Assembly (NCBI GenBank): GCA_023266095.1 | Contig: JAHFRV010000010.1 | Location: forward strand, 1 to 64,000 | Length of the DNA: 64,000 bases | Origin: Gammaproteobacteria bacterium | GTDB taxonomy: Bacteria; Pseudomonadota; Gammaproteobacteria; DRLM01 | Direction: 5' to 3' | Shown: positions 1-64,000 of the stretch, one piece after another | How the letters are laid out: each line of letters starts with the position of its first letter | Position numbering within the stretch: the first letter of the stretch is position 1 | Translations under genes and position numbers: made by a program | Notes under the pieces: model-generated | What the model saw: only the letters and a program-made list of their open reading frames with translations | Database searches by the model: none | Told to the model about the DNA's origin: nothing

Positions 1-216
1 AAGAGCCATAAAACGAAGGCCAAAAGCCTATCCATTACTGATGAAACCTCGCGACGAAGCAAGAGCTGAGGTGATGAAAAATGGTCACCCAAAGAAGCTT
101 AAGTAAGCGCCATTCGTGTCAGGCCCCGCATGCCGTTTATAGAGGTCGTGAGGGCGGCGCCCATGAGCGTCGCTACGGGAACACAGATCGAAATATCAAT
201 CATCAGGAGACCAAGC

Positions 217-1290
217 ATGGAAAGAACCAAGTGGCCCCTAGGGATGTTGGCGGCGGCGATGCTGGCCGTGGTACCGGGTGCGATGGCGGGGAGTATGGGC
301 GATGTGCGCTGGAGCGGGTTTTTATCCGCGGGCGGAGCGGTGAGTGATACGGAAACCCTCTATAACGAGAGCGTGGATAAGGAAGGCAGTTTTAATTTGA
401 CCCGCTTCGGTCTCAACGCGGCGGCCGATGTCGATGCGACATGGTCATTGGCGGCGCAGATCGTCAATCATGGTTTCGGGGAGGAGATCAGCTTCGACTG
501 GGGCTACGCCACTTATCACCATGGCGACGCCGTGGATATCAAGCTCGGCAAGATCAAGTATCCCAATGGCCTGTTGTCGGAAGTGGTGGATGTCGGCGCG
601 GCCTATCCGTGGGTGCGCCCGCCGCAGGAGTTTTACAGTCTCTCGCCGTTGGGTTCCATCATGCTGCTGGAGTCCTATCGTGGCGCGGCGCTGGTTTTCA
701 AATCCCAGCTGAGCAACGCTGACCTTGAATTCGAGCCGTTCTATGGCAACACCGATCTCGACGACGAGCCCGATTCCCAGCTGCGCAAGATCCTCGGTCT
801 GCGCGCCAGTGTGGGCAATGACGTGTTTAAGGTGCAGGCCGCCTACTCGCAAGCCAATATGGCCATGGCCAGCGGTGTCACGCGCGACATGCTCGATGGC
901 CAGGATCAATCCGTGTGGACTGTCGGCGGTTCACTGAATTGGAACAATGTCATCGGTTACGCCGAGTACGGCAGCTACAGTGTCAGTGATTTCGCCGAGT
1001 TTGACACCACGGCGGGTTATGTGACGGTCGGTTATCAATTCGGCCTCATCACGCCGTTGCTCACCTTTGCTTCATTCGATCAAGACAGCGGCCTGGGTCA
1101 GGATTCGGTGACGCTCGGCATGCGTTACCAGCTCTCGCCGTCCGTCGCGGTCAAGGGCGAGTGGCAATCGATACAGCCCAAGGAACGCGACAGCGCCATC
1201 GCCGGCGAGACACCGGCCGGTTTGTTCGAGGAGATGCCGGACGAAGATCGCGTCAACGTCGTCAACCTCGTCGTCGATTTCGTGTTTTAA
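217..1290 (+). CDS. porin-like outer-membrane beta-barrel protein
   Basis: Predicted outer-membrane barrel protein of 357 residues. The start at 217 is preferred because AGGAGA lies at 205-210 and the product then opens with a signal peptide (MERTKW, a hydrophobic stretch, cleavage near AMA-G). An in-frame ATG at 130 would bury that signal. The mature part has alternating hydrophobic and polar strands, many Gly/Tyr/Asp residues and a terminal strand ending in Val-Phe (VNLVVDFVF), as expected for recognition by the BAM complex. The substrate is unknown. The next gene starts within 15 bases and encodes a periplasmic binding-like protein, so the barrel may feed the same ligand. Family assignment is by architecture, not by a diagnostic motif. 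Confidence 0.75.
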   Translation: MERTKWPLGMLAAAMLAVVPGAMAGSMGDVRWSGFLSAGGAVSDTETLYNESVDKEGSFNLTRFGLNAAADVDATWSLAAQIVNHGFGEEISFDWGYATYHHGDAVDIKLGKIKYPNGLLSEVVDVGAAYPWVRPPQEFYSLSPLGSIMLLESYRGAALVFKSQLSNADLEFEPFYGNTDLDDEPDSQLRKILGLRASVGNDVFKVQAAYSQANMAMASGVTRDMLDGQDQSVWTVGGSLNWNNVIGYAEYGSYSVSDFAEFDTTAGYVTVGYQFGLITPLLTFASFDQDSGLGQDSVTLGMRYQLSPSVAVKGEWQSIQPKERDSAIAGETPAGLFEEMPDEDRVNVVNLVVDFVF

Positions 1291-1302
1291 GGAGAGATGG
1301 TC

Positions 1303-1746
1303 ATGCAATGGAAACCGAGAAACCAAGTGCTGCGCGCGGCGATGCTGAGTGTGTTGCTGTGCGGGTCCACAAGTTGGGCTCAGGCCGAACTGGCCGTCGT
1401 CGTCCACCCGGGCAATCCGGCCACCGCCCTCGACCTGGAGGAGGTCAAGCGCATCTTTATGGGTAAGTCGAATAATTTTCCCGGCGGCCAAAAAGTCACG
1501 CCCGTGGATCAACGCGACGGCAGCCCGGTCAAGGAGTCCTTCATCACCAAGGTGCTGCAAAAGGACGCGGCCCAGCTCACCAGTTACTGGGCAACCCTGA
1601 TCTTTTCCGGCAAGGGTAAACCGCCGGCCGCGGTGGGCAATGACGCCGACGTCATCAATTGGGTCAAGGACCATCCGGATGGTTTGGGGTACGTGGATGC
1701 CGCGGCGGTGAACAATTCCGTGAAGGTGTTGTTGCGCGTGCCCTAG
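1303..1746 (+). CDS. small periplasmic phosphate-binding-like (PstS-type) protein
   Basis: About 147 residues with a signal peptide ending near WAQA-ELAVV. The mature region resembles the short PstS/PBP-like domain found in phosphate ABC transporter substrate-binding homologues: VHPGNP near the N-terminus, then a KRIFMGK segment, a [13 protein letters not shown] loop, the [14 protein letters not shown] helix and a GLGYVD end strand. It is far shorter than a two-lobe PstS, so it is a single-domain form. The ATG at 1303 has AAGGAG at a good distance; an ATG at 1297 is nearly on top of that site. No permease or ATPase gene is adjacent, so transport is not implied. It lies between a porin-like gene and a chemoreceptor gene. 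The ligand is not established. Confidence 0.75.
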
Positions 1747-1792
1747 CTGCGGAGGGCAGCATGAAGACCATTACGATAAGACGGAGACTCGC

Positions 1793-3415
1793 ATGACTTG
1801 GTATCTGAATCTGTCCATCAAATTGAAGATCGGATTGCTCGCCTTGGTGGGAGTGGCCGGGTTTGTCGTGAATCTGTCCGTCAACTACTCGAACGCGCAG
1901 GCCAATGCCGTGCGCTTGGCGATGATCAAGGAAGTGATGTTCCCGGCGATCAAACGGGCCGAGTTTTCCCTGATGCGGCTAGACAAGATGAAGGATCAGC
2001 TCAAGGCCGCGGCGGGAGCCGGAGACGAGGACATGCTGGGCGAGGCGGACACCTTGGCCGGTGCCATGCGCGACGACCTGGCCGAGCTCGCCCGGCCGGA
2101 GATTCCCCACGCTGAGCGTGCCGCGCTGCTGCTCAAGCAGTGGGAAGCCTATTATTCCCAGGGGCGAAGTTTGACCCTGGGAATCATCAAGCAGACCCTG
2201 GGCCCGGAACGGGTGGCGCCGGCCGTGGAACAGATGCAAGACAGCCTGCATGCCTTCGAGGAAAATCTCAAGGGTTACGATCAAACATTCAGCGAGGAAT
2301 TCAGCGCCATCTTGCATACGGCGGACGAGGCCGACTATCATGTCTTGCTCGTGGGTTTGGTGGTGGGCATGGTGACGGTGATGTTGATGGTGTTCGTGGC
2401 GTGGTTCACCAGCGGTGCCATCACCGGCAATCTACGGCGGGTGACTGACTCCCTAAATCTGCTTACAGCTGGCGAAGGTGACTTGACTCGTCGCCTGGAG
2501 AGTCGCGGCAACGATGAGATTGGTCATCTGGTTAGCCGCTTCAATGCTTTCCTGGGCAAACTCCAGGGCATCATTGCCGAGGTCAAGGGTTCCACTGACC
2601 AGCTTGGGCAGGCGGCGGCGGGCATGCTGGTCGTTACCGAGCAGAGTCATCGGGTGGTGTTGGAAGAGCAACGCGCCACCGACGAGGCCGCCGCCGCGAT
2701 GCGGCAAATGTCCGCCACTGTCGCGAGCATCGCGGAGAGCGCGTCCGCGGCCGCGTCCGCCGCCGGTAATGCCAACAGCGAAGCCGAGGCGGGGCGTGCC
2801 GTGGTGGCCGAGACCATCGAGAAGATCGACGCCCTCGCCCGCGAGGTGGAGCGTGCCGCCGAGGTGGTGGTACAACTCAAGGCCGAGACCGGCAATATCG
2901 GCACCGTGCTCGATGTGATCGGTGAAGTGGCCGATCAGACCAACCTGCTGGCGCTCAACGCCGCCATCGAGGCGGCGCGTGCCGGCGAGCAGGGTCGCGG
3001 TTTCGCCGTGGTGGCGGACGAGGTGCGTAATCTGGCTACCCGTACTCGCCAGTCCACCGAGCAAATCCAGAAGATCATAGTCCGCCTGCAGAGCGAAGCG
3101 GGCACGGCGGCGCAGGTCATGGAGCGCGGCCGCCAGCAGGCTCACGACAGCGTCAAGCAAGCCGAGGCGGCCGGCAATTCGCTGCGTCGCATCACCGACG
3201 CGGTGGATATCATCAATGACATGAACTGCAAAATCGCCAGCGCCACCGAGGAGCAGACGGTGGTGTCACGCGATATCGCCGACACCGTGGCGAATATCCG
3301 TGCCATCACCGAGCAGGTCAATGAGGGCGTCTCACAAACCTCGGCCGCTGGAGAAGAGTTGCAACAACTTGCCCGACGTCTTCAGGCCCTGGTCGGTCGT
3401 TTCCGGGTTACGTAG
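1793..3415 (+). CDS. methyl-accepting chemotaxis protein
   Basis: Transmembrane chemoreceptor of 540 residues that signals to CheA/CheW. Residues about 13-30 form TM1, about 31-182 an all-helical periplasmic sensor (four-helix-bundle type), about 183-205 TM2, then a HAMP segment and a long cytoplasmic coiled coil. The conserved hairpin tip ([20 protein letters not shown], continuing [15 protein letters not shown]) lies near residues 381-415. There is no C-terminal CheR/CheB tether pentapeptide; the protein ends GRFRVT. The start at 1793 has ACGGAG upstream. It is 47 bases after the binding-protein gene, which suggests it reports on the ligand taken up by the two upstream products. That link is inference. 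Confidence 0.93.
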
Positions 3416-3458
3416 CTGGCGTGGCCGGCTAGCAGCGTCGGGGTAATCCAATATTCTT

Positions 3459-3665
3459 TTACCCCCGCAACTCCTCAATCAATTTCCGCAACGCCTGGCC
3501 GCGATGGCTCAAGCTGTTTTTGATTTCGGGAGGCAGTTCGGCGGATGAGCAATCGTGAGTGGGGACGTAGAACACCGGGTCGTAGCCGAAGCCGTTTTCG
3601 CTGCGCGGTGAAAACAGGATGCGGCCTTGCCGGGTACCTGGGCAGAGGAGCGGGGTGGGGTCGAC
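3459..3665 (-). pseudogene. rdgB: C-terminal remnant of RdgB/HAM1 (non-canonical purine NTP pyrophosphatase)
   Basis: The minus-strand reading frame ends with a clear RdgB C-terminus: GRILFSPRSENGFGYDPVFY, then VPTHDCSSAELPPEIKNSLSHRGQAL and a short helix. This is the last ~68 residues of a protein that is normally about 195-200 residues. The N-terminal two thirds, including the first substrate-binding Lys and the early catalytic acidic residues, are absent; upstream of about 3665 the frame no longer resembles the family. Loss is probably linked to the transposase remnant and inverted repeat just beyond. An intact copy would be expected elsewhere in the genome. Confidence 0.85.
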
Positions 3666-4099
3666 TGTGGCGGCGGAGGTTGGTAAGCGAATCGGACCGG
3701 CCATGGTACGCGTGGTTACCGCGCACCATGGCCGGCGCGAGGCATCGACATAAGCGGCACGATAGCTTGGTCGTGGATGATCTTCAGCTAAGTAGGTTGA
3801 TGTGGGGAGGACCGGAGAGATGCCGGCCCTTGCCCGATTAGCCCTTTGTTGCTGCATACGCGAATACTCCCTCACACAACCGTTCGGCGATACGAATTAC
3901 TGCCAAGTATGGTGGCAATGTGGCCTGTTTTAAGCCCCGATACTCGAGCTCTTTTGCAGCATATGTTTCACCTAAGTGACGGATTGTGCGTGGCTCTTGA
4001 TCTACGAGCTGTACAGCAACATCAATACGGCGACGGCAGACATTCTGCGAGGAGCGCACATAAACCATGACCGTAAGCGCGGCTTCGCAGTTCGGCAGT
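3666..4099. other. scar region without a recognisable gene
   Basis: About 430 bases between the rdgB remnant and the recognisable transposase fragment. It contains one strong inverted repeat (3697-3735). Short open frames exist on both strands, but none has a ribosome-binding site or a recognisable domain. It probably holds degraded IS and flanking sequence. Confidence 0.5.
3697..3735. repeat. perfect-arm inverted repeat
   Basis: Arms CCGGCCATGGT (3697-3707) and ACCATGGCCGG (3725-3735). An inner CGCG/CGCG pairing (3709-3712 with 3720-3723) leaves a 7-base loop. It stands just outside the rdgB remnant and could be an insertion or deletion junction. There is no T-tract, so it does not look like a terminator. 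Confidence 0.6.
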
Positions 4100-4394
4100 G
4101 GAAATTTGCTTACCGGAATACAAGCGGACGCATTGCTGGCTGACAAAGGCTACGATGCGTGATGCGCTGCTGGAGAATCTAAGGGAAAGTAATATTGACG
4201 CGGTCATTCCGTCCAAAGCCAATCGCACTATGCAGCATCCCTGTGACTGGCATGTATACTAGGAGCGCCACCTGATTGAGTATTTTTTCGGCAAGACCAA
4301 ACACGACCGCCGCGTCTTTTCACGTTGCGAGAAATTGGCGGTGAACTACCTGAGCTTTTTGTCTTTCGTCGGTGCGCTTATGTGGATTCGGTAA
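4100..4394 (+). mobile_element. decayed IS5-family (IS427-like) transposase, C-terminal part
   Basis: Translation gives GNLLTGIQADALLADKGYDA, typical of the central DDE-domain Asp region of IS5/IS427-group transposases. The frame then shifts near 4160 to RDALLENLRESNIDAVIP and SKANRTMQHPCDWHVY, meets a stop near 4260, and resumes with ERHLIEYFFGKTKHDRRVF and finally LSFVGALMWIR before a stop at 4392. One frameshift and one internal stop make it non-functional. The N-terminal half is not recognisable. The sequence just after the stop (TGTCAACAGAACCT) is like an IS5-type end, but no matching opposite end was found. It is a remnant, not an active element. Confidence 0.75.
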
Positions 4395-4474
4395 ATGTCA
4401 ACAGAACCTACGAGACTTCATACTTGGCGTCTTTGGTGGTTAATAAATTTTCGGTGTGTGACAGGTGAAGCGTC

Positions 4475-4942
4475 ATGATTCGCTGGCAATGGGTCCGGTT
4501 TGCTGCAATCTCGTGCGTGTTCTTAGCCGGGTGTGATATCGACCGCGGTCCGGCGGGGGTGGAGACTCTCTCGGGCAGCAATGTGGTACGACATCACAAT
4601 CCGCAACAGGTCGCCTTGGGCGAGCAAGTATTCAAGCGACACTGCGCCGTCTGCCACGGTGCGAACGGCGAAGGCGTGCCCAATTGGCGACAACGTGACG
4701 CGGAGGGATTTTTTCCGCCGCCGCCGCTCAACGGCAGCGGTCATGAGTGGCATCACCCCGCGGCGATGTTGCGCGACATGATTCGTGATGGCAGTCCGCC
4801 GGGCCAAGGCAAGATGCCGGCCTGGGGCGGCACGTTGTCGGAACAGGAGATCGCGGCGGTGGTCGAGTGGTTTCAATCGCGCTGGCCCGATCCGGTATAT
4901 GCCGCGTGGTACGATATGCAGCAGCGCTCACAGGGCAGGTAA
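4475..4942 (+). CDS. cytochrome c lipoprotein, single haem
   Basis: A 155-residue exported protein with a lipobox (VFLAGC, Cys near residue 21), so probably anchored to a membrane on the periplasmic side. It has one class I c-type haem site, C57-A-V-C60-H61, followed by GxNGEG, and a distal Met-containing loop (GQGKMPAWGG) as expected for the sixth ligand. The end helix (LSEQEIAAVVEWFQSRW) is the usual C-terminal helix of small cytochromes c. It stands alone between the IS scar and a DUF302 gene, so its redox partner cannot be named. Family assignment is secure; the pathway is not. Confidence 0.9.
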   Translation: MIRWQWVRFAAISCVFLAGCDIDRGPAGVETLSGSNVVRHHNPQQVALGEQVFKRHCAVCHGANGEGVPNWRQRDAEGFFPPPPLNGSGHEWHHPAAMLRDMIRDGSPPGQGKMPAWGGTLSEQEIAAVVEWFQSRWPDPVYAAWYDMQQRSQGR

Positions 4943-5115
4943 ACTGCGGCGAGTGCAGAAAGCAGGGTTTATGCGCCGCTGCAAGGCCATTCCGTGCGAT
5001 GTGAAGTAATCTTGCCTTCCTTAAAACGTACCCAGCAAGCTGTGTGTCTTTGGGTTTTATAGGGTTACCATTTTCATACGCACCGTGTTCAAACACTGAA
5101 AGAAGGATGTGTGAT

Positions 5116-5508
5116 ATGAGTGCTTACGGATTTCATACCAAGTTGTCCGATTCCTTTGATGTGGCTGTGGCGCGCGTGACCGAGGCGCTGGCGAAAGAGG
5201 GCTTCGGCGTGCTGACCGATATCGATGTGCAGGCTACTTTTAAAAAGAAACTGGGCGTTGAGACCCGCCCTTACCGCATTCTCGGCGCGTGTAATCCACC
5301 GCTGGCGCATCGCGCGTTGCAGGCCGATCCGGACATCGGTTTGTTGCTCCCTTGCAATGTGGTGGTGCGCGAAGAGCAGGACGGCGGCGTCATCATCGCC
5401 TTCATGGATCCGGCCGCCGTGTTGGGCTTGGTGGGCAAGCCGCAGGTCAGCGTTTTGGGGGCGGAGGTGCGTGACAAGTTGCGGCGAGTGTGTGACGCCC
5501 TGGGTTGA
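5116..5508 (+). CDS. DUF302 family protein
   Basis: A 130-residue cytoplasmic protein of the DUF302 family. It shows the expected order: an N-terminal strand-helix ([20 protein letters not shown]), the [14 protein letters not shown] segment, YRILGACNP, then an LLLPCNVVV strand and an acidic tail helix. The start at 5116 is placed by GAAGGA at 5101-5106; an in-frame ATG at 5107 is too close to it. No biochemical role is established for the family. The cytochrome c gene upstream lies on the same strand, but the ~170-base gap gives no firm operon. Confidence 0.88.
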
Positions 5509-5577
5509 GCGGAATCTTGCCTGCATTGCCGGGGTCGATTAAAGTGGTATTACTCTAAGTCCGTTCGAGAAGGCGAG

Positions 5578-5919
5578 ATGCGTTTTCTTACCTATCTGAT
5601 CACGATAGCCATGTTGCTGGCTGGCCAGCCAGCCTACTCGATGGGCGGTGAGGCCTCTTGCGGCGCGGACGAAACGGTTATGACCGGCGGTCATGGCGAC
5701 CTGTCTCATGGCAAACAGTGCGCGCCCGCCCCTTTCCTGGATCACGGTGATCATTGTAGTGTCGGCGATGGCTGTAATGCTTCTGGTCACTGCAATCCCG
5801 TGCTTCTCGCCTCTTCGGTTTTTATTCACCGGCAAGCACCTGTATTGATGCAGGCGCAGGCTACGCCGGTTTGGGTCCAGCCGGACCTGCCTTCCGAAAT
5901 CGAGCCTCCCCGCGCTTAG
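5578..5919 (+). CDS. small secreted Cys/His-rich protein heading the copper-efflux operon
   Basis: A 113-residue protein with a clear signal peptide (MRFLTYLITIAMLLAGQPAY, cleaved near YSM-GG). The mature part is rich in His and Cys (SCGADE, TGGHGDLSHGKQCAP, DHGDHCSVGDGCNASGHCN) and ends in a Pro-rich stretch with PPRA at the C-terminus. Small periplasmic proteins with this layout often stand in front of heavy-metal RND operons. Metal binding is inferred from composition and position; no known metallochaperone fold is visible. It lies 171 bases before the TolC-type gene, separated by an 8-bp tandem repeat. Confidence 0.6.
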   Translation: MRFLTYLITIAMLLAGQPAYSMGGEASCGADETVMTGGHGDLSHGKQCAPAPFLDHGDHCSVGDGCNASGHCNPVLLASSVFIHRQAPVLMQAQATPVWVQPDLPSEIEPPRA

Positions 5920-5959
5920 TTGTTTTGTCGTGGCGGATGATGCGGGTGTGTCATGCAGC

Positions 5960-5999
5960 GGCGCACCGGCGCACCGGCGCACCGGCGCCCCGGCGCCCC
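5960..5999. repeat. 8-bp tandem repeat, five copies, before the TolC-type gene
   Basis: Five head-to-tail 8-bp units: GGCGCACC three times, then GGCGCCCC twice. The array is 92 bases upstream of the preferred start of the outer-membrane channel gene. It lies inside an open frame that runs from an ATG at 5953 into that gene. Because 8 is not a multiple of 3, a change in copy number would shift that upstream frame or change leader spacing. Confidence 0.9.
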
Positions 6000-6090
6000 A
6001 TCCATCTATTGTTTTACTCATGGAATTAACCAAGTTGTGCGCCCGCGCGCCAAGTGCGCGGATTGCGTGCTCCCTATCGAGGACAGAGCC

Positions 6091-7329
6091 ATGTTTGATT
6101 ACCTTGTGGCGCGGCGCCGCGATGCCATGGCGGGACTGATCGTGCTGTTATTCGCCACGTCGGCGCACGGCGCCGAGCCGCTCACGGTGGATGCCGCGGT
6201 CGCGCTGGCCTTGGCCGCCAATCCGGTGTTGGCCTCCGCGCGCGCGCGCGCGGAGGCGCGTGCCGCCCTGCCTGCTCAAGCCGGCGCCTGGCCCGATCCC
6301 ACTCTGACGATAGAACCGGGCCGGGCCGCGATGAATCAGCTGAAAATAACTCTGAATCAGGCCATGCCTTATCCCGGCAAACGCAAATTGCAGCAAGAGA
6401 TAGCGGCATATGATGCCGAGGCGGCCGATTTGGAGGCGAGGGAGGCGGCGCTGCAATTGGGCTCCCAGGTGAAACAAGTGTGGTGGCAACTGTTTTACCT
6501 TGACCGAGCCTGGGTGACGCTACATCACACCCAAGAGTTGATGCGCCAATTGGCGAGCGCGGCCGAGAGCCGTTACCGCGTCGGTGCAGGCATTATGCAG
6601 GATGTGTTGCGGGCGCAACTGGAACTTTCCAAGTTAATGGCGGTGGAAGTCGATCTGGTAGGTCAACGGCGCGGCGCGGAGGCGCGGCTCAACGCACTGC
6701 TTTATCGGCCTGCCACCGCCTCGCTGGTGTTGCCCACGGCGGTGGCGGAGTCCTTGCCCGAGTTACCTTCGGAAGAAGAGTTGTCGCAATTGGCGATGAG
6801 CAGGCCGATGCTGTTGGCGCAGTTGCGGGGCATCGCGGCGGCCAAGAGCGCCTTGGCCTTGGCGCACCAGGATTATCGCCCGGATTTCATGGTGGGGGCC
6901 AATTACGAGAGTCGCGAGGGTGAGGCGGACATGAAGAGCGTGATGTTCACCATGACCCTGCCTTTGCACACGGCGGCGCGCCAGGACAAGGCGGTGGATC
7001 AGCGCAGCGCCGAGCTGATGGCGCAAGGCTTTGCGCAGCAAGAGGCGGAGACCCAGGTGACCACCGAGGTGGCGTTGGCGTTGGCCGATTACCGGCGCGC
7101 CCGTGAGCAGGCGCGGCTGCTCAAAATGGCCGTCATCCCGCAAGCCGCGCAGACCGTGACCTCGATGAGGATGGCTTACCAAGTGGGCAAGGTGGATTTT
7201 TTCAATTTGAGCGATGCCCAGAGCACCTTGTATGACTATGAGACCCGCTATTGGCAGGCCTACAGTGAGGCGCAGCGGGCGTTGGCCCAGCTGGAGACCG
7301 CGGTGGGGCAGGAGGTGGTTCATGAATAG
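6091..7329 (+). CDS. TolC-family outer-membrane channel of a copper/silver RND pump (CusC-like)
   Basis: Outer-membrane efflux channel component of 412 residues. The start at 6091 has GAGGA at 6079-6083, and the product then opens with a secretion signal (AMAGLIVLLFATSAHG-AEP). An in-frame ATG at 5953 would read through the tandem repeat and is less likely. Two OEP repeats are visible: the first opens with LTVDAAVALALAANPVLASA, the second near residue 215. Long Ala/Gln/Glu-rich helices give the coiled-coil periplasmic tunnel. No lipobox Cys is seen, unlike enteric CusC. The stop overlaps the cusB start (ATGAATAG). The metal specificity comes from the CusB/CusA partners. Confidence 0.9.
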   Translation: MFDYLVARRRDAMAGLIVLLFATSAHGAEPLTVDAAVALALAANPVLASARARAEARAALPAQAGAWPDPTLTIEPGRAAMNQLKITLNQAMPYPGKRKLQQEIAAYDAEAADLEAREAALQLGSQVKQVWWQLFYLDRAWVTLHHTQELMRQLASAAESRYRVGAGIMQDVLRAQLELSKLMAVEVDLVGQRRGAEARLNALLYRPATASLVLPTAVAESLPELPSEEELSQLAMSRPMLLAQLRGIAAAKSALALAHQDYRPDFMVGANYESREGEADMKSVMFTMTLPLHTAARQDKAVDQRSAELMAQGFAQQEAETQVTTEVALALADYRRAREQARLLKMAVIPQAAQTVTSMRMAYQVGKVDFFNLSDAQSTLYDYETRYWQAYSEAQRALAQLETAVGQEVVHE

Positions 7330-8722
7330 CAGGACGGCCATCGTTGCAGTAGTCGCATTGATGCTGGGCGTGGGCGGGGGATATTGGTGGGCGCGCCGCG
7401 ATGTCCCCGCGGCCGTGACGCCGCAGGCTCAGATCCCGGTGGTGCGCAAGCCGCTTTATTATCGCCATCCCATGAACCCCGCCGTTACTTCGCCGGTGCC
7501 GAAAAAAGATGAGATGGGCATGGACTATGTTCCGGTCTACGCGGAAGCCGAGGCGGGTACTGCCGGCACCGTCAGTATCGACCCGGTGACGTCGCAGAAC
7601 ATCGGTGTGCGCACGGCGCGCGCGGAGCGCCGCGTGCTGTCGCGGATCATCAACGCCGCGGCCCGGGTGGATTACAACGAAGAACAGTTGGCTCGCCTCA
7701 ATCCCAAGACCGAGGGTTGGGTGGAATCACTGGCGGTTTCCACCACGGGTCAGCGGGTCGGCAAGGGTACTATCCTGCTGAGCATTTATTCGCCGCAACT
7801 GGTGGCCACGCAGCAGGAATATCTGCTGGCCTTGCAGAATCAGGCGACCCTGAAGGAGAGCGCTTACGAGGAGATGCGCCGCGGCGCCGAGCAGATGGTG
7901 GAGGCGGCGCGTACCCGGCTGGAATTCTTGGACGTGCCGGCGCATCAGATTCTTGAGCTGGAGCAGACCCGGCAAGTCACCAAGGTGTTGCACATCCACT
8001 CGCCTTTCGACGGCGTGGTGCTGAGTGTCGGTGTGCGCCCCGGCCAATATGTCACGCCCGACACCGAACTCTATCGCATCGCCGATTTCAGGAAAGTGTG
8101 GGTGTATGCGGATGTCTACGAGAACGAATTGCCGTGGCTGAGCATCGGTGACAGCGCCGAGATGCGAATTGCCGCCGCGCCGGGCCAGGTGTTCAAGGGA
8201 CGGGTGAGTTATATCTATCCCTACATGGATCCCAAGACCCGCAGCGCGCGCTTGCGTCTGGAATTCGACAATCGCGGCGGGCTGCTCAAACCCGAGATGT
8301 ACGCCCAGGTGACATTGCGCGCCGGCCGCAAACACGAAGGCATTGCCGTGCCCAGCGAGGCGGTGATCCGCTCGGGTGAGCGCGAGCAGGTGTTCGTGCT
8401 GCGCGCCCCCGGCAAATTCGAGCCGCGGGTCGTGGAGCTGGGACTGACGGCGGAGGGCTGGACCGAGATCACCAAGGGTGTGCAGGTCGGCGAGGAAGTG
8501 CTGACCTCGGCGCAGTTCCTCATCGATTCGGAATCCAAGTTGCGCGAAGCGGCGGGCAAGATGAGGGAGGCTGCTGAGCCGAGCGATCATTCCCCTCCCC
8601 AACCCTCCCCCTTGCAGGGAGAGGGCAGGGTGGGGGTAGAACCTGCGCTGGAAGACAGAGACATGTCTGATCTGGATATGGGCGAGATGCGCCTCGATGA
8701 CCAGGGGCGTAAGCATGATTGA
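7322..8722 (+). CDS. cusB: CusB-type membrane fusion protein with heavy-metal-binding domain
   Basis: Periplasmic adaptor of 466 residues linking CusA to the TolC-type channel. An N-terminal signal anchor (VVALMLGVGGGYWWA) is followed at residues ~45-75 by a heavy-metal-binding domain with YRHPMNP and DEMGMDYVPVY. Then come the barrel-sandwich and alpha-hairpin region (residues ~140-240) and the beta-barrel and membrane-proximal parts. The start at 7322 overlaps the stop of the preceding gene by 8 bases, which suggests translational coupling. The family would normally end soon after the DSESKLREA helix. Here ~45 extra residues follow, read from a palindromic repeat at 8591-8636 and then a Met/Asp-rich tail (MSDLDMGEM). 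The tail may be functionless or a secondary metal-binding end. Confidence 0.93.
   Translation: MNSRTAIVAVVALMLGVGGGYWWARRDVPAAVTPQAQIPVVRKPLYYRHPMNPAVTSPVPKKDEMGMDYVPVYAEAEAGTAGTVSIDPVTSQNIGVRTARAERRVLSRIINAAARVDYNEEQLARLNPKTEGWVESLAVSTTGQRVGKGTILLSIYSPQLVATQQEYLLALQNQATLKESAYEEMRRGAEQMVEAARTRLEFLDVPAHQILELEQTRQVTKVLHIHSPFDGVVLSVGVRPGQYVTPDTELYRIADFRKVWVYADVYENELPWLSIGDSAEMRIAAAPGQVFKGRVSYIYPYMDPKTRSARLRLEFDNRGGLLKPEMYAQVTLRAGRKHEGIAVPSEAVIRSGEREQVFVLRAPGKFEPRVVELGLTAEGWTEITKGVQVGEEVLTSAQFLIDSESKLREAAGKMREAAEPSDHSPPQPSPLQGEGRVGVEPALEDRDMSDLDMGEMRLDDQGRKHD
8591..8636. repeat. C/G-rich palindromic repeat inside the 3' end of cusB
   Basis: Imperfect palindrome with a C-rich left arm and a G-rich right arm meeting at CTTGCAGGGAGAGGG. 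It has the same pattern as the element at 38143-38188: a CCTC-type left arm, then AGGGAGAGGG. It is read in frame as PPQPSPLQGEGRVG. A dispersed palindromic repeat of the kind found in many copies in proteobacterial genomes is the simplest reading. Confidence 0.7.
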
Positions 8723-11700
8723 CGCCATCATCGCCGCGGCGCTGCGCAATAAATTCCAGGTCGTGCTGGCGACGCTGATCCTGATCGCCGCGGGGATATG
8801 GGCGTTGCGCGCCACGCCGGTCGATGCGATCCCCGATCTGTCGGATGTGCAGGTAATCGTGTTCACCGACTACGCCGGTCAGGCGCCGCAAGTGGTGGAG
8901 GATCAGGTCACTTATCCGCTGACCTCGGCGCTGCTCGCCGTGCCGCACGCCAAAGTAGTGCGCGGTTATTCGCTGTTCGGCATGTCTTTTGTCTACATCA
9001 TCTTCGACGAAAGCACGGATTTGTATTGGGCGCGCTCACGGGTGCTGGAATACCTCAACTATGCGCGCGAGCGTCTGCCCGCCGGCGTGAATCCGCTATT
9101 GGGTCCCGATGCCACCGGTGTGGGCTGGGTGTACGAATATGCGCTGGTGGACAAGAGCGGCCGCCACGATCTCGCGCAATTGCGCACGCTACAGGATTGG
9201 TTTCTGCGTTATCAGTTACAGACCGTGCCGGGCGTGGCGGAAGTCGCCTCCATCGGCGGTTATGTGAAGCAATATCAAATTGAGGTGGACCCGCGCGCGC
9301 TGGCCGCCTACAACATCACGCTCGCCGGCGTGCGCGAGGCCATCGAACGCTCCAACAACGATGTGGGTGGGCGGATGATAGAACTGGCCGAGACCGAGTA
9401 CGTAGTGCGCGGACGGGGTTATCTGCATTCCATCGCAGACATCGAAGGTATACCGGTGGCGGTGAGTGAGAGCGGCGTGCCGGTCCGTCTCAAAGATATT
9501 GCCGAGGTGCATCTCGGCCCCGAACTGCGGCGCGGTCTCGCTGAACTCAATGGCGAAGGCGAGGTGGCGGGCGGTGTGGTGGTGATGCGTTACGGCGAGA
9601 ACGCGCACGCCGTCATCCAGCAGGTGCGGGCCCGATTGGAGGAGCTCAAGAATAGCCTGCCGGCAGGCGTGGAGATCGTGCCGGTCTACGATCGCGGCAG
9701 CCTCATCGAGCGCGCCGTAGGCACGCTCAAGCGCGCGCTGATCGAGGAGTCCATCATCGTCTCGCTGGTGTGCATCCTGTTTTTATTGCACGCGCGCTCG
9801 GCGCTGGTGGCCATCATCACCCTGCCGCTGGGGATACTCGCCGCCCTGCTCATCATGCGCTGGCAAGGCATCAACGCCAACATCATGTCGCTGGGCGGCA
9901 TCGCCATCGCCATCGGCGCCATGGTGGACGGCGCCATCGTCATGATCGAGAACGCCCACAAACATCTCGAACGCGCGGTGCAGGCCAAGGGCGGCGCTTT
10001 GAGTCATGCGGAACGTTGGGAGGCATGCAGTGCGGCGGCGAAAGAAGTGGGGCCGGCGCTGTTCTTCTCGCTGCTGATCATCACCGCTTCTTTCCTGCCG
10101 GTGTTCACCCTGCAAGCTCAAGAGGGGAGATTGTTTGCGCCGCTCGCCTATACCAAGACCTATGCCATGGCCGCGGCGGCGGTGCTGGCCATCACCCTGG
10201 TGCCGGTGCTGATGGGTTATTTGATACGCGGCAGGATACTGCCCGAGGCGCGCAACCCCATTAATCGCGCCTTGCATCGACTGCATGGGCCCGCGTTGGC
10301 GCTGGCCGCGGACCATCGCCGTTTCACGCTGGGTATCACCGCGGTGTTGCTGGCGATCACGGTTTATCCCTTGTTGAAGCTGGGCACGGAGTTCATGCCG
10401 CCGTTGGATGAAGGCGACCTCCTCTTTATGCCGACGATGTATCCCGGCGTCTCCATCACCAAGGCGCGCGACATCACCCAGCAGACCGACAAGATCATCA
10501 AGACCTTTCCGGAAGTGGAGACGGTGTTCGGCAAGGCGGGGCGCGCGGAGACCGCCACCGACATGGCGCCGTTGTCCATGCTGGAGACCACGGTGAAACT
10601 GAAACCGCGCAGCGCCTGGCCCGATCCCGGCAAGACCACGCGGCAGCTGATCCAGGAAATGGACGCCGCGATCAGGTTTCCCGGCGTGGCCAATGCCTGG
10701 ACCTTGCCCATTAAGAACCGCATCGACATGCTCGCCACCGGCATCAAGACCCCGGTGGGCATCAAGGTGAGCGGCCCCGATCTCAACGTCTTGCAAGACC
10801 TGGTGACGCAGGTGGAGCGAGCGTTGAAACCATTGCCGGAGACGCGCTCCGCCTTCGGTGACCGCGCCGTCGGCGGTTATTACCTCGACTTCGACATCCG
10901 GCGCGAGGCCGCGGCGCGTTACGGCCTTACGGTGGGTGAGGTGCAAGATGTGATTCAAACCGCCATCGGCGGCATCAACGTGACGCAGACCGTCGAAGGA
11001 TTGGAGCGTTATCCGGTGAGCCTGCGCTACCCGCGCGAGCTGCGCGATAATCTCGAGCAATTGACACGCGTGCTGGTCCCTACGTCCACGGGTGCGCAAA
11101 TTCCGCTCTCGCTCGTTGCGGACCTGCAACTGCGGCGCGGGCCGCCCGACATCAAGAGCGAGAACGCGCGACCCAACGCCTGGGTGTATGTGGACATCAA
11201 TACCGCGGATATCGGCGCTTATGTAATGCATGCGAAAGCAGCCGTGGCGCGTGAGGTGCGGCTGCCGTCCGGTTACACCCTCGCCTGGTCTGGGCAGTTC
11301 GAATACATGGAGCGCGCGGCGGCGCGCTTGAAAATCGTCGTGCCGGCGACCTTGCTCATCATTTTCGTGTTGCTGTACGGGAACTTCAAAAACATCGCCG
11401 CGCCCCTCACGGTGATGCTCTCTCTTCCCTTTGGCCTGACCGGCGGCGTGTGGCTGGTGTATCTGCTCGGCTACAACTTGTCGGTGGCGGTGGCGGTGGG
11501 CTTCATCGCGCTGGCCGGCGTCGCCGCCGAGATCGGTGTGCTGATATTGACCTTCATCGATCAGGAAGTGGCGCGCCGGCGGGCGTCCGGTGTGCCGCTG
11601 GCCGCCGATGAATTGATGCGCGCCGCGCAGGCGGGCGCCGCCGAGCGCGTGCGCCCGATTGCCATGACCGCTACCGCCATCATCGCCGGCCTGTTGCCCA

Positions 11701-11858
11701 TTATGTGGAGCAGCGGCACCGGCGCGGAGGTGATGCGCCGCATCGCCGCGCCCATGGTGGGCGGCATGGTGAGCGTCACGCTGTTGAGTCTGGTGGTATT
11801 GCCTGTGATTTACGGTTGGGTATTGCAAGTGCGCGAGCGTCGCGGGAGTGTCGCTTGA
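8715..11858 (+). CDS. cusA: CusA-type copper/silver RND efflux pump
   Basis: Inner-membrane proton-driven pump of 1047 residues, heavy-metal RND family, expelling Cu(I)/Ag(I) across the outer membrane with CusB and the channel. The start at 8715 has AGGGG upstream and overlaps the end of cusB. Compared with E. coli CusA, the proton-relay acids are kept at D405 (GAMVDGAIVMIENAHK) and E939 (VAAEIGVLIL). The metal-relay methionines are present at about M572, M622 and M672. The third relay residue, Lys984 of E. coli, is Ile here (VRPIAMT, I982). The methionines favour copper/silver over the zinc/cobalt CzcA type. Numbering comparisons are from memory of the E. coli protein. Confidence 0.95.
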   Translation: MIDAIIAAALRNKFQVVLATLILIAAGIWALRATPVDAIPDLSDVQVIVFTDYAGQAPQVVEDQVTYPLTSALLAVPHAKVVRGYSLFGMSFVYIIFDESTDLYWARSRVLEYLNYARERLPAGVNPLLGPDATGVGWVYEYALVDKSGRHDLAQLRTLQDWFLRYQLQTVPGVAEVASIGGYVKQYQIEVDPRALAAYNITLAGVREAIERSNNDVGGRMIELAETEYVVRGRGYLHSIADIEGIPVAVSESGVPVRLKDIAEVHLGPELRRGLAELNGEGEVAGGVVVMRYGENAHAVIQQVRARLEELKNSLPAGVEIVPVYDRGSLIERAVGTLKRALIEESIIVSLVCILFLLHARSALVAIITLPLGILAALLIMRWQGINANIMSLGGIAIAIGAMVDGAIVMIENAHKHLERAVQAKGGALSHAERWEACSAAAKEVGPALFFSLLIITASFLPVFTLQAQEGRLFAPLAYTKTYAMAAAAVLAITLVPVLMGYLIRGRILPEARNPINRALHRLHGPALALAADHRRFTLGITAVLLAITVYPLLKLGTEFMPPLDEGDLLFMPTMYPGVSITKARDITQQTDKIIKTFPEVETVFGKAGRAETATDMAPLSMLETTVKLKPRSAWPDPGKTTRQLIQEMDAAIRFPGVANAWTLPIKNRIDMLATGIKTPVGIKVSGPDLNVLQDLVTQVERALKPLPETRSAFGDRAVGGYYLDFDIRREAAARYGLTVGEVQDVIQTAIGGINVTQTVEGLERYPVSLRYPRELRDNLEQLTRVLVPTSTGAQIPLSLVADLQLRRGPPDIKSENARPNAWVYVDINTADIGAYVMHAKAAVAREVRLPSGYTLAWSGQFEYMERAAARLKIVVPATLLIIFVLLYGNFKNIAAPLTVMLSLPFGLTGGVWLVYLLGYNLSVAVAVGFIALAGVAAEIGVLILTFIDQEVARRRASGVPLAADELMRAAQAGAAERVRPIAMTATAIIAGLLPIMWSSGTGAEVMRRIAAPMVGGMVSVTLLSLVVLPVIYGWVLQVRERRGSVA

Positions 11859-11922
11859 AGCTCGGCTGCGTGTTGGTAAAGATGATCCGCGTTTACTGTA
11901 AGCCAGTTATTAAGACGACACG

Positions 11923-11967
11923 CCACCCTGTCCCGCCCCCGCCAGTGCCGGGGGCGGGACAGGGTGG
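11923..11967. terminator. perfect 19-bp hairpin after cusA
   Basis: Perfect inverted repeat: a 19-base C-rich arm at 11923-11941 (opens CCACCCTGTCCC), a 7-base loop and a G-rich arm at 11949-11967. It sits 64 bases past the cusA stop, where an operon terminator is expected, but no T-run follows it on the plus strand. It ends AGGGTGG-ATG-TAGA, similar to the right edge of the repeat inside cusB (AGGGTGG-GGG-TAGA), so it may instead be a relative of that dispersed palindrome. Confidence 0.6.
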
Positions 11968-11992
11968 ATGTAGACTAAAAAGGGTTCTAGTT

Positions 11993-12037
11993 CAGGTGTC
12001 GGAAAATGAGGCTTGTTTCCTTACTTTCCGACACCTG
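11993..12037. promoter_or_regulatory. 13-bp inverted repeat in the leader of the small Met/His protein
   Basis: Perfect arms CAGGTGTCGGAAA (11993-12005) and TTTCCGACACCTG (12025-12037) around a 19-base spacer. It lies about 26 bases before the start codon at 12063. It could form an mRNA hairpin or a two-half-site operator; no T-run follows. It does not match a CueR or CusR operator that I can recall. Confidence 0.5.
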
Positions 12038-12062
12038 GGTCATTGGAGTTAAGGAGAGTGTT

Positions 12063-12464
12063 ATGAATGTATTGCGCATGTTTACGGTAGTCGCGGTCTT
12101 GTCGGCGACCTTATTCGCCCCGGCTTTATTGGCAAGCGGCGCCATGCTGGAGGAAAAACACACCATCGACGGTTACACCGTCACCTTCCACGTCATGCCG
12201 GCCGAGGTCGGCAAGGAAATGGGCGGCAGTCATGATTTTATGATTAAAATCGAAAAGGACGGCAAGGTGCTGCGCGATGTGGTGGCCAACTCCAAGGTCA
12301 TTCATCCCACTAATCAGTCGGAGAGCAAAATGATGATGGCGATGGGTGATTGGCTGATGGCCGGCTACGACCTCGGTCACGAGGGCAGACATCAACTGAT
12401 GGTGCTGTTCAAAACCACCGACGGTGCCAAGCACCAGGGTGGCGTCTTTTACGGCGGACACTGA
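12063..12464 (+). CDS. small periplasmic Met/His-containing protein, probably copper-related
   Basis: A 133-residue protein with a signal peptide (MFTVVAVLSATLFAPALLAS). The start at 12063 has TAAGGAG at 12049-12055. The mature domain looks like a compact beta-sandwich: YTVTFHVMPAEVGKEMGGSH near the start, then HDFMIKIEKDGKVL, and a Met cluster (SKMMMAMGDWLMAG) before GLY/HIS-rich GHEGRHQL and a C-terminal GVFYGGH. The Met and His spacing suits Cu(I) or Cu(II) binding, and it follows the cus operon on the same strand, but it is separated from it by two inverted repeats and could have its own control. No named family was recognised; the copper role is inference. Confidence 0.7.
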   Translation: MNVLRMFTVVAVLSATLFAPALLASGAMLEEKHTIDGYTVTFHVMPAEVGKEMGGSHDFMIKIEKDGKVLRDVVANSKVIHPTNQSESKMMMAMGDWLMAGYDLGHEGRHQLMVLFKTTDGAKHQGGVFYGGH

Positions 12465-12574
12465 GTCGGCGCAAAGCTTGAGAGAGAAACGCGTGTGCCG
12501 TGGGCGTGTGGCGCTGAGAAGGTCGATGTGACGAGTTCGCTTAAACGCGATGTGTGGATGAGCCATGGGTGTTA

Positions 12575-13501
12575 ATGCAATTGAATAAAGATGTGCGTGT
12601 TGGTGTGGTGTTGAGTTCCGGCGGTGGCCGGGGCGTTTACGCCCACACGGGTTTTTTGCTGGCCTTGGAAAAATTGGGTATTGAAGTGCACGCCATTTCC
12701 GGCTGTAGTGCGGGTGCGCTGGTGGGCGGGGTGGCGGCGAGCGGTACCCCGTTAGCGAAGTGGGCGAAGGCGATCGCCCAGGTGCGGGTCGCGGAATATT
12801 GGACGCCCGATGGCTGGCTGCGGCTGGCCTGGCAGCTGGCAGTGCATAAGGGACGCGGTTACACCGGCTTGTCCGATACCGCGGCGGCGGTGGATTTCGT
12901 GCGGCGTCATCTCGCGGTGCAGACCTTCGAGGAATGTCACATTCCGTTTTATGCCTTGGCCATGAATTTGAGCACCGGCGCCAAGACCTATTTTTCCAAC
13001 GGCACGCTGGCGCCGCGCATCATGGCCAGCGCCGCCATGCCGATGTTGTACCGGCCGGTGGCGATCGACGGCGAGTTGTTCACCGACGGCGCGACCATCG
13101 AGCTGGTCCCCAGCGAATTGATGTGCTGCAAACACGGGCTCGACGTCTTGATCCTGCACCACGTCGCGGCCAACCGTGAAGGCCAAGCCGGTTTGGAACG
13201 GGCCGTCAACGGGCCATGGTCGATGGTGGAGATACTCTATCTTTTGTTGTACCGTCGCCGGCCTTGGCATTTAAGTGGGCAGGCCTTCAGCGTTCAACAT
13301 TGTCCGGCCGGTTGCGGCGCGTCGGTCATCGCCTTGGAACCGGCGCTGCCCGAGCTGCGTTGGCCTTTGAGCAAAGGTGGCCCCGAGGTGCAGGCGGCGG
13401 CCATGGCGCAAACCGCGCAGGTATTGGGGTCGTGGCGGGAGAGTTTGTTGCAAACTTGGCCGAAGGTGGGCGACCGCCCCAACGTCAAGGCCGCCGAGTA
13501 G
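12575..13501 (+). CDS. patatin-like phospholipase/hydrolase
   Basis: Patatin-fold serine hydrolase (RssA-like) of about 308 residues. The glycine-rich oxyanion region is SSGGGRGVYAHTGFLLALEK, the nucleophile motif GCSAG places the catalytic Ser near residue 45, and the dyad Asp lies in FTDGA near residue 171. There is no signal peptide. The ATG at 12575 puts the family's typical opening right at the N-terminus; a GTG at 12554 would add seven residues, and neither has a strong ribosome-binding site. Lipid acyl hydrolysis is the family activity; the substrate is unknown. It lies 120 bases before the glucan phosphorylase gene on the same strand. Confidence 0.9.
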   Translation: MQLNKDVRVGVVLSSGGGRGVYAHTGFLLALEKLGIEVHAISGCSAGALVGGVAASGTPLAKWAKAIAQVRVAEYWTPDGWLRLAWQLAVHKGRGYTGLSDTAAAVDFVRRHLAVQTFEECHIPFYALAMNLSTGAKTYFSNGTLAPRIMASAAMPMLYRPVAIDGELFTDGATIELVPSELMCCKHGLDVLILHHVAANREGQAGLERAVNGPWSMVEILYLLLYRRRPWHLSGQAFSVQHCPAGCGASVIALEPALPELRWPLSKGGPEVQAAAMAQTAQVLGSWRESLLQTWPKVGDRPNVKAAE

Positions 13502-13621
13502 CATTCGTATCGGGATCTGTTGATATGCGCTTCGCCTGCCGCGCGACCGGTGATGTGCCGCGGCTTGTGATCCGCCTGCGCCGCGTGCAGGATATCCAGG
13601 CTAGTCACGGAGGGCACACCG

Positions 13622-15322
13622 ATGTTGCAACGCTATACCTACGGTCCGCGTATCGCTTATTTTTCCATGGAGATTGCCTTGCAGTCCGATATCCCCACCT
13701 ATGCGGGAGGCCTGGGGGTGCTGGCGGGGGATACGCTGCGTTCCGCCGCCGATTTGGAAATCCCCATGGTGGCGGTGACCTTGGTCAGCAGCGCCGGTTA
13801 TTTCCGGCAAGAGCTGGATCAAGAGGGACGCCAGCGTGAATTGCCCGATGCCTGGAGTCCGGCCGCGATCGCCAAGCCCTTGGATGCCAAGATCGTGGTG
13901 ACTATCGAAGGGCGGCGGGTCTGGGTGGGTGCATGGCTATATCTGGTGCACGGCCTCACCGACGACGGCCATGAACCGATCATCCTGCTCGACACCGATC
14001 TGGATGAGAACAGCGAAGACGATCGCCAGCTTACCCGTTTTCTCTATGGCGGAGATGAAGTGTATCGCCTCAAGCAAGAAGTGGTGCTGGGCATCGGCGG
14101 CGTGCGCCTATTGCAGGCGCTGGGTTTTACCATCAGCCAATATCACATGAATGAAGGCCATTCGGCCCTGCTCGCGGCGGAATTGCTGAACCGGCACGCT
14201 TTCCCTCCCGACGAGTTGCGGCCGGGGGAATCGCCCTACGATATTCCCCGGGTGCGTGCGCTATGCAACTTCACGACCCACACGCCGGTGGAGGCCGGTC
14301 ATGACCGATTCTCCTACGACTTAGTGCGGCGGGTGTTGGGCGAGGATTATATGGACCTGGTCACTCTAAAACATCTGGCCGGAGACGAGGGGCTGAACAT
14401 GACGCGCTTGGCGCTCAATCTCAGCGATTATGTCAACGGTGTGGCCAAGAGTCATGCCGAGGTGTCGCGCCGCATGTTTCCCGGCTACCGGGTACGCGCG
14501 GTGACCAACGGCGTGCACCCCCACACCTGGACCAGCCCGAGTTTCAGTAAACTGTTCGATCTGCATATGCCCGGCTGGAGCCATGAGCCGGAGCTGTTGA
14601 TCCGTGCCGATTGCTGCATCCCCGACGCTGCGATTTGGGAGGCGCACCGCGCGGCTAAGGCCAGGCTCATCGACAAGGTGAAGGCGCTCACCGGGGTTGT
14701 GCTCAGTCCCAAAGTGCCGATCATCGGCTTTGCCCGGCGCATGACCGCCTACAAACGTCCTGACCTGTTGTTCTCTGATCTGGCGCGCTTAAAAAACATC
14801 GCGCAGCAATGGCCGTTTCAATTGGTGATGGCCGGCAAGGCCCATCCGCGTGACGACGGTGGGAAACGTCTGATCGAACAGATCCACCTTCATTTGCGTG
14901 AGCTGGCGGGAGAGGTGCGCGGCGTCTTTTTGCCCGGTTACGACATGGGTTTGGCGCTGGATATGGTGGCGGGCGCCGACGTGTGGCTGAATACGCCGTT
15001 ACGGCCGTTCGAGGCGAGCGGCACCAGCGGCATGAAAGCGGCTTTCAACGGTGTGCCGCAATTGAGCGTGCTCGACGGCTGGTGGGTGGAGGCCTGCATC
15101 GAAGGCGTGACCGGTTGGGCCATCGGCGACAGTAGCGAGTCCGCCAACGGCGACGACGTGCGGGCCTTTTACGAGAAGCTCGAAAACGTGGTGCTGCCGC
15201 TGTATTACGCCAACCAACCGGGTTGGGTGGCGGTGATGAAAGGCGCCATCTGCAAGAACGCCTCGTTCTTCAACTCCCATCGCATGATGCGCCGTTACGC
15301 CAGCGAAGCGTATTTGCGTTAA
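13622..15322 (+). CDS. glgP: alpha-glucan (glycogen/maltodextrin) phosphorylase, short form
   Basis: GT35 phosphorylase that releases glucose-1-phosphate from alpha-1,4-glucans using pyridoxal phosphate. It has 566 residues, much shorter than the ~800-residue enteric GlgP, and matches the short family found in many environmental bacteria and archaea. Visible signatures are YFSMEIAL and YAGGLGVLAGD at the N-terminus, YHMNEGHSALLAAE, the FTTHTPVEAGHDRF segment, FARRMTAYKRPDL, and the PLP region EASGTSGMKAAFNG with the likely Schiff-base Lys at 472, followed by LDGWWVEA. GGAGGG lies upstream of the start. There are no other glycogen genes beside it. Confidence 0.95.
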   Translation: MLQRYTYGPRIAYFSMEIALQSDIPTYAGGLGVLAGDTLRSAADLEIPMVAVTLVSSAGYFRQELDQEGRQRELPDAWSPAAIAKPLDAKIVVTIEGRRVWVGAWLYLVHGLTDDGHEPIILLDTDLDENSEDDRQLTRFLYGGDEVYRLKQEVVLGIGGVRLLQALGFTISQYHMNEGHSALLAAELLNRHAFPPDELRPGESPYDIPRVRALCNFTTHTPVEAGHDRFSYDLVRRVLGEDYMDLVTLKHLAGDEGLNMTRLALNLSDYVNGVAKSHAEVSRRMFPGYRVRAVTNGVHPHTWTSPSFSKLFDLHMPGWSHEPELLIRADCCIPDAAIWEAHRAAKARLIDKVKALTGVVLSPKVPIIGFARRMTAYKRPDLLFSDLARLKNIAQQWPFQLVMAGKAHPRDDGGKRLIEQIHLHLRELAGEVRGVFLPGYDMGLALDMVAGADVWLNTPLRPFEASGTSGMKAAFNGVPQLSVLDGWWVEACIEGVTGWAIGDSSESANGDDVRAFYEKLENVVLPLYYANQPGWVAVMKGAICKNASFFNSHRMMRRYASEAYLR

Positions 15323-15334
15323 GCAAATACTCAT

Positions 15335-15367
15335 TAAGGAACCTCTGAGTTATTCAGAGCTTCCTTA
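15335..15367. terminator. bidirectional hairpin between converging genes
   Basis: A 14-bp stem with one C-C mismatch: TAAGGAACCTCTGA pairs with TCAGAGCTTCCTTA around a 5-base loop. It lies 13 bases after the phosphorylase stop and 49 bases from the HDOD stop on the other strand. It has no long T-run, so efficiency is uncertain. Confidence 0.6.
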
Positions 15368-15415
15368 GTTCATGTTGAGCCGCCACGACGCCATGAACAT
15401 CGCGTGTTGCCACGC

Positions 15416-16291
15416 TCAATGAATTTTGGCGACGACACTGGGCGGTTCGGCGCGGATCAGTTCTATGCTGGCCGAGAATTGTTTTTCCACATCGTCCATC
15501 ACCGAGGCGATGATGTCGTCGTTGAGCTCGGCGAAGCGCCAGGCGTCGGTGTCCATGGGCGGGACGCGCGGGTCGCCCGAATTGCCGTATTGCATGGCGT
15601 CGGCGACGACGTCGGCGATGTGGATCAGCGCGGTGTCGCGCGGAAATCGTTCGGCCCGGCTCGGGGTGTGGTGGAATTCCACCGCTTCTTGCAAATGTTC
15701 AGGCAGTTTCCATTTGCGGAGGATTTCCCCGCCCACCGCCGCGTGGTCGAAGCCCATGATGTCCTGTTCGACGCGGTACAAAGGCATGTCGTTATGCTGG
15801 CAGCGCAACAGGGCCTCGCGTGCCAATTCGGGAATTTTGCGGTAGATGAGCAGGCTGCCGATGTCGTGGAGCAGACCGGCGACGAAGAAACGTTCGACCA
15901 GCCGTTCGCCGCGTTTGCTGGCAAGCGAGCGGGCGGCGAGTCCGCAGCAGATGCTATGGCGCCAGAAATCGTCCATGGTGACCAAATCGTTGGGGATGCC
16001 TTTGAAGATACGCACCACCGAGGTGGCGAGGATCAGGTCGCGTAGTTCGCGGGTGCCGATGATGGTGATCGCCCGCGAGATGCTGTCGATTTGTGAAGGA
16101 AAATTGTAAAAAGCGCTGTTGACGATTTTCAGTAGGCGGGCGGTGAGGCCGGGGTCGTTGCTGATGACGGCGCCGATGTCCCCCGCGGAGTAGCGCGGGC
16201 TGTCGATCATTTCGTTGACCCGCAGAAATACCTCCGGTAAGGAGGCGATTTCAATGGCGCCGGCCACCATCTCTTTTGGACTCAGGCTCAT
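15416..16291 (-). CDS. HDOD-domain signalling protein
   Basis: A 291-residue cytoplasmic protein made of one HDOD domain, the degenerate HD-hydrolase domain used in signalling. Typical elements are LPEVFLRVNEMIDSPRYSAGD, the ISNDPGLTARLLKIVNSAFY block, an IGTRELRDLILATSV helix, then WRHSICCGLAARSLA, a FVAGLLHDIGSLL segment keeping the HD pair, and FDHAAVGGEILRKWKLPE. There is no GGDEF, EAL or receiver domain, so it is a stand-alone form. Its partner and output are unknown. It converges on the phosphorylase gene and diverges from copA. Confidence 0.92.
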   Translation of the reverse strand: MSLSPKEMVAGAIEIASLPEVFLRVNEMIDSPRYSAGDIGAVISNDPGLTARLLKIVNSAFYNFPSQIDSISRAITIIGTRELRDLILATSVVRIFKGIPNDLVTMDDFWRHSICCGLAARSLASKRGERLVERFFVAGLLHDIGSLLIYRKIPELAREALLRCQHNDMPLYRVEQDIMGFDHAAVGGEILRKWKLPEHLQEAVEFHHTPSRAERFPRDTALIHIADVVADAMQYGNSGDPRVPPMDTDAWRFAELNDDIIASVMDDVEKQFSASIELIRAEPPSVVAKIH

Positions 16292-16579
16292 TTCTCCAGT
16301 CCTTCTATAGGTGCCGTGGGTCGATCAGCCGCACGGTACATGGTAATTCAAGTATCCCCAGGCTTACGGCACCGGTGTATTTTCTTAAAGTGGCTGGATC
16401 GGATCCGGCCGGTAAAACGGCGGCCGCAGTGCATGGCGGGAGTGGCGCGCCATCACCCCTTGCCTTCCACTGTCGGCCTTGAATTTACGGTGTTTCGTCG
16501 CGGTAAATCAAGCCTTTTGTTTATAACCAAGCTGGGTGGTTTCAAAGTGCCCATTAAATGAGAGTAAGCTAGTCGGCTT

Positions 16580-18841
16580 ATGAGAAATCCTTCCCATCAA
16601 TCGGCCCAGGGACATGATCCGATCAGGCTGTCCATCGCCGGCATGAGCTGCGCGGGCTGCGTCGCTTCCGTGGAAACCGCCTTGCGCGCCGTGCCGGGAG
16701 TGTGCGAGGCCACGGTGAATCTGGTGGAGCGCACCGCCGCGGTGAGCGGCGAAGTGGATTCCGTCGAGCTGGTCGCCGCGGTCCGGGCCGCCGGTTATGA
16801 CGCCGCTGAGTTGCGCGGCGTCGAAGATGAGGAAGAAAAGCAGGCCGTCGAGTCGGCCCATTATCGACGTTTAGTGCGGAAGGCGGTCGCGGCGGGTATC
16901 GTCGGCGCGCCGTTGTTGGTCGGCGATCTGCTGGGCTGGCTGCCGTCTGTGAGCAGCGGCGACGGTCGGTGGTTTTGGCTGGCGGCAGGCCTGGCGACCC
17001 TGGCGGCGATGGCGTATTCCGCCGGGCATATCTTCACCGCGGCGTGGAAGGCCTTCAAGGTTCACAACGCCAATATGGACACTTTGATTGCGCTCGGCAC
17101 GGGCGCGGCCTGGCTGTATTCGATGGCGGTGGTGCTCTGGCCCGAGGTCGTGCCCAGCCTCGCCCAACACGCTTATTTCGAAGCGGCCGCGGTGATCATC
17201 GCCCTGGTCAATTTCGGCGCGGCCTTGGAGATGCGCGCGCGCGGCCGTACCTCGCAGGCCATCCGTCGTCTCATCGGTCTGCAACCCAAAACCGCGCGGG
17301 TGGTGCGCAACGGCGAGGAACGCGATATCCCGCTCGCCGAGGTCGGTCTGGACGATAGCGTGCGGGTGCGGCCGGGTGAACGGATACCGGTGGACGGTGA
17401 GCTGATCGAGGGGCAGTCCAGCGTCGATGAATCGATGCTCACCGGCGAAGCGATGCCGGTGATGAAACAAACCGGTGACCAGGTGGTGGGCGGTACCATC
17501 AATCTCACCGGCAGTTTTTTATTCCAGGCCAAACGCATCGGTCGCGACACGGTGTTGGCGGGCATCGTCGAGATGGTAAGGCGCGCCCAGGCCAGCAAAC
17601 CGAGCATCGCGCGTCTGGCTGACCGCGTGGCGGCGGTGTTCGTGCCCAGCATCCTGATCATCAGCGTCATCACGTTTGTGGCTTGGTATGATTTCGGCCC
17701 CGCGCCGGCGGTGAGTTTCGCGATCGTCACCGCCATGACCGTGCTCATCATCGCCTGCCCCTGCGCGCTCGGTCTCGCCACACCGATCTCGATCATGGTT
17801 GGCGTCGGCAAGGCCGCCGAGCATGGCATTCTGATCCGCAACGGTGAGGCTTTGCAGCAGGCGGCACGGCTCACCACGGTGGTGGTGGACAAGACCGGCA
17901 CAGTGACCGAGGGTCGGCCGGCGGTGACGCGCATCGTGTGCCTGCGTGATAATGACGAGAACGGCGTATTGCAACTCGCGGCGAGCGTGGAGGCGGGCTC
18001 TGAACATCCACTCGCGGCGGCGGTGCTGGCTGCCGCCCGGGTCCGTGATTTGCCTTTGTCCCCGCTCGAAGGTTTCGAGGCCGTCACCGGCCGCGGCGTG
18101 GCGGCCCACGTTCAGGGTAAACGGGTTTTATTCGGCAATCGCCAGTTGATGGATGAACGCGGCGTGGCGGTGTCGGCGGCCGACGCGCAAATGGATGCGC
18201 TGGCGCGTGAGGCGGCTACACCCATGTATCTGGCGGTGGATGGGATGCTGGTGGGACTCATCGCCGTGGCCGACCCGCTGAAAGCCGATGCGCGGGCCGC
18301 CATAACCCGCATGCGCGCGCTGGGCTTGCGGGTGGTGATGATCACCGGTGATCATCGCCTCACCGCCGAGGCAGTGGCGCGGCAGGTAGGCATCACTGAC
18401 GTCATTGCTCAAGTGTTGCCGCAGGACAAAGCGGCGCGGGTGGCCGAGTTGCAGGCGAACGGCGCGGTGGTGGCGATGGTGGGCGATGGCGTCAACGACG
18501 CGCCGGCCCTGGCGCAGGCCGATGTGGGCTACGCTATCGGCACCGGCACTGATATTGCCATCGAAAGTGCCGATGTCGCGCTGATGAGCGGCTCGCTGCA
18601 CGGGGTGGCCGATGCCATCGCGGTGTCGCAGGCGACCCTGCGCAACATCAAGCAGAATCTGTTCGGTGCTTTCATCTATAACATCGTCGGTATACCGGTG
18701 GCGGCGGGCGTGTTGTATCCGCTGTTCGGGGTGCTGCTCAATCCCATGATCGCCGGCGCGGCGATGGCTTTATCGTCGGTGACGGTGGTCAGTAACGCCA
18801 ACCGCCTGCGTTGGCTTAAGGTGCGTGGAGTCGCGGCATGA
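16580..18841 (+). CDS. copA: Cu(I)-translocating P-type ATPase
   Basis: P1B-1 ATPase exporting Cu(I) from the cytoplasm, 753 residues. One N-terminal heavy-metal-associated domain carries GMSCAGC (residues ~22-28). Eight membrane helices are expected; the metal site CPC is at 393-395 in [12 protein letters not shown]. The phosphorylated Asp is D436 in DKTGT, an HP motif follows in [10 protein letters not shown], and the hinge is [12 protein letters not shown]7/8 residues FIYNIVG and MALSSVTVV fit the copper subclass. The stop overlaps the next start (ATGA). Upstream 16292-16579 shows no clear CueR-type operator. With the cus genes it covers cytoplasmic and periplasmic copper removal. Confidence 0.96.
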
Positions 18842-19197
18842 CGCTGTGGGTGAATCTGCTGGGCATGGGGTTGATCATGCTCATCGTCTGGTGGTTTTGG
18901 CTGTCGCGGCCGCGCGCGCAACAGACCGTAGGCGACGCACCGGTCACCGTATTAGTGGCGGACGGTGTGTACACGCCGTCGCGCATTGAAGCGCGTGCCG
19001 GGCAGCCGCTGATGCTGCGCTTTCTCCGTAAGGATCCCAGTCCCTGCGCGGAAAAGGTGATATTCGAGAAGCTAAACGTCAGCGCCGAGCTGCCGGTTGG
19101 TAAACCGTATCAACTGCGTCTGCCCCCACTGGTGCCGGGCGAATATGTTTTCACCTGCGAGATGCGGATGTATCGCGGCAGCCTGGTGGTGAAATGA
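18838..19197 (+). CDS. membrane-anchored cupredoxin-like protein coupled to CopA
   Basis: A 119-residue protein with one N-terminal membrane helix ([17 protein letters not shown]) and a periplasmic cupredoxin-type beta-sandwich: [20 protein letters not shown], then [19 protein letters not shown], and [17 protein letters not shown]. Likely copper ligands are the Cys of PSPCAE and the Cys and Met of TCEMRMYRG, a pattern seen in EfeO/plastocyanin-like cupredoxin domains. Its start overlaps the copA stop in ATGA, so the two are probably made together. A role accepting Cu(I) from CopA on the periplasmic side is inferred from context. Confidence 0.85.
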
Positions 19198-19339
19198 TGG
19201 ATGTTGCGTCATGAAACTTATTAGGTTTCTTAAGTCACTTATTTTGCCGGGTCGTCAACCGCCGGGCTTGGATGAAGAGATTGCTGTTTTTACGCTTGAT
19301 CGATAATTTAAGGATCGTTCTGCATATTGGGAGGATAAC

Positions 19340-20149
19340 GTGAGTTGGTGGGGTAAGGCGCTGGGCGGCGCCATGGGTTTTTTGATCGGCGGTCCCCTGG
19401 GCGCGTTGGTGGGGGTGGCTCTCGGCCACGGCGTAGATCGCAAAGCCGCTGAATATACGCTGCATGTTCTGCACGGTGGATTGAATCCCGGCGACCAGCA
19501 GCGGGTGCAAGCGGCGTTTTTCACGGCCACATTTTCGGTGATGGGCCATGTAGCCAAGGTTGACGGGCGGGTGTGCCAGGATGAAATCGAGATCGCCCGG
19601 TTGGTGATGGAACGGCTGAACCTGGGCCCCGAATTGAAGCAGGCGGCGATGCGTCTCTTCAACGAAGGTAAACGCGACGACTTTCCCTTGCAGCAAGTCT
19701 TGGCTCAATTCAAGCAGGAATGCCAGCGGCGGCGGAGTTTGCTGCGGATGTTCTTAGAGGTGCTGCTGCAGGCCGCTTACGCCGATGGAGTCATGCATCC
19801 CGCTGAACGGATCTTACTGCTGCGGGTGAGTGGCGAATTGGGGTTCAGCGCGGTGGAGTTTGGTCAGCTGGAGACCATGATCGCCGCCGCACGCGGTTTC
19901 GGCGCGGGGGCGGGGCGTATGGCGCAGTCCAACAAACCCTCGCTGGTCGACGCCTATTCGGTGTTGAATCTGGCGGCCGACGCCAGCGACGATGATATCA
20001 AAAAAGCCTACCGGCGTTTGCTGAGCCAGCATCATCCCGACAAACTGGTGGCCAAGGGTTTGCCGGAAGAGATGATGAAAATGGCTGCCGAACGCACGCA
20101 CCAAATCAGGTCGGCTTATGAACGTATCCGTGAGGCGCGGGGTTTTTGA
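19340..20149 (+). CDS. djlA: DjlA-type co-chaperone (TerB domain plus J domain)
   Basis: A 269-residue inner-membrane DnaK co-chaperone. The N-terminus is a short glycine-rich membrane segment (ALGGAMGFLIGGPLGALVG). A TerB-like helical domain occupies roughly residues 50-180 (MGHVAKVDGRVCQDEIEIAR, AAYADGVMHPAERILL). A C-terminal J domain holds the essential HPD at residues 232-234 (SQHHPDK). It begins with GTG behind TGGGAGGA at 19328-19335. The length matches the family. Confidence 0.93.
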   Translation: MSWWGKALGGAMGFLIGGPLGALVGVALGHGVDRKAAEYTLHVLHGGLNPGDQQRVQAAFFTATFSVMGHVAKVDGRVCQDEIEIARLVMERLNLGPELKQAAMRLFNEGKRDDFPLQQVLAQFKQECQRRRSLLRMFLEVLLQAAYADGVMHPAERILLLRVSGELGFSAVEFGQLETMIAAARGFGAGAGRMAQSNKPSLVDAYSVLNLAADASDDDIKKAYRRLLSQHHPDKLVAKGLPEEMMKMAAERTHQIRSAYERIREARGF

Positions 20150-20458
20150 TCGAGAAATTTGCCGTGACTGGCTGGTGGATGTCGAGGTGATGGGAATGTG
20201 CAATGTGCAGGGAGTATCGCGCCGCTATTTTTGCCAAACACGGGATATATTGTTCGCGCGCAGCCGGAGGAATAAGTGAATTTCCCCTGGTCCGGCAACG
20301 TGCTTTCCACACGCTATGCACGCTATACGGTATAATCAGCGCCTATTCCCGACGATCGGCAACGGCCCGGTTTGTCTTTATGCGTGACGTGCTTATGGGC
20401 GCGGTAATCTACAGGGCTGCGCGGTGAGCCCTCGAGGTGTGAGATGAGAGAGGTACCC
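20150..20458. promoter_or_regulatory. djlA-sspA gap with a candidate -10 box
   Basis: The 309-base gap holds no recognisable gene. A perfect TATAAT stands at 20331-20336, about 120 bases before sspA, preceded by two near-copies of ACGCTATNC at 20311-20328. No convincing -35 box is placed at 16-18 bases. It is the best candidate for the sspA promoter. Confidence 0.4.
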
Positions 20459-21085
20459 ATGGTGATTTCGGCCAACAGAAGACCAGTCATGACATTGTAT
20501 TCCCGAGCCAATTGCCTGCAAAGCCATCGGGTGCGTTTGGTATTGGCGGAAAAAGGCATCAGCGTCGACATTCTCAATGTGAACGGCGATGTGTTGCCCG
20601 AGGATCTGAGCGATCTCAGCCCCTACGGCGCGGTGCCTACCCTGGTCGATCGCGATTTAGTGCTTTATCACGCGCAAATCATCATGGAGTATCTGGACGA
20701 ACGTTACCCGCATCCGCCTCTGCTGCCGGTGGACCCGGTGTCGCGAGCGCGTATCAAACTCTACGTGCATCGCATGGAAAAGGATTGGTACAGTCTGTTG
20801 CCCGATTTGACCGGCGAGGATGGCAAAGCCGCCGCCCAGGCCCGCAAAATCATCCGCGAAGGTCTCACGGTGATCGCGCCGGTTTTCGATCAAAAAACTT
20901 TTTTCATGAGCGAAGATCTCACGCTGGCCGATTGCACGCTCGGCCCCCTGTTGTGGCGTCTGCCGAATTTCGATATTGAATTACCCGCCCAAGCCAAAGC
21001 CTTGCAGAAATACAGTGAACGTTTATTCGCCCGCGCCGGTTTTAAACAAAGTCTCACTCCCATGGAAAAAGAGCTGCGCCGTTAA
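20459..21085 (+). CDS. sspA: stringent starvation protein A
   Basis: RNA-polymerase-associated GST-fold protein, 208 residues. It aligns through its length with E. coli SspA: ANRRPVMTLYS at the start, HRVRLVLAEKGI, the GAVPTLVDRDLVLYHAQIIM block, EYLDERYPHPPLLPVDP, then HRMEKDWYSLL in the helical domain. The ATG at 20459 matches the E. coli N-terminus; an in-frame ATG at 20444 would add five residues. It is normally followed directly by sspB; here a carbonic anhydrase fragment lies between. Confidence 0.95.
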   Translation: MVISANRRPVMTLYSRANCLQSHRVRLVLAEKGISVDILNVNGDVLPEDLSDLSPYGAVPTLVDRDLVLYHAQIIMEYLDERYPHPPLLPVDPVSRARIKLYVHRMEKDWYSLLPDLTGEDGKAAAQARKIIREGLTVIAPVFDQKTFFMSEDLTLADCTLGPLLWRLPNFDIELPAQAKALQKYSERLFARAGFKQSLTPMEKELRR

Positions 21086-21133
21086 CGTGGTTTCCCGGCA
21101 GCTGCGCCGGGCCAACAAAAATACAAAAAGGCT

Positions 21134-21589
21134 GTGCCGCTGAAAATACTCAAGAATGGTCACACTGTCCAGGTAGGGTTGGAAGGTGTGGGCGCCGTTA
21201 ATTTCCATGGTGATGAATACAAGCTGCCGCAGTTCCACTTCCATGCTCCCGGCGAACACGCGGTGCAGGGCAAGAGTTATGACAGGGAAGTGCACTTGGT
21301 CCATAAGCGCGATAAGAGTAAATTGGCGGTGCTTGGCGTGTTCATGAAGCCCGGCAAGCAAAACGCCGTAGCCGAAGCGGACGGCGAGGCGGAAGTGCAA
21401 GGCGCCAGCATCAACCCGCAGGATCTGTTGCTGTCGGGTAAGGATTCCAAGCATTCTATCGGCTCGCTCACCGCCCCGCCTCGTTTCGAAGGTGGGCGCC
21501 GGAACGTGTTGACCGATATCATCGAGGTGTCTCAGATGCAGAACGCCGCGTTCAAGGCTCTGTACGCAACGAATGCCCGCCCGGTGTAA
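21134..21589 (+). CDS. alpha-carbonic anhydrase fragment, truncated at both ends
   Basis: Open frame of 151 codons (GTG start) that is recognisably the central part of an alpha-class carbonic anhydrase. Kept in order are the proton-shuttle region NGHTVQV (His10, the His64 equivalent), Zn ligands in QFHFHAPGEH (His35, His37; Glu41), EVHLVH (Glu52, His54), VLGVF, GSLTAPP (Thr113), and NARPV at the end. Missing are the signal peptide and the first ~55 residues of the catalytic domain (GPxxW, QSPI region) and the last ~15-20 residues after NARPV. The same frame is open back to the sspA stop codon at 21083-21085, with family-like sequence from about 21115. Without a signal peptide it would be cytoplasmic. 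It could be a decaying pseudogene. Confidence 0.75.
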   Translation: MPLKILKNGHTVQVGLEGVGAVNFHGDEYKLPQFHFHAPGEHAVQGKSYDREVHLVHKRDKSKLAVLGVFMKPGKQNAVAEADGEAEVQGASINPQDLLLSGKDSKHSIGSLTAPPRFEGGRRNVLTDIIEVSQMQNAAFKALYATNARPV

Positions 21590-21651
21590 GACCAACATGA
21601 TCGTTTTTGTTGAAAGGCGGCAAGTAAACTTAATCGCGGTGACCGATATAA

Positions 21652-21682
21652 CCGCCGTGGGTCCCGCCCGCGGCGGCTTTTA
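21652..21682 (+). terminator. probable Rho-independent terminator before sspB
   Basis: CCGCCG at 21652-21657 pairs with CGGCGG at 21671-21676, followed by CTTTTATTTT. It lies 62 bases after the carbonic anhydrase fragment and 114 before sspB. Together with a TATACT box at 21719-21724, it suggests sspB is transcribed on its own here. Confidence 0.55.
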
Positions 21683-21795
21683 TTTTATGATCGCCCTGGA
21701 CCGGTTATCCGCGGTGCGTATACTAGATGAAGGGATGGGTAAGCTATAAACAGGGTAATGGAAACCGCAGTACAGGAGTACGGTCTTTGCAGAAA

Positions 21796-22176
21796 ATGAC
21801 CTCGAGCCGGCCTTATTTGCTCCGTGCTTTATATCAATGGATAGTCGATAACAACATGACGCCCTACATCGTGGTGGACGCGACGGCGGAAGGTATCATG
21901 GTGCCGACCCAGCATGTGCGGGACGGCCAGATCGTGCTCAATATCAGTCCGCGCGCGGTGAATCAGCTGCACCTCAATAATGACGAGGTGGGTTTCAATG
22001 CGCGCTTCGGCGGTGCGGCGATGCAGGTCAGCATTCCACCGCGGGCCGTGGTCGCCATCTACGCGCGGGAAAACGGCGAGGGCATGATGTTCCGCGACGA
22101 GGGCGGTGCGCCGCCCGATGGTCCGCACTCGCCGATCGACACGCCGGGCAAACCGAAATTGAAAGTGGTGAAGTAG
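21796..22176 (+). CDS. sspB: ClpXP adaptor SspB
   Basis: Specificity-enhancing factor that brings ssrA-tagged and other substrates to ClpXP, 126 residues. The body matches the family: SRPYLLRALYQWIVDNNMTP, IVVDATAEGIMVP, DGQIVLNISPRAV, the VGFNARFGG groove segment and VVAIYARENGEGMMF. A flexible linker ends in KPKLKVVK, the ClpX-binding tail. The ATG at 21796 fits the E. coli start; the nearest AGGAG (21774-21778) is better spaced for a TTG at 21787, so three extra residues are possible. Confidence 0.95.
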   Translation: MTSSRPYLLRALYQWIVDNNMTPYIVVDATAEGIMVPTQHVRDGQIVLNISPRAVNQLHLNNDEVGFNARFGGAAMQVSIPPRAVVAIYARENGEGMMFRDEGGAPPDGPHSPIDTPGKPKLKVVK

Positions 22177-22219
22177 CGGAAAATACGGTCGGGCCTCCGC
22201 GCTGTCCGCGCCGGCAGGC

Positions 22220-23617
22220 CTATTTCTCAGCGGGAAACATTTTGCCGGGGTTGAGTATCGCCCGAGGATCGAACAGCCGCTTGATCGCCCGCATCAATTC
22301 CAAGGTCGCGGGCTCGATCTCACGAGCGACGAAGTCGCGTTTTTCGATGCCGACGCCGTGTTCGCCCGATAAAGTCCCTTGAAGTTTCAGCACCAGGTCG
22401 AAGACCAGATCGAGACAATGCTCGGCGCGAATCATTTCCGCCGGGTCATCGGGGTTCACCAGCAGATTGACATGAATATTGCCGTTGCCAGCGTGGCCGA
22501 AATTGACGATGGTGATGGCGAATTCATCCGCCAATTGCTCAAGACCGCCGATCAATTCCGCCATGTGCGACACCGGCACCACCACATCTTCGTTGATTTT
22601 CTTCGGTGCAATGGTGCGCAAGGCCGGTGACAAGGCTTTGCGGGTCGCCCACAGTGCGGCGGTTTCTTCTTTGTCGCGTGCCGCGATGATTTCCAGCAAG
22701 CCTTCGCCTTGCGCGGCGCGTACTATCGTGTCCGCCGCGGCGTCGATGGAGGCGTGTTGGCCGTCCACTTCTATCATCAGCATCGCCCCCGCACCGCTAG
22801 GTAAAGGGGTTTGCGCGTAAGTGCGGATCATCTCGATGGCGCGGCCGTCGATGAACTCCAGCGCGCAGGGCGTTACCGCCTGCGCCATGATCCGCGATAC
22901 CGCCTGCGCCGCGCTCCGCATGTCGGCATAGATGGCCTGCAGGGTGCGGCGGGTCTCCGGGAGCGGCGTGAGTTTCAAGGTGGCTTCGGTGATAACCGCC
23001 AGCGTGCCTTCCGAGCCGATCAATAAACGGGTGAGATCGTAGCCCACCACGCCTTTGGTGGTGTAGACGCCGGTGCGGATTTCCGCGCCGGTGCCGGTGA
23101 CGGCGCGTAGGCCCAAGGTGTTTTCGCGCGGTGTGCCGTATTTCACCGCGCGGGGCCCGGCGGAGTTGTAGGCGAGATTGCCGCCCACGCTGCAAAAGGC
23201 CGCGCTGGTGGGATCGGGCGGCCAGAAGAAACCGTGCCGCGCCGCGGCGTCCTGCACCGCTTGATTGGTGACGCCGGGTTCCACCACCATCACCCGGTTG
23301 TCGGGATCGATGGCGAGAATGCGATCCATGCGTTCCAGTGCCAGCACCACACCGCCGTGCAGCGGTACGGTGGCGCCGGTGGTGCCGGTGCCGCGGCCAC
23401 GCGCCACCAAGGAGACGGCGTGTTCGTTACATAAGCGAACGATGTCCCGCACCTGTTCATGGCTGGTGGCGAACACCACCGCCCGTGGCAAGGCGTGGCG
23501 CCGGCTGTTGTCGTAGCCGTAAGGCCAGCAGTCGGCGGGATCGGTGAGTACCTGGTCAGCGCCAGCCGCGCACCGCAGCGCCTCGATCACGGCCGGATTT
23601 AAAGGAGCGATGGACAC
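22220..23617 (-). CDS. FAD-linked oxidase, GlcD / D-lactate dehydrogenase type
   Basis: A 465-residue flavoprotein of the 2-hydroxy-acid oxidase group. The PCMH-type FAD domain shows PRAVVFATSHEQVRDIVRLC, the RGRGTGTTGATVP phosphate loop, EPGVTNQAVQ, and SVGGNLAYNSAGPRAVKYGT. The C-terminal cap ends NFGHAGNGNIHVNLL, GEHGVGIEKRDF and LFDPRAILNPGKMFP. These are shared by GlcD and D-lactate dehydrogenases, so the substrate (glycolate, D-lactate or D-2-hydroxyglutarate) cannot be settled. It starts with GTG at 23617. No GlcE/GlcF partner or iron-sulphur domain is adjacent. It lies 9 bases from the BON-domain gene upstream on the same strand. Confidence 0.93.
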   Translation of the reverse strand: MSIAPLNPAVIEALRCAAGADQVLTDPADCWPYGYDNSRRHALPRAVVFATSHEQVRDIVRLCNEHAVSLVARGRGTGTTGATVPLHGGVVLALERMDRILAIDPDNRVMVVEPGVTNQAVQDAAARHGFFWPPDPTSAAFCSVGGNLAYNSAGPRAVKYGTPRENTLGLRAVTGTGAEIRTGVYTTKGVVGYDLTRLLIGSEGTLAVITEATLKLTPLPETRRTLQAIYADMRSAAQAVSRIMAQAVTPCALEFIDGRAIEMIRTYAQTPLPSGAGAMLMIEVDGQHASIDAAADTIVRAAQGEGLLEIIAARDKEETAALWATRKALSPALRTIAPKKINEDVVVPVSHMAELIGGLEQLADEFAITIVNFGHAGNGNIHVNLLVNPDDPAEMIRAEHCLDLVFDLVLKLQGTLSGEHGVGIEKRDFVAREIEPATLELMRAIKRLFDPRAILNPGKMFPAEK

Positions 23618-23626
23618 GGCGCGCGG

Positions 23627-24211
23627 TTAATCTTGATATTCGAAAAGCGTGACGACACGGGTGACGTTATCAATGTGACGCGCCACGTCCGTCGCGATCT
23701 CGGCCTCGGCGCGGGTGAGCAGGCCCATTAAATAGACCGAGCCGTTTTCGGTCACCACCTTGACGCTGTTGGCGCTCACCTCTTTGGTGGCGATCAATTG
23801 GGTCTTCACCTTAGTGGTAGTCCACGTGTCTTTGCTGCGCGACTTGGTGGAGCTGGGCGCGCCGATGGTAATTTCGTTGTGGACACGTTTTACATGGTCC
23901 ACATGACGGGCGAGTTCCACCGCCGTATCGCGCAAGGCTTCGCTGGGTGCTTCGCCGGTGAGCAGTACCACACCGCCGTAGCTGGTGGCGTTGATGTGGG
24001 CTTGTCTGCTCAATTGATCATTCTTGAACAGGGCATTGTTGATCTTCAATTCGATGGCTTGATCATCGACCATGGTGCCGGCGCTGCGGCGATCGGTGGC
24101 CACCGCGGCGCCGGCGCCGCCCGCCGCCACCACCGCGCAGCCTTGCAGGCCGCCCGCGAGGACGACGATCAGGCTCAACGCCGCCAGGCCTTGTATTGTG
24201 GGTTTGTTCAT
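23627..24211 (-). CDS. dolP: BON-domain outer-membrane lipoprotein (DolP/YraP family)
   Basis: A 194-residue lipoprotein with lipobox LQGC after a hydrophobic signal. Two BON domains follow: the first around DDQAIELKINNALFKNDQL to VHNEITIG, the second around WTTTKVKTQLIATKEV to VTLFEY. DolP binds anionic phospholipids and supports outer-membrane integrity. A GAGGAG motif sits 7 bases before a TTG two codons upstream of the ATG at 24211, so translation may begin at that TTG. The order lpoA-yraN-dolP on one strand is the classical arrangement (diaA is not present here). Confidence 0.92.
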   Translation of the reverse strand: MNKPTIQGLAALSLIVVLAGGLQGCAVVAAGGAGAAVATDRRSAGTMVDDQAIELKINNALFKNDQLSRQAHINATSYGGVVLLTGEAPSEALRDTAVELARHVDHVKRVHNEITIGAPSSTKSRSKDTWTTTKVKTQLIATKEVSANSVKVVTENGSVYLMGLLTRAEAEIATDVARHIDNVTRVVTLFEYQD

Positions 24212-24246
24212 TTTCAATGTATCGCTCCTCTCAGTAAATAAATACG

Positions 24247-24624
24247 TCATGCCTCGGCAAGAAACGCGTTTTTGATCCATTCGATACCGCTAAGTTCGTC
24301 GCCGGGAGCGAGGGCGATTACGTCGAACCGCGCCGGCCGCCGGGCCAGATCGCGGTGGGACTGCAAATAATACTGCGCCGTCGCGACGAGTTTGGCTTGT
24401 TTGCGGTGATCGATGCTTTCGGCACCGCTGGCGAAACGAGGATGAGCCCGATAGCGCACTTCGATAAATACCAGCGTGTCACCGTCATCCATGATCAGGT
24501 CGATTTCACCATGGCGGCAACGGTAGTTGCGTTCCCGCGTTTTGAATCCTTGGGTCAGCAGGTAACGACAGGCCCGTTCCTCTTCCTCGCGGCCTTTTTG
24601 GCCCGGCGTCCGGCGCGTGGTCAT
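24247..24624 (-). CDS. yraN: YraN / UPF0102 family endonuclease-like protein
   Basis: A 125-residue protein of the UPF0102 family with a restriction-endonuclease-like fold. It opens with GQKGREEEERACRYLLTQGF; the nuclease core is RHGEIDLIMDDGDTLVFIEV with the acidic residues kept and an RYR in place of KxR; AAQ/RARFDVIAL follows. The start codon overlaps the lpoA stop (ATGA), so it is coupled to lpoA. The family's cellular role is not settled. Confidence 0.93.
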   Translation of the reverse strand: MTTRRTPGQKGREEEERACRYLLTQGFKTRERNYRCRHGEIDLIMDDGDTLVFIEVRYRAHPRFASGAESIDHRKQAKLVATAQYYLQSHRDLARRPARFDVIALAPGDELSGIEWIKNAFLAEA

Positions 24625-26510
24625 TGCGGCGCCGGCGTGGTAGCGGGCGGCAATAGTTTGGGTTCGCCCTGGTTGAAGCGCGCCCACCACGGCGCGCGGT
24701 GTATCCGGTTGTTGGTGTCCATGGTCAAACGGCCGGTGGCGCCGGAAAATTCTTCGTGAGGCGAATTCCGCAGCGAGTTCAGATGAGGGATGAGCCGAAA
24801 GGCGTCGGCGCCCAGGGCCGCGAGACGCCGCAGGCCGGCCTGGCCTGGCCAGGCTTGCTCCACGGCGTCGCGCAAGGGCAGCGGTTGATCATTCAGCAGC
24901 CAAGGGATGTCGGTAAAACTCACGCCGTCGAGGTCGCGGTCTTTGGCGGGGTCCGGGCGGCCTTCGTAACTGTGCGAGGTGGTGTAAACCGGCAGGTCGC
25001 CGGCATAGAAGAATTTCAATTGCGCAGGAATTTGCCGGGCCTGGCGTGGAAAGGCGGCCATAAAGATGAAGTCCGCGTCCTGGCGGTGCCGCGGTTCGAA
25101 TTTGAGGTCGGTCTGCAACGCGGCGCGCAGTGCGCGAGCGCGGTTTTCGCTGGCGTCGATATTGAGCAGGCGGCGCAACAGCGCCGAAAAATCATTGGCG
25201 TTGGTTTCGTAATGTTGAGTCGCCACTACCCGGCCGCCCAATTGTTGCCAGTGTTCCTGGAAGGCGCGCAGCACCCGGCCGCCCCACTCGCCGGCGGGCA
25301 CGATGGCCAAAGCTTGGGTATGGCCATCTAGCCGGGCGCGCTCCGCGACTTGGCGGGCCTCGTCCTCGGGGGCGAGGCCGAATTGGAAAAAGTTGGCGGG
25401 CGCAGGCTGAGGGTCATCGCTGTAGTTGAGGGCGAGTGTGGGTACGGTGAGCGGGTTGTGTTGCCGCAGCGCGGTCACGCCTTCTTTCGATAACGGGCCC
25501 ACCACGAAATCAGCGCCGTCCGCCACGGCGCGGGCATGAGTTTGCGCCGACTGGGCGGGGTTTTCGCCGCTGTCATAAATCTGAATCACCGGCTGATAGG
25601 CGGTCTGTTCCCGCTGAAAGTAAGCGGCGAGAAAGCCGTCGCGTACCGCTTCCGCCGCTTTGGCATGGCCGCCACTCAGCGGCAATAACAGGGCAATGTG
25701 CTGGGGGTATTTGCTATTCAGCAGCTCGGGCTGGCGTGCCAGCAGGGAATCGATCAGATCGGCGGTGGCGGGATGGTGCGGATAGAGACGGCGCCATTCG
25801 TCGATGCGTTGTTCCAAGCCGACGTCTGGGACGAGGGGGGTTTTCGCGATATGCAATAAGGCCAGCCAGCCATTGAGAGTGTCCGGCGGCGGTGCGGGAC
25901 GGAGGTTTTCCAGCGCGGATTGCGGTAGGTCGAGCAATGTTTGCCAGAGTTGCTGATTATTGCGGCGGGCGGCGGCCGGGTCGGTCAGCAACGGCGCGAG
26001 GGCGATGCGCTCGCGTACCGACTCCAGTGGATCACCGGCTTGAGCGGAGGCCAGGGCGCGCAGTTGATGTATCTCCGCGTTCAAATCAGCGGGCATGCCG
26101 GGGGTGTCGGTGTTCACGAGTGCGTCGAGGGCGGCGGCGGGGTCGCGCTCGACGATGGCGATGGCCGCCACCAGTGTTTGCCGCCGCGCCACCTGCTGCG
26201 GATTGAGCGCCGGCTCCGGCAGTGAGGCCAGGATGTTCTTGGTTTGGGCCAGAAAATTGCCGCGATAAAAGGCCTCGGCCGCTTTCAATAGATATTCATA
26301 ACGCGTGGCCGCTTCACCGACGGTGGCCAGATTCAAATACTCGCGGGCGGCCACCGCGTAGCGGCCACCGCGTTCGGCGGCATAGGCTTTTTCCAGTAAC
26401 ACGGTGTCGGGCTGGCTGGCTTGTTCCGTGGCGGCGGCGCAGGTGTTAAGAGTGATCACGAAGGCGGCGGCGTAAATCAGTCCGCGGCGGATTGTGGATA
26501 GTTGTTTCAT
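24621..26510 (-). CDS. lpoA: LpoA, outer-membrane activator of penicillin-binding protein
   Basis: A 629-residue LppC/LpoA family protein. The N-terminal half is a helical TPR-like domain (EKAYAAERGGRYAVAAREYL and repeats). The C-terminal half is a PBP-fold domain: HIALLLPLSGGHAKAAEAVR, GFLAAYF, FVVGPLSKEGVTALRQH. In E. coli LpoA stimulates PBP1a from the outer membrane. The start at 26510 gives a signal-like helix ending VITLNTCAAA; Cys24 is preceded by LNT rather than the usual LAG-type lipobox, so lipidation is uncertain. It is divergent from rsmI, as in many gammaproteobacteria. Confidence 0.92.
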   Translation of the reverse strand: MKQLSTIRRGLIYAAAFVITLNTCAAATEQASQPDTVLLEKAYAAERGGRYAVAAREYLNLATVGEAATRYEYLLKAAEAFYRGNFLAQTKNILASLPEPALNPQQVARRQTLVAAIAIVERDPAAALDALVNTDTPGMPADLNAEIHQLRALASAQAGDPLESVRERIALAPLLTDPAAARRNNQQLWQTLLDLPQSALENLRPAPPPDTLNGWLALLHIAKTPLVPDVGLEQRIDEWRRLYPHHPATADLIDSLLARQPELLNSKYPQHIALLLPLSGGHAKAAEAVRDGFLAAYFQREQTAYQPVIQIYDSGENPAQSAQTHARAVADGADFVVGPLSKEGVTALRQHNPLTVPTLALNYSDDPQPAPANFFQFGLAPEDEARQVAERARLDGHTQALAIVPAGEWGGRVLRAFQEHWQQLGGRVVATQHYETNANDFSALLRRLLNIDASENRARALRAALQTDLKFEPRHRQDADFIFMAAFPRQARQIPAQLKFFYAGDLPVYTTSHSYEGRPDPAKDRDLDGVSFTDIPWLLNDQPLPLRDAVEQAWPGQAGLRRLAALGADAFRLIPHLNSLRNSPHEEFSGATGRLTMDTNNRIHRAPWWARFNQGEPKLLPPATTPAPQ

Positions 26511-26609
26511 GGTGTAGCTTGGCGAACGCCTTGGCCGCGAGTAGGAGCGGGCGGCGAAACAGAGTGTTTTAACGATCACGGGGGCACAGTATCGGTGGGG
26601 CACACACAG

Positions 26610-27467
26610 GTGTCAATCGTGGCGGGGGCCTTGTACGTGGTGGCGACGCCGATAGGAAACTTGGGTGACATGTCGCCGCGGGCGGTGGAGGTGTTGCGTG
26701 GTGTGAGTGTGATAGCGGCGGAAGATACCCGCCACAGCGCGCCGTTGCTGCGGCATTTCGCTATCACCACACCGATGGTGGCGCTGCACGAGCACAACGA
26801 ACGTCAGCAGGCGGAGAAGCTCGTTGCGCGTTTGCGTGCCGGCGAGACAGTCGCCCTCATCAGCGATGCGGGCACGCCGCTGCTGAGTGATCCTGGTTAT
26901 CATCTGGTGCGCGCCGCTCAGCAAGCGGGCGCGCGCGTGATCCCCGTGCCGGGGGCGAGCGCCCTCATCGCCGCTTTGTCGGCCTCGGGCCTGCCCACCG
27001 ACCGGTTTTCGTACGAGGGTTTTTTGCCCGCCAAAGCGGCGGCGCGCCGCGAGCGTTTAATGAGCTTGCAGTCTGATCCACGCACCCTGATTTTTTACGA
27101 GGCGCCTCATCGTATCGTCGCGTCCTTGGACGACATGGCGCAAATATTCAGCGCGGGGCGCGAAGCGGTGCTGGCGCGGGAGCTGACCAAATTGTATGAA
27201 ACTATCCGCGCAGCGCCTCTCGGCGAGTTGGCCGCGTGGGTAGGTGCCGACGCCGATCAGCAAAAAGGCGAGCTGGTCGTGTTGGTTCGCGGCGCGGAGT
27301 CGCGGCCTTCCGACGCGTTGAGCGAGGAAAGCCAGCGGGTACTGAGTCTGCTGCTGACGGCACTGCCGCTCAAACAGGCGGTGGCCCTGGCGGCGGAAAT
27401 CAGCGGTGAACGCCGCAACCGCTTGTACGAATTGGCGGTGTCGCTGCGGCAGACCGAGGGTGAATGA
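26610..27467 (+). CDS. rsmI: 16S rRNA 2'-O-methyltransferase RsmI
   Basis: Methylates the 2'-OH of C1402 in 16S rRNA using SAM. About 285 residues, usual length. Family motifs: LYVVATPIGNLGDMSPRA at the start, ISDAGTPLLSDPGY, RVIPVPGASALIAALSASGL with PTDRFSYEGFLP, and FYEAPHRIVASL. GTG at 26610 places the first strand a few residues in, with GGGG nine bases upstream; a GTG at 26595 is an alternative. It is divergent from lpoA and upstream of rnpB. Confidence 0.93.
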   Translation: MSIVAGALYVVATPIGNLGDMSPRAVEVLRGVSVIAAEDTRHSAPLLRHFAITTPMVALHEHNERQQAEKLVARLRAGETVALISDAGTPLLSDPGYHLVRAAQQAGARVIPVPGASALIAALSASGLPTDRFSYEGFLPAKAAARRERLMSLQSDPRTLIFYEAPHRIVASLDDMAQIFSAGREAVLARELTKLYETIRAAPLGELAAWVGADADQQKGELVVLVRGAESRPSDALSEESQRVLSLLLTALPLKQAVALAAEISGERRNRLYELAVSLRQTEGE

Positions 27468-27521
27468 CTCGGCGTGTGAAATGACTTGCCCCCGCAGGCG
27501 GCGTGGTTTACCTTGGGCCCC

Positions 27522-27868
27522 GGAGTTGGCTAGACAGTCGCTGTATCCCCGTGGGTATGGAGGAAAGTCCGGGCTCCATAGGGCAGGGTGCCAGGTAACG
27601 CCTGGGGGGCGCGAGCCTACGGAAAGTGCCACAGAAATGATACCGCCGATGTTCCGCAAGGGGCAGGTAAGGGTGAAATGGTGCGGTAAGAGCGCACCGC
27701 GCGGGTGGCAACACGCCGCGGCACGGTAAACCCCACCCGGAGCAAGACCAAATAGGGGGACTTGGACGCGGCCCGCGTTGTCCCCGGGTAGGTCGCTAGA
27801 GGTGCGCGGCGACGCGTATCGCAGACGAATGACTGTCCACGACAGAACCCGGCTTACCGGCCGACTCC
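27522..27868 (+). ncRNA. rnpB: RNase P RNA, bacterial class A
   Basis: Catalytic RNA of RNase P, which matures tRNA 5' ends. Near-identical blocks to E. coli M1 RNA are visible: TAGACAGTCGC near the 5' end, GGAGGAAAGTCCGGGCTCC, ATAGGGCAGGGTGCCAGGTA, GGTGCGGTAAGAGCGCACCG, CGGTAAACCCCACCCGGAGC and GAATGACTGTCCACGACAGA. The ends pair as the P1 stem (GGAGTTGGC with GCCGACTCC), followed by seven T residues (27869-27875) acting as terminator. Its position between rsmI and mraZ is common in gammaproteobacteria. Confidence 0.97.
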
Positions 27869-28065
27869 TTTTTTTCCCCCACTTTCCACCACGCCGTGCG
27901 GTCGGCGACAGCGCCAATTCTTAAGTTCTTACCAAAACTACCCCTTTCAAGCCCATGATTTCTGCACGTTCTTTGTCACGGATTTTCCGTGTCGTCGCGG
28001 ATCGATGCTTGCTCTAAGTGCCTGTCAGCACAGCAAGAATCACATGGATCGAGCCTTAAATTCCC

Positions 28066-28095
28066 TTGACACTAGGGCAGGCGGCTACCTATAGT
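28066..28095 (+). promoter_or_regulatory. sigma-70 promoter of the dcw cluster (PmraZ)
   Basis: TTGACA at 28066-28071 and TATAGT at 28090-28095 with an 18-base spacer. The predicted start of transcription, near 28102, is just in front of the MraZ boxes and 50 bases before mraZ. Confidence 0.8.
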
Positions 28096-28103
28096 GTATC
28101 GAA

Positions 28104-28128
28104 GTGGGGCAAAGTGGGTCACAGTGGT
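28104..28128 (+). promoter_or_regulatory. MraZ operator: three GTGG-type boxes at 10-base spacing
   Basis: GTGGG at 28104-28108, GTGGG at 28114-28118 and GTGGT at 28124-28128, each separated by 5 bases. This matches the known MraZ target of direct TGGGN repeats at one-helical-turn spacing. It lies right after the predicted transcription start, so MraZ binding should repress its own cluster. Confidence 0.85.
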
Positions 28129-28151
28129 GATTCGCTCACGGGGGGCGCAGG

Positions 28152-28604
28152 GTGTTTCGCGGGGTCAATGCACTCAATCTGGATACCAAAGGCCGCATGG
28201 CAATGCCGGCCAAGTATCGCGATCGTCTGCAGGAATTGTGCAACGGCCAACTGGTGATCACGGTGGACCGCGATCATTGTTTGTTGCTGTACCCCTTGCC
28301 GGAATGGGAAGTCATCGAGCGCAAGCTGGTCAAACTGCCTAGCTTCAATCCGCAAGCCCGCCGTTTGCAGCGGCTGTTAATCGGTCATGCCACCGAGGTG
28401 GAGATCGACGGCGCGGGTCGGATTCTGCTGCCGCCTCCGTTACGCGAATTCGCGGACATCGATAAGCGGGTGGTGCTGATCGGGCAGGGCAATAAATTTG
28501 AATTGTGGAATGAGACGAGTTGGGATACGAGCCGTGAGCAGTGGTTGGCGGAAGAGGATGGTGTCCATCCATTGCCGGCGGAGTTGGAATCGCTTTCCCT
28601 CTGA
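28152..28604 (+). CDS. mraZ: MraZ, transcriptional regulator of the dcw cluster
   Basis: A 150-residue AbrB-like double-psi-barrel DNA-binding protein with two SpoVT/AbrB repeats: [20 protein letters not shown] and [20 protein letters not shown]. The DxxGR signature is present in both. It forms ring-shaped oligomers on GTGGG repeats, three of which lie just upstream. It begins with GTG. It is the first gene of a 17-gene same-strand block reaching lpxC. Confidence 0.97.
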
Positions 28605-28609
28605 CGCCC

Positions 28610-29542
28610 ATGACTGACGCGCACAACCATCACCCGGTTATGTTGCAAGAGGTGGTGGAGGCCTTACAGGTCCGCCCCTCGGGCATATATATGGACGCCA
28701 CCTTCGGACGGGGTGGGCATGCCGCGGCGATATTGGATCGCCTCGGCGAACACGGGCGGCTCATCGCAATGGATAGGGATCCTCAAGCGGTGCAACTGGC
28801 CAAGGAGTGGTTGGCGAAGGACCGGCGCTTCACTATTCAACAAGGTACATTTGCCATGTTGGAATTTATCGCGGAAACCGCCGGCGTGGCGGGTAAGGTG
28901 GATGGGGTGTTGTTCGATCTCGGTGTGTCGTCGCCGCAATTGGATGATTCGGCGCGCGGTTTCAGTTTCTTGCGCGACGGCCCCCTCGACATGCGCATGG
29001 ATCCCGGCCAGGGTGAAAGCGCGGCGGCCTGGCTGGCCCGCGCCCGCGAAACCGATATCGCGCATGTGTTGAAGACTTATGGCGAAGAGCGTTATGCCAA
29101 ACGCATCGCGCGCGCCATCGTGCAGGCGCGGACGGAAACGCCCATCACCACCACCGCGCAGCTGGCGGCGATAGTCACCGCGGCTAATCCGGCCTGGGAA
29201 CGCGACAAACACCCGGCTACCCGCGCCTTTCAAGCCATTCGCATCTACATCAACGGCGAGCTGGAGGCGTTGCAGGCCAGTCTGCCGCAGGCGGTGCGGG
29301 TACTCGCGCCGGGTGGCCGCTTGGCGGTGATCAGTTTTCATTCGCTGGAAGATCGCATAGTGAAACGCTATATGCGCCGCGAGGTGCGCGGTGAAGATCT
29401 GCCGCGTCACCTGCCTTTGTTGCCGGATGCCGCGCAACCCACGTTGCGGGCCATCGGTAAGGCGCGTTTCCCGACAGAGACGGAAGTGAGAGACAACCCC
29501 CGCGCCCGCAGCGCGGTATTACGGGTGGCGGAACGGGTATGA
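28610..29542 (+). CDS. rsmH: 16S rRNA m4C1402 methyltransferase RsmH
   Basis: N4-methylates C1402 of 16S rRNA, the same nucleotide whose ribose is methylated by RsmI nearby. 310 residues. It opens [13 protein letters not shown], has the SAM loop [14 protein letters not shown], then DRDPQAV, the [11 protein letters not shown] motif, [16 protein letters not shown], and an end with [16 protein letters not shown]. The start is 5 bases past the mraZ stop; the stop overlaps ftsL (ATGA region). Confidence 0.97.
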
Positions 29543-29862
29543 ATCCGCGAGTCATGAGGGAACGACTGACAAAACGCGGCGGGGGTACACCGGGACTGCG
29601 GCGATCGCAAGTCGTCGCCTGGCTGATGGTGTGCGTGGTGATCTCGGCGGTGGGCGTGGTGTACGCCAAACATCAAAGCCGCAAATTATTCGTCGAGTGG
29701 CAGGCTTTGCAAAAGGGCCGGGATGATTTGGATATCGAGTGGGGACAATTGCAGTTGGAACAGAGCACCTGGGCAACCCATGGCCGTATCGAAGGCGCCG
29801 CCGGTGCCAAGCTGGGGATGGAGATTCCTGAACCCAATCAAGTGGTGGTATTGAAACCGTGA
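29539..29862 (+). CDS. ftsL: cell division protein FtsL
   Basis: A 107-residue bitopic division protein acting in the FtsQLB complex. It has a basic cytoplasmic tail, one membrane helix ([20 protein letters not shown]) and a periplasmic coiled coil starting [20 protein letters not shown]. The C-terminal part ([17 protein letters not shown]) fits the family. Sequence is poorly conserved, but size, topology and place between rsmH and ftsI identify it. It overlaps both neighbours by 4 bases. Confidence 0.95.
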
Positions 29863-31571
29863 CCGGCAAAGCAGGGGCGGCCAGTTATCGCGGACGGCGC
29901 ATTACGCTGCTCGGCGTCATGCTCGCCGTGGTGGCGGGTTTGATCTGGCGTGCCGTGGATTTGCAGATTCTTCATAAAGAGTTTTTGCAGGGCCAGGGTG
30001 ATGCGCGTCATCTGCGGGTAGTGAGTATTCCCGCCCATCGCGGCATGATCACCGATCGCCACGGCGAACCTCTCGCCATCAGCACGCCGGTGGATTCGAT
30101 CTGGGCCAATCCGCAGGATTTATTGGCGGCGCGTGATGAGTGGAAGCAGTTGGCCAAGGCCCTGAGCGTCAACCGCGTCTGGTTGAAAGAACGCATCGAG
30201 CGCAACGCGACGCGTGAGTTCGTCTACCTCAAACGCCACGTCCAGCCGGAACTGGCGGAGCAGGTGATGGCGTTGGGTATACCGGGGGTCTCCCTCCAGC
30301 GCGAATATCGGCGTTATTACCCGGCCGGTGAAGTGACCGCGCATCTCATCGGTTTCACCAATGTCGATGATGCCGGCCAAGAAGGTTTGGAACGGAGCTT
30401 TGAACCGGTGCTGCACGGCACGCCGGGCAGCATGCGGGTGGTGAAAGACCGCCTCGGCCGCATCGTCGAAACCGTCGAGCGCATCAACGAACCCGTGCCG
30501 GGCCGCGATCTCGCCCTCAGCATCGACCGGCGCATCCAATATCTCGCCTACCGCGAGCTCAAGGCCGCGGTGCAAGCCAATCGCGCCAAATCCGGTTCCG
30601 CGGTGGTGTTGGATGTGAGGACCGGCGAGGTATTGGCGATGGTCAATCAGCCGGCCTTCAATCCCAATAACCGCGACAGCCTGCACAGCGATCACTATCG
30701 CAATCGCGCCGTGACCGACTCGTACGAGCCGGGTTCCACGGTCAAACCCTTCACCGTAGCGGTGGCGTTGGAGTCGGGCCAATATCAGCCCACCACTCTG
30801 CTCGATACCACGCCGGGCACTTTACGGGTGGGGCCCAACACTATCCGCGACGTCCACGATTACGGCCTGATCGACGTGACCACCCTGATCGCCAAATCCA
30901 GCAACGTCGGCACCGGCAAGCTGGCCCTTTCGCTGCCTCCGGAACAACTGTGGCGGAAATTTTCCGCGATGGGTCTCGGCGCACTGAGTGGCGGCAATAT
31001 TCCCGGCGAGGCCTGGGGTTCGTTGCCGGATTACCATCGCTGGTATCCCATCGACCGCGTCACCTTTTCGTTCGGCTATGGTTTATCGGCCACCACGTTG
31101 CAATTGGTCCGCGCCTACGCGGCCTTGGCCAGCGGCGGTGTGCTCAAACCGGTATCGCTGGTGCCGGTGGCGCAAGCGCCCGAGGGCGAGCGGGTGATGA
31201 CCGACAAGATTGCCCAGCAACTGGTGACCATGCTGGAGGTGGCGACCAGCGAGAAAGGCACCGGCAGTGCGGCACGGGTGCCGGGTTACCGGGTCGCCGG
31301 CAAGACCGGCACGGTGCGTAAATCCGGGATTGGCGGTTATGCGGAGGACAGTTACCTGTCGCTGTTCGCCGGTATGGTGCCGGCCAGTAATCCGCGTTTG
31401 GCGATGGTGGTGGTGATCAACGATCCGCGCGGCGATGAATATTACGGCGGCTTGGTGGCGGCGCCGGTGTTCGGACGGGTGATGAGCGGTGCGCTGCGCC
31501 TGCTCGACGTCGCACCCGATGACTTGCCGGCCCTTAAGCCCCAGACCGTCGCGCAAGTGGGAATATTATGA
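29859..31571 (+). CDS. ftsI: FtsI / PBP3, septal peptidoglycan transpeptidase
   Basis: Class B penicillin-binding protein, 570 residues, with one N-terminal membrane helix (RRITLLGVMLAVVAGLIW). The dimerisation domain has IPAHRGMITDRHGEPLA. The transpeptidase domain carries S293-T-V-K296 as the acylation motif (PGSTVKPF), S347-S-N349, and K482-T-G. It starts with GTG overlapping ftsL and its stop overlaps murE. No C-terminal processing signal was identified. Confidence 0.97.
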   Translation: MTGKAGAASYRGRRITLLGVMLAVVAGLIWRAVDLQILHKEFLQGQGDARHLRVVSIPAHRGMITDRHGEPLAISTPVDSIWANPQDLLAARDEWKQLAKALSVNRVWLKERIERNATREFVYLKRHVQPELAEQVMALGIPGVSLQREYRRYYPAGEVTAHLIGFTNVDDAGQEGLERSFEPVLHGTPGSMRVVKDRLGRIVETVERINEPVPGRDLALSIDRRIQYLAYRELKAAVQANRAKSGSAVVLDVRTGEVLAMVNQPAFNPNNRDSLHSDHYRNRAVTDSYEPGSTVKPFTVAVALESGQYQPTTLLDTTPGTLRVGPNTIRDVHDYGLIDVTTLIAKSSNVGTGKLALSLPPEQLWRKFSAMGLGALSGGNIPGEAWGSLPDYHRWYPIDRVTFSFGYGLSATTLQLVRAYAALASGGVLKPVSLVPVAQAPEGERVMTDKIAQQLVTMLEVATSEKGTGSAARVPGYRVAGKTGTVRKSGIGGYAEDSYLSLFAGMVPASNPRLAMVVVINDPRGDEYYGGLVAAPVFGRVMSGALRLLDVAPDDLPALKPQTVAQVGIL

Positions 31572-33094
31572 TGGCGGCGCGGAACTTCACCACGGCCTCA
31601 CCTCCCTTACTGAGCGACTTGCTGCGCGACATTGCCGTCGTGCCGGTGCTGATGGAGCGCGCGGTGCGCGGTCTCAGTCTCGACAGCCGCCAGGTGCGGC
31701 CGGGCGGTCTGTTCCTCGCCTGCGCCGGCCTGCGCAGCCGCGGCCACGATTTCATCGGCGACGCGGTGGCCAACGGCGCGGTGGCGGTGGTTTATGAAAT
31801 CGCCGCCGGCGAGACGGCGTTCCTGCCGCCTTTCATCGGCGATGTACCGCAAATCCCGGTGGTCGATCTCGCCCAGCGCGTCGGGCAGATCGCCGAGCGA
31901 TTTTTCGGCGAGCCGTCCCGTGACCTGTTCATGGTGGGAATTACCGGCACCAACGGCAAGACCTCGTGCAGCCATTACCTGGCCCAGGCTCTGCACCGTG
32001 AAGCGGATCCCTGCGGCATTATCGGTACGGTGGGCAATGGCCTGGTCGGTGATTTGTCCAGCGCTACGCTTACCACGCCGGACGCGGTGAGCGTGCATGC
32101 CCTGCTCGCACGCTTGCGCGATGCCGGCGCGCGCAGCGTGGTCATGGAGGCGTCGTCCCATGCTCTGGATCAGGGCCGGGTCAACGCGGTGGCCTTCGAC
32201 GTGGCGGTGTTTACCAATCTCACCCGTGATCACTTGGATTATCACGGCGACATGGCGGCCTACGGTGCGGCCAAACGGCGGCTGTTTCATCTGCCCGGTT
32301 TGCGTTACGCGGTGGTCAACGGGGATGACGCCTTTGGCCGCGAACTGTTGGCCAATCTGCGTCCCGAGGTGATGGGCGTGAGTTACGGTTTGGACGGCCC
32401 GGTGACGGCGACCATCGCCCACGTCCAGGCCCGCGACGTGCAGCTCGACGACGACGGCATGCAGCTGACCGTGCACAGCCCGTGGGGCGAGGGTGATTTG
32501 CAGGTGCCGTTGCTCGGCCGGTTCAACGCCAGCAATGTGCTGGCGGTGCTCGCCACGCTGTTGATCATGGGTATCGGCTTCGACGAGGCCTTGCGCCGGC
32601 TCGGTCGTTTGCAGGCGGTGACCGGCCGCATGCAATGTTTCGGCGGCGGCGCCGCGCCGCGGGTGGTGGTGGATTATGCCCACACCCCCGATGCTTTGGA
32701 GCAAGTGTTGACTGCCTTGCGCGCCCATAGTCGTGGCCGTTTGTGGTGCGTGTTCGGTTGCGGCGGCGATCGCGATCGCGGCAAACGGCCGTTGATGGGC
32801 GGGGCGGCGGCGCGCTTGGCGGACCGGGTGATCATCACCGACGACAACCCGCGCGGCGAAGATCCCGCGGCGATCGTCGCCGACATCCTGGCGGGCATCG
32901 CCGCGGAGGCCGAGGTGCCAATCATCCACGAGCGTGCCGCGGCCATTGCTTACGCCGTGACGCAAGCCGCGGCGGGCGACGTGGTGCTGGTGGCCGGCAA
33001 AGGCCACGAGGCCTATCAGCAGATCGGTACGCAGTATGTGCCGTTTTCCGATCAGGCGGTGGTGGCGCGCTTGTTGAGCGGGGGCCGACCATGA
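31568..33094 (+). CDS. murE: UDP-MurNAc-tripeptide synthetase MurE (mDAP-adding)
   Basis: Adds meso-diaminopimelate to UDP-MurNAc-L-Ala-D-Glu. 508 residues with the Mur ligase layout: N-terminal UDP-binding domain (LSLDSRQVRPGGLFLAC), ATP loop GITGTNGKTSCSHY, EASSHALDQGR, and the C-terminal domain with DNPRGEDP. The DNPR motif marks DAP rather than lysine specificity, so the wall is of the usual Gram-negative type. The ends overlap ftsI and murF by four bases each. Confidence 0.97.
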   Translation: MMAARNFTTASPPLLSDLLRDIAVVPVLMERAVRGLSLDSRQVRPGGLFLACAGLRSRGHDFIGDAVANGAVAVVYEIAAGETAFLPPFIGDVPQIPVVDLAQRVGQIAERFFGEPSRDLFMVGITGTNGKTSCSHYLAQALHREADPCGIIGTVGNGLVGDLSSATLTTPDAVSVHALLARLRDAGARSVVMEASSHALDQGRVNAVAFDVAVFTNLTRDHLDYHGDMAAYGAAKRRLFHLPGLRYAVVNGDDAFGRELLANLRPEVMGVSYGLDGPVTATIAHVQARDVQLDDDGMQLTVHSPWGEGDLQVPLLGRFNASNVLAVLATLLIMGIGFDEALRRLGRLQAVTGRMQCFGGGAAPRVVVDYAHTPDALEQVLTALRAHSRGRLWCVFGCGGDRDRGKRPLMGGAAARLADRVIITDDNPRGEDPAAIVADILAGIAAEAEVPIIHERAAAIAYAVTQAAAGDVVLVAGKGHEAYQQIGTQYVPFSDQAVVARLLSGGRP

Positions 33095-34494
33095 GCGGCG
33101 GCATGCGCTTGAGTGCGGCGGCGGGCGTGGCGGGCGGTGTTTTGCACGGCGCCGATGCGGAATTCAGCAGCGTGAGTATCGACAGCCGCACGCTACAGGT
33201 GGGTGACTTGTATGTGGCGATCAAAGGTGAGCGCCACGACGGCCATGCCTTTGTCGCCGACGCGGCGGTGCGCCGCGCGGTGGCGGCGGTGGTGAGCGCA
33301 CCGCAGGAGACGTCCATGCCGCAGATCGTGGTGAATGACACACGGCTGGCTTTGGGCCAACTCGCCGCGGTCTGGCGCGCGCGTTTCGATCTGCCCGTGG
33401 TGGGCGTGACCGGTAGCAACGGCAAGACCACGGTGAAAGAAATGCTAGCCGCAATCTTGCGCCAGCGCGGTCCGGTGTTGGTAACGCAAGGCAACCTCAA
33501 TAACGACTATGGCGTGCCTTTGACCTTGTTCCGTTTGCGCGCGGAACATCGCTACGCGGTGATCGAGATGGGCGCCAATCATCTCGGCGAAATCGCCTAT
33601 GTCGCCAATCTGGCCCGGCCGACGGTGGCGCTGATCACCAATGCCGGTGCCGCCCATCTGGAAGGCTTCGGCAGTCTGGGAGGTGTGGCGCGCGGCAAGG
33701 GCGAAATTTACGCCGCGCTGGCCGCCGACGGTGTGGCGGTGCTCAACGCCGACGATGCTTACGCCGAGTATTGGCGGGGCGTGATCGGCCGGCGCCCTGT
33801 CGTGAGTTTCGGTTATGTGGAAGGCGAAGTGACGATAATCGAAGGAACGGAACGAGTGATGGACGGCGTGCAGCCGGGCATGGCCTTCACTTTGCGCACG
33901 CCGCGTTTTGATGTGCCGGTGCATTTGCAGCTGCTCGGCCGGCACAACCTGCTCAACGCCTGCGCGGCCGCGGCCGCGGCCTTGGCGGTCGGCGCCGAGT
34001 TGGCGGACATCCAGGCCGGTCTGGCCGCGATGCGGCCGGTGAAAGGCCGCTTGCAATGGCGGCGTCTCAATCAGCACGTGAGCGTCATCGATGATACTTA
34101 CAATGCCAATCCCAGTTCGGTGCGGGCGGCCTTGCAGGTCTTGGCCGATCTGCCCGGCCGTCATTTGTTCGTGATGGGTGATATGGGGGAGTTGGGCACC
34201 GGTGCCGAGGAGTTGCACACGAATCTGGGCGCCGGCGCGCGCAGCGCGGGTGTGGCGGAGTTGTACACCACCGGCACCTTGAGCCGTCGCGCGGCGGCGG
34301 CCTTTGGTGAAGGCGCGCATCACTTCCCCATTCAAGCGGAATTGATTGACGCCTTGCGGCGACGGCTGATGAATAACGACGAACCGATCACCGTGCTCGT
34401 GAAAGGCTCGCGACGCGCGCAAATGGAAAAAGTAGTGGAGGCGCTGACCGGCGCCGCGGATCAGTTGCATGCCCGACAGCCGGGCGAGGATTAA
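33091..34494 (+). CDS. murF: UDP-MurNAc-tripeptide:D-Ala-D-Ala ligase MurF
   Basis: Joins D-Ala-D-Ala to the tripeptide precursor. 467 residues. The start at 33091 overlaps the murE stop (ATGA). Motifs: [20 protein letters not shown] with the family's DSR, ATP loop [37 protein letters not shown], and the C-terminal [17 protein letters not shown] and GDMGELG. All core residues are present. Confidence 0.97.
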
Positions 34495-34499
34495 GATTC

Positions 34500-35582
34500 G
34501 TGTTGCTTTATCTCACCCAATGGCTCGCGCAAAGTTACAGCGGCTTCAACGTGTTTCAGTACATCACGCTACGTGCGATCCTGGGCGTGCTCACCGCGCT
34601 GGTGTTTTTGTTCATCTTCGGACCGGCGATGATCCGCCGGCTCAGCCAATATCAGATCGGCCAGCAGATCCGCGAACTGGGTCCGCAGAGTCATCAGAAA
34701 AAGGCCGGCACACCCACCATGGGCGGCGCCTTGATCTTGGTGGCGGTGGCGGTGAGTACGCTGTTGTGGGCCGACTTGAGTAATCGCTATATCTGGGTGG
34801 TGTTGATCGTCACCTTGCTGTTCGGCGCCATCGGTTGGTGGGACGACTACAAAAAATTGGTGCTGAAAAACTCCAAAGGTCTCTCGGCGCGCGACAAGTA
34901 TTTTTGGCAATCGGCGGTGGGCTTGGGCGCGGCGGCCTTTTTATATTACGGCGCACAGACCCCGGCCGAGACCCAGCTCATCATTCCATTTTTGAAAAAC
35001 ACCTATATCCAGCTGGGTGCGGTGTTCATCCTGTTCGCCTATTTCGTGATCGTCGGTACCAGCAACGCGGTGAATCTCACCGACGGGCTCGACGGCCTGG
35101 CCATTATGCCCACGGTGCTGGTGGCGGGCGCGTTGGGCATTTTCGCTTATGTCACCGGTCATGTGAAATTCGCCGGTTATCTCGGCATACCGTATGTGCA
35201 GGGAGTCGGTGAAGTGGTGGTGATCTGCGGCGCGTTGGTGGGCGCGGGCCTGGGATTTCTGTGGTTCAACGCCTATCCCGCCCAGGTGTTCATGGGCGAC
35301 ATCGGTGCGCTGGCCCTGGGCGCGGCGCTCGGCGTGATCGCGGTGATCGTCCATCAGGAGATCATTTTGTTCATCATGGGCGGCGTGTTCGTGATGGAGA
35401 CGCTGTCGGTGATACTGCAAGTGGCATCGTTCAAGCTTACCGGCAAACGCATTTTTCGCATGGCGCCTTTGCATCATCACTTTGAGTTGAAGGGGTGGCC
35501 GGAGCCGCGGGTGATCGTGCGGTTTTGGATCGTGACGGTATTGTTGGTGCTGATCGGTCTCGCCAGTTTGAAGATACGTTGA
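34500..35582 (+). CDS. mraY: phospho-MurNAc-pentapeptide translocase MraY
   Basis: Integral membrane enzyme making lipid I on undecaprenyl phosphate, 360 residues with about ten membrane helices. It begins with GTG and the family's [11 protein letters not shown] segment. Signatures: [22 protein letters not shown] (catalytic Asp pair), [25 protein letters not shown] and the [11 protein letters not shown] motif close to the C-terminus. It lies 5 bases after murF. Confidence 0.98.
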
Positions 35583-35612
35583 GTGTATGGACAAGAATGG
35601 TAAGCGGACGCA

Positions 35613-36947
35613 ATGATTAAACGGGATCTGCCGAATTTGATCGTCGGACTGGGTAAAACCGGCCTGTCTTGCGCGCGTTTTCTCGCCCGCCGCGGCGAAG
35701 AATTCGCCGCCATCGACAGCCGCGCCCATCCGCCGGAGCTGGCGGTGTTCCGCCGCGAGTTTCCCGAGGCCGCCGTGCACCTCGGCGGCTTCGATCCCAT
35801 GGTGATCTTCCGCGCGCAGCGTTTGATCGTGAGTCCCGGCGTGGCGCTGGCGGAGGCGCCGATCACCGCCGCCGTCAATCGCGGCGCGGAGGCGGTGGGT
35901 GATATCGAGTTGTTCGCCCAGACGGGGCGCGCGCCGGTCATCGCCATCACTGGCGCCAACGGTAAGAGCACGGTCACCACCTTGGTGGGCGAGATGGCGG
36001 CCGACGCCGGCCGCGAGGTGCGGGTGGGGGGTAATCTCGGCACGCCGGCCTTGGATTTGCTCGAAGAAAACGAACCGGATCTTTACGTGCTGGAGTTGTC
36101 GAGTTTCCAATTGGAGACCACCGTGAGTTTGAACGCCGCGGCGGCGACGGTGTTGAACCTCAGTCCCGATCATATGGACCGTTATCGCGATATGAACGAG
36201 TACGCCGCCGCCAAGGCGCGCATTTATCGCGGCGATGGGGTGATGGTGATCAATGCCGATGACCCGCTGGTGACCGCCATGGCGCAACGCGGCCGGCGCA
36301 TCACGCGTTTCGGCTTGGGCGCGCCGGCGGGCGAAGATTTCGGCGTGGTGGAGCGCGCCGGCCAAGCCTGGCTGGCGCAGGGTGCGAACCTGTTGATGAA
36401 CGCGGCGGAGCTGCGTATCAAAGGCGCACACAACATCGCCAATGCCCTCGCCGCGCTGGCTCTGGGCGCGGCGGTCGGCTTGCCCATGGATAGCATGCTC
36501 GGCACGCTGCGGCGTTTCGCCGGTCTGCCGCACCGCACTCAATGGGTGGCGACCCGCGACGGCGTGACTTGGTACAACGATTCCAAGGGCACCAATGTCG
36601 GTGCGACCGTCGCGGCCCTGCAAGGCATGCCGGGCAAGGTGGTGTTGATCGCCGGCGGCCTCGGCAAGGGCCAGGATTTTTCTCTATTGAGAGACGCGGT
36701 GGCGGCCAAGGCGCGGGCGGTGGTGTTGCTGGGCCGTGACGCGCCGCTGATCGAGCGCGCTTTGGCGGGCGTGACGCCGGTGGTGAACGTGGCGAGCATG
36801 GAGGACGCGGTAGCGCACGCACGCGAGCTGGCGCAAAGCGGCGACACGGTACTGCTCTCGCCGGCGTGCGCCAGCTTCGACATGTTCAAAGGGTATGACC
36901 ATCGCGGTGATGTGTTCAGTGAGGCGGTGCGGAGCGTGCTGACATGA
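35613..36947 (+). CDS. murD: UDP-MurNAc-L-Ala:D-Glu ligase MurD
   Basis: Adds D-glutamate to UDP-MurNAc-L-Ala. 444 residues. N-terminal domain IVGLGKTGLSCARFLARRGE binds UDP; ATP loop AITGANGKSTVTTLVGEM; LELSSFQLETT; NLSPDHMDRY; the C-terminal domain carries WYNDSKGTNVGATVAAL and LSPACASFDMFKGYDHRG. There is a 30-base gap after mraY; the end overlaps ftsW by four bases. Confidence 0.97.
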   Translation: MIKRDLPNLIVGLGKTGLSCARFLARRGEEFAAIDSRAHPPELAVFRREFPEAAVHLGGFDPMVIFRAQRLIVSPGVALAEAPITAAVNRGAEAVGDIELFAQTGRAPVIAITGANGKSTVTTLVGEMAADAGREVRVGGNLGTPALDLLEENEPDLYVLELSSFQLETTVSLNAAAATVLNLSPDHMDRYRDMNEYAAAKARIYRGDGVMVINADDPLVTAMAQRGRRITRFGLGAPAGEDFGVVERAGQAWLAQGANLLMNAAELRIKGAHNIANALAALALGAAVGLPMDSMLGTLRRFAGLPHRTQWVATRDGVTWYNDSKGTNVGATVAALQGMPGKVVLIAGGLGKGQDFSLLRDAVAAKARAVVLLGRDAPLIERALAGVTPVVNVASMEDAVAHARELAQSGDTVLLSPACASFDMFKGYDHRGDVFSEAVRSVLT

Positions 36948-38209
36948 TGGATGCCTTTACGCCCGCGAGCGAGCGGCGCCAGGCGGTGGGCGGCAATAAC
37001 CCGTGGTTCGATCCGCTGCTCGCCGGGGTGGCGGCGACCTTGTTGGCGCTGGGCCTGGTGATGGTGGCCTCGGCGTCGATCAGCTTGTCCGACCGCCAAT
37101 TCGGCCAGCCGTTTTATTACACCGTGCGGCAATTGATCTTCATCGTGCTGGGCCTGCTGGCGGCGTGGGTGGTGACGCGGACCCGGCTGGTGTATTGGGA
37201 AAAAGGCGGCGTGGTGTTGTTGTTCGCCGGCATCGCTTTGCTGGTGGCGGTGCTCATCCCCGGTCTCGGCCGCGAGGTGAACGGCAGCAGCCGCTGGTTG
37301 CCCTTCGGCTTGTTCAATCTGCAGGCCTCGGAGCCGGTGAAACTGTTCGTGATCGTCTACATGGCCGGTTATTTGGTGCGGCACAGCGAGGCGGTGCGCA
37401 ACACCTTTCAGGGTTTTCTCAAACCGCTGGCCTTGTTGTCCTTCATCGCGGTGCTGTTGCTGTTGGAGCCGGACTTCGGCGCCACGGCGGTGATCTTCGC
37501 CACCGCCTTGGGCATGTTGTTCCTCGGCGGCGTGCGCTTGTGGCAATTCGCCGCGGTGCTGGGGGTGGTGGGCGCGGTCGCCGCGACACTCGCCTGGACC
37601 TCGCCTTATCGCATGCAGCGGCTGACCACCTTCCTCGATCCGTGGGCCGATCCCTTCGACAGCGGCTTTCAGCTCACCCAGGCATTGATCGCCATCGGCC
37701 GCGGCGAGTGGTTCGGCGTCGGTCTGGGCGGCTCGATACAAAAACTCTTTTATCTGCCGGAAGCCCACACCGACTTTTTGTTCGCGGTGCTGGCGGAGGA
37801 GCTGGGACTGGTGGGCGTGGTGTTGGTGGTGGCCTTGTTCATGATGCTGGTGTGGCGGGCCTTCGTCATCGGTTACCGCGCGGAGATGAGCGGCAATCGC
37901 TTCGGCGCCTATCTGGCCTACGGTCTCGGCATGTGGTTGGCCATGCAGGCCTTCATCAACATCGGCGTGAACATGGGCGCCTTGCCCACCAAAGGTTTGA
38001 CCTTGCCGCTGATGAGTTACGGTGGTTCCAGCATCATCGTCATGTGCATGGCGGTGGCGCTGCTGCTGCGGGTGGATTACGAGACGCGGTTTCCGCGAGG
38101 GAGATCCGCTGCCCAGTCTTCGAAGGGGATGATGGACGAAATACCCTCACCCTATCCTCTCCCTAAGGGAGAGGGGACAAGAAAGGGGTTGTTTAGATGG
38201 CGCGGGTGA
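36944..38209 (+). CDS. ftsW: FtsW, septal peptidoglycan glycosyltransferase (SEDS)
   Basis: Polytopic SEDS protein of 421 residues working with FtsI. It has ~10 membrane helices; LIPGLGREVNGSSRWLPFG and LQASEPVKLF carry the conserved periplasmic loop and the catalytic Asp/Glu region, followed by PDFGATAVIFATALGMLF and AHTDFLFAVLAEELGLVG. The family core ends at LLLRVDYETRFPR. After that ~40 residues follow, including IPSPYPLPKGEGTRKGLF encoded by a palindromic repeat. The stop at 38209 lies 13 bases inside murG. The extension is unlikely to be needed for activity. Confidence 0.96.
   Translation: MMDAFTPASERRQAVGGNNPWFDPLLAGVAATLLALGLVMVASASISLSDRQFGQPFYYTVRQLIFIVLGLLAAWVVTRTRLVYWEKGGVVLLFAGIALLVAVLIPGLGREVNGSSRWLPFGLFNLQASEPVKLFVIVYMAGYLVRHSEAVRNTFQGFLKPLALLSFIAVLLLLEPDFGATAVIFATALGMLFLGGVRLWQFAAVLGVVGAVAATLAWTSPYRMQRLTTFLDPWADPFDSGFQLTQALIAIGRGEWFGVGLGGSIQKLFYLPEAHTDFLFAVLAEELGLVGVVLVVALFMMLVWRAFVIGYRAEMSGNRFGAYLAYGLGMWLAMQAFINIGVNMGALPTKGLTLPLMSYGGSSIIVMCMAVALLLRVDYETRFPRGRSAAQSSKGMMDEIPSPYPLPKGEGTRKGLFRWRG
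38143..38188. repeat. palindromic repeat at the ftsW/murG junction
   Basis: C-rich left arm and G-rich right arm centred on CCTCTCCCTAAGGGAGAGG (38156-38174). The plan is the same as the repeat within cusB (8591-8636). It encodes the last part of ftsW, and the AAAGGGG at its right edge is 8 bases before the murG start, so it supplies that gene's ribosome-binding site. Confidence 0.75.
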
Positions 38210-39273
38210 TGATCATGGCAGGCGGTACCGGCGGCCACGTCTTTCCCGCGCTCGCGGTGGCGGCGGAATTGCGTGCGCGCGGCGCCGAGGTGTTTTGGCT
38301 GGGCACGCGGCACGGTCTGGAAGCGAAGCTGGTGCCGGCGGCCGGTATCCATATGGAATGGGTCAGCGTCGCCGGCCTGCGCGGCAAAGGTGGCTTGGCC
38401 TTATTGTTCGCGCCGTTTCAACTTCTCCGCGCGGCGGCACAAGTGCTGGTGGTGATATTCCGCCAGCGGCCGACGGTGGTGTTGGGCATGGGCGGCTTCG
38501 TCACCGGCCCCGGCGGTGTGGTGACTTGGTTGTTGCGGAAACCTTTGGTGTTACACGAGCAGAATTCGATCGCGGGCATGACCAATCGTTTATTGGCGCC
38601 GCTGGCGCAACGCGTCTGCGCGGCGTTTCCGACTACCTTCCGCCGCGCCGATGCGCTGCATACCGGCAATCCGGTGCGACGCGAGATCGCCGAACTGCCC
38701 GCGCCGGAGCAACGTTTCGCCGGACGCAGCGGACCGATCAATTTACTGGTGCTGGGCGGCAGTCTCGGCGCGCAGGCGCTCAACGAAACGGTGCCGGCGG
38801 CGGTGGCGCAGATGACGCCGCGGCCCAACATCTGGCATCAAGCCGGTGGCCGCAATCTCGACGCCGCGCGCAGCGCGTATCACAACGCCGGCGTGACCGC
38901 CCGCATCGAACCTTTCATCGACGACATGGCGGCGGCCTACGCCTGGGCGGACCTGGTGTTGTGCCGTGCCGGCGCGCTCACCATCGCCGAGCTCGCCGCC
39001 GCCGGTGTGGGCGCGCTGCTGGTGCCGTATCCGCATGCGGTGGACGATCATCAGACTCATAACGCGCGATATTTGGTTGAGGCGCAGGCGGCGCTGGTGG
39101 TGCAGCAGCGCGAACTTACTCCGGCCCGCTTAATGGAATTGTTGACGCCCTTCTGCGCAGGCGAGACGGCACGGCCGCGTTTATTGAGCATGGCGCAAGC
39201 GGCGCGGCGTCTGACGCATACCGATGCGGCGGCCGTGGTGGCGCAACAGTGTTTGGAGGTGGCCCATGGCTGA
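38197..39273 (+). CDS. murG: MurG, lipid II synthase
   Basis: Transfers GlcNAc from UDP-GlcNAc to lipid I on the inner face of the membrane. 358 residues, GT28 family. The first Rossmann domain shows [16 protein letters not shown] and [26 protein letters not shown] follows; the second domain has [14 protein letters not shown] and [26 protein letters not shown] with the donor-binding residues. The start is placed after AAAGGGG derived from the repeat. Confidence 0.97.
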
Positions 39274-40714
39274 GCAACCGATATTGCGCGACGGCAGGGT
39301 ATTGGCGCGTGAACGCATGCGGCGCATCTCGCACATCCATTTCGTCGGCATCGGCGGGGTGGGCATGGGCGGCATCGCCGAGGTCTTGTGCAATCTCGGT
39401 TATCACGTCTCCGGTTCCGACCTCAAGGAGAACGCACTTACTCGCCGTTTGGGTGAACTCGGCGCCAAGATCCACATCGGCCATCAAGCCGAATGGGTGA
39501 TCGGGGCCGATGTCGTCGTGGTCTCCAGCGCGGTCGATGCGGTCAACCCCGAAGTGGCGGCGGCGCACGCACAGCGTATTCCGGTGGTGCGTCGTGCCGA
39601 GATGCTGGCGGAACTGATGCGGTTTCGTTACGGCATCGCGGTCGCCGGCACGCACGGCAAGACCACCACCACCAGCCTGGTGGCGAGCGTGCTGGCCGAA
39701 GGCGGGCTCGATCCGACTTTCGTCATCGGCGGTCGCCTCAACAGCGCCGGTACCAACGCGCGGCTCGGCGCCGGTGATTATCTGGTGGCCGAGGCCGATG
39801 AGAGCGACGCCTCGTTCCTGCACCTCGCGCCGGTGATCGCGGTGGTGACCAACATCGACGCCGATCACATGAGCACCTACGGCGGTGACTTCGCGCGGCT
39901 GCGCCAGACCTTCATCGAATTCCTGCATCAACTGCCTTTCTACGGGCTCGCGGTGTTGTGCCTCGACGATCCCGAGATCGCCGATCTGCTGCCCAAGGTG
40001 CCGCGTCCGGTGTTGACCTACGGCATCACCAGCGACGCCGATTTGCGCGCGCACGAGATCCGCCAGCACGAGACCACTACCCGCTTCACGGTGACCCGCC
40101 CCGGCCGCGCCGACGCACTGGAAGTCACCCTCAATATGGCCGGCCGCCACAACGTGCTCAACGCGCTGGCCGCCATCGCGGTGGCACACGAACTCGGCGT
40201 GGACGACGCGGCGATCCAGCGGGCCTTGGCCGGCTTTCAAGGCATCGGCCGGCGTTTTCAGTTGTACGGCGAACTCGCCACCGGCGCCGGCAAGGTGCTG
40301 CTGATCGACGATTACGGTCATCACCCGCGCGAGATCGCCGCCACCGTGCAGGCCATCCGCGCCGGCTGGCCGCAGCGGCGGCTGGTGGTGGCCTTCCAGC
40401 CGCACCGTTACAGCCGTACCCGCGATTTATTCGAGGATTTCGCCATCGTGCTCTCCGAAGTGGACGCGTTGGTGTTGTTGGAGATCTACGCCGCCGGTGA
40501 GACGCCGCTGGCCGGCGCCGACGGCCGCGCCTTGTGTCGCGCCATCCGTGCCCGCGGTCAGGTCGACCCGGTCTTCGTGAGCGAGATCGCGAATCTGCCC
40601 GCCGCGCTGCGCGGCGTGTTGCAGGAAGGCGATGTGCTGCTGACCCTGGGCGCCGGCGACATCGGCGCGGCGGCGGCCAAATTGCCGGTGCAGTTGAGGG
40701 AGGGCGCGGCGTGA
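39266..40714 (+). CDS. murC: UDP-MurNAc:L-Ala ligase MurC
   Basis: Adds L-alanine to UDP-MurNAc. 482 residues. The ATG at 39266 follows GGAGGT and overlaps the murG stop by 8 bases. N-terminal [16 protein letters not shown] binds UDP; ATP loop [43 protein letters not shown]; the C-terminal domain has [14 protein letters not shown] and [12 protein letters not shown]. All usual Mur ligase motifs are intact. Confidence 0.97.
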
Positions 40715-41634
40715 CGGCCGGACTCGAAACCACTTCTTTGCGCGGTGTGTTGCGGCGCGACGAACCGCTGGCCCGCCACAACACCTGGCGGGTGGGCGGT
40801 GCGGCGCGCCGTTATTACGAGCCGGCGGACGTCGACGATCTGGCGGTGTTTTTGCGCAGTTTGCCGGAGGACGAGCCGTTGTTGTGGTTGGGCTTGGGTA
40901 GCAATTTATTAGTGCGCGACGGCGGTGTGCCCGGCACGGTGATCATGACCGCCGGGGCTTTGAATGAGTTGGCGCAACTGGACGCGACCACCGTGCGCGC
41001 CGGCGCCGGCGTGGCCTGCAATAAAATCGCGCGCTATTGCGCGCGTTTGAATCTGGTGGGCGGGGAATTCCTGGCCGGCATTCCCGGCACCCTGGGCGGT
41101 GCGCTGGCGATGAACGCCGGGGCCTTCGGCGGTGAGACCTGGCCCTTGGTGAAAATGGCGGAGACGCTCGATCGTCACGGCGTCCATCGTCGTCGCCCGC
41201 CGCAGGATTTCGAGATCGGCTATCGCCACGTGCGCGGGCCCGAGGGTGAAGGGTTCGTGGCGGCGGAACTGCAATTGCAAAGCGGTGATGGCGAGGCCGG
41301 TTTGGCCCGCGTCAAAGAACTTTTGGAGCGGCGCAACACCACCCAGCCGATCGGCCTGCCCAGTTGCGGTTCGGTGTTCCGCAACCCGCCCGGTGATTTC
41401 GCGGCGCGGCTGATCGAGGCGGCGGGCCTGAAGGGCGCCTGCGTGGGCGGCGCCTGCGTGTCCACCAAGCACGCCAACTTCATTATCAACACCGGCGAGG
41501 CCAGCGCGGCGGATATCGAGACCTTGATGACGCGGGTGATGGAGACGGTGGAACAGTTGCACGGCGTGCGCTTGGTGCCGGAAGTGCGCATCGTCGGTGT
41601 GGCGGCAATCAATCAAGAAAAGGAGCGTCCGTGA
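40711..41634 (+). CDS. murB: UDP-N-acetylenolpyruvoylglucosamine reductase MurB
   Basis: FAD enzyme making UDP-MurNAc with NADPH. 307 residues, the compact form. GTG at 40711 overlaps the murC stop. FAD-binding region: [32 protein letters not shown], and [20 protein letters not shown]. The substrate domain has [20 protein letters not shown] with the catalytic Ser, and a C-terminal ending VPEVRIVG. It overlaps ddl by four bases. Confidence 0.97.
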
Positions 41635-42569
41635 ACGCGGCGGTGAACATCAGCGATGCCCGGGCCTTCGGTCGAGTGGCGGTATTGATGGGCGGTATAT
41701 CCGCCGAGCGCGAGGTGTCTCTGAAGAGTGGCAATGCCGTACATGCCGCGTTACTACGGCGCGGGGTGGACGCCCACGCCATCGACGCGGGTGATGACGT
41801 GCTGCGGCGGTTGGCAGACGGCGGTTTCGACCGGGTGTTCATCGCCCTCCACGGCCGCGGCGGCGAGGACGGCGTGATGCAAGGCGCGCTGGAAACCTTG
41901 GGCCTGCCCTACACCGGCAGCGGTGTATTGGGTTCGGCGCTGGGCATGGACAAACTGCGCAGTAAGTGGCTGTGGCGGAGCGTGGGCTTGGACGTGCCGG
42001 CCTTCGCGGTGGTGGACGAACGCAGTGATCCGGCGGCCTTGATCAAACAACTCGGTTTGCCGGTAATGATTAAACCCGCGCATGAGGGATCGAGTCTCGG
42101 CGTCAGCAAAGTGAAGACGGCGGTGGAATTGCCGGCCGCCATCGCCGCGGCGCGCCGGCTCGATGACAGCGTGCTGGCCGAGCAGTTCATTCACGGCGGC
42201 GAATACACCTGTGCCATTCTCGGCCGCGAGGCTTTGCCGGTGATCCGCATCGAGACGCCGCGCGAGTTCTATGACTACCAGGCCAAATACTTCGCCGACG
42301 ACACGCGTTATCTCTGTCCCTGCGGCCTGCCCGCCGTGCAGGAAAAAACCATGCAAACACTCGCGCTGCGCGCTTTCGACGCGCTGGCCTGCCGCGGCTG
42401 GGGGCGGGTGGATTTCATGGTGGATGGTGAGGGCCGGGCGTGGCTGATCGAGGTCAACACGGTGCCGGGTATGACGGATCACAGCCTGGTGCCGATGGCG
42501 GCGCGTCAGGCCGGCCTCGGTTTCGATGACTTGGTGTGGCGCATTTTGGAAACGAGCTGCGAGATATGA
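41631..42569 (+). CDS. ddl: D-alanine:D-alanine ligase
   Basis: Makes D-Ala-D-Ala for MurF. 312 residues, ATP-grasp enzyme. It begins with GTG overlapping murB. Signatures: [67 protein letters not shown], and [20 protein letters not shown] at the active site. The tyrosine expected for D-Ala rather than D-lactate acceptors lies in DYQAKYF. Its stop overlaps ftsQ. Confidence 0.97.
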
Positions 42570-43417
42570 ATATCGCGATCCGCCCCGACTGGTTTGCCAA
42601 CTGGCCCTGGCGCCGCGGCGTGAAACGCGCGGCGGCGCCGGCCCGTGCCGCCGCGCGCCGCCAACCGGTGGCGCCGGTCACGCCGCGCTGGCAGGGTGCG
42701 GCTGGTGTCTTACGCGGCCTGTTGATCATGGCGGTGGGATTGGTGTTGGCCGGCCTGCTCGGCTGGCTGTGGGCGACGGTGTCGGATCCGCGCACTTTGC
42801 CGTTGAAGGCGGTGCAGGTCGAGGGCGCGTTCCAACACATCGATGCCAAGCAAGTGCGCGATAGCGCCATGCCTTATCTCACCGGCAATTTTTTTACGGT
42901 GAACGTGGCCGAGGTGCAGAAAGCTGTGGAGGCCTTGCCCTGGGTGCGCGCCGCGCAGGTCCGCCGGGTGTGGCCTGATGCACTGCACATCGTGGTGACC
43001 GAACAAGTGGCGATCTCGAGCTGGGGTGACTCGGCTTTGCTGAACGACGCGGGCGAAGTGTTCACTCCGCCGCGCACCAGTTATCCCGCGTCCTTGCCGG
43101 CTCTACAGGGACCGCAAGGCGCGGGTCCGCTGATGGCGACGGCCTATCGCGATATGGGCAACATTCTCGCGCCGCTGCACGTGCGGATCACGCGGCTGAG
43201 TTTGGATGAGCGGCGTGCCTGGCAACTCGAATTGGATAATGGCATGCAAGTGGTGTTGGGGCGCGGCGAGCCGTATGGCCGTCTGCGGCGCTTCGTGCGC
43301 TTTTATCATCGCGCCTTGCACGGGCAGGCGGCGGCGGTGGAACGGGTGGATTTGCGTTATAGCAACGGGTTCGCGGTGCGCTGGAAGCACACGGATAAAG
43401 GCAAGCAGGACGCCTGA
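42566..43417 (+). CDS. ftsQ: cell division protein FtsQ
   Basis: Bitopic divisome protein of 283 residues. A basic cytoplasmic stretch is followed by one membrane helix (residues ~58-80, [18 protein letters not shown]). A periplasmic POTRA domain starts [20 protein letters not shown] and ends at [13 protein letters not shown]; the FtsQ beta domain follows, with [20 protein letters not shown] between. It begins at the ddl stop. It sits directly before ftsA, the standard order. Confidence 0.95.
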
Positions 43418-43444
43418 AACAACACGCCGGGAGAGACGAGTGAG

Positions 43445-44680
43445 ATGGTGAAAAAAGGCGATAAGGATTTGATCGTGGGTTTGGATATCGGCACCTCCAA
43501 GGTGGTGGCGATCGTCGGCGAGGTGCGGCCCGACGGCGCGATCAATGTGGTGGGTTTGGGCTCGCATCCTTCGCGCGGTTTGAAGAAGGGCGTGGTGGTG
43601 AACATCGAATCAACGGTGCAGTCGATCCAGCGCGCGGTGGAAGAGGCGGAGCTGATGGCGGGCTGCCAGATTCATTCGGTGTATGCCGGCATCGCCGGCA
43701 GCCACATCCGCAGTCTCAATTCGCACGGCATCGTCGCGATCCGCGATCAGGAGGTGACGGCCAGCGACGTCGAGCGTGTGCTCGACGCCGCGCGCGCGGT
43801 GGCGATCCCGGCCGATCAGAAAATCCTGCATGTCTTGCCGCAGGAATTCGTGATCGACAAGCAGGAGGGCATAAAAGAACCGGTGGGCATGTCGGGCGTG
43901 CGCTTGGAAGCGAAAGTGCATCTCGTCACCGGCGCAGTGAGCGCGGCGCAGAACATCATCAAGTGCGTGCGGCGCTGCGGCTTGGAGGTGGACGACATTA
44001 TTTTAGAGCAGCTGGCGTCGAGTTATTCGGTGCTCACCGAAGATGAAAAGGATTTGGGTGTGTGTCTGGTGGACATCGGCGGCGGCACCACCGATATCGC
44101 GATCTTCACTGACGGCTCGATCCGCCACACCGCGGTGATCCCCATCGCCGGCGATCAGGTGACCAATGACATCGCGGTGGCCTTGCGTACGCCGACTCAG
44201 CACGCAGAAGAGATCAAATTGAAATACGCGTGCGCCCTCACCCAATTGGCGATGGCCGACGAGACCATCGAAGTGCCGAGCGTCGGTGACCGGCCGTCGC
44301 GGCGTCTGGCGCGGCAGACCTTGGCCGAAGTGGTGGAGCCGCGTTATGAGGAGTTGCTGAGTCTGGTGCAGGCCGAACTGCGCCGCAGCGGCTTCGAGGA
44401 TTTGATCGCGGCGGGCGTGGTGCTTACCGGCGGCAGTTCCAAAATGGAAGGCGTGATCGAACTCGCCGAAGAAATCTTCCACGCGCCGGTGCGGCTGGGG
44501 TCGCCGCAGCATGTCACCGGTTTGGTGGACGTGGTGCGTAATCCGATTTACTCCACCGGTGTCGGTCTGCTGTTGTTCGGGCGCAAACACCGCGGCGACC
44601 ACGCCGCGCCGGTGAAGGTCAATGGCGGGATGAAAGCCATATTGGGGCGGATGAAAAATTGGTTTAAAGGCAATTTGTGA
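43445..44680 (+). CDS. ftsA: FtsA, actin-like membrane anchor for FtsZ
   Basis: A 411-residue ATPase of the actin superfamily that tethers FtsZ to the membrane. Elements: LIVGLDIGTSKVVAIVGEV (phosphate 1), the 1C domain with GLKKGVVVNIESTVQSI, LVDIGGGTTDIAIF (phosphate 2), and VLTGGSSKMEGVIELAEEIF (adenosine). The C-terminal amphipathic helix (AILGRMKNWFKGNL) is the membrane-targeting sequence. It is 27 bases after ftsQ, preceded by GGGAGAG. Confidence 0.97.
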   Translation: MVKKGDKDLIVGLDIGTSKVVAIVGEVRPDGAINVVGLGSHPSRGLKKGVVVNIESTVQSIQRAVEEAELMAGCQIHSVYAGIAGSHIRSLNSHGIVAIRDQEVTASDVERVLDAARAVAIPADQKILHVLPQEFVIDKQEGIKEPVGMSGVRLEAKVHLVTGAVSAAQNIIKCVRRCGLEVDDIILEQLASSYSVLTEDEKDLGVCLVDIGGGTTDIAIFTDGSIRHTAVIPIAGDQVTNDIAVALRTPTQHAEEIKLKYACALTQLAMADETIEVPSVGDRPSRRLARQTLAEVVEPRYEELLSLVQAELRRSGFEDLIAAGVVLTGGSSKMEGVIELAEEIFHAPVRLGSPQHVTGLVDVVRNPIYSTGVGLLLFGRKHRGDHAAPVKVNGGMKAILGRMKNWFKGNL

Positions 44681-44749
44681 ACAAGCGGGCCGGCGGTGGG
44701 CGCTGGAATTATTTGGCAATGAATTCGGGAAAATTTTAGGAGGCACATT

Positions 44750-45901
44750 ATGTTTGAATTGATGGATACCTGTCCGCAAAACGCCGTGATCAAAGTCATC
44801 GGCGTGGGCGGTGGCGGCGGCAACGCGGTGGAACACATGGTGAAGAGCAACATCGAGGGCGTGGAATTCGTCTGCGCCAATACCGATGCGCAGGCCTTGA
44901 AGAACTGCTCGACCCGCACCGTGCTGCAACTGGGGGCGAGCATCACCAAGGGTCTCGGCGCGGGCGCCAACCCGGACGTCGGCCGTCAGGCGGCGATGGA
45001 AGACCGTGAGCGGATTATGGAGGTGATCCAGGGCGCTGATATGTTGTTCATCACCGCCGGCATGGGCGGCGGCACCGGCACCGGCGGCGCGCCTATCGTA
45101 GCGCAGGCGGCCAGGGAATTGGGCATCCTCACCGTGGCGGTGGTGACCAAACCCTTCCCCTTCGAAGGCAAGAAGCGCACGCAAGTGGCCGAGCAGGGCA
45201 TCAAGGAGCTATCGCAGTACGTGGATTCCTTGATCACCATCCCCAATGAAAAACTCCTGCTGGTGTTGGGCAAGACGGTGACCTTGTTGGATGCGTTCAA
45301 AGCGGCCAACAATGTCTTGCAGGGCGCGGTGCAAGGTATCGCCGAACTGATCACCCGGCCGGGCCTGATCAACGTCGACTTCGCCGACGTGCGCACCGTG
45401 ATGAGCGAGATGGGCATGGCGATGATGGGTTCCGGCCGCGCCACCGGCCCGGACCGCGCCCGCAAGGCGGCCGAGGCGGCGGTGAACAGCCCGCTCTTGG
45501 AAGACATCAACCTGCTGGGGGCCAAAGGCATCTTGGTCAACGTGACCGCCGGCCTGGATATGGCGATCGGCGAGTTCGAGGAGGTGGGTAATACCATTAA
45601 GGAGTTCGCCTCGGATAACGCCACGGTGGTGGTGGGTACCGTCATCGATCCGCAGATGTCCGACGAGCTGCGGGTGACCGTGGTCGCCACCGGCTTGGGC
45701 CGCGGTGAGCTAGTCCAAGAGCAGCCGGTCAAGCTTGCGTACAAAAACAGCGGGGAGGTGGATTACGGCCAGCTCGAACGTCCCACCGTGATTCGCCATC
45801 AAAACCTGGCAGCCAGCGGCGGCGGCCGGCACGGCGCGGCGGCGGAGCAGGATCTGGATTACCTGGATATCCCGGCTTTTCTGCGTCGCCAGGCCGATTA
45901 A
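44750..45901 (+). CDS. ftsZ: FtsZ, division GTPase
   Basis: Tubulin-like GTPase forming the Z ring, 383 residues. It shows the IKVIGVGGGGGNAVEHMVKS start, the tubulin signature GMGGGTGTGGAP, the T7 synergy loop NVDFADVRTVMSEMG, and a conserved C-terminal peptide (DYLDIPAFLRRQAD) that binds FtsA and ZipA. A very strong AGGAGG lies 7 bases before the start. The 69-base gap after ftsA may hold a further promoter, but none was placed. Confidence 0.98.
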   Translation: MFELMDTCPQNAVIKVIGVGGGGGNAVEHMVKSNIEGVEFVCANTDAQALKNCSTRTVLQLGASITKGLGAGANPDVGRQAAMEDRERIMEVIQGADMLFITAGMGGGTGTGGAPIVAQAARELGILTVAVVTKPFPFEGKKRTQVAEQGIKELSQYVDSLITIPNEKLLLVLGKTVTLLDAFKAANNVLQGAVQGIAELITRPGLINVDFADVRTVMSEMGMAMMGSGRATGPDRARKAAEAAVNSPLLEDINLLGAKGILVNVTAGLDMAIGEFEEVGNTIKEFASDNATVVVGTVIDPQMSDELRVTVVATGLGRGELVQEQPVKLAYKNSGEVDYGQLERPTVIRHQNLAASGGGRHGAAAEQDLDYLDIPAFLRRQAD

Positions 45902-46046
45902 GGTCTGGGAAATCAAGGGCGGCCGCCCTCGACGGCCGTCCGGGATTATGCTAGGCATTTAGTCGGGCGCTGTGCTAACATGCCGCCAAATTCGGGATTT
46001 GGTGCCCATTTATCAGACCGTGAATGGGGATTAGGATGAGAGTAGG

Positions 46047-46961
46047 ATGATTAGGCAAAGAACGCTGAAAAATGTCATACGCGCGACGGGCGTCGGCCTC
46101 CACAGCGGGGAAAAGGTCTATCTGACCTTGCGCCCGGCGGCGGTGGATTCAGGCATCACTTTCCGTCGCGTGGATCTCGATCCGCCGGTGGAAATACGCG
46201 CCCGCGCGGAAAACGTCGGCGAGACCACCCTGTCCACCTCGCTGGTCAATGGCGAGGTGCGCATCGCCACGGTGGAACACCTACTCTCGGCGTTCGCCGG
46301 TTTGGGCATCGATAATGCTTATGTGGACCTCAGTGCCCCCGAAGTGCCGATCATGGACGGCAGTGCCGGACCCTTCGTGTTTCTGATTCAATCCGCCGGC
46401 GTTGAAGAACAGAATGCGCCCAAGCGTTTTATCCGCATTAAAAAGCCTATCCAAGTCGAAGATGGTGACAAGTGGGCCCGTTTCGAGCCCTTCGAAGGCT
46501 TCAAGGTTTCCTTCGCCATCGATTTTAATCACCCGGTATTTAAAAGCCGCAGCCAACAAGCGGTGATGGATTTTTCGACCACTTCCTTCGTCAAGGAAGT
46601 GAGCCGGGCGCGGACTTTCGGCTTCGCGCGGGACATCGAGTTGCTGCGGGAGAAACACTTGGCCTTGGGCGGCAGTCTAGACAACGCGGTGGTAGTGGAT
46701 GATTACCGCGTGCTGAACGAAGACGGTCTGCGTTACGACGACGAATTCGTCAAACATAAGGTGCTGGACGCCATCGGTGACCTCTACCTGCTCGGCCGTA
46801 GTCTGATCGGCGCCTTCAGCGGCTACAAGTCTGGCCATGCCTTGAATAATCGTCTGTTGCGAGAACTGATGGCCGACGAGAGTGCGTGGGAGCTGGTAAC
46901 CTTCGAGGGAGACAGCAGCCGCGCGCCCATTTCGTTCATGCAGCCGATGTCAGCCAACTGA
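46047..46961 (+). CDS. lpxC: LpxC, UDP-3-O-acyl-GlcNAc deacetylase
   Basis: Zinc hydrolase making the committed step of lipid A synthesis. 304 residues. Zinc ligands are at the same numbers as in E. coli: H78 (VEHLL), H237 and D241 ([13 protein letters not shown]), with the general acid H264 (SGHALNN). The [17 protein letters not shown] start and the [20 protein letters not shown] block are intact. The gap from ftsZ (145 bases) includes a TGC-TAACAT extended -10-like box at 45973-45981, a possible own promoter. Confidence 0.97.
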
Positions 46962-47016
46962 GGATGCAGCGTCCGCCCGTTCCTTTTGAATTGAGACACT
47001 TCCCACAGACTTTGCC

Positions 47017-47039
47017 CCGGCAATAAAGTAATTTGCCGG
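47017..47039. terminator. possible hairpin between lpxC and dciA
   Basis: CCGGCAA (47017-47023) pairs with TTGCCGG (47033-47039) around a 9-base A/T-rich loop, between two converging genes. The stem is short and lacks a T-run, so the call is tentative. Confidence 0.4.
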
Positions 47040-47078
47040 AGGTCTCGATAATTATTTAAGCCTGGGGGCCTAGCGCTC

Positions 47079-47537
47079 TTAGGGGCGTTGTTTGGCGGCG
47101 TGGCGCGCCAATCGGCGAAGAGCCGCCTGGAGTTGGGGATCAGTGGTATTCTCCGCCACGTGGCTGATGACCGCCGCAGCTTCGGAGGATATCGCCAGGC
47201 GGCGGGCGGCAGGGGCCGGTGGGGACACGTTGCCCGGTAGTATGCGGATACGGAGTTGTTCAATAGCCGGCAAGTCGCTGCGGTCTTGCAGTTGCGACAG
47301 CAAGGTGGTGAGACAGTAACGCAGTTTTGCCGCCCAGGCCGACGAGTCGGTGCTGATGACTAAGGTGGTGCCGTCGAGATTGGCCGCTTGGCAATGTTCC
47401 GCCAGCGGATTGCCCAACGCGCCGCGTAGTATCTTTGTGACCCGTTGTAACAGTCGCACCTGGGTCAGCAGGGGGCTGAGTTGCTCCGATGGCGTTTGCA
47501 GCCATTTAGTCAGTGATTTGGATTTAGAATGATGCAC
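47079..47537 (-). CDS. dciA: DciA (DUF721), replicative helicase loader
   Basis: A 152-residue DUF721 protein. The N-terminal KH-like part matches the family: LTQVRLLQRVTKILRGALGN, LAEHCQAANLDGTTLVISTDS, SSAWAAKLRYCLTTLLSQL, and IEQLRIRILPG. The C-terminal tail is Ala-rich and helical. DciA loads DnaB in bacteria lacking DnaC/DnaI, so its presence indicates the ancestral loading system. It converges with lpxC and diverges from the M23 gene across an A/T-rich 205-base gap. Confidence 0.9.
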   Translation of the reverse strand: MHHSKSKSLTKWLQTPSEQLSPLLTQVRLLQRVTKILRGALGNPLAEHCQAANLDGTTLVISTDSSAWAAKLRYCLTTLLSQLQDRSDLPAIEQLRIRILPGNVSPPAPAARRLAISSEAAAVISHVAENTTDPQLQAALRRLARHAAKQRP

Positions 47538-47742
47538 GGTTTGCCTAATAATTAATCAATAAATTTAATGTTCATAAATAAAGGCTACACTTTCCGCTAT
47601 GTTTTCCGTTTCCCCTGATGGGGGCGAGGATAGCTAAGGTAAGCAGGTTTTACTCAACCTCACTTCGTAAGCCGTGTAGTCATATTATAGGTAATTCCTC
47701 GGTCAGGTAGGCCCGCAACGGTGAGATGAACGCACAGTCCAC

Positions 47743-48654
47743 ATGTTAAACATTATTTTACTCGTAAAGAATATGCGACGCCCGGTGAAAATTCACCTCA
47801 CCCGGACGCGTGCGCTGGTGGTTGCAGCCGCACTCGTTATGCCGGTCGTACTCGCCGCCAGTGCGGGTTTTTATTGGGGTGCCCAGCAAGGTCGCAGTCA
47901 AGTGCTCGCTGCCGTGTCGGCCGGCGATAATTCAGGTAATCAAATCACCCGTGAGATGCGGGAACACCTCAGCGCTCTGGTGGCCCGTCTGGGCAGCTTG
48001 CAAGCCCATGTGATCCGGCTTGACGCCGTGGGCCGGCGTCTAGTTGATATGGCGGGTCTGGATAACGGCGAGTTCAATTTCGAGAATCCTCCCGCGCAAG
48101 GTGGACCGGAAGTGCTGCCGGTGTTGGAGCCGTCCGCATTTAAGCTGCCCGGTCTCCTGGAATCGGTGAATGCGCTCGACCAACAGCTGGAAGACCGTTC
48201 TCAGCAGTTCAGTGTGCTGGAGTCGCTGTTGATGAATCGCAATCTGATGGACTCAGTATTGCCGGCAGGGCAGCCGGTGGAGGATGGCTGGGTGTCATCA
48301 TATTTCGGTTTTCGTTCCGATCCATTCACCGGGCGACGTGCTCATCACGCAGGGGTGGATATCGCGGGTAAACAGGGTACCCCCATCGAAGCGATGGCGT
48401 CGGGTATGGTGATCTTCTCCGGCGCGCGCGCCGGGTATGGCAATCTGGTCGAGATCAATCACGGCAATGGCTACATCACTCGTTATGGACATACTCAAGT
48501 GAATCTGGTCAAGGAGGGAGACAAGGTGAATAAGGGCCAAGTGCTGGCGTTAATGGGCTCGACGGGGCGCTCCACCGGTCCGCATCTCCACTTCGAAGTA
48601 TTGCGCAACGGCAAGGTAGTCAATCCCATAAAATATCTTAGCGACGCCCGTTAG
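47743..48654 (+). CDS. M23 (LytM) zinc endopeptidase, membrane-anchored
   Basis: A 303-residue cell-wall endopeptidase. An N-terminal membrane helix (ALVVAAALVMPVVLAASAGFY) is followed by a coiled coil (residues ~65-165), then a LytM domain. The zinc site is complete: HAGVD (HxxxD), an H in HTQVN..., and HLHFEV near the end, so it is predicted to be active rather than a degenerate activator such as EnvC/NlpD. It probably cleaves peptidoglycan cross-links near the division cluster. It occupies the slot between lpxC and secA where enterics have secM. Confidence 0.92.
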   Translation: MLNIILLVKNMRRPVKIHLTRTRALVVAAALVMPVVLAASAGFYWGAQQGRSQVLAAVSAGDNSGNQITREMREHLSALVARLGSLQAHVIRLDAVGRRLVDMAGLDNGEFNFENPPAQGGPEVLPVLEPSAFKLPGLLESVNALDQQLEDRSQQFSVLESLLMNRNLMDSVLPAGQPVEDGWVSSYFGFRSDPFTGRRAHHAGVDIAGKQGTPIEAMASGMVIFSGARAGYGNLVEINHGNGYITRYGHTQVNLVKEGDKVNKGQVLALMGSTGRSTGPHLHFEVLRNGKVVNPIKYLSDAR

Positions 48655-48717
48655 TGGCCGCGTAAGGCGTAGCCGCGCTACAATAATGTTGGTTTCAACC
48701 CCGCCTAAAGAATCCGC

Positions 48718-51432
48718 ATGATTTCAAAACTGTTGAGCAAGGTTTTTGGTAGCCGTAACGAACGCTTGTTGAAGCGCATGCACGCGGCCGTTCAGAGCAT
48801 TAATGGCCTGGAACCCGCGTTGGAAAAACTCTCCGACGACGAACTGCGGGCCAAGACCGAGGAATTCCGCCGGCGCCTGGCGGAGGGCGTGACGCTCGAT
48901 AGTCTGTTGCCCGAAGCGTTCGCGGTCACGCGCGAGGCCGGCAAACGCGCGCTGGGCATGCGCCACTTCGACGTGCAGCTGATCGGCGGCATGGTGCTAC
49001 ATCAAGGCAAGATCGCCGAGATGCGGACCGGTGAAGGTAAAACCCTGGTGGCGACCTTGCCGGTGTATCTGAACGCATTGGCCGGCAACGGTGTGCATGT
49101 GGTGACGGTGAACGACTATCTGGCGCGCCGCGACGCGGCTTGGATGGGGCGCCTCTACGGCTTTCTCGGCATGTCGACCGGCGTCATCGTCTCGGGTCAG
49201 AGTACCGAGGAAAAACGTGCGGCTTACGCCTGCGACATCAGCTACGGGACCAACAACGAATACGGCTTCGATTATCTGCGCGACAATATGGCTTTCAGTG
49301 TGGCGGACCGGGTGCAGCGTGGCACTCACTACGCAGTGGTCGACGAAGTGGACTCGATTCTGATCGATGAGGCGCGCACGCCGCTCATCATCTCGGGTCC
49401 CAGCGATGACAGTTCCGATCTGTATCTCAAGATCAACAAACTGATTCCCAAATTGACCAAACAGGAAGAAGAAGGCCAGCCCGGCGATTTTTCGGTAGAC
49501 GAAAAAGCCCGCCAAGTGACTCTCACCGAAGAAGGTCACCAGCATGTGGAAGATCTGCTGGTGGAAGCCGGTTTGCTCGAAGAGGGCGCAAGCCTCTATG
49601 ACGCGGCCAATATCAGTTTGATGCATCATCTCAACGCCGGTTTGCGCGCCCACTCCCTGTTCCATCGCGACGTCGAATACATCGTGAAGGACAAACAGAT
49701 CGTCATCGTCGACGAATTCACCGGCCGTACTTTGCCCGGCCGGCGCTGGTCGGAAGGTCTGCATCAGGCGGTGGAGGCCAAGGAAGGTGTGCCGATACAA
49801 AACGAGAATCAAACTCTCGCCTCCATCACTTTCCAGAATTATTTCCGTCTGTATAAAAAACTGGCCGGCATGACCGGTACCGCCGACACCGAGGCCTTCG
49901 AGTTTCAGCAGATTTATGGGCTGGAAGTGGTGGTGATACCCACTCACCGCCCCATGGTCCGCAAGGATCACGGTGATCTGGTTTATTTGTCGGCGAAGGA
50001 AAAGTTCGACGCCATCATCGAAGATATCAAGGCGTGTAATGAGCGCACCCAGCCGGTGCTGGTGGGAACGACTTCCATCGAGACCTCGGAATATCTGTCG
50101 CGCTTGCTGGAAAAAGACGGCATCAAACACCAGGTGCTCAATGCCAAGCAGCACGAGCGCGAGGCGCAGATCGTCGCCGAAGCCGGCCGTCCCGGCGGCG
50201 TGACCATCGCCACCAATATGGCGGGCCGCGGTACCGACATCGTGCTGGGAGGCAGTCTCGAAGCGGACATCGCCGCCTTGGGCGAACATCCCACTGAAGA
50301 CGCGGTGCGGGCGGTCAAGGAAGAGTGGCAGCGCCGTCACGAGCAGGTGCTGGCCTCCGGCGGTTTGCACGTGATCGGTACCGAGCGCCACGAATCGCGG
50401 CGGGTCGATAATCAGCTGCGCGGCCGTTCGGGCCGGCAGGGTGACGCGGGCTCCACGCGTTTTTATTTGTCGCTGGAAGACAATCTCATGCGCATCTTCG
50501 CCTCCGACAAGGTGAAGGGGCTGATGCAAAAGCTCGGCATGCAGGCCGGCGAGGCCATCGAACATCCGTGGGTGACCCGCGCCATCGAAAATGCTCAGCG
50601 CAAAGTCGAAGGCCATAACTTCGATATCCGCAAACAATTGCTCGATTATGACGACGTGGCCAACGATCAACGCAAGGTGATCTACGAGCAGCGTAACGAG
50701 ATCATGGTCGCGGAGGATATCTCCGACACCATCAAGGCCATCCGAGCCGATGTGATCAACGGCCTCATCAATACCTACATTCCGCCGCAGAGTCTGGAGG
50801 AACAGTGGGACGTGGCCGGGCTGGAAGAGGCCTTGGAACAGTTCGGTATGCAGTTGAAAATATCGACGTGGTTGGAAGAAGACCACGATCTGCACGAAGA
50901 GACTTTGCGCCAGCGTATCTTGGAGGCGGCGGAGCAGGTTTATGCCGAGAAAGAGGCTTATGCCGGTGCTAGTGTGATGCGGCATTTCGAGAAGGCGGTG
51001 ATGTTGCAAGTGCTCGATGCTATGTGGAAGGACCATCTCGCCGCCATGGATCACCTGCGGCAGGGCATCCACCTGCGCGGTTATGCACAGAAGAATCCTA
51101 TTCAGGAATACAAGCGTGATGCCTTTGGCATGTTCTCCCAATTGCTGGACAAGATTAAACACGAGGTGATCAGCATCCTCACCCGGGTCAAGGTGCGGGC
51201 GGAGGAAGACGTGCAGGCTGTGGAAGAGCAGCGCCGTGCCCAAGTGCCCATGCAGTTCGAGCATGCGCAGGCGCCGGTCATGGTGGCGGGAGCCGGGGAA
51301 GAAGCGGGTCTAGCCGACGACGAAGAACCCCACTCGCCTTTCGTGCGAGACGGGCGCAAGGTCGGCCGTAACGAGCCTTGTCCTTGCGGTTCAGGTAAAA
51401 AATATAAGCAATGTCACGGTCAAGTGTCGTGA
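48718..51432 (+). CDS. secA: SecA, preprotein translocase ATPase
   Basis: Motor ATPase of the Sec pathway, 904 residues. Walker A in [20 protein letters not shown], the DEAD-like [19 protein letters not shown], motif region [27 protein letters not shown] and [19 protein letters not shown]. The C-terminal SEC-C zinc finger ([14 protein letters not shown]) binds SecB. The length is typical. No SecM-type arrest peptide was seen in the 63-base leader. Confidence 0.98.
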
Positions 51433-51477
51433 TGCGACCCCGTCGTTTAATTTAATTTCAATTAGAGAAGTCAGGCC

Positions 51478-52698
51478 ATGGCCGTCGGATTGACAGGATT
51501 GCCGGTGCTCCACCCGGTGCCGGGCTTGCGCTTGGGCACGGCGTCGGCAGGTATCAAAAAACCAGGTCGGCGTGACATCGTGCTTATCGAGATGCCGCCA
51601 GAGGCGCACTGCGCTGCGGTCTTCACTCGCAATGCCTTTTGCGCCGCGCCGGTGCTGGTAGCCAAGCGTCACCTCGCCGCGAGCACTCCGCGTTATTTGT
51701 TGATCAACACCGGCAATGCCAACGCCGGCACCGGAGAACAAGGTCTGCGCGATGCGGTGGCCTGTTGTGAAGCGACCGCCGCAGTGGCTGGGGTGAGCGC
51801 CGCCGAAGTGCTGCCGTTTTCCACCGGGGTGATCGGCGAGCCCTTGCCGGCGGGCAAGGTCACCGCGGCCTTACCCGCCGCGTTTGCGGATTTGAATGCC
51901 GGAAACTGGGTCGCCGCGGCGCACGGCATCATGACCACCGATACCGTGGCCAAGGGCGCTTCCCGTCAGCTGGAAATCAATGGGCATAGGGTGACCATCA
52001 CCGGCATCGCCAAGGGCGCGGGGATGATCCGCCCCGATATGGCTACCATGCTGAGTTTCATCGCCACCGACGCGGCGGTGGAGCCGGGCTTATTGCAGCG
52101 CTGTTTGCAAGCGGCGGTCGAGGTGTCCTTCAACGCCATCACCATCGATGGTGACACCTCCACCAACGATGCCTGCGTGCTGATCGCCACCGGCCGCAGC
52201 GGCTTGCCCTTGCTGGTTTCGGAACAGGATCCGGCCTATGTCGCCTTTGCATTGGCGGTGAGCGACGTTTGTACCGCCCTTGCGCAGGCCGTCGTCCGCG
52301 ACGGTGAGGGGGCGACCAAATTCATGACTGTGGAAATCGAGAATGGCGCCGATGCAGAGGAATGCCGGCAAGTGGCATATGCCATCGCCCATTCCCCCTT
52401 GGTGAAGACTGCCTTTTTCGCCAGTGATCCCAATTGGGGACGGATATTGGCGGCGGTGGGCCGCGCCGGGGTGGCCGGTTTGGATGTCGGCCGCATCAAT
52501 ATTTACTTGGATGAAGTCTGTATCGTGCAGGGCGGCGGCCGCGCACCGGCTTATCAGGAATCTTTCGGCCAGGCGGTGATGGAGCGTGAAGAGATCACCG
52601 TGCGTGTTCAACTCGGTCGTGGGGCATGTGCCGCACGGGTATGGACCTGTGACTTTTCATACGATTACGTGCGAATCAATGCGGAGTATCGTACCTGA
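51478..52698 (+). CDS. argJ: ArgJ, glutamate/ornithine N-acetyltransferase
   Basis: Arginine biosynthesis enzyme of 406 residues that recycles the acetyl group from N-acetylornithine to glutamate. It self-cleaves: the GMIRPDMATMLSFIATDA motif contains the Thr nucleophile (ATM-L). Also visible are VFTRNAFCAAPVLVAKRHLA, NTGNANAGTGEQG, FSTGVIGEPLP, and SDPNWGRILAAVGRAG. It starts 45 bases past secA. The second arginine gene in the window, argB, is at 59.7 kb. Confidence 0.97.
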   Translation: MAVGLTGLPVLHPVPGLRLGTASAGIKKPGRRDIVLIEMPPEAHCAAVFTRNAFCAAPVLVAKRHLAASTPRYLLINTGNANAGTGEQGLRDAVACCEATAAVAGVSAAEVLPFSTGVIGEPLPAGKVTAALPAAFADLNAGNWVAAAHGIMTTDTVAKGASRQLEINGHRVTITGIAKGAGMIRPDMATMLSFIATDAAVEPGLLQRCLQAAVEVSFNAITIDGDTSTNDACVLIATGRSGLPLLVSEQDPAYVAFALAVSDVCTALAQAVVRDGEGATKFMTVEIENGADAEECRQVAYAIAHSPLVKTAFFASDPNWGRILAAVGRAGVAGLDVGRINIYLDEVCIVQGGGRAPAYQESFGQAVMEREEITVRVQLGRGACAARVWTCDFSYDYVRINAEYRT

Positions 52699-52838
52699 GC
52701 CGTGATAACCAGATAGATATCCCATAGGCTCACACAGTATATGGGATTGGACGAATCCCCCAATTCAGGCTATGCTAAGTAAGATTCGTCGTTTGTAATT
52801 CTAGTCTTTTAATCAACTATTTGCGGGGTTGTCGCTAC

Positions 52839-54020
52839 ATGTTGAATGGATTGTTGGATTTATCATGGTGGGGTTATGTATTGGTGGCCTTGGGGCTGAC
52901 CCATGTCACTATCGCCGCCGTCACTATTTATTTGCACCGTCATCAGGCCCATCGCGCTTTAGAGCTGCATCCGGTGGTGAGCCATTTCTTCCGTTTCTGG
53001 TTATGGTTGACCACGGGTATGGTGACCAAGGAATGGACGGCGGTGCATCGTAAGCATCACGCCCGTTGTGAAACCGAGGAAGATCCCCATAGCCCGCAAA
53101 TCTTCGGTTTGCGTAAATTGCTTTTGGAAGGCGCCGAACTTTATCGGAAAGAATCTCGCAATGCTGAGACTCTGGAAAAATATGGACGCGGCACGCCTGA
53201 TGACTGGCTGGAGCGGCATGTCTACACCGGCAGCAGTAAAATCGGCATCGGTTTGATGTTGAGTGTGAACCTGCTCTTGTTCGGGCCATTGGGTCTGACG
53301 ATCTGGGCGGTACAGATGTTATGGATACCGATCTTCGCCGCAGGTATCGTCAACGGTGTTGGCCACTTCTGGGGTTATCGTAATTATGAAAGCCCGGATG
53401 CCGCCACCAATATCTCGCCTTGGGGCATCATCATCGGCGGTGAAGAACTGCATAACAACCACCATGCCTTCCCGAGTTCGGCCAAGCTTTCTTCCAAGCC
53501 CTGGGAGTTCGATATCGGCTGGTTATATATCCGCAGTTTCGAGATTCTCGGTTTGGCCAGGGTGAAGAAAGTGGCGCCGGAACCGGTGATCAACCCCAGC
53601 AAACACGCGGTGGACATGGAAACGGTGAAGGCCATTTTGGTAAATCGCCTACACGTATTGTCTCATTATGCTAAAGATGTGGTGGTGCCGGTATTGCGCG
53701 AAGAGGTGCATAAGGCTGATACGGGTTGCCGCAGTTTGCTGAAACGGGCGAAAACCACCTTGGTGCGGGGTGACGCCGTAATGGACGAGGACGATAAGGT
53801 TCAGTTGCAGGCGGCTTTAAGCCGCAGCCAGGCCTTGAGCACGGTCTACGAATATAAGACCCGTCTGCAAGACTTGTGGCAGCGCTCTCATACCTCGCAG
53901 GATAGTTTGCTGAATCACTTGCAGGAATGGTGTAAGCAGGCTGAAGAGACCGGCATTAAGGGCCTGCAGGACTTTGCCCGCTCCTTGAAAGGGTATACCT
54001 TGCAGTCGACCGCGGCGTAA
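52839..54020 (+). CDS. membrane fatty-acid (acyl) desaturase with C-terminal extension
   Basis: A 393-residue di-iron desaturase of the acyl-CoA/acyl-lipid Delta9 type. Three histidine boxes are present: HRHQAH near residue 32, HRKHH near 69, and HNNHHAFP near 206, with the membrane helices between them. The start at 52839 is the ATG that gives the usual N-terminus; no clear ribosome-binding site was seen. The family core ends near residue 265. About 125 further residues are helical and charged, without membrane segments or a recognised domain. It would introduce double bonds into existing acyl chains under oxic conditions. Confidence 0.92.
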   Translation: MLNGLLDLSWWGYVLVALGLTHVTIAAVTIYLHRHQAHRALELHPVVSHFFRFWLWLTTGMVTKEWTAVHRKHHARCETEEDPHSPQIFGLRKLLLEGAELYRKESRNAETLEKYGRGTPDDWLERHVYTGSSKIGIGLMLSVNLLLFGPLGLTIWAVQMLWIPIFAAGIVNGVGHFWGYRNYESPDAATNISPWGIIIGGEELHNNHHAFPSSAKLSSKPWEFDIGWLYIRSFEILGLARVKKVAPEPVINPSKHAVDMETVKAILVNRLHVLSHYAKDVVVPVLREEVHKADTGCRSLLKRAKTTLVRGDAVMDEDDKVQLQAALSRSQALSTVYEYKTRLQDLWQRSHTSQDSLLNHLQEWCKQAEETGIKGLQDFARSLKGYTLQSTAA

Positions 54021-54070
54021 ACTGTTTCACTAATGCGATGCCGCGGCTTCAAGGATGAGGTCGCGGCAAA

Positions 54071-54107
54071 CCACAAAAAAACCCGCCGATGGCGGGTTTT
54101 TTTGTGG
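54071..54107. terminator. strong bidirectional Rho-independent terminator
   Basis: Perfect 17-bp stem CCACAAAAAAACCCGCC / GGCGGGTTTTTTTGTGG around a GAT loop. The A-run on one side and T-run on the other let it serve the desaturase gene and the rpmB-rpmG operon on the opposite strand. Confidence 0.95.
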
Positions 54108-54124
54108 TGCTAGGTAAGCTCGGA

Positions 54125-54280
54125 TTATTTGATCTTACTTTCTTTGTAGGCAACGTGTTTGCGCACGACGGGATCGTATTTCATCATTTCCATCTTGTCA
54201 GGCGTATTCCGCTTGTTCTTGACGGTGGTGTAGAAATGACCAGTATTGGCGCTGGAGACGAGCTTGATTTTTTCACGCAT
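54125..54280 (-). CDS. rpmG: 50S ribosomal protein L33
   Basis: A 51-residue ribosomal protein reading [20 protein letters not shown], then [17 protein letters not shown] and ending [10 protein letters not shown]. This is full length for the zinc-free form (no CxxC pairs), typical of gammaproteobacteria. It follows rpmB in the same operon and ends 18 bases from the terminator. Confidence 0.97.
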
Positions 54281-54301
54281 GGCTGAGACCCCTTAAAATC
54301 T

Positions 54302-54538
54302 TTAGACCTTCTCGCCACGTTCGCGGATGTCGGCCAACACGGCGTCGATGCCGCGTTTGTCGATGGTGCGCATTCCTTTGCAGGAGATCCGCAGGCTCAC
54401 GAAGCGATTTTCATTCTCCACCCAAAAACGATGGGTGTGGAGATTGGGCAGAAAGCGACGTTTCGTTCTGTTATTGGCGTGGGAAACATTGTTTCCCGTA
54501 ATGGGCCGCTTGCCCGTAATTTGGCACACTCTGGCCAT
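54302..54538 (-). CDS. rpmB: 50S ribosomal protein L28
   Basis: A 78-residue ribosomal protein: [60 protein letters not shown]. Length and sequence are standard. TGAGGAGG lies upstream of the start. It leads the rpmB-rpmG operon. Confidence 0.97.
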
Positions 54539-54644
54539 GATGCTAAACCTCCTCAAATACCCACGCCGCGGCTGAGCGGCGGCAAAGCGCGAATTTATAC
54601 CAGTCTCGGCCGCCCATTGCAAGGATAACCGGACGGGGTGGCGG

Positions 54645-55319
54645 TTAAAGCTCGCCCCGTTCGGCGAGGGAAACGGTTTGGCCATCTCCGATCACTATGT
54701 GGTCGAGCACTCGGATATCGACCAGTCCCAGGGCCTCGCGCAGGCGGCTGGTGAGCTGATAGTCGGCGCTGCTGGGCTCGGCTACGCCGGACGGATGATT
54801 ATGGGCGAGGATTACCGCTGCCGCGTTGATGGTTAGGGCTTGGCGTACCACTTCCCGGGGATAGACGCTGGCGCCGTCGATGGTGCCGCGGAACAGTTCC
54901 TGAAATTCAATGACCCGATGGCGGTTGTCGAGGAACAGGCAGGCGAACACTTCATAGGGGTAATGACGGAGCCGGGCCTGTAAAAACCGCCGGGTATCGT
55001 CCGGGTTGCCCAAGGCCTCGCCCCGCTTGAGGGTGTCGAAAAGGTGGCGGCGGCCCATTTCCAGTACCGCCTGCAGTTGCACGTATTTTGCTTCGCCCAG
55101 CCCTTTGCCCTGGCAGAAGCGCGGCTGGCCGGCCTCCAGCAGGGGGCGTAGACCACCGTATTCGGTCAGCAGGTCGCGGGCGAGGTCCACTGCAGTTTTG
55201 CCGCGCACGCCGGTGCGCAGGAAAATGGCCAACAGCTCCGCATCGGAGAGAGATTGAGGGCCCCTCTGCAACAATTTTTCTCTCGGACGTTCCTCGATAG
55301 GCCAATCGGTGATGGCCAT
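54645..55319 (-). CDS. radC: RadC family JAMM-domain protein
   Basis: A 224-residue RadC protein. The N-terminal helix-hairpin-helix part has [20 protein letters not shown] and [20 protein letters not shown]. The C-terminal JAMM metalloprotease-like domain holds the [20 protein letters not shown] zinc motif (HxH, then Ser and Asp). Despite the name a DNA repair role is not established for the family. The ATG at 55319 gives the expected N-terminus and follows AGGA. It is divergent from coaBC. Confidence 0.95.
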
Positions 55320-55428
55320 AGCAGTCCTCCTTGACGACCACACAGCCTCACCAGGCACGGCTCAATGGTAAAACTGGTAGCGAATCTGTTATTTTTATCA
55401 CCCTTTATCCGGGCTCAGAATGTAACGC

Positions 55429-56634
55429 ATGGATCAATTGATCAACAAGCGGATCGTGGTCGGCATCACCGGCGGGATTGCCGCCTATAAAGCGGCCGAG
55501 CTGGTGCGGCGTTTAAACGAGGCCGGTGCCAAGGTGCGGGTGGTGATGACCCCGGCTGCGACCCGATTCATCACTCCGCTCACCCTGCAGGCTTTGTCCG
55601 GGCAGCCGGTGCATGTGGAGCTGCTGGACGCCAGCGAGGAAAGTGCCATGGGGCATATCGCCCTCGCGCGGTGGGCGGATGCGGTGGTGGTAGCGCCCGC
55701 CAGCGCGGATTTCATGGCCAAACTGGCCCACGGCCTGGCGGGTGATTTATTGAGCACTCTGTGTCTCGCCAGCCGGGCGCCGTTGCTAGTGGCGCCGGCG
55801 ATGAATTCGGTGATGTGGGAAAATCCGGCGACCCAGGTCAACGGCCGCCTGTTACGCGAGCGCGGTGTGCGCCTGCTTGGTCCCGCCGACGGTGGCCAGG
55901 CCTGCGGCGAGACCGGGCCCGGCCGCATGTTGGAGCCGCCGGCCATCGCCGCGGCGGTCGCCCAACTGTTTTCCACGGGCGTCTTGCAGGGCAAAACGGT
56001 GTTGGTGACGGCGGGACCGACGCGCGAGGCTATCGACCCGGTGCGCTTCATCAGCAACCGCAGCTCCGGCAAGATGGGCTACGCCATCGCCCAGGCCGCG
56101 CAGGAGGCCGGCGCGCGGGTCATTTTGGTGAGCGGCCCCACCGCCCTAGCCACACCGGCGCGGGTGGAGCGGGTGACCGTGGAGAGCGCCGGCGAGATGT
56201 ATGCCGCGGTGGTGGCGCGGGTAGCGGAGGCGGACATCTTCATTGGTGCGGCGGCCGTGGCGGATTACACTACCGCGGTCGTGCCGCACAAAATAAAAAA
56301 GGCGGAGTCCCGTATGAGCTTGGAGCTGGAACGCACCGCGGATATCGTCGCGACGGTGGCGCGCCTGTCGCCCCGCCCGTTTACGGTGGCCTTCGCGGCG
56401 GAGACCGAAGCGCTACGCGAACATGCCCAAGAAAAACTGCATGCCAAAAATCTGGATATGGTGGCCGCCAATTGGGTGGGCCGGCCGGGCCTGGGTTTCG
56501 ACAGTGATGACAACGCCCTCACGGTGCTGTGGCGCGACGGCGGCGTGGACTGGCCCGCCGCCGGCAAAACCGCCTTGGCCCGCCAACTTATCTCGTTAAT
56601 AGCCGAGCGATATCATGCGCAACATACAAGTTAA
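55429..56634 (+). CDS. coaBC: CoaBC, bifunctional coenzyme A biosynthesis protein
   Basis: A 401-residue fusion of phosphopantothenoylcysteine decarboxylase (CoaC, N-terminal) and phosphopantothenate-cysteine ligase (CoaB, C-terminal). Coa[41 protein letters not shown] (catalytic His), [16 protein letters not shown]. Coa[39 protein letters not shown]. Both halves are intact. The end overlaps dut by 20 bases. Confidence 0.97.
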
Positions 56635-57070
56635 AATACTCGATGCCCGGATCGGCAAAGAATTTCCCTTGCCTCAATATGCTACCGAAGGCGCGGCGGG
56701 TATGGATTTGCGGGCCTGCCTCGCCGCCCCTTTGGAGTTGCAACCGGGCGAGGCCCAGTTGATCCCCACTGGAATCGCTCTGCATATGGCCGATAAAGGG
56801 GTGGCGGCGGTCTTGTTGCCTCGCTCCGGCTTGGGCCATAAGCATGGTATCGTGTTGGGAAATCTGGTGGGTTTGATCGACTCCGATTATCAGGGCCAGG
56901 TTTTCGTCTCGTGCTGGAACCGCGGTGCGGAGCCCTTCGTGATCAATGTCGGCGAGCGCATCGCGCAAATGGTGTTCGTGCCGGTGATACAGGTGGCCTT
57001 GGAGGTGGTGGAGGACTTCGAGGTCAGTCAACGCGGCGCCGGTGGCTTTGGCCACTCCGGCCGACACTGA
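56615..57070 (+). CDS. dut: dUTPase
   Basis: Homotrimeric dUTP pyrophosphatase of 151 residues. All five family motifs are present: [32 protein letters not shown] (catalytic Asp), [10 protein letters not shown], and [10 protein letters not shown] at the C-terminal arm. It is translationally nested in the end of coaBC and is followed by algC, an order also seen in Pseudomonas. Confidence 0.97.
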
Positions 57071-57137
57071 ACGGCGCTGTCGCCGCGGTGATTTGGGTAG
57101 GTCAGAAGACTTTTAATAAAAAAGGCATCGCGTTTTC

Positions 57138-60618
<3,481 letters not shown>

Positions 60619-60630
60619 GCGGACGTCCGC

Positions 60631-61263
60631 TCAGTTTTGCGCCGATTTTAATTCTTGGTAGCGGGCCAGGTCGGCGGCGAACTTATCGCGGATTTCTTGT
60701 TGCTGGGCGCGTTGGGCGCGGATGAAGCTGCGTTCCCGTTCGATCTGGCTTTGCACGGTGGCGATATCGCCGCGCAGTTCGCCCGGCACCGATTTGCCTT
60801 GCCGCTCCAGTCGCGCGGCGACCTTGGTGAGTTTCTGATCTTCCTGGGCGAGATTGGCCAGTTTGTGCTCTGCGACCTCGATGAGCCCTTCCAGAGTGGC
60901 GAGGTGGCGATCGCGAGTCTCGATCAAATCGTGTTTGGTCGTGTAGGTGTCCAGCAGAATGCGGTCCTGCATGGCGCGATCTTTGGCCCGGCGCGTTTCT
61001 TCTTCCTTGAGGTCTTTGAGGCGTTGTTCTTCGGCGAGTTGCTCCGGGGTCTTAGCTTGCTCGACGTTTTTTACCGTGATGCCGCGCGGATTGATGATCT
61101 TATAAGCATGGTCGGCTTGATTGGGAGGAATCTGATCCCCGTAGTGAACACGGCCTTGTTCGTCCACCCAGCGGTAAGTGCTGGCCGGGGACGCCGGACC
61201 CGCCTGCGCGGCCAGCGCCGTCAGGCCGAACAAGAGACAGAAGGTCAGTAGTTGCTTACGCAT
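60631..61263 (-). CDS. DUF4124-domain secreted protein with long coiled coil
   Basis: A 210-residue exported protein. Signal peptide KQLLTFCLLFGLTALAAQA, then a short DUF4124 domain (TYRWVDEQGRVHYGDQIPP), then ~130 residues of charged coiled coil (EEQRLKDLKEEETRRAKDRA, ETRDRHLATLEGLIEVAEHK, QIERERSFIRAQRAQQQEIR). The function is unknown; family members are common periplasmic proteins in gammaproteobacteria. A second ATG two codons upstream (61269) is an alternative start. Confidence 0.9.
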   Translation of the reverse strand: MRKQLLTFCLLFGLTALAAQAGPASPASTYRWVDEQGRVHYGDQIPPNQADHAYKIINPRGITVKNVEQAKTPEQLAEEQRLKDLKEEETRRAKDRAMQDRILLDTYTTKHDLIETRDRHLATLEGLIEVAEHKLANLAQEDQKLTKVAARLERQGKSVPGELRGDIATVQSQIERERSFIRAQRAQQQEIRDKFAADLARYQELKSAQN

Positions 61264-61352
61264 GGTCATCGGCCGCTATGATATTACCGTTGCGTGTGTA
61301 ATACACAATTTGGAAAGATGAACCGCCGAGGATGTCGCGAGTATTTTGAGTC

Positions 61353-62108
61353 ATGGATTGGGATAGACAGATCATACTTTTCGTCGTTTCCTTGGTAGCT
61401 AACCTGTTTTCCGCGTTCGCGGGGGGTGGCGCGGGCTTGATCCAGCTGCCGGCCCTCCTCTTTCTCGGGCTTCCTTTCGGAGTGGCGCTGGCCACCCACA
61501 AAGTGGCCAGCGTCGCATTGGGTATCGGCGCCACGACGCGACACTTAAGGGAAGGCGGGCTGAGCTTGCCTTTCTCCTTGTTCATGCTCGTCACCGGCAT
61601 ACCCGGTGTAGTGCTGGGCGCCAGCCTGATTCTGCAAATACCCGACCAGCTCGCCCGGACCGCCCTCGGCGTTTTGACCATTGGACTGGGAATCTATTCC
61701 TATCTGCGTCCCCAATTGGGCCTGGTCCATGCGCCATCCCACCGCACGCCGTTTGGGTATGCCGTGGGTGGGGCGGGCCTGTTCATGATAGGGGTGCTCA
61801 ATGGTTCGCTGACCTCCGGCACCGGCTTGTTCGTGACGATTTGGCTGGTGCAATGGTTCGGCTTCGATTACAAGCGCGCCGTGGCGTTTACCTTGGTCTT
61901 GGTCGGTATCTTTTGGAACGGCGGTGGCGCCCTGACCTTGGGCTTGCTGAGTGATATCCGCTGGTCTTGGCTGCCGGCGCTGCTGGCGGGTTCTTTCCTC
62001 GGTGGTTATCTGGGCGCCCATCTCGCGATCGCCAAAGGCAGCCGTTGGATCAAAACCGCCTACGAAGTGATCTCGATATGGGTCGGGCTGAGCTTGATCT
62101 TTTTCTGA
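61353..62108 (+). CDS. TSUP (TauE/SafE) family membrane transporter
   Basis: A 251-residue polytopic protein with seven to eight membrane helices in two related halves. The TSUP repeats are visible: LVANLFSAFAGGGAGLIQLP with ATHKVASVALGIGATTRHL, and LNGSLTSGTGLFVTIWLVQW with LPALLAGSFLGGYLGAHLAI. The family exports organosulfonates, sulfite, or related anions; the substrate cannot be told here. It is divergent from the DUF4124 gene and converges on pyrE. Confidence 0.92.
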   Translation: MDWDRQIILFVVSLVANLFSAFAGGGAGLIQLPALLFLGLPFGVALATHKVASVALGIGATTRHLREGGLSLPFSLFMLVTGIPGVVLGASLILQIPDQLARTALGVLTIGLGIYSYLRPQLGLVHAPSHRTPFGYAVGGAGLFMIGVLNGSLTSGTGLFVTIWLVQWFGFDYKRAVAFTLVLVGIFWNGGGALTLGLLSDIRWSWLPALLAGSFLGGYLGAHLAIAKGSRWIKTAYEVISIWVGLSLIFF

Positions 62109-62133
62109 ACGGCGTCTTGCGCCCAGTGTAGCG

Positions 62134-62775
62134 TTAAACGCCATAACGCTCGCGGTAATTGTGGATAGCCCGCACCACGGTTTCCATATCCGGCATGCTG
62201 TTGAGGCAGGCGACGATATCGTCCAGATTGATGATGCTGAGCACGGGAATGCCATGGCGCTGCGCTACTTCCTGAATGGCTGAAAGCGTGCCCTGGCTGC
62301 GTTCCTGCCGGTCGAGAGCCACCACCACCGCCGCCGGTTCGGCGCCCGCGGCGCGGATCAATGCGATGGATTCCCCCACCGATAAGCCGGCGGAAATCAC
62401 ATCATCGATGATCAACACCCGGCCGGCCAGCGGCGCGCCCACAGTCAGGCCGCCTTCGCCGTGGTCCTTGGCCTCTTTGCGGTTAAAGGCGTAAGGCAGG
62501 TCGCGGCCGTGCCATTCCGCGAGGGCGATGGTGGTGGCCACCGCCAGCGGCACGCCTTTATAGGCGGGACCGAATACCATATCGAAAGGCAGGCCGGCGC
62601 GGACTACGGTCTCGGCGTAATAACGCCCCAGCCGGGCGATGCTGGCGCCGCTGTTGAACAAACCGGTGTTGAAGAAATAGGGACTCAATCGCCCGGATTT
62701 CAGAGTGAACTCGCCGAAGCGCAGCACCTGATGACGGATCGCGAACTCGATGAATTCTTTTTGATAAGGCAGCAT
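62134..62775 (-). CDS. pyrE: orotate phosphoribosyltransferase
   Basis: Makes OMP from orotate and PRPP in pyrimidine synthesis. 213 residues, equal to E. coli Pyr[51 protein letters not shown] flexible loop, and the PRPP motif [20 protein letters not shown] are all present. The ATG at 62775 gives the family N-terminus. It is divergent from the exonuclease III gene. Confidence 0.97.
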
Positions 62776-62881
62776 GGCGTTATTGTAACGATTCCCCTTG
62801 CGCAAGGGAAACGCACCGCGGCCGGGCCTGATTAATTTTTGTTACACTCGCCGACTTTGTCATTGTCCATGGAATAGTTTT

Positions 62882-63655
62882 ATGAAAATCATCACCGCCA
62901 ATCTGAACGGGATACGCTCCGCCGCCAGCAAGGGCTTTTTCGACTGGATGCTCAGGCAAGACGCCGATGTGGTGTGTCTGCAGGAAACCAAGGCGCAGAT
63001 CCACCAACTCAGCCCCGAGCTGTTGCGTCCGCCGGGTTATTACAGTTATTTCCACGATGCAGAGAAGAAAGGCTACAGCGGGGTGGCGATTTATTGCCGG
63101 CGCGAGCCGGACCGCGTGCAGGCCGGCCTGGGCTGGTCCGACGTGGATGCGGAGGGTCGTTATCTGCAAGTGGACTTCGGTAATCTCAGCGTGGTGTCGC
63201 TGTATCTACCGTCGGGATCGAGCGGCCCGGAGCGGCAGTCGGTAAAGTTCGCTGTGATGGCGCGTTTTCTCGTGGTACTGCAACAGTTGCGCGACAGCGA
63301 TCGCGATTACATCATCTGCGGCGATTGGAACATCGCGCATAAACCCATCGACTTGAAGAACTGGCGTTCGAATCAAAAGAATTCCGGTTTTTTACCGGAA
63401 GAGCGGGCGTGGCTGGACCAGGTGTTTGAACAGGTCGGCTGGGTCGATGCGTTCCGCGCCGTCAACGACAGTGCCGATCAATATACGTGGTGGTCGAACC
63501 GCGGTCGGGCCCGGGAGAACAACGTGGGGTGGCGTATCGACTATCACATGGTCAACCCGCGCCTCAAAGAGAAGATAATCTCGGCAGCGATCTACAAAGA
63601 GCAGTGGTTCTCCGACCACGCGCCGCTGATCATGGAGTATCACGGCGATCTGTAA
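62882..63655 (+). CDS. xthA: exodeoxyribonuclease III (AP endonuclease, ExoA type)
   Basis: Mg2+-dependent base-excision-repair nuclease of 257 residues. ITANLNGIRSAASKGFFDWM, CLQETKAQIHQLSPEL (catalytic Glu), YSGVAIYCRREPDRV, CGDWNIAHKPIDLKNW, YTWWSNRGRARENNVGWRID, and the terminal SDHAPLIMEY show a complete active site. The start at 62882 matches family length. Confidence 0.96.
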   Translation: MKIITANLNGIRSAASKGFFDWMLRQDADVVCLQETKAQIHQLSPELLRPPGYYSYFHDAEKKGYSGVAIYCRREPDRVQAGLGWSDVDAEGRYLQVDFGNLSVVSLYLPSGSSGPERQSVKFAVMARFLVVLQQLRDSDRDYIICGDWNIAHKPIDLKNWRSNQKNSGFLPEERAWLDQVFEQVGWVDAFRAVNDSADQYTWWSNRGRARENNVGWRIDYHMVNPRLKEKIISAAIYKEQWFSDHAPLIMEYHGDL

Positions 63656-63845
63656 CAACCCGTTCATGATCTCGCTCAACGGCGCATCGCGACGTTAAGA
63701 TCGTTCTCAAGATGAATATTGACTTGCCGAACCAGCGAAATCCGTCGCGGCGTTGGTTCGTTTGAGATGGCGAGTGGCGTCCCACGCATTTTGGCGCAAG
63801 CAATATTTCAACGCATTAAACTAACCCCGTGAAGTGGGGTTCGAC

Positions 63846-64000
63846 TCAGCTCGCGGCACGCGTCGCCGGTATATCATCGCCGGTATCCGGGATCAGCGAG
63901 GCCGCCGGCAGCGGGGTGTGCAAGCGGGCGATGATGTGGTTGAGGGTGTCGCGTTCGCGTTCCAGCAGGCCGCAGCGTTTCTCCAGCTCGCGAATCTTGA
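63846..64000 (-). CDS. C-terminal end of an unidentified coiled-coil protein (partial)
   Basis: The minus-strand frame is open from the window edge to a TGA at 63846-63848, giving 51 codons. It reads KIRELEKRCGLLERERDTLN, continues HIIARLHTPLPAASLIP and ends with an acidic-to-basic tail (DTGDDIPATRAAS). The first part is a heptad-rich coiled coil. Codon use matches its neighbours. The N-terminal part is outside the window and the family was not recognised. Confidence 0.55.
   Translation of the reverse strand, partial: KIRELEKRCGLLERERDTLNHIIARLHTPLPAASLIPDTGDDIPATRAAS

Follow-up and report, generated by a model that had tools for sequence, protein, structure and literature searches.

A probable pseudogene derived from a secreted alpha carbonic anhydrase in the sspA–sspB interval of a gammaproteobacterial genome

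We analysed a 64,000-nucleotide stretch of a gammaproteobacterial genome (the window), in which the frame resembling a carbonic anhydrase (CA) between sspA and sspB is very probably an ordinary, fairly young pseudogene of a secreted alpha-CA. The frame is homologous to alpha-CAs, is matched by an intact ortholog at the equivalent site of a congener, carries disabling lesions and has evolved under relaxed constraint. The window genome (G000; 3.33 Mb, 96% complete) is the one genome that represents its species in all comparisons, and the features of the locus are collected in Table 1.

Table 1. Features of the sspA–sspB locus in the window, with coordinates in the window and the basis of each assignment.
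Feature	Coordinates	Strand	Basis
sspA (stringent starvation protein A), intact	20444..21085	+	GST_N/GST_C Pfam matches; 97% identity to G002 ortholog
Junction of ~350-bp deletion, A-rich run, where codon 88 of the ancestral CA gene now abuts the sspA 3' spacer	21114..21128	.	Comparison with G002
Alpha-CA pseudogene, ~codons 87–248 of the G002 CA minus 8 codons	21122..21589	+	Homology, alignment, selection
24-bp in-frame internal deletion, approximate position	21380..21393	.	Alignment with G002
Remains of the C-terminal CA tail, no longer translated, with a 1-bp deletion (G002 tail: QDQHDRFLLKNGK)	21590..21632	+	Alignment with G002
Hairpin like an intrinsic terminator with T-rich tail, ancestral	21652..21686	+	Sequence scan; kept in G001, G002, G003
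Promoter-like site (TATACT −10) ahead of sspB, ancestral	21697..21724	+	Scan; GTATACTA kept in G001, G002, G003
sspB, intact	21796..22176	+	Pfam SspB 3.9e-36

Behind the sspA stop codon (TAA, 21083–21085), the reading frame remains open until a second TAA at 21587–21589, and from about position 21122 it encodes alpha-CA sequence in the frame of sspA. That an alpha-CA follows the sspA stop in frame and ends at NARPV had been proposed in a sequence-only reading of this DNA, and database matches agree: Pfam Carb_anhydrase (PF00194) matches the remnant with an E value of 1.4e-15 (bit score 58, cut-off 27), and its best PDB match is at 5e-27. Alignment likewise confirmed the proposal that every catalytic position is kept, namely the three zinc-binding histidines (equivalents of His94, His96 and His119) and the equivalents of His64, Glu106 and Thr199. 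The domain is nonetheless incomplete, with the N-terminal region, the disulfide cysteines and the conserved Trp after TTPPC all missing. The window genome yielded no alpha-CA match besides the remnant, and searches of genome contigs with short peptide patterns found no close relatives of the remnant.

An intact counterpart is present in the congener G002, a MAG from Hainich groundwater, whose sspA and sspB are separated by a complete alpha-CA gene of 261 codons with a Shine-Dalgarno site (GAGGGG) a few bases upstream of the ATG, a signal peptide, HWGY where the mature domain begins, the cysteine pair, TTPPCSEGVRW and, at its end, the tail QDQHDRFLLKNGK; the same contig is publicly available as CAKKSB010000132.1, part of a Gammaproteobacteria MAG sampled at Hainich. 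Relative to G002, DNA alignment reveals that the window copy has lost ~350 bp comprising the ribosome site, the ATG, the signal peptide for export and the first ~87 codons, as well as 24 bp in frame (eight codons, in the VFDNMPKE region), and has undergone a CAA to TAA nonsense change directly after NARPV. The large deletion at the 5' end and the nonsense change at NARPV account for the two truncated ends noted in the sequence-only reading, which correctly recognized the loss of the signal peptide and N terminus but put it at the first ~55 residues, where about 87 codons are missing. Tail DNA (GACCAACATGATCGTTTTTGTTGAA) is still recognizable downstream of the stop, with a 1-bp deletion. The missense changes include the conversion of PPCSEGVRW to PPRFEGGRR, by which an invariant Cys and an invariant Trp are gone; the sequence-only reading had noticed neither this loss nor the eight-codon deletion. 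Among columns conserved in at least nine of ten outgroups (positions are counted along the G002 locus, in its open frame), substitutions found only in the window copy fall, besides the deletions, at seven of them: S187G, P255L, Y260S, T269A, C272R, V276G and W278R.

The frame that the remnant shares with sspA had also suggested an SspA–CA fusion protein made by rare read-through of the sspA TAA. This idea gained no support, and we give it a close to negligible chance: a shared frame is a roughly one-in-three outcome of a deletion, the G002 CA has its own start and is preceded, behind the sspA stop, by a spacer in which the sspA frame is interrupted by several more stops, and constraint on the remnant is not detectable.

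Analysis of selection pointed to relaxed constraint on the window copy. Pairwise dN/dS between G000 and G002 was 0.36–0.43 for the CA, compared with 0.05–0.07 for sspA and 0.08–0.14 for the TerB/DnaJ gene; the value for sspB was left unused because a run of N breaks its frame in G002. In a codon model that included four outgroup CAs, w was higher on the G000 branch than on the rest (LRT 38.9, P = 4e-10). Because the unconstrained branch model placed all synonymous change on one branch, we used a clock-constrained version in which synonymous time was set equal on the sister branches G000 and G002. This yielded w = 0.69 on the G000 branch (profile ~0.4–1.2), from which w = 1 is not rejected (P = 0.16), and w = 0.014 on the G002 branch, the two differing at P = 5e-6. 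A value near 1 had been named beforehand as the mark of plain decay, and the G000 branch is compatible with it. The estimate below 1 could reflect a weak constraint that persists or a decay that set in only after part of the branch had elapsed.

Counting against a pseudogene are this best estimate of w, the 151-codon frame that is still open and the retention of all six catalytic residues. At the relevant divergence, however, 10–28% of neutral simulations from the G002 sequence left the frame free of stops, and the chance survival of all six residues had P = 0.14; both are therefore within chance expectation and provide no evidence for function. The open frame with all metal ligands and the Thr199 and Glu106 equivalents, together with w below 1, would also suit a minimal, cytoplasmic, disulfide-free and N-terminally truncated CA-like protein, translated from a GTG at 21134 and kept for a new role (perhaps non-catalytic, in zinc or carbonate binding). 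We consider such a protein very improbable, since w = 1 is not rejected, residues and frame are kept no better than by chance, the invariant Trp is lost along with the cysteine pair and the N-terminal third, the sole ribosome site is an AAGG two bases upstream of the GTG, and the copy in G003, a relative from a second genus, has decayed in parallel. Of the origins offered in the sequence-only reading, a decaying gene is the one that stands, on the G002 ortholog, the lesions, dN/dS and the decay in G003, whereas the minimal repurposed enzyme does not. A recent chimera was rejected too, because the gene appears to have been at this site from before the divergence of the genera; the window genome also has no second alpha-CA copy that could have been its source.

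Comparison of the sspA–sspB interval across genomes places this pseudogene in a longer history. Outside the family the pair is contiguous, sspB lying within about 190 bp of sspA in 24 of 25 loci, and among members of the class beyond the family that have both a CA and an sspA match (44 genomes), none carries the CA near sspA. Examining the same interval in relatives within the family, as had been advised, revealed, besides the intact G002 gene, an alpha-CA remnant with an internal TAG in G003, located right behind sspA and ahead of the same terminator. G005 has an intact alpha-CA directly upstream of sspB (L048 477-2781, in the order TerB/DnaJ gene, alpha-CA, sspB), with no sspA recognizable in this locus or in the rest of its genome (83% complete). 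G001 and G004 lack an alpha-CA at the site and have an alpha/beta-hydrolase-like gene after sspA instead.

In G001 (L046 1920-2903), G003 (L045 1177-215) and G004 (L047 1760-1867, where the contig stops inside the gene), the stretch from the sspA terminator/promoter to sspB encodes a conserved protein of ~328 residues; its resemblance to alpha/beta hydrolases was judged by eye only, from GFSN and AHSMGN motifs. The gene is absent from the window and from G002, where extra unrelated DNA lies upstream of sspB.

The terminator hairpin and the GTATACTA −10 element are found behind sspA or the CA in G000, G001, G002 and G003. Since relatives share them whether or not they carry the CA, both elements belong to the ancestral sspA/sspB layout and neither is new, although the sequence-only reading had supposed the −10 box to be. 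An assembly or binning artefact that fused a CA fragment to sspA might be entertained for a genome in 110 contigs, but independent genomes show the same order with the flanking spacer, terminator and −10, making it extremely improbable.

The simplest reading of these distributions is one ancestral gain of an alpha-CA at the site followed by repeated loss, and the gene appears to have occupied this interval from a time before the genera separated. All five genomes G000 to G004 have a beta-CA, and its retention could have made the alpha enzyme dispensable and its loss plausible. At the level of titles and abstracts, we found nothing on point in the literature that links carbonic anhydrase with sspA–sspB or that concerns bacterial alpha-CA pseudogenes.

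For the pseudogene, we propose that the alpha-CA gene stood complete between sspA and sspB in the family ancestor, equipped with a signal peptide and a ribosome site of its own, and that in the window lineage a deletion of ~350 bp took the translation start, the signal peptide and the N-terminal third. The 24-bp deletion, the nonsense codon, the 1-bp indel and the loss of conserved structural residues would have come later, in an order that we infer, with purifying selection no longer detectable. The remnant may share a transcript with sspA up to their common terminator; it probably yields no active enzyme, and we infer that both product and activity are absent. The finding matters little beyond annotation, in which automatic pipelines would label the open frame 'carbonic anhydrase' though it is a pseudogene. 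The locus offers a small, clean case in which an alpha-CA has been lost repeatedly at one site in a gammaproteobacterial family while the beta-CA was retained.

Compared with bacterial alpha-CAs (PF00194; PDB 4x5s, 4g7a and 4c3t), the remnant is clearly homologous in its central and C-terminal part, with the catalytic positions kept, but the signal peptide and the N-terminal third are missing from it, as are eight residues of the interior, the cysteine pair, the invariant Trp and the tail at the C terminus. The G003 remnant (contig C82) is like that in the window in being a decayed alpha-CA directly after sspA with the same terminator downstream, and differs in being shorter, with ~98 codons left, and in carrying a TAG. 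Contig C5 of G003 codes for a further alpha-CA, which is intact (L008 717-2016) and whose open frame of 433 codons includes a long Ala/Pro/Thr-rich N-terminal extension of low complexity. The G002 CA is a direct ortholog at the same place, with 72–74% protein identity and about 80% DNA identity through the CA tail and terminator; unlike the remnant, it is intact and strongly constrained.
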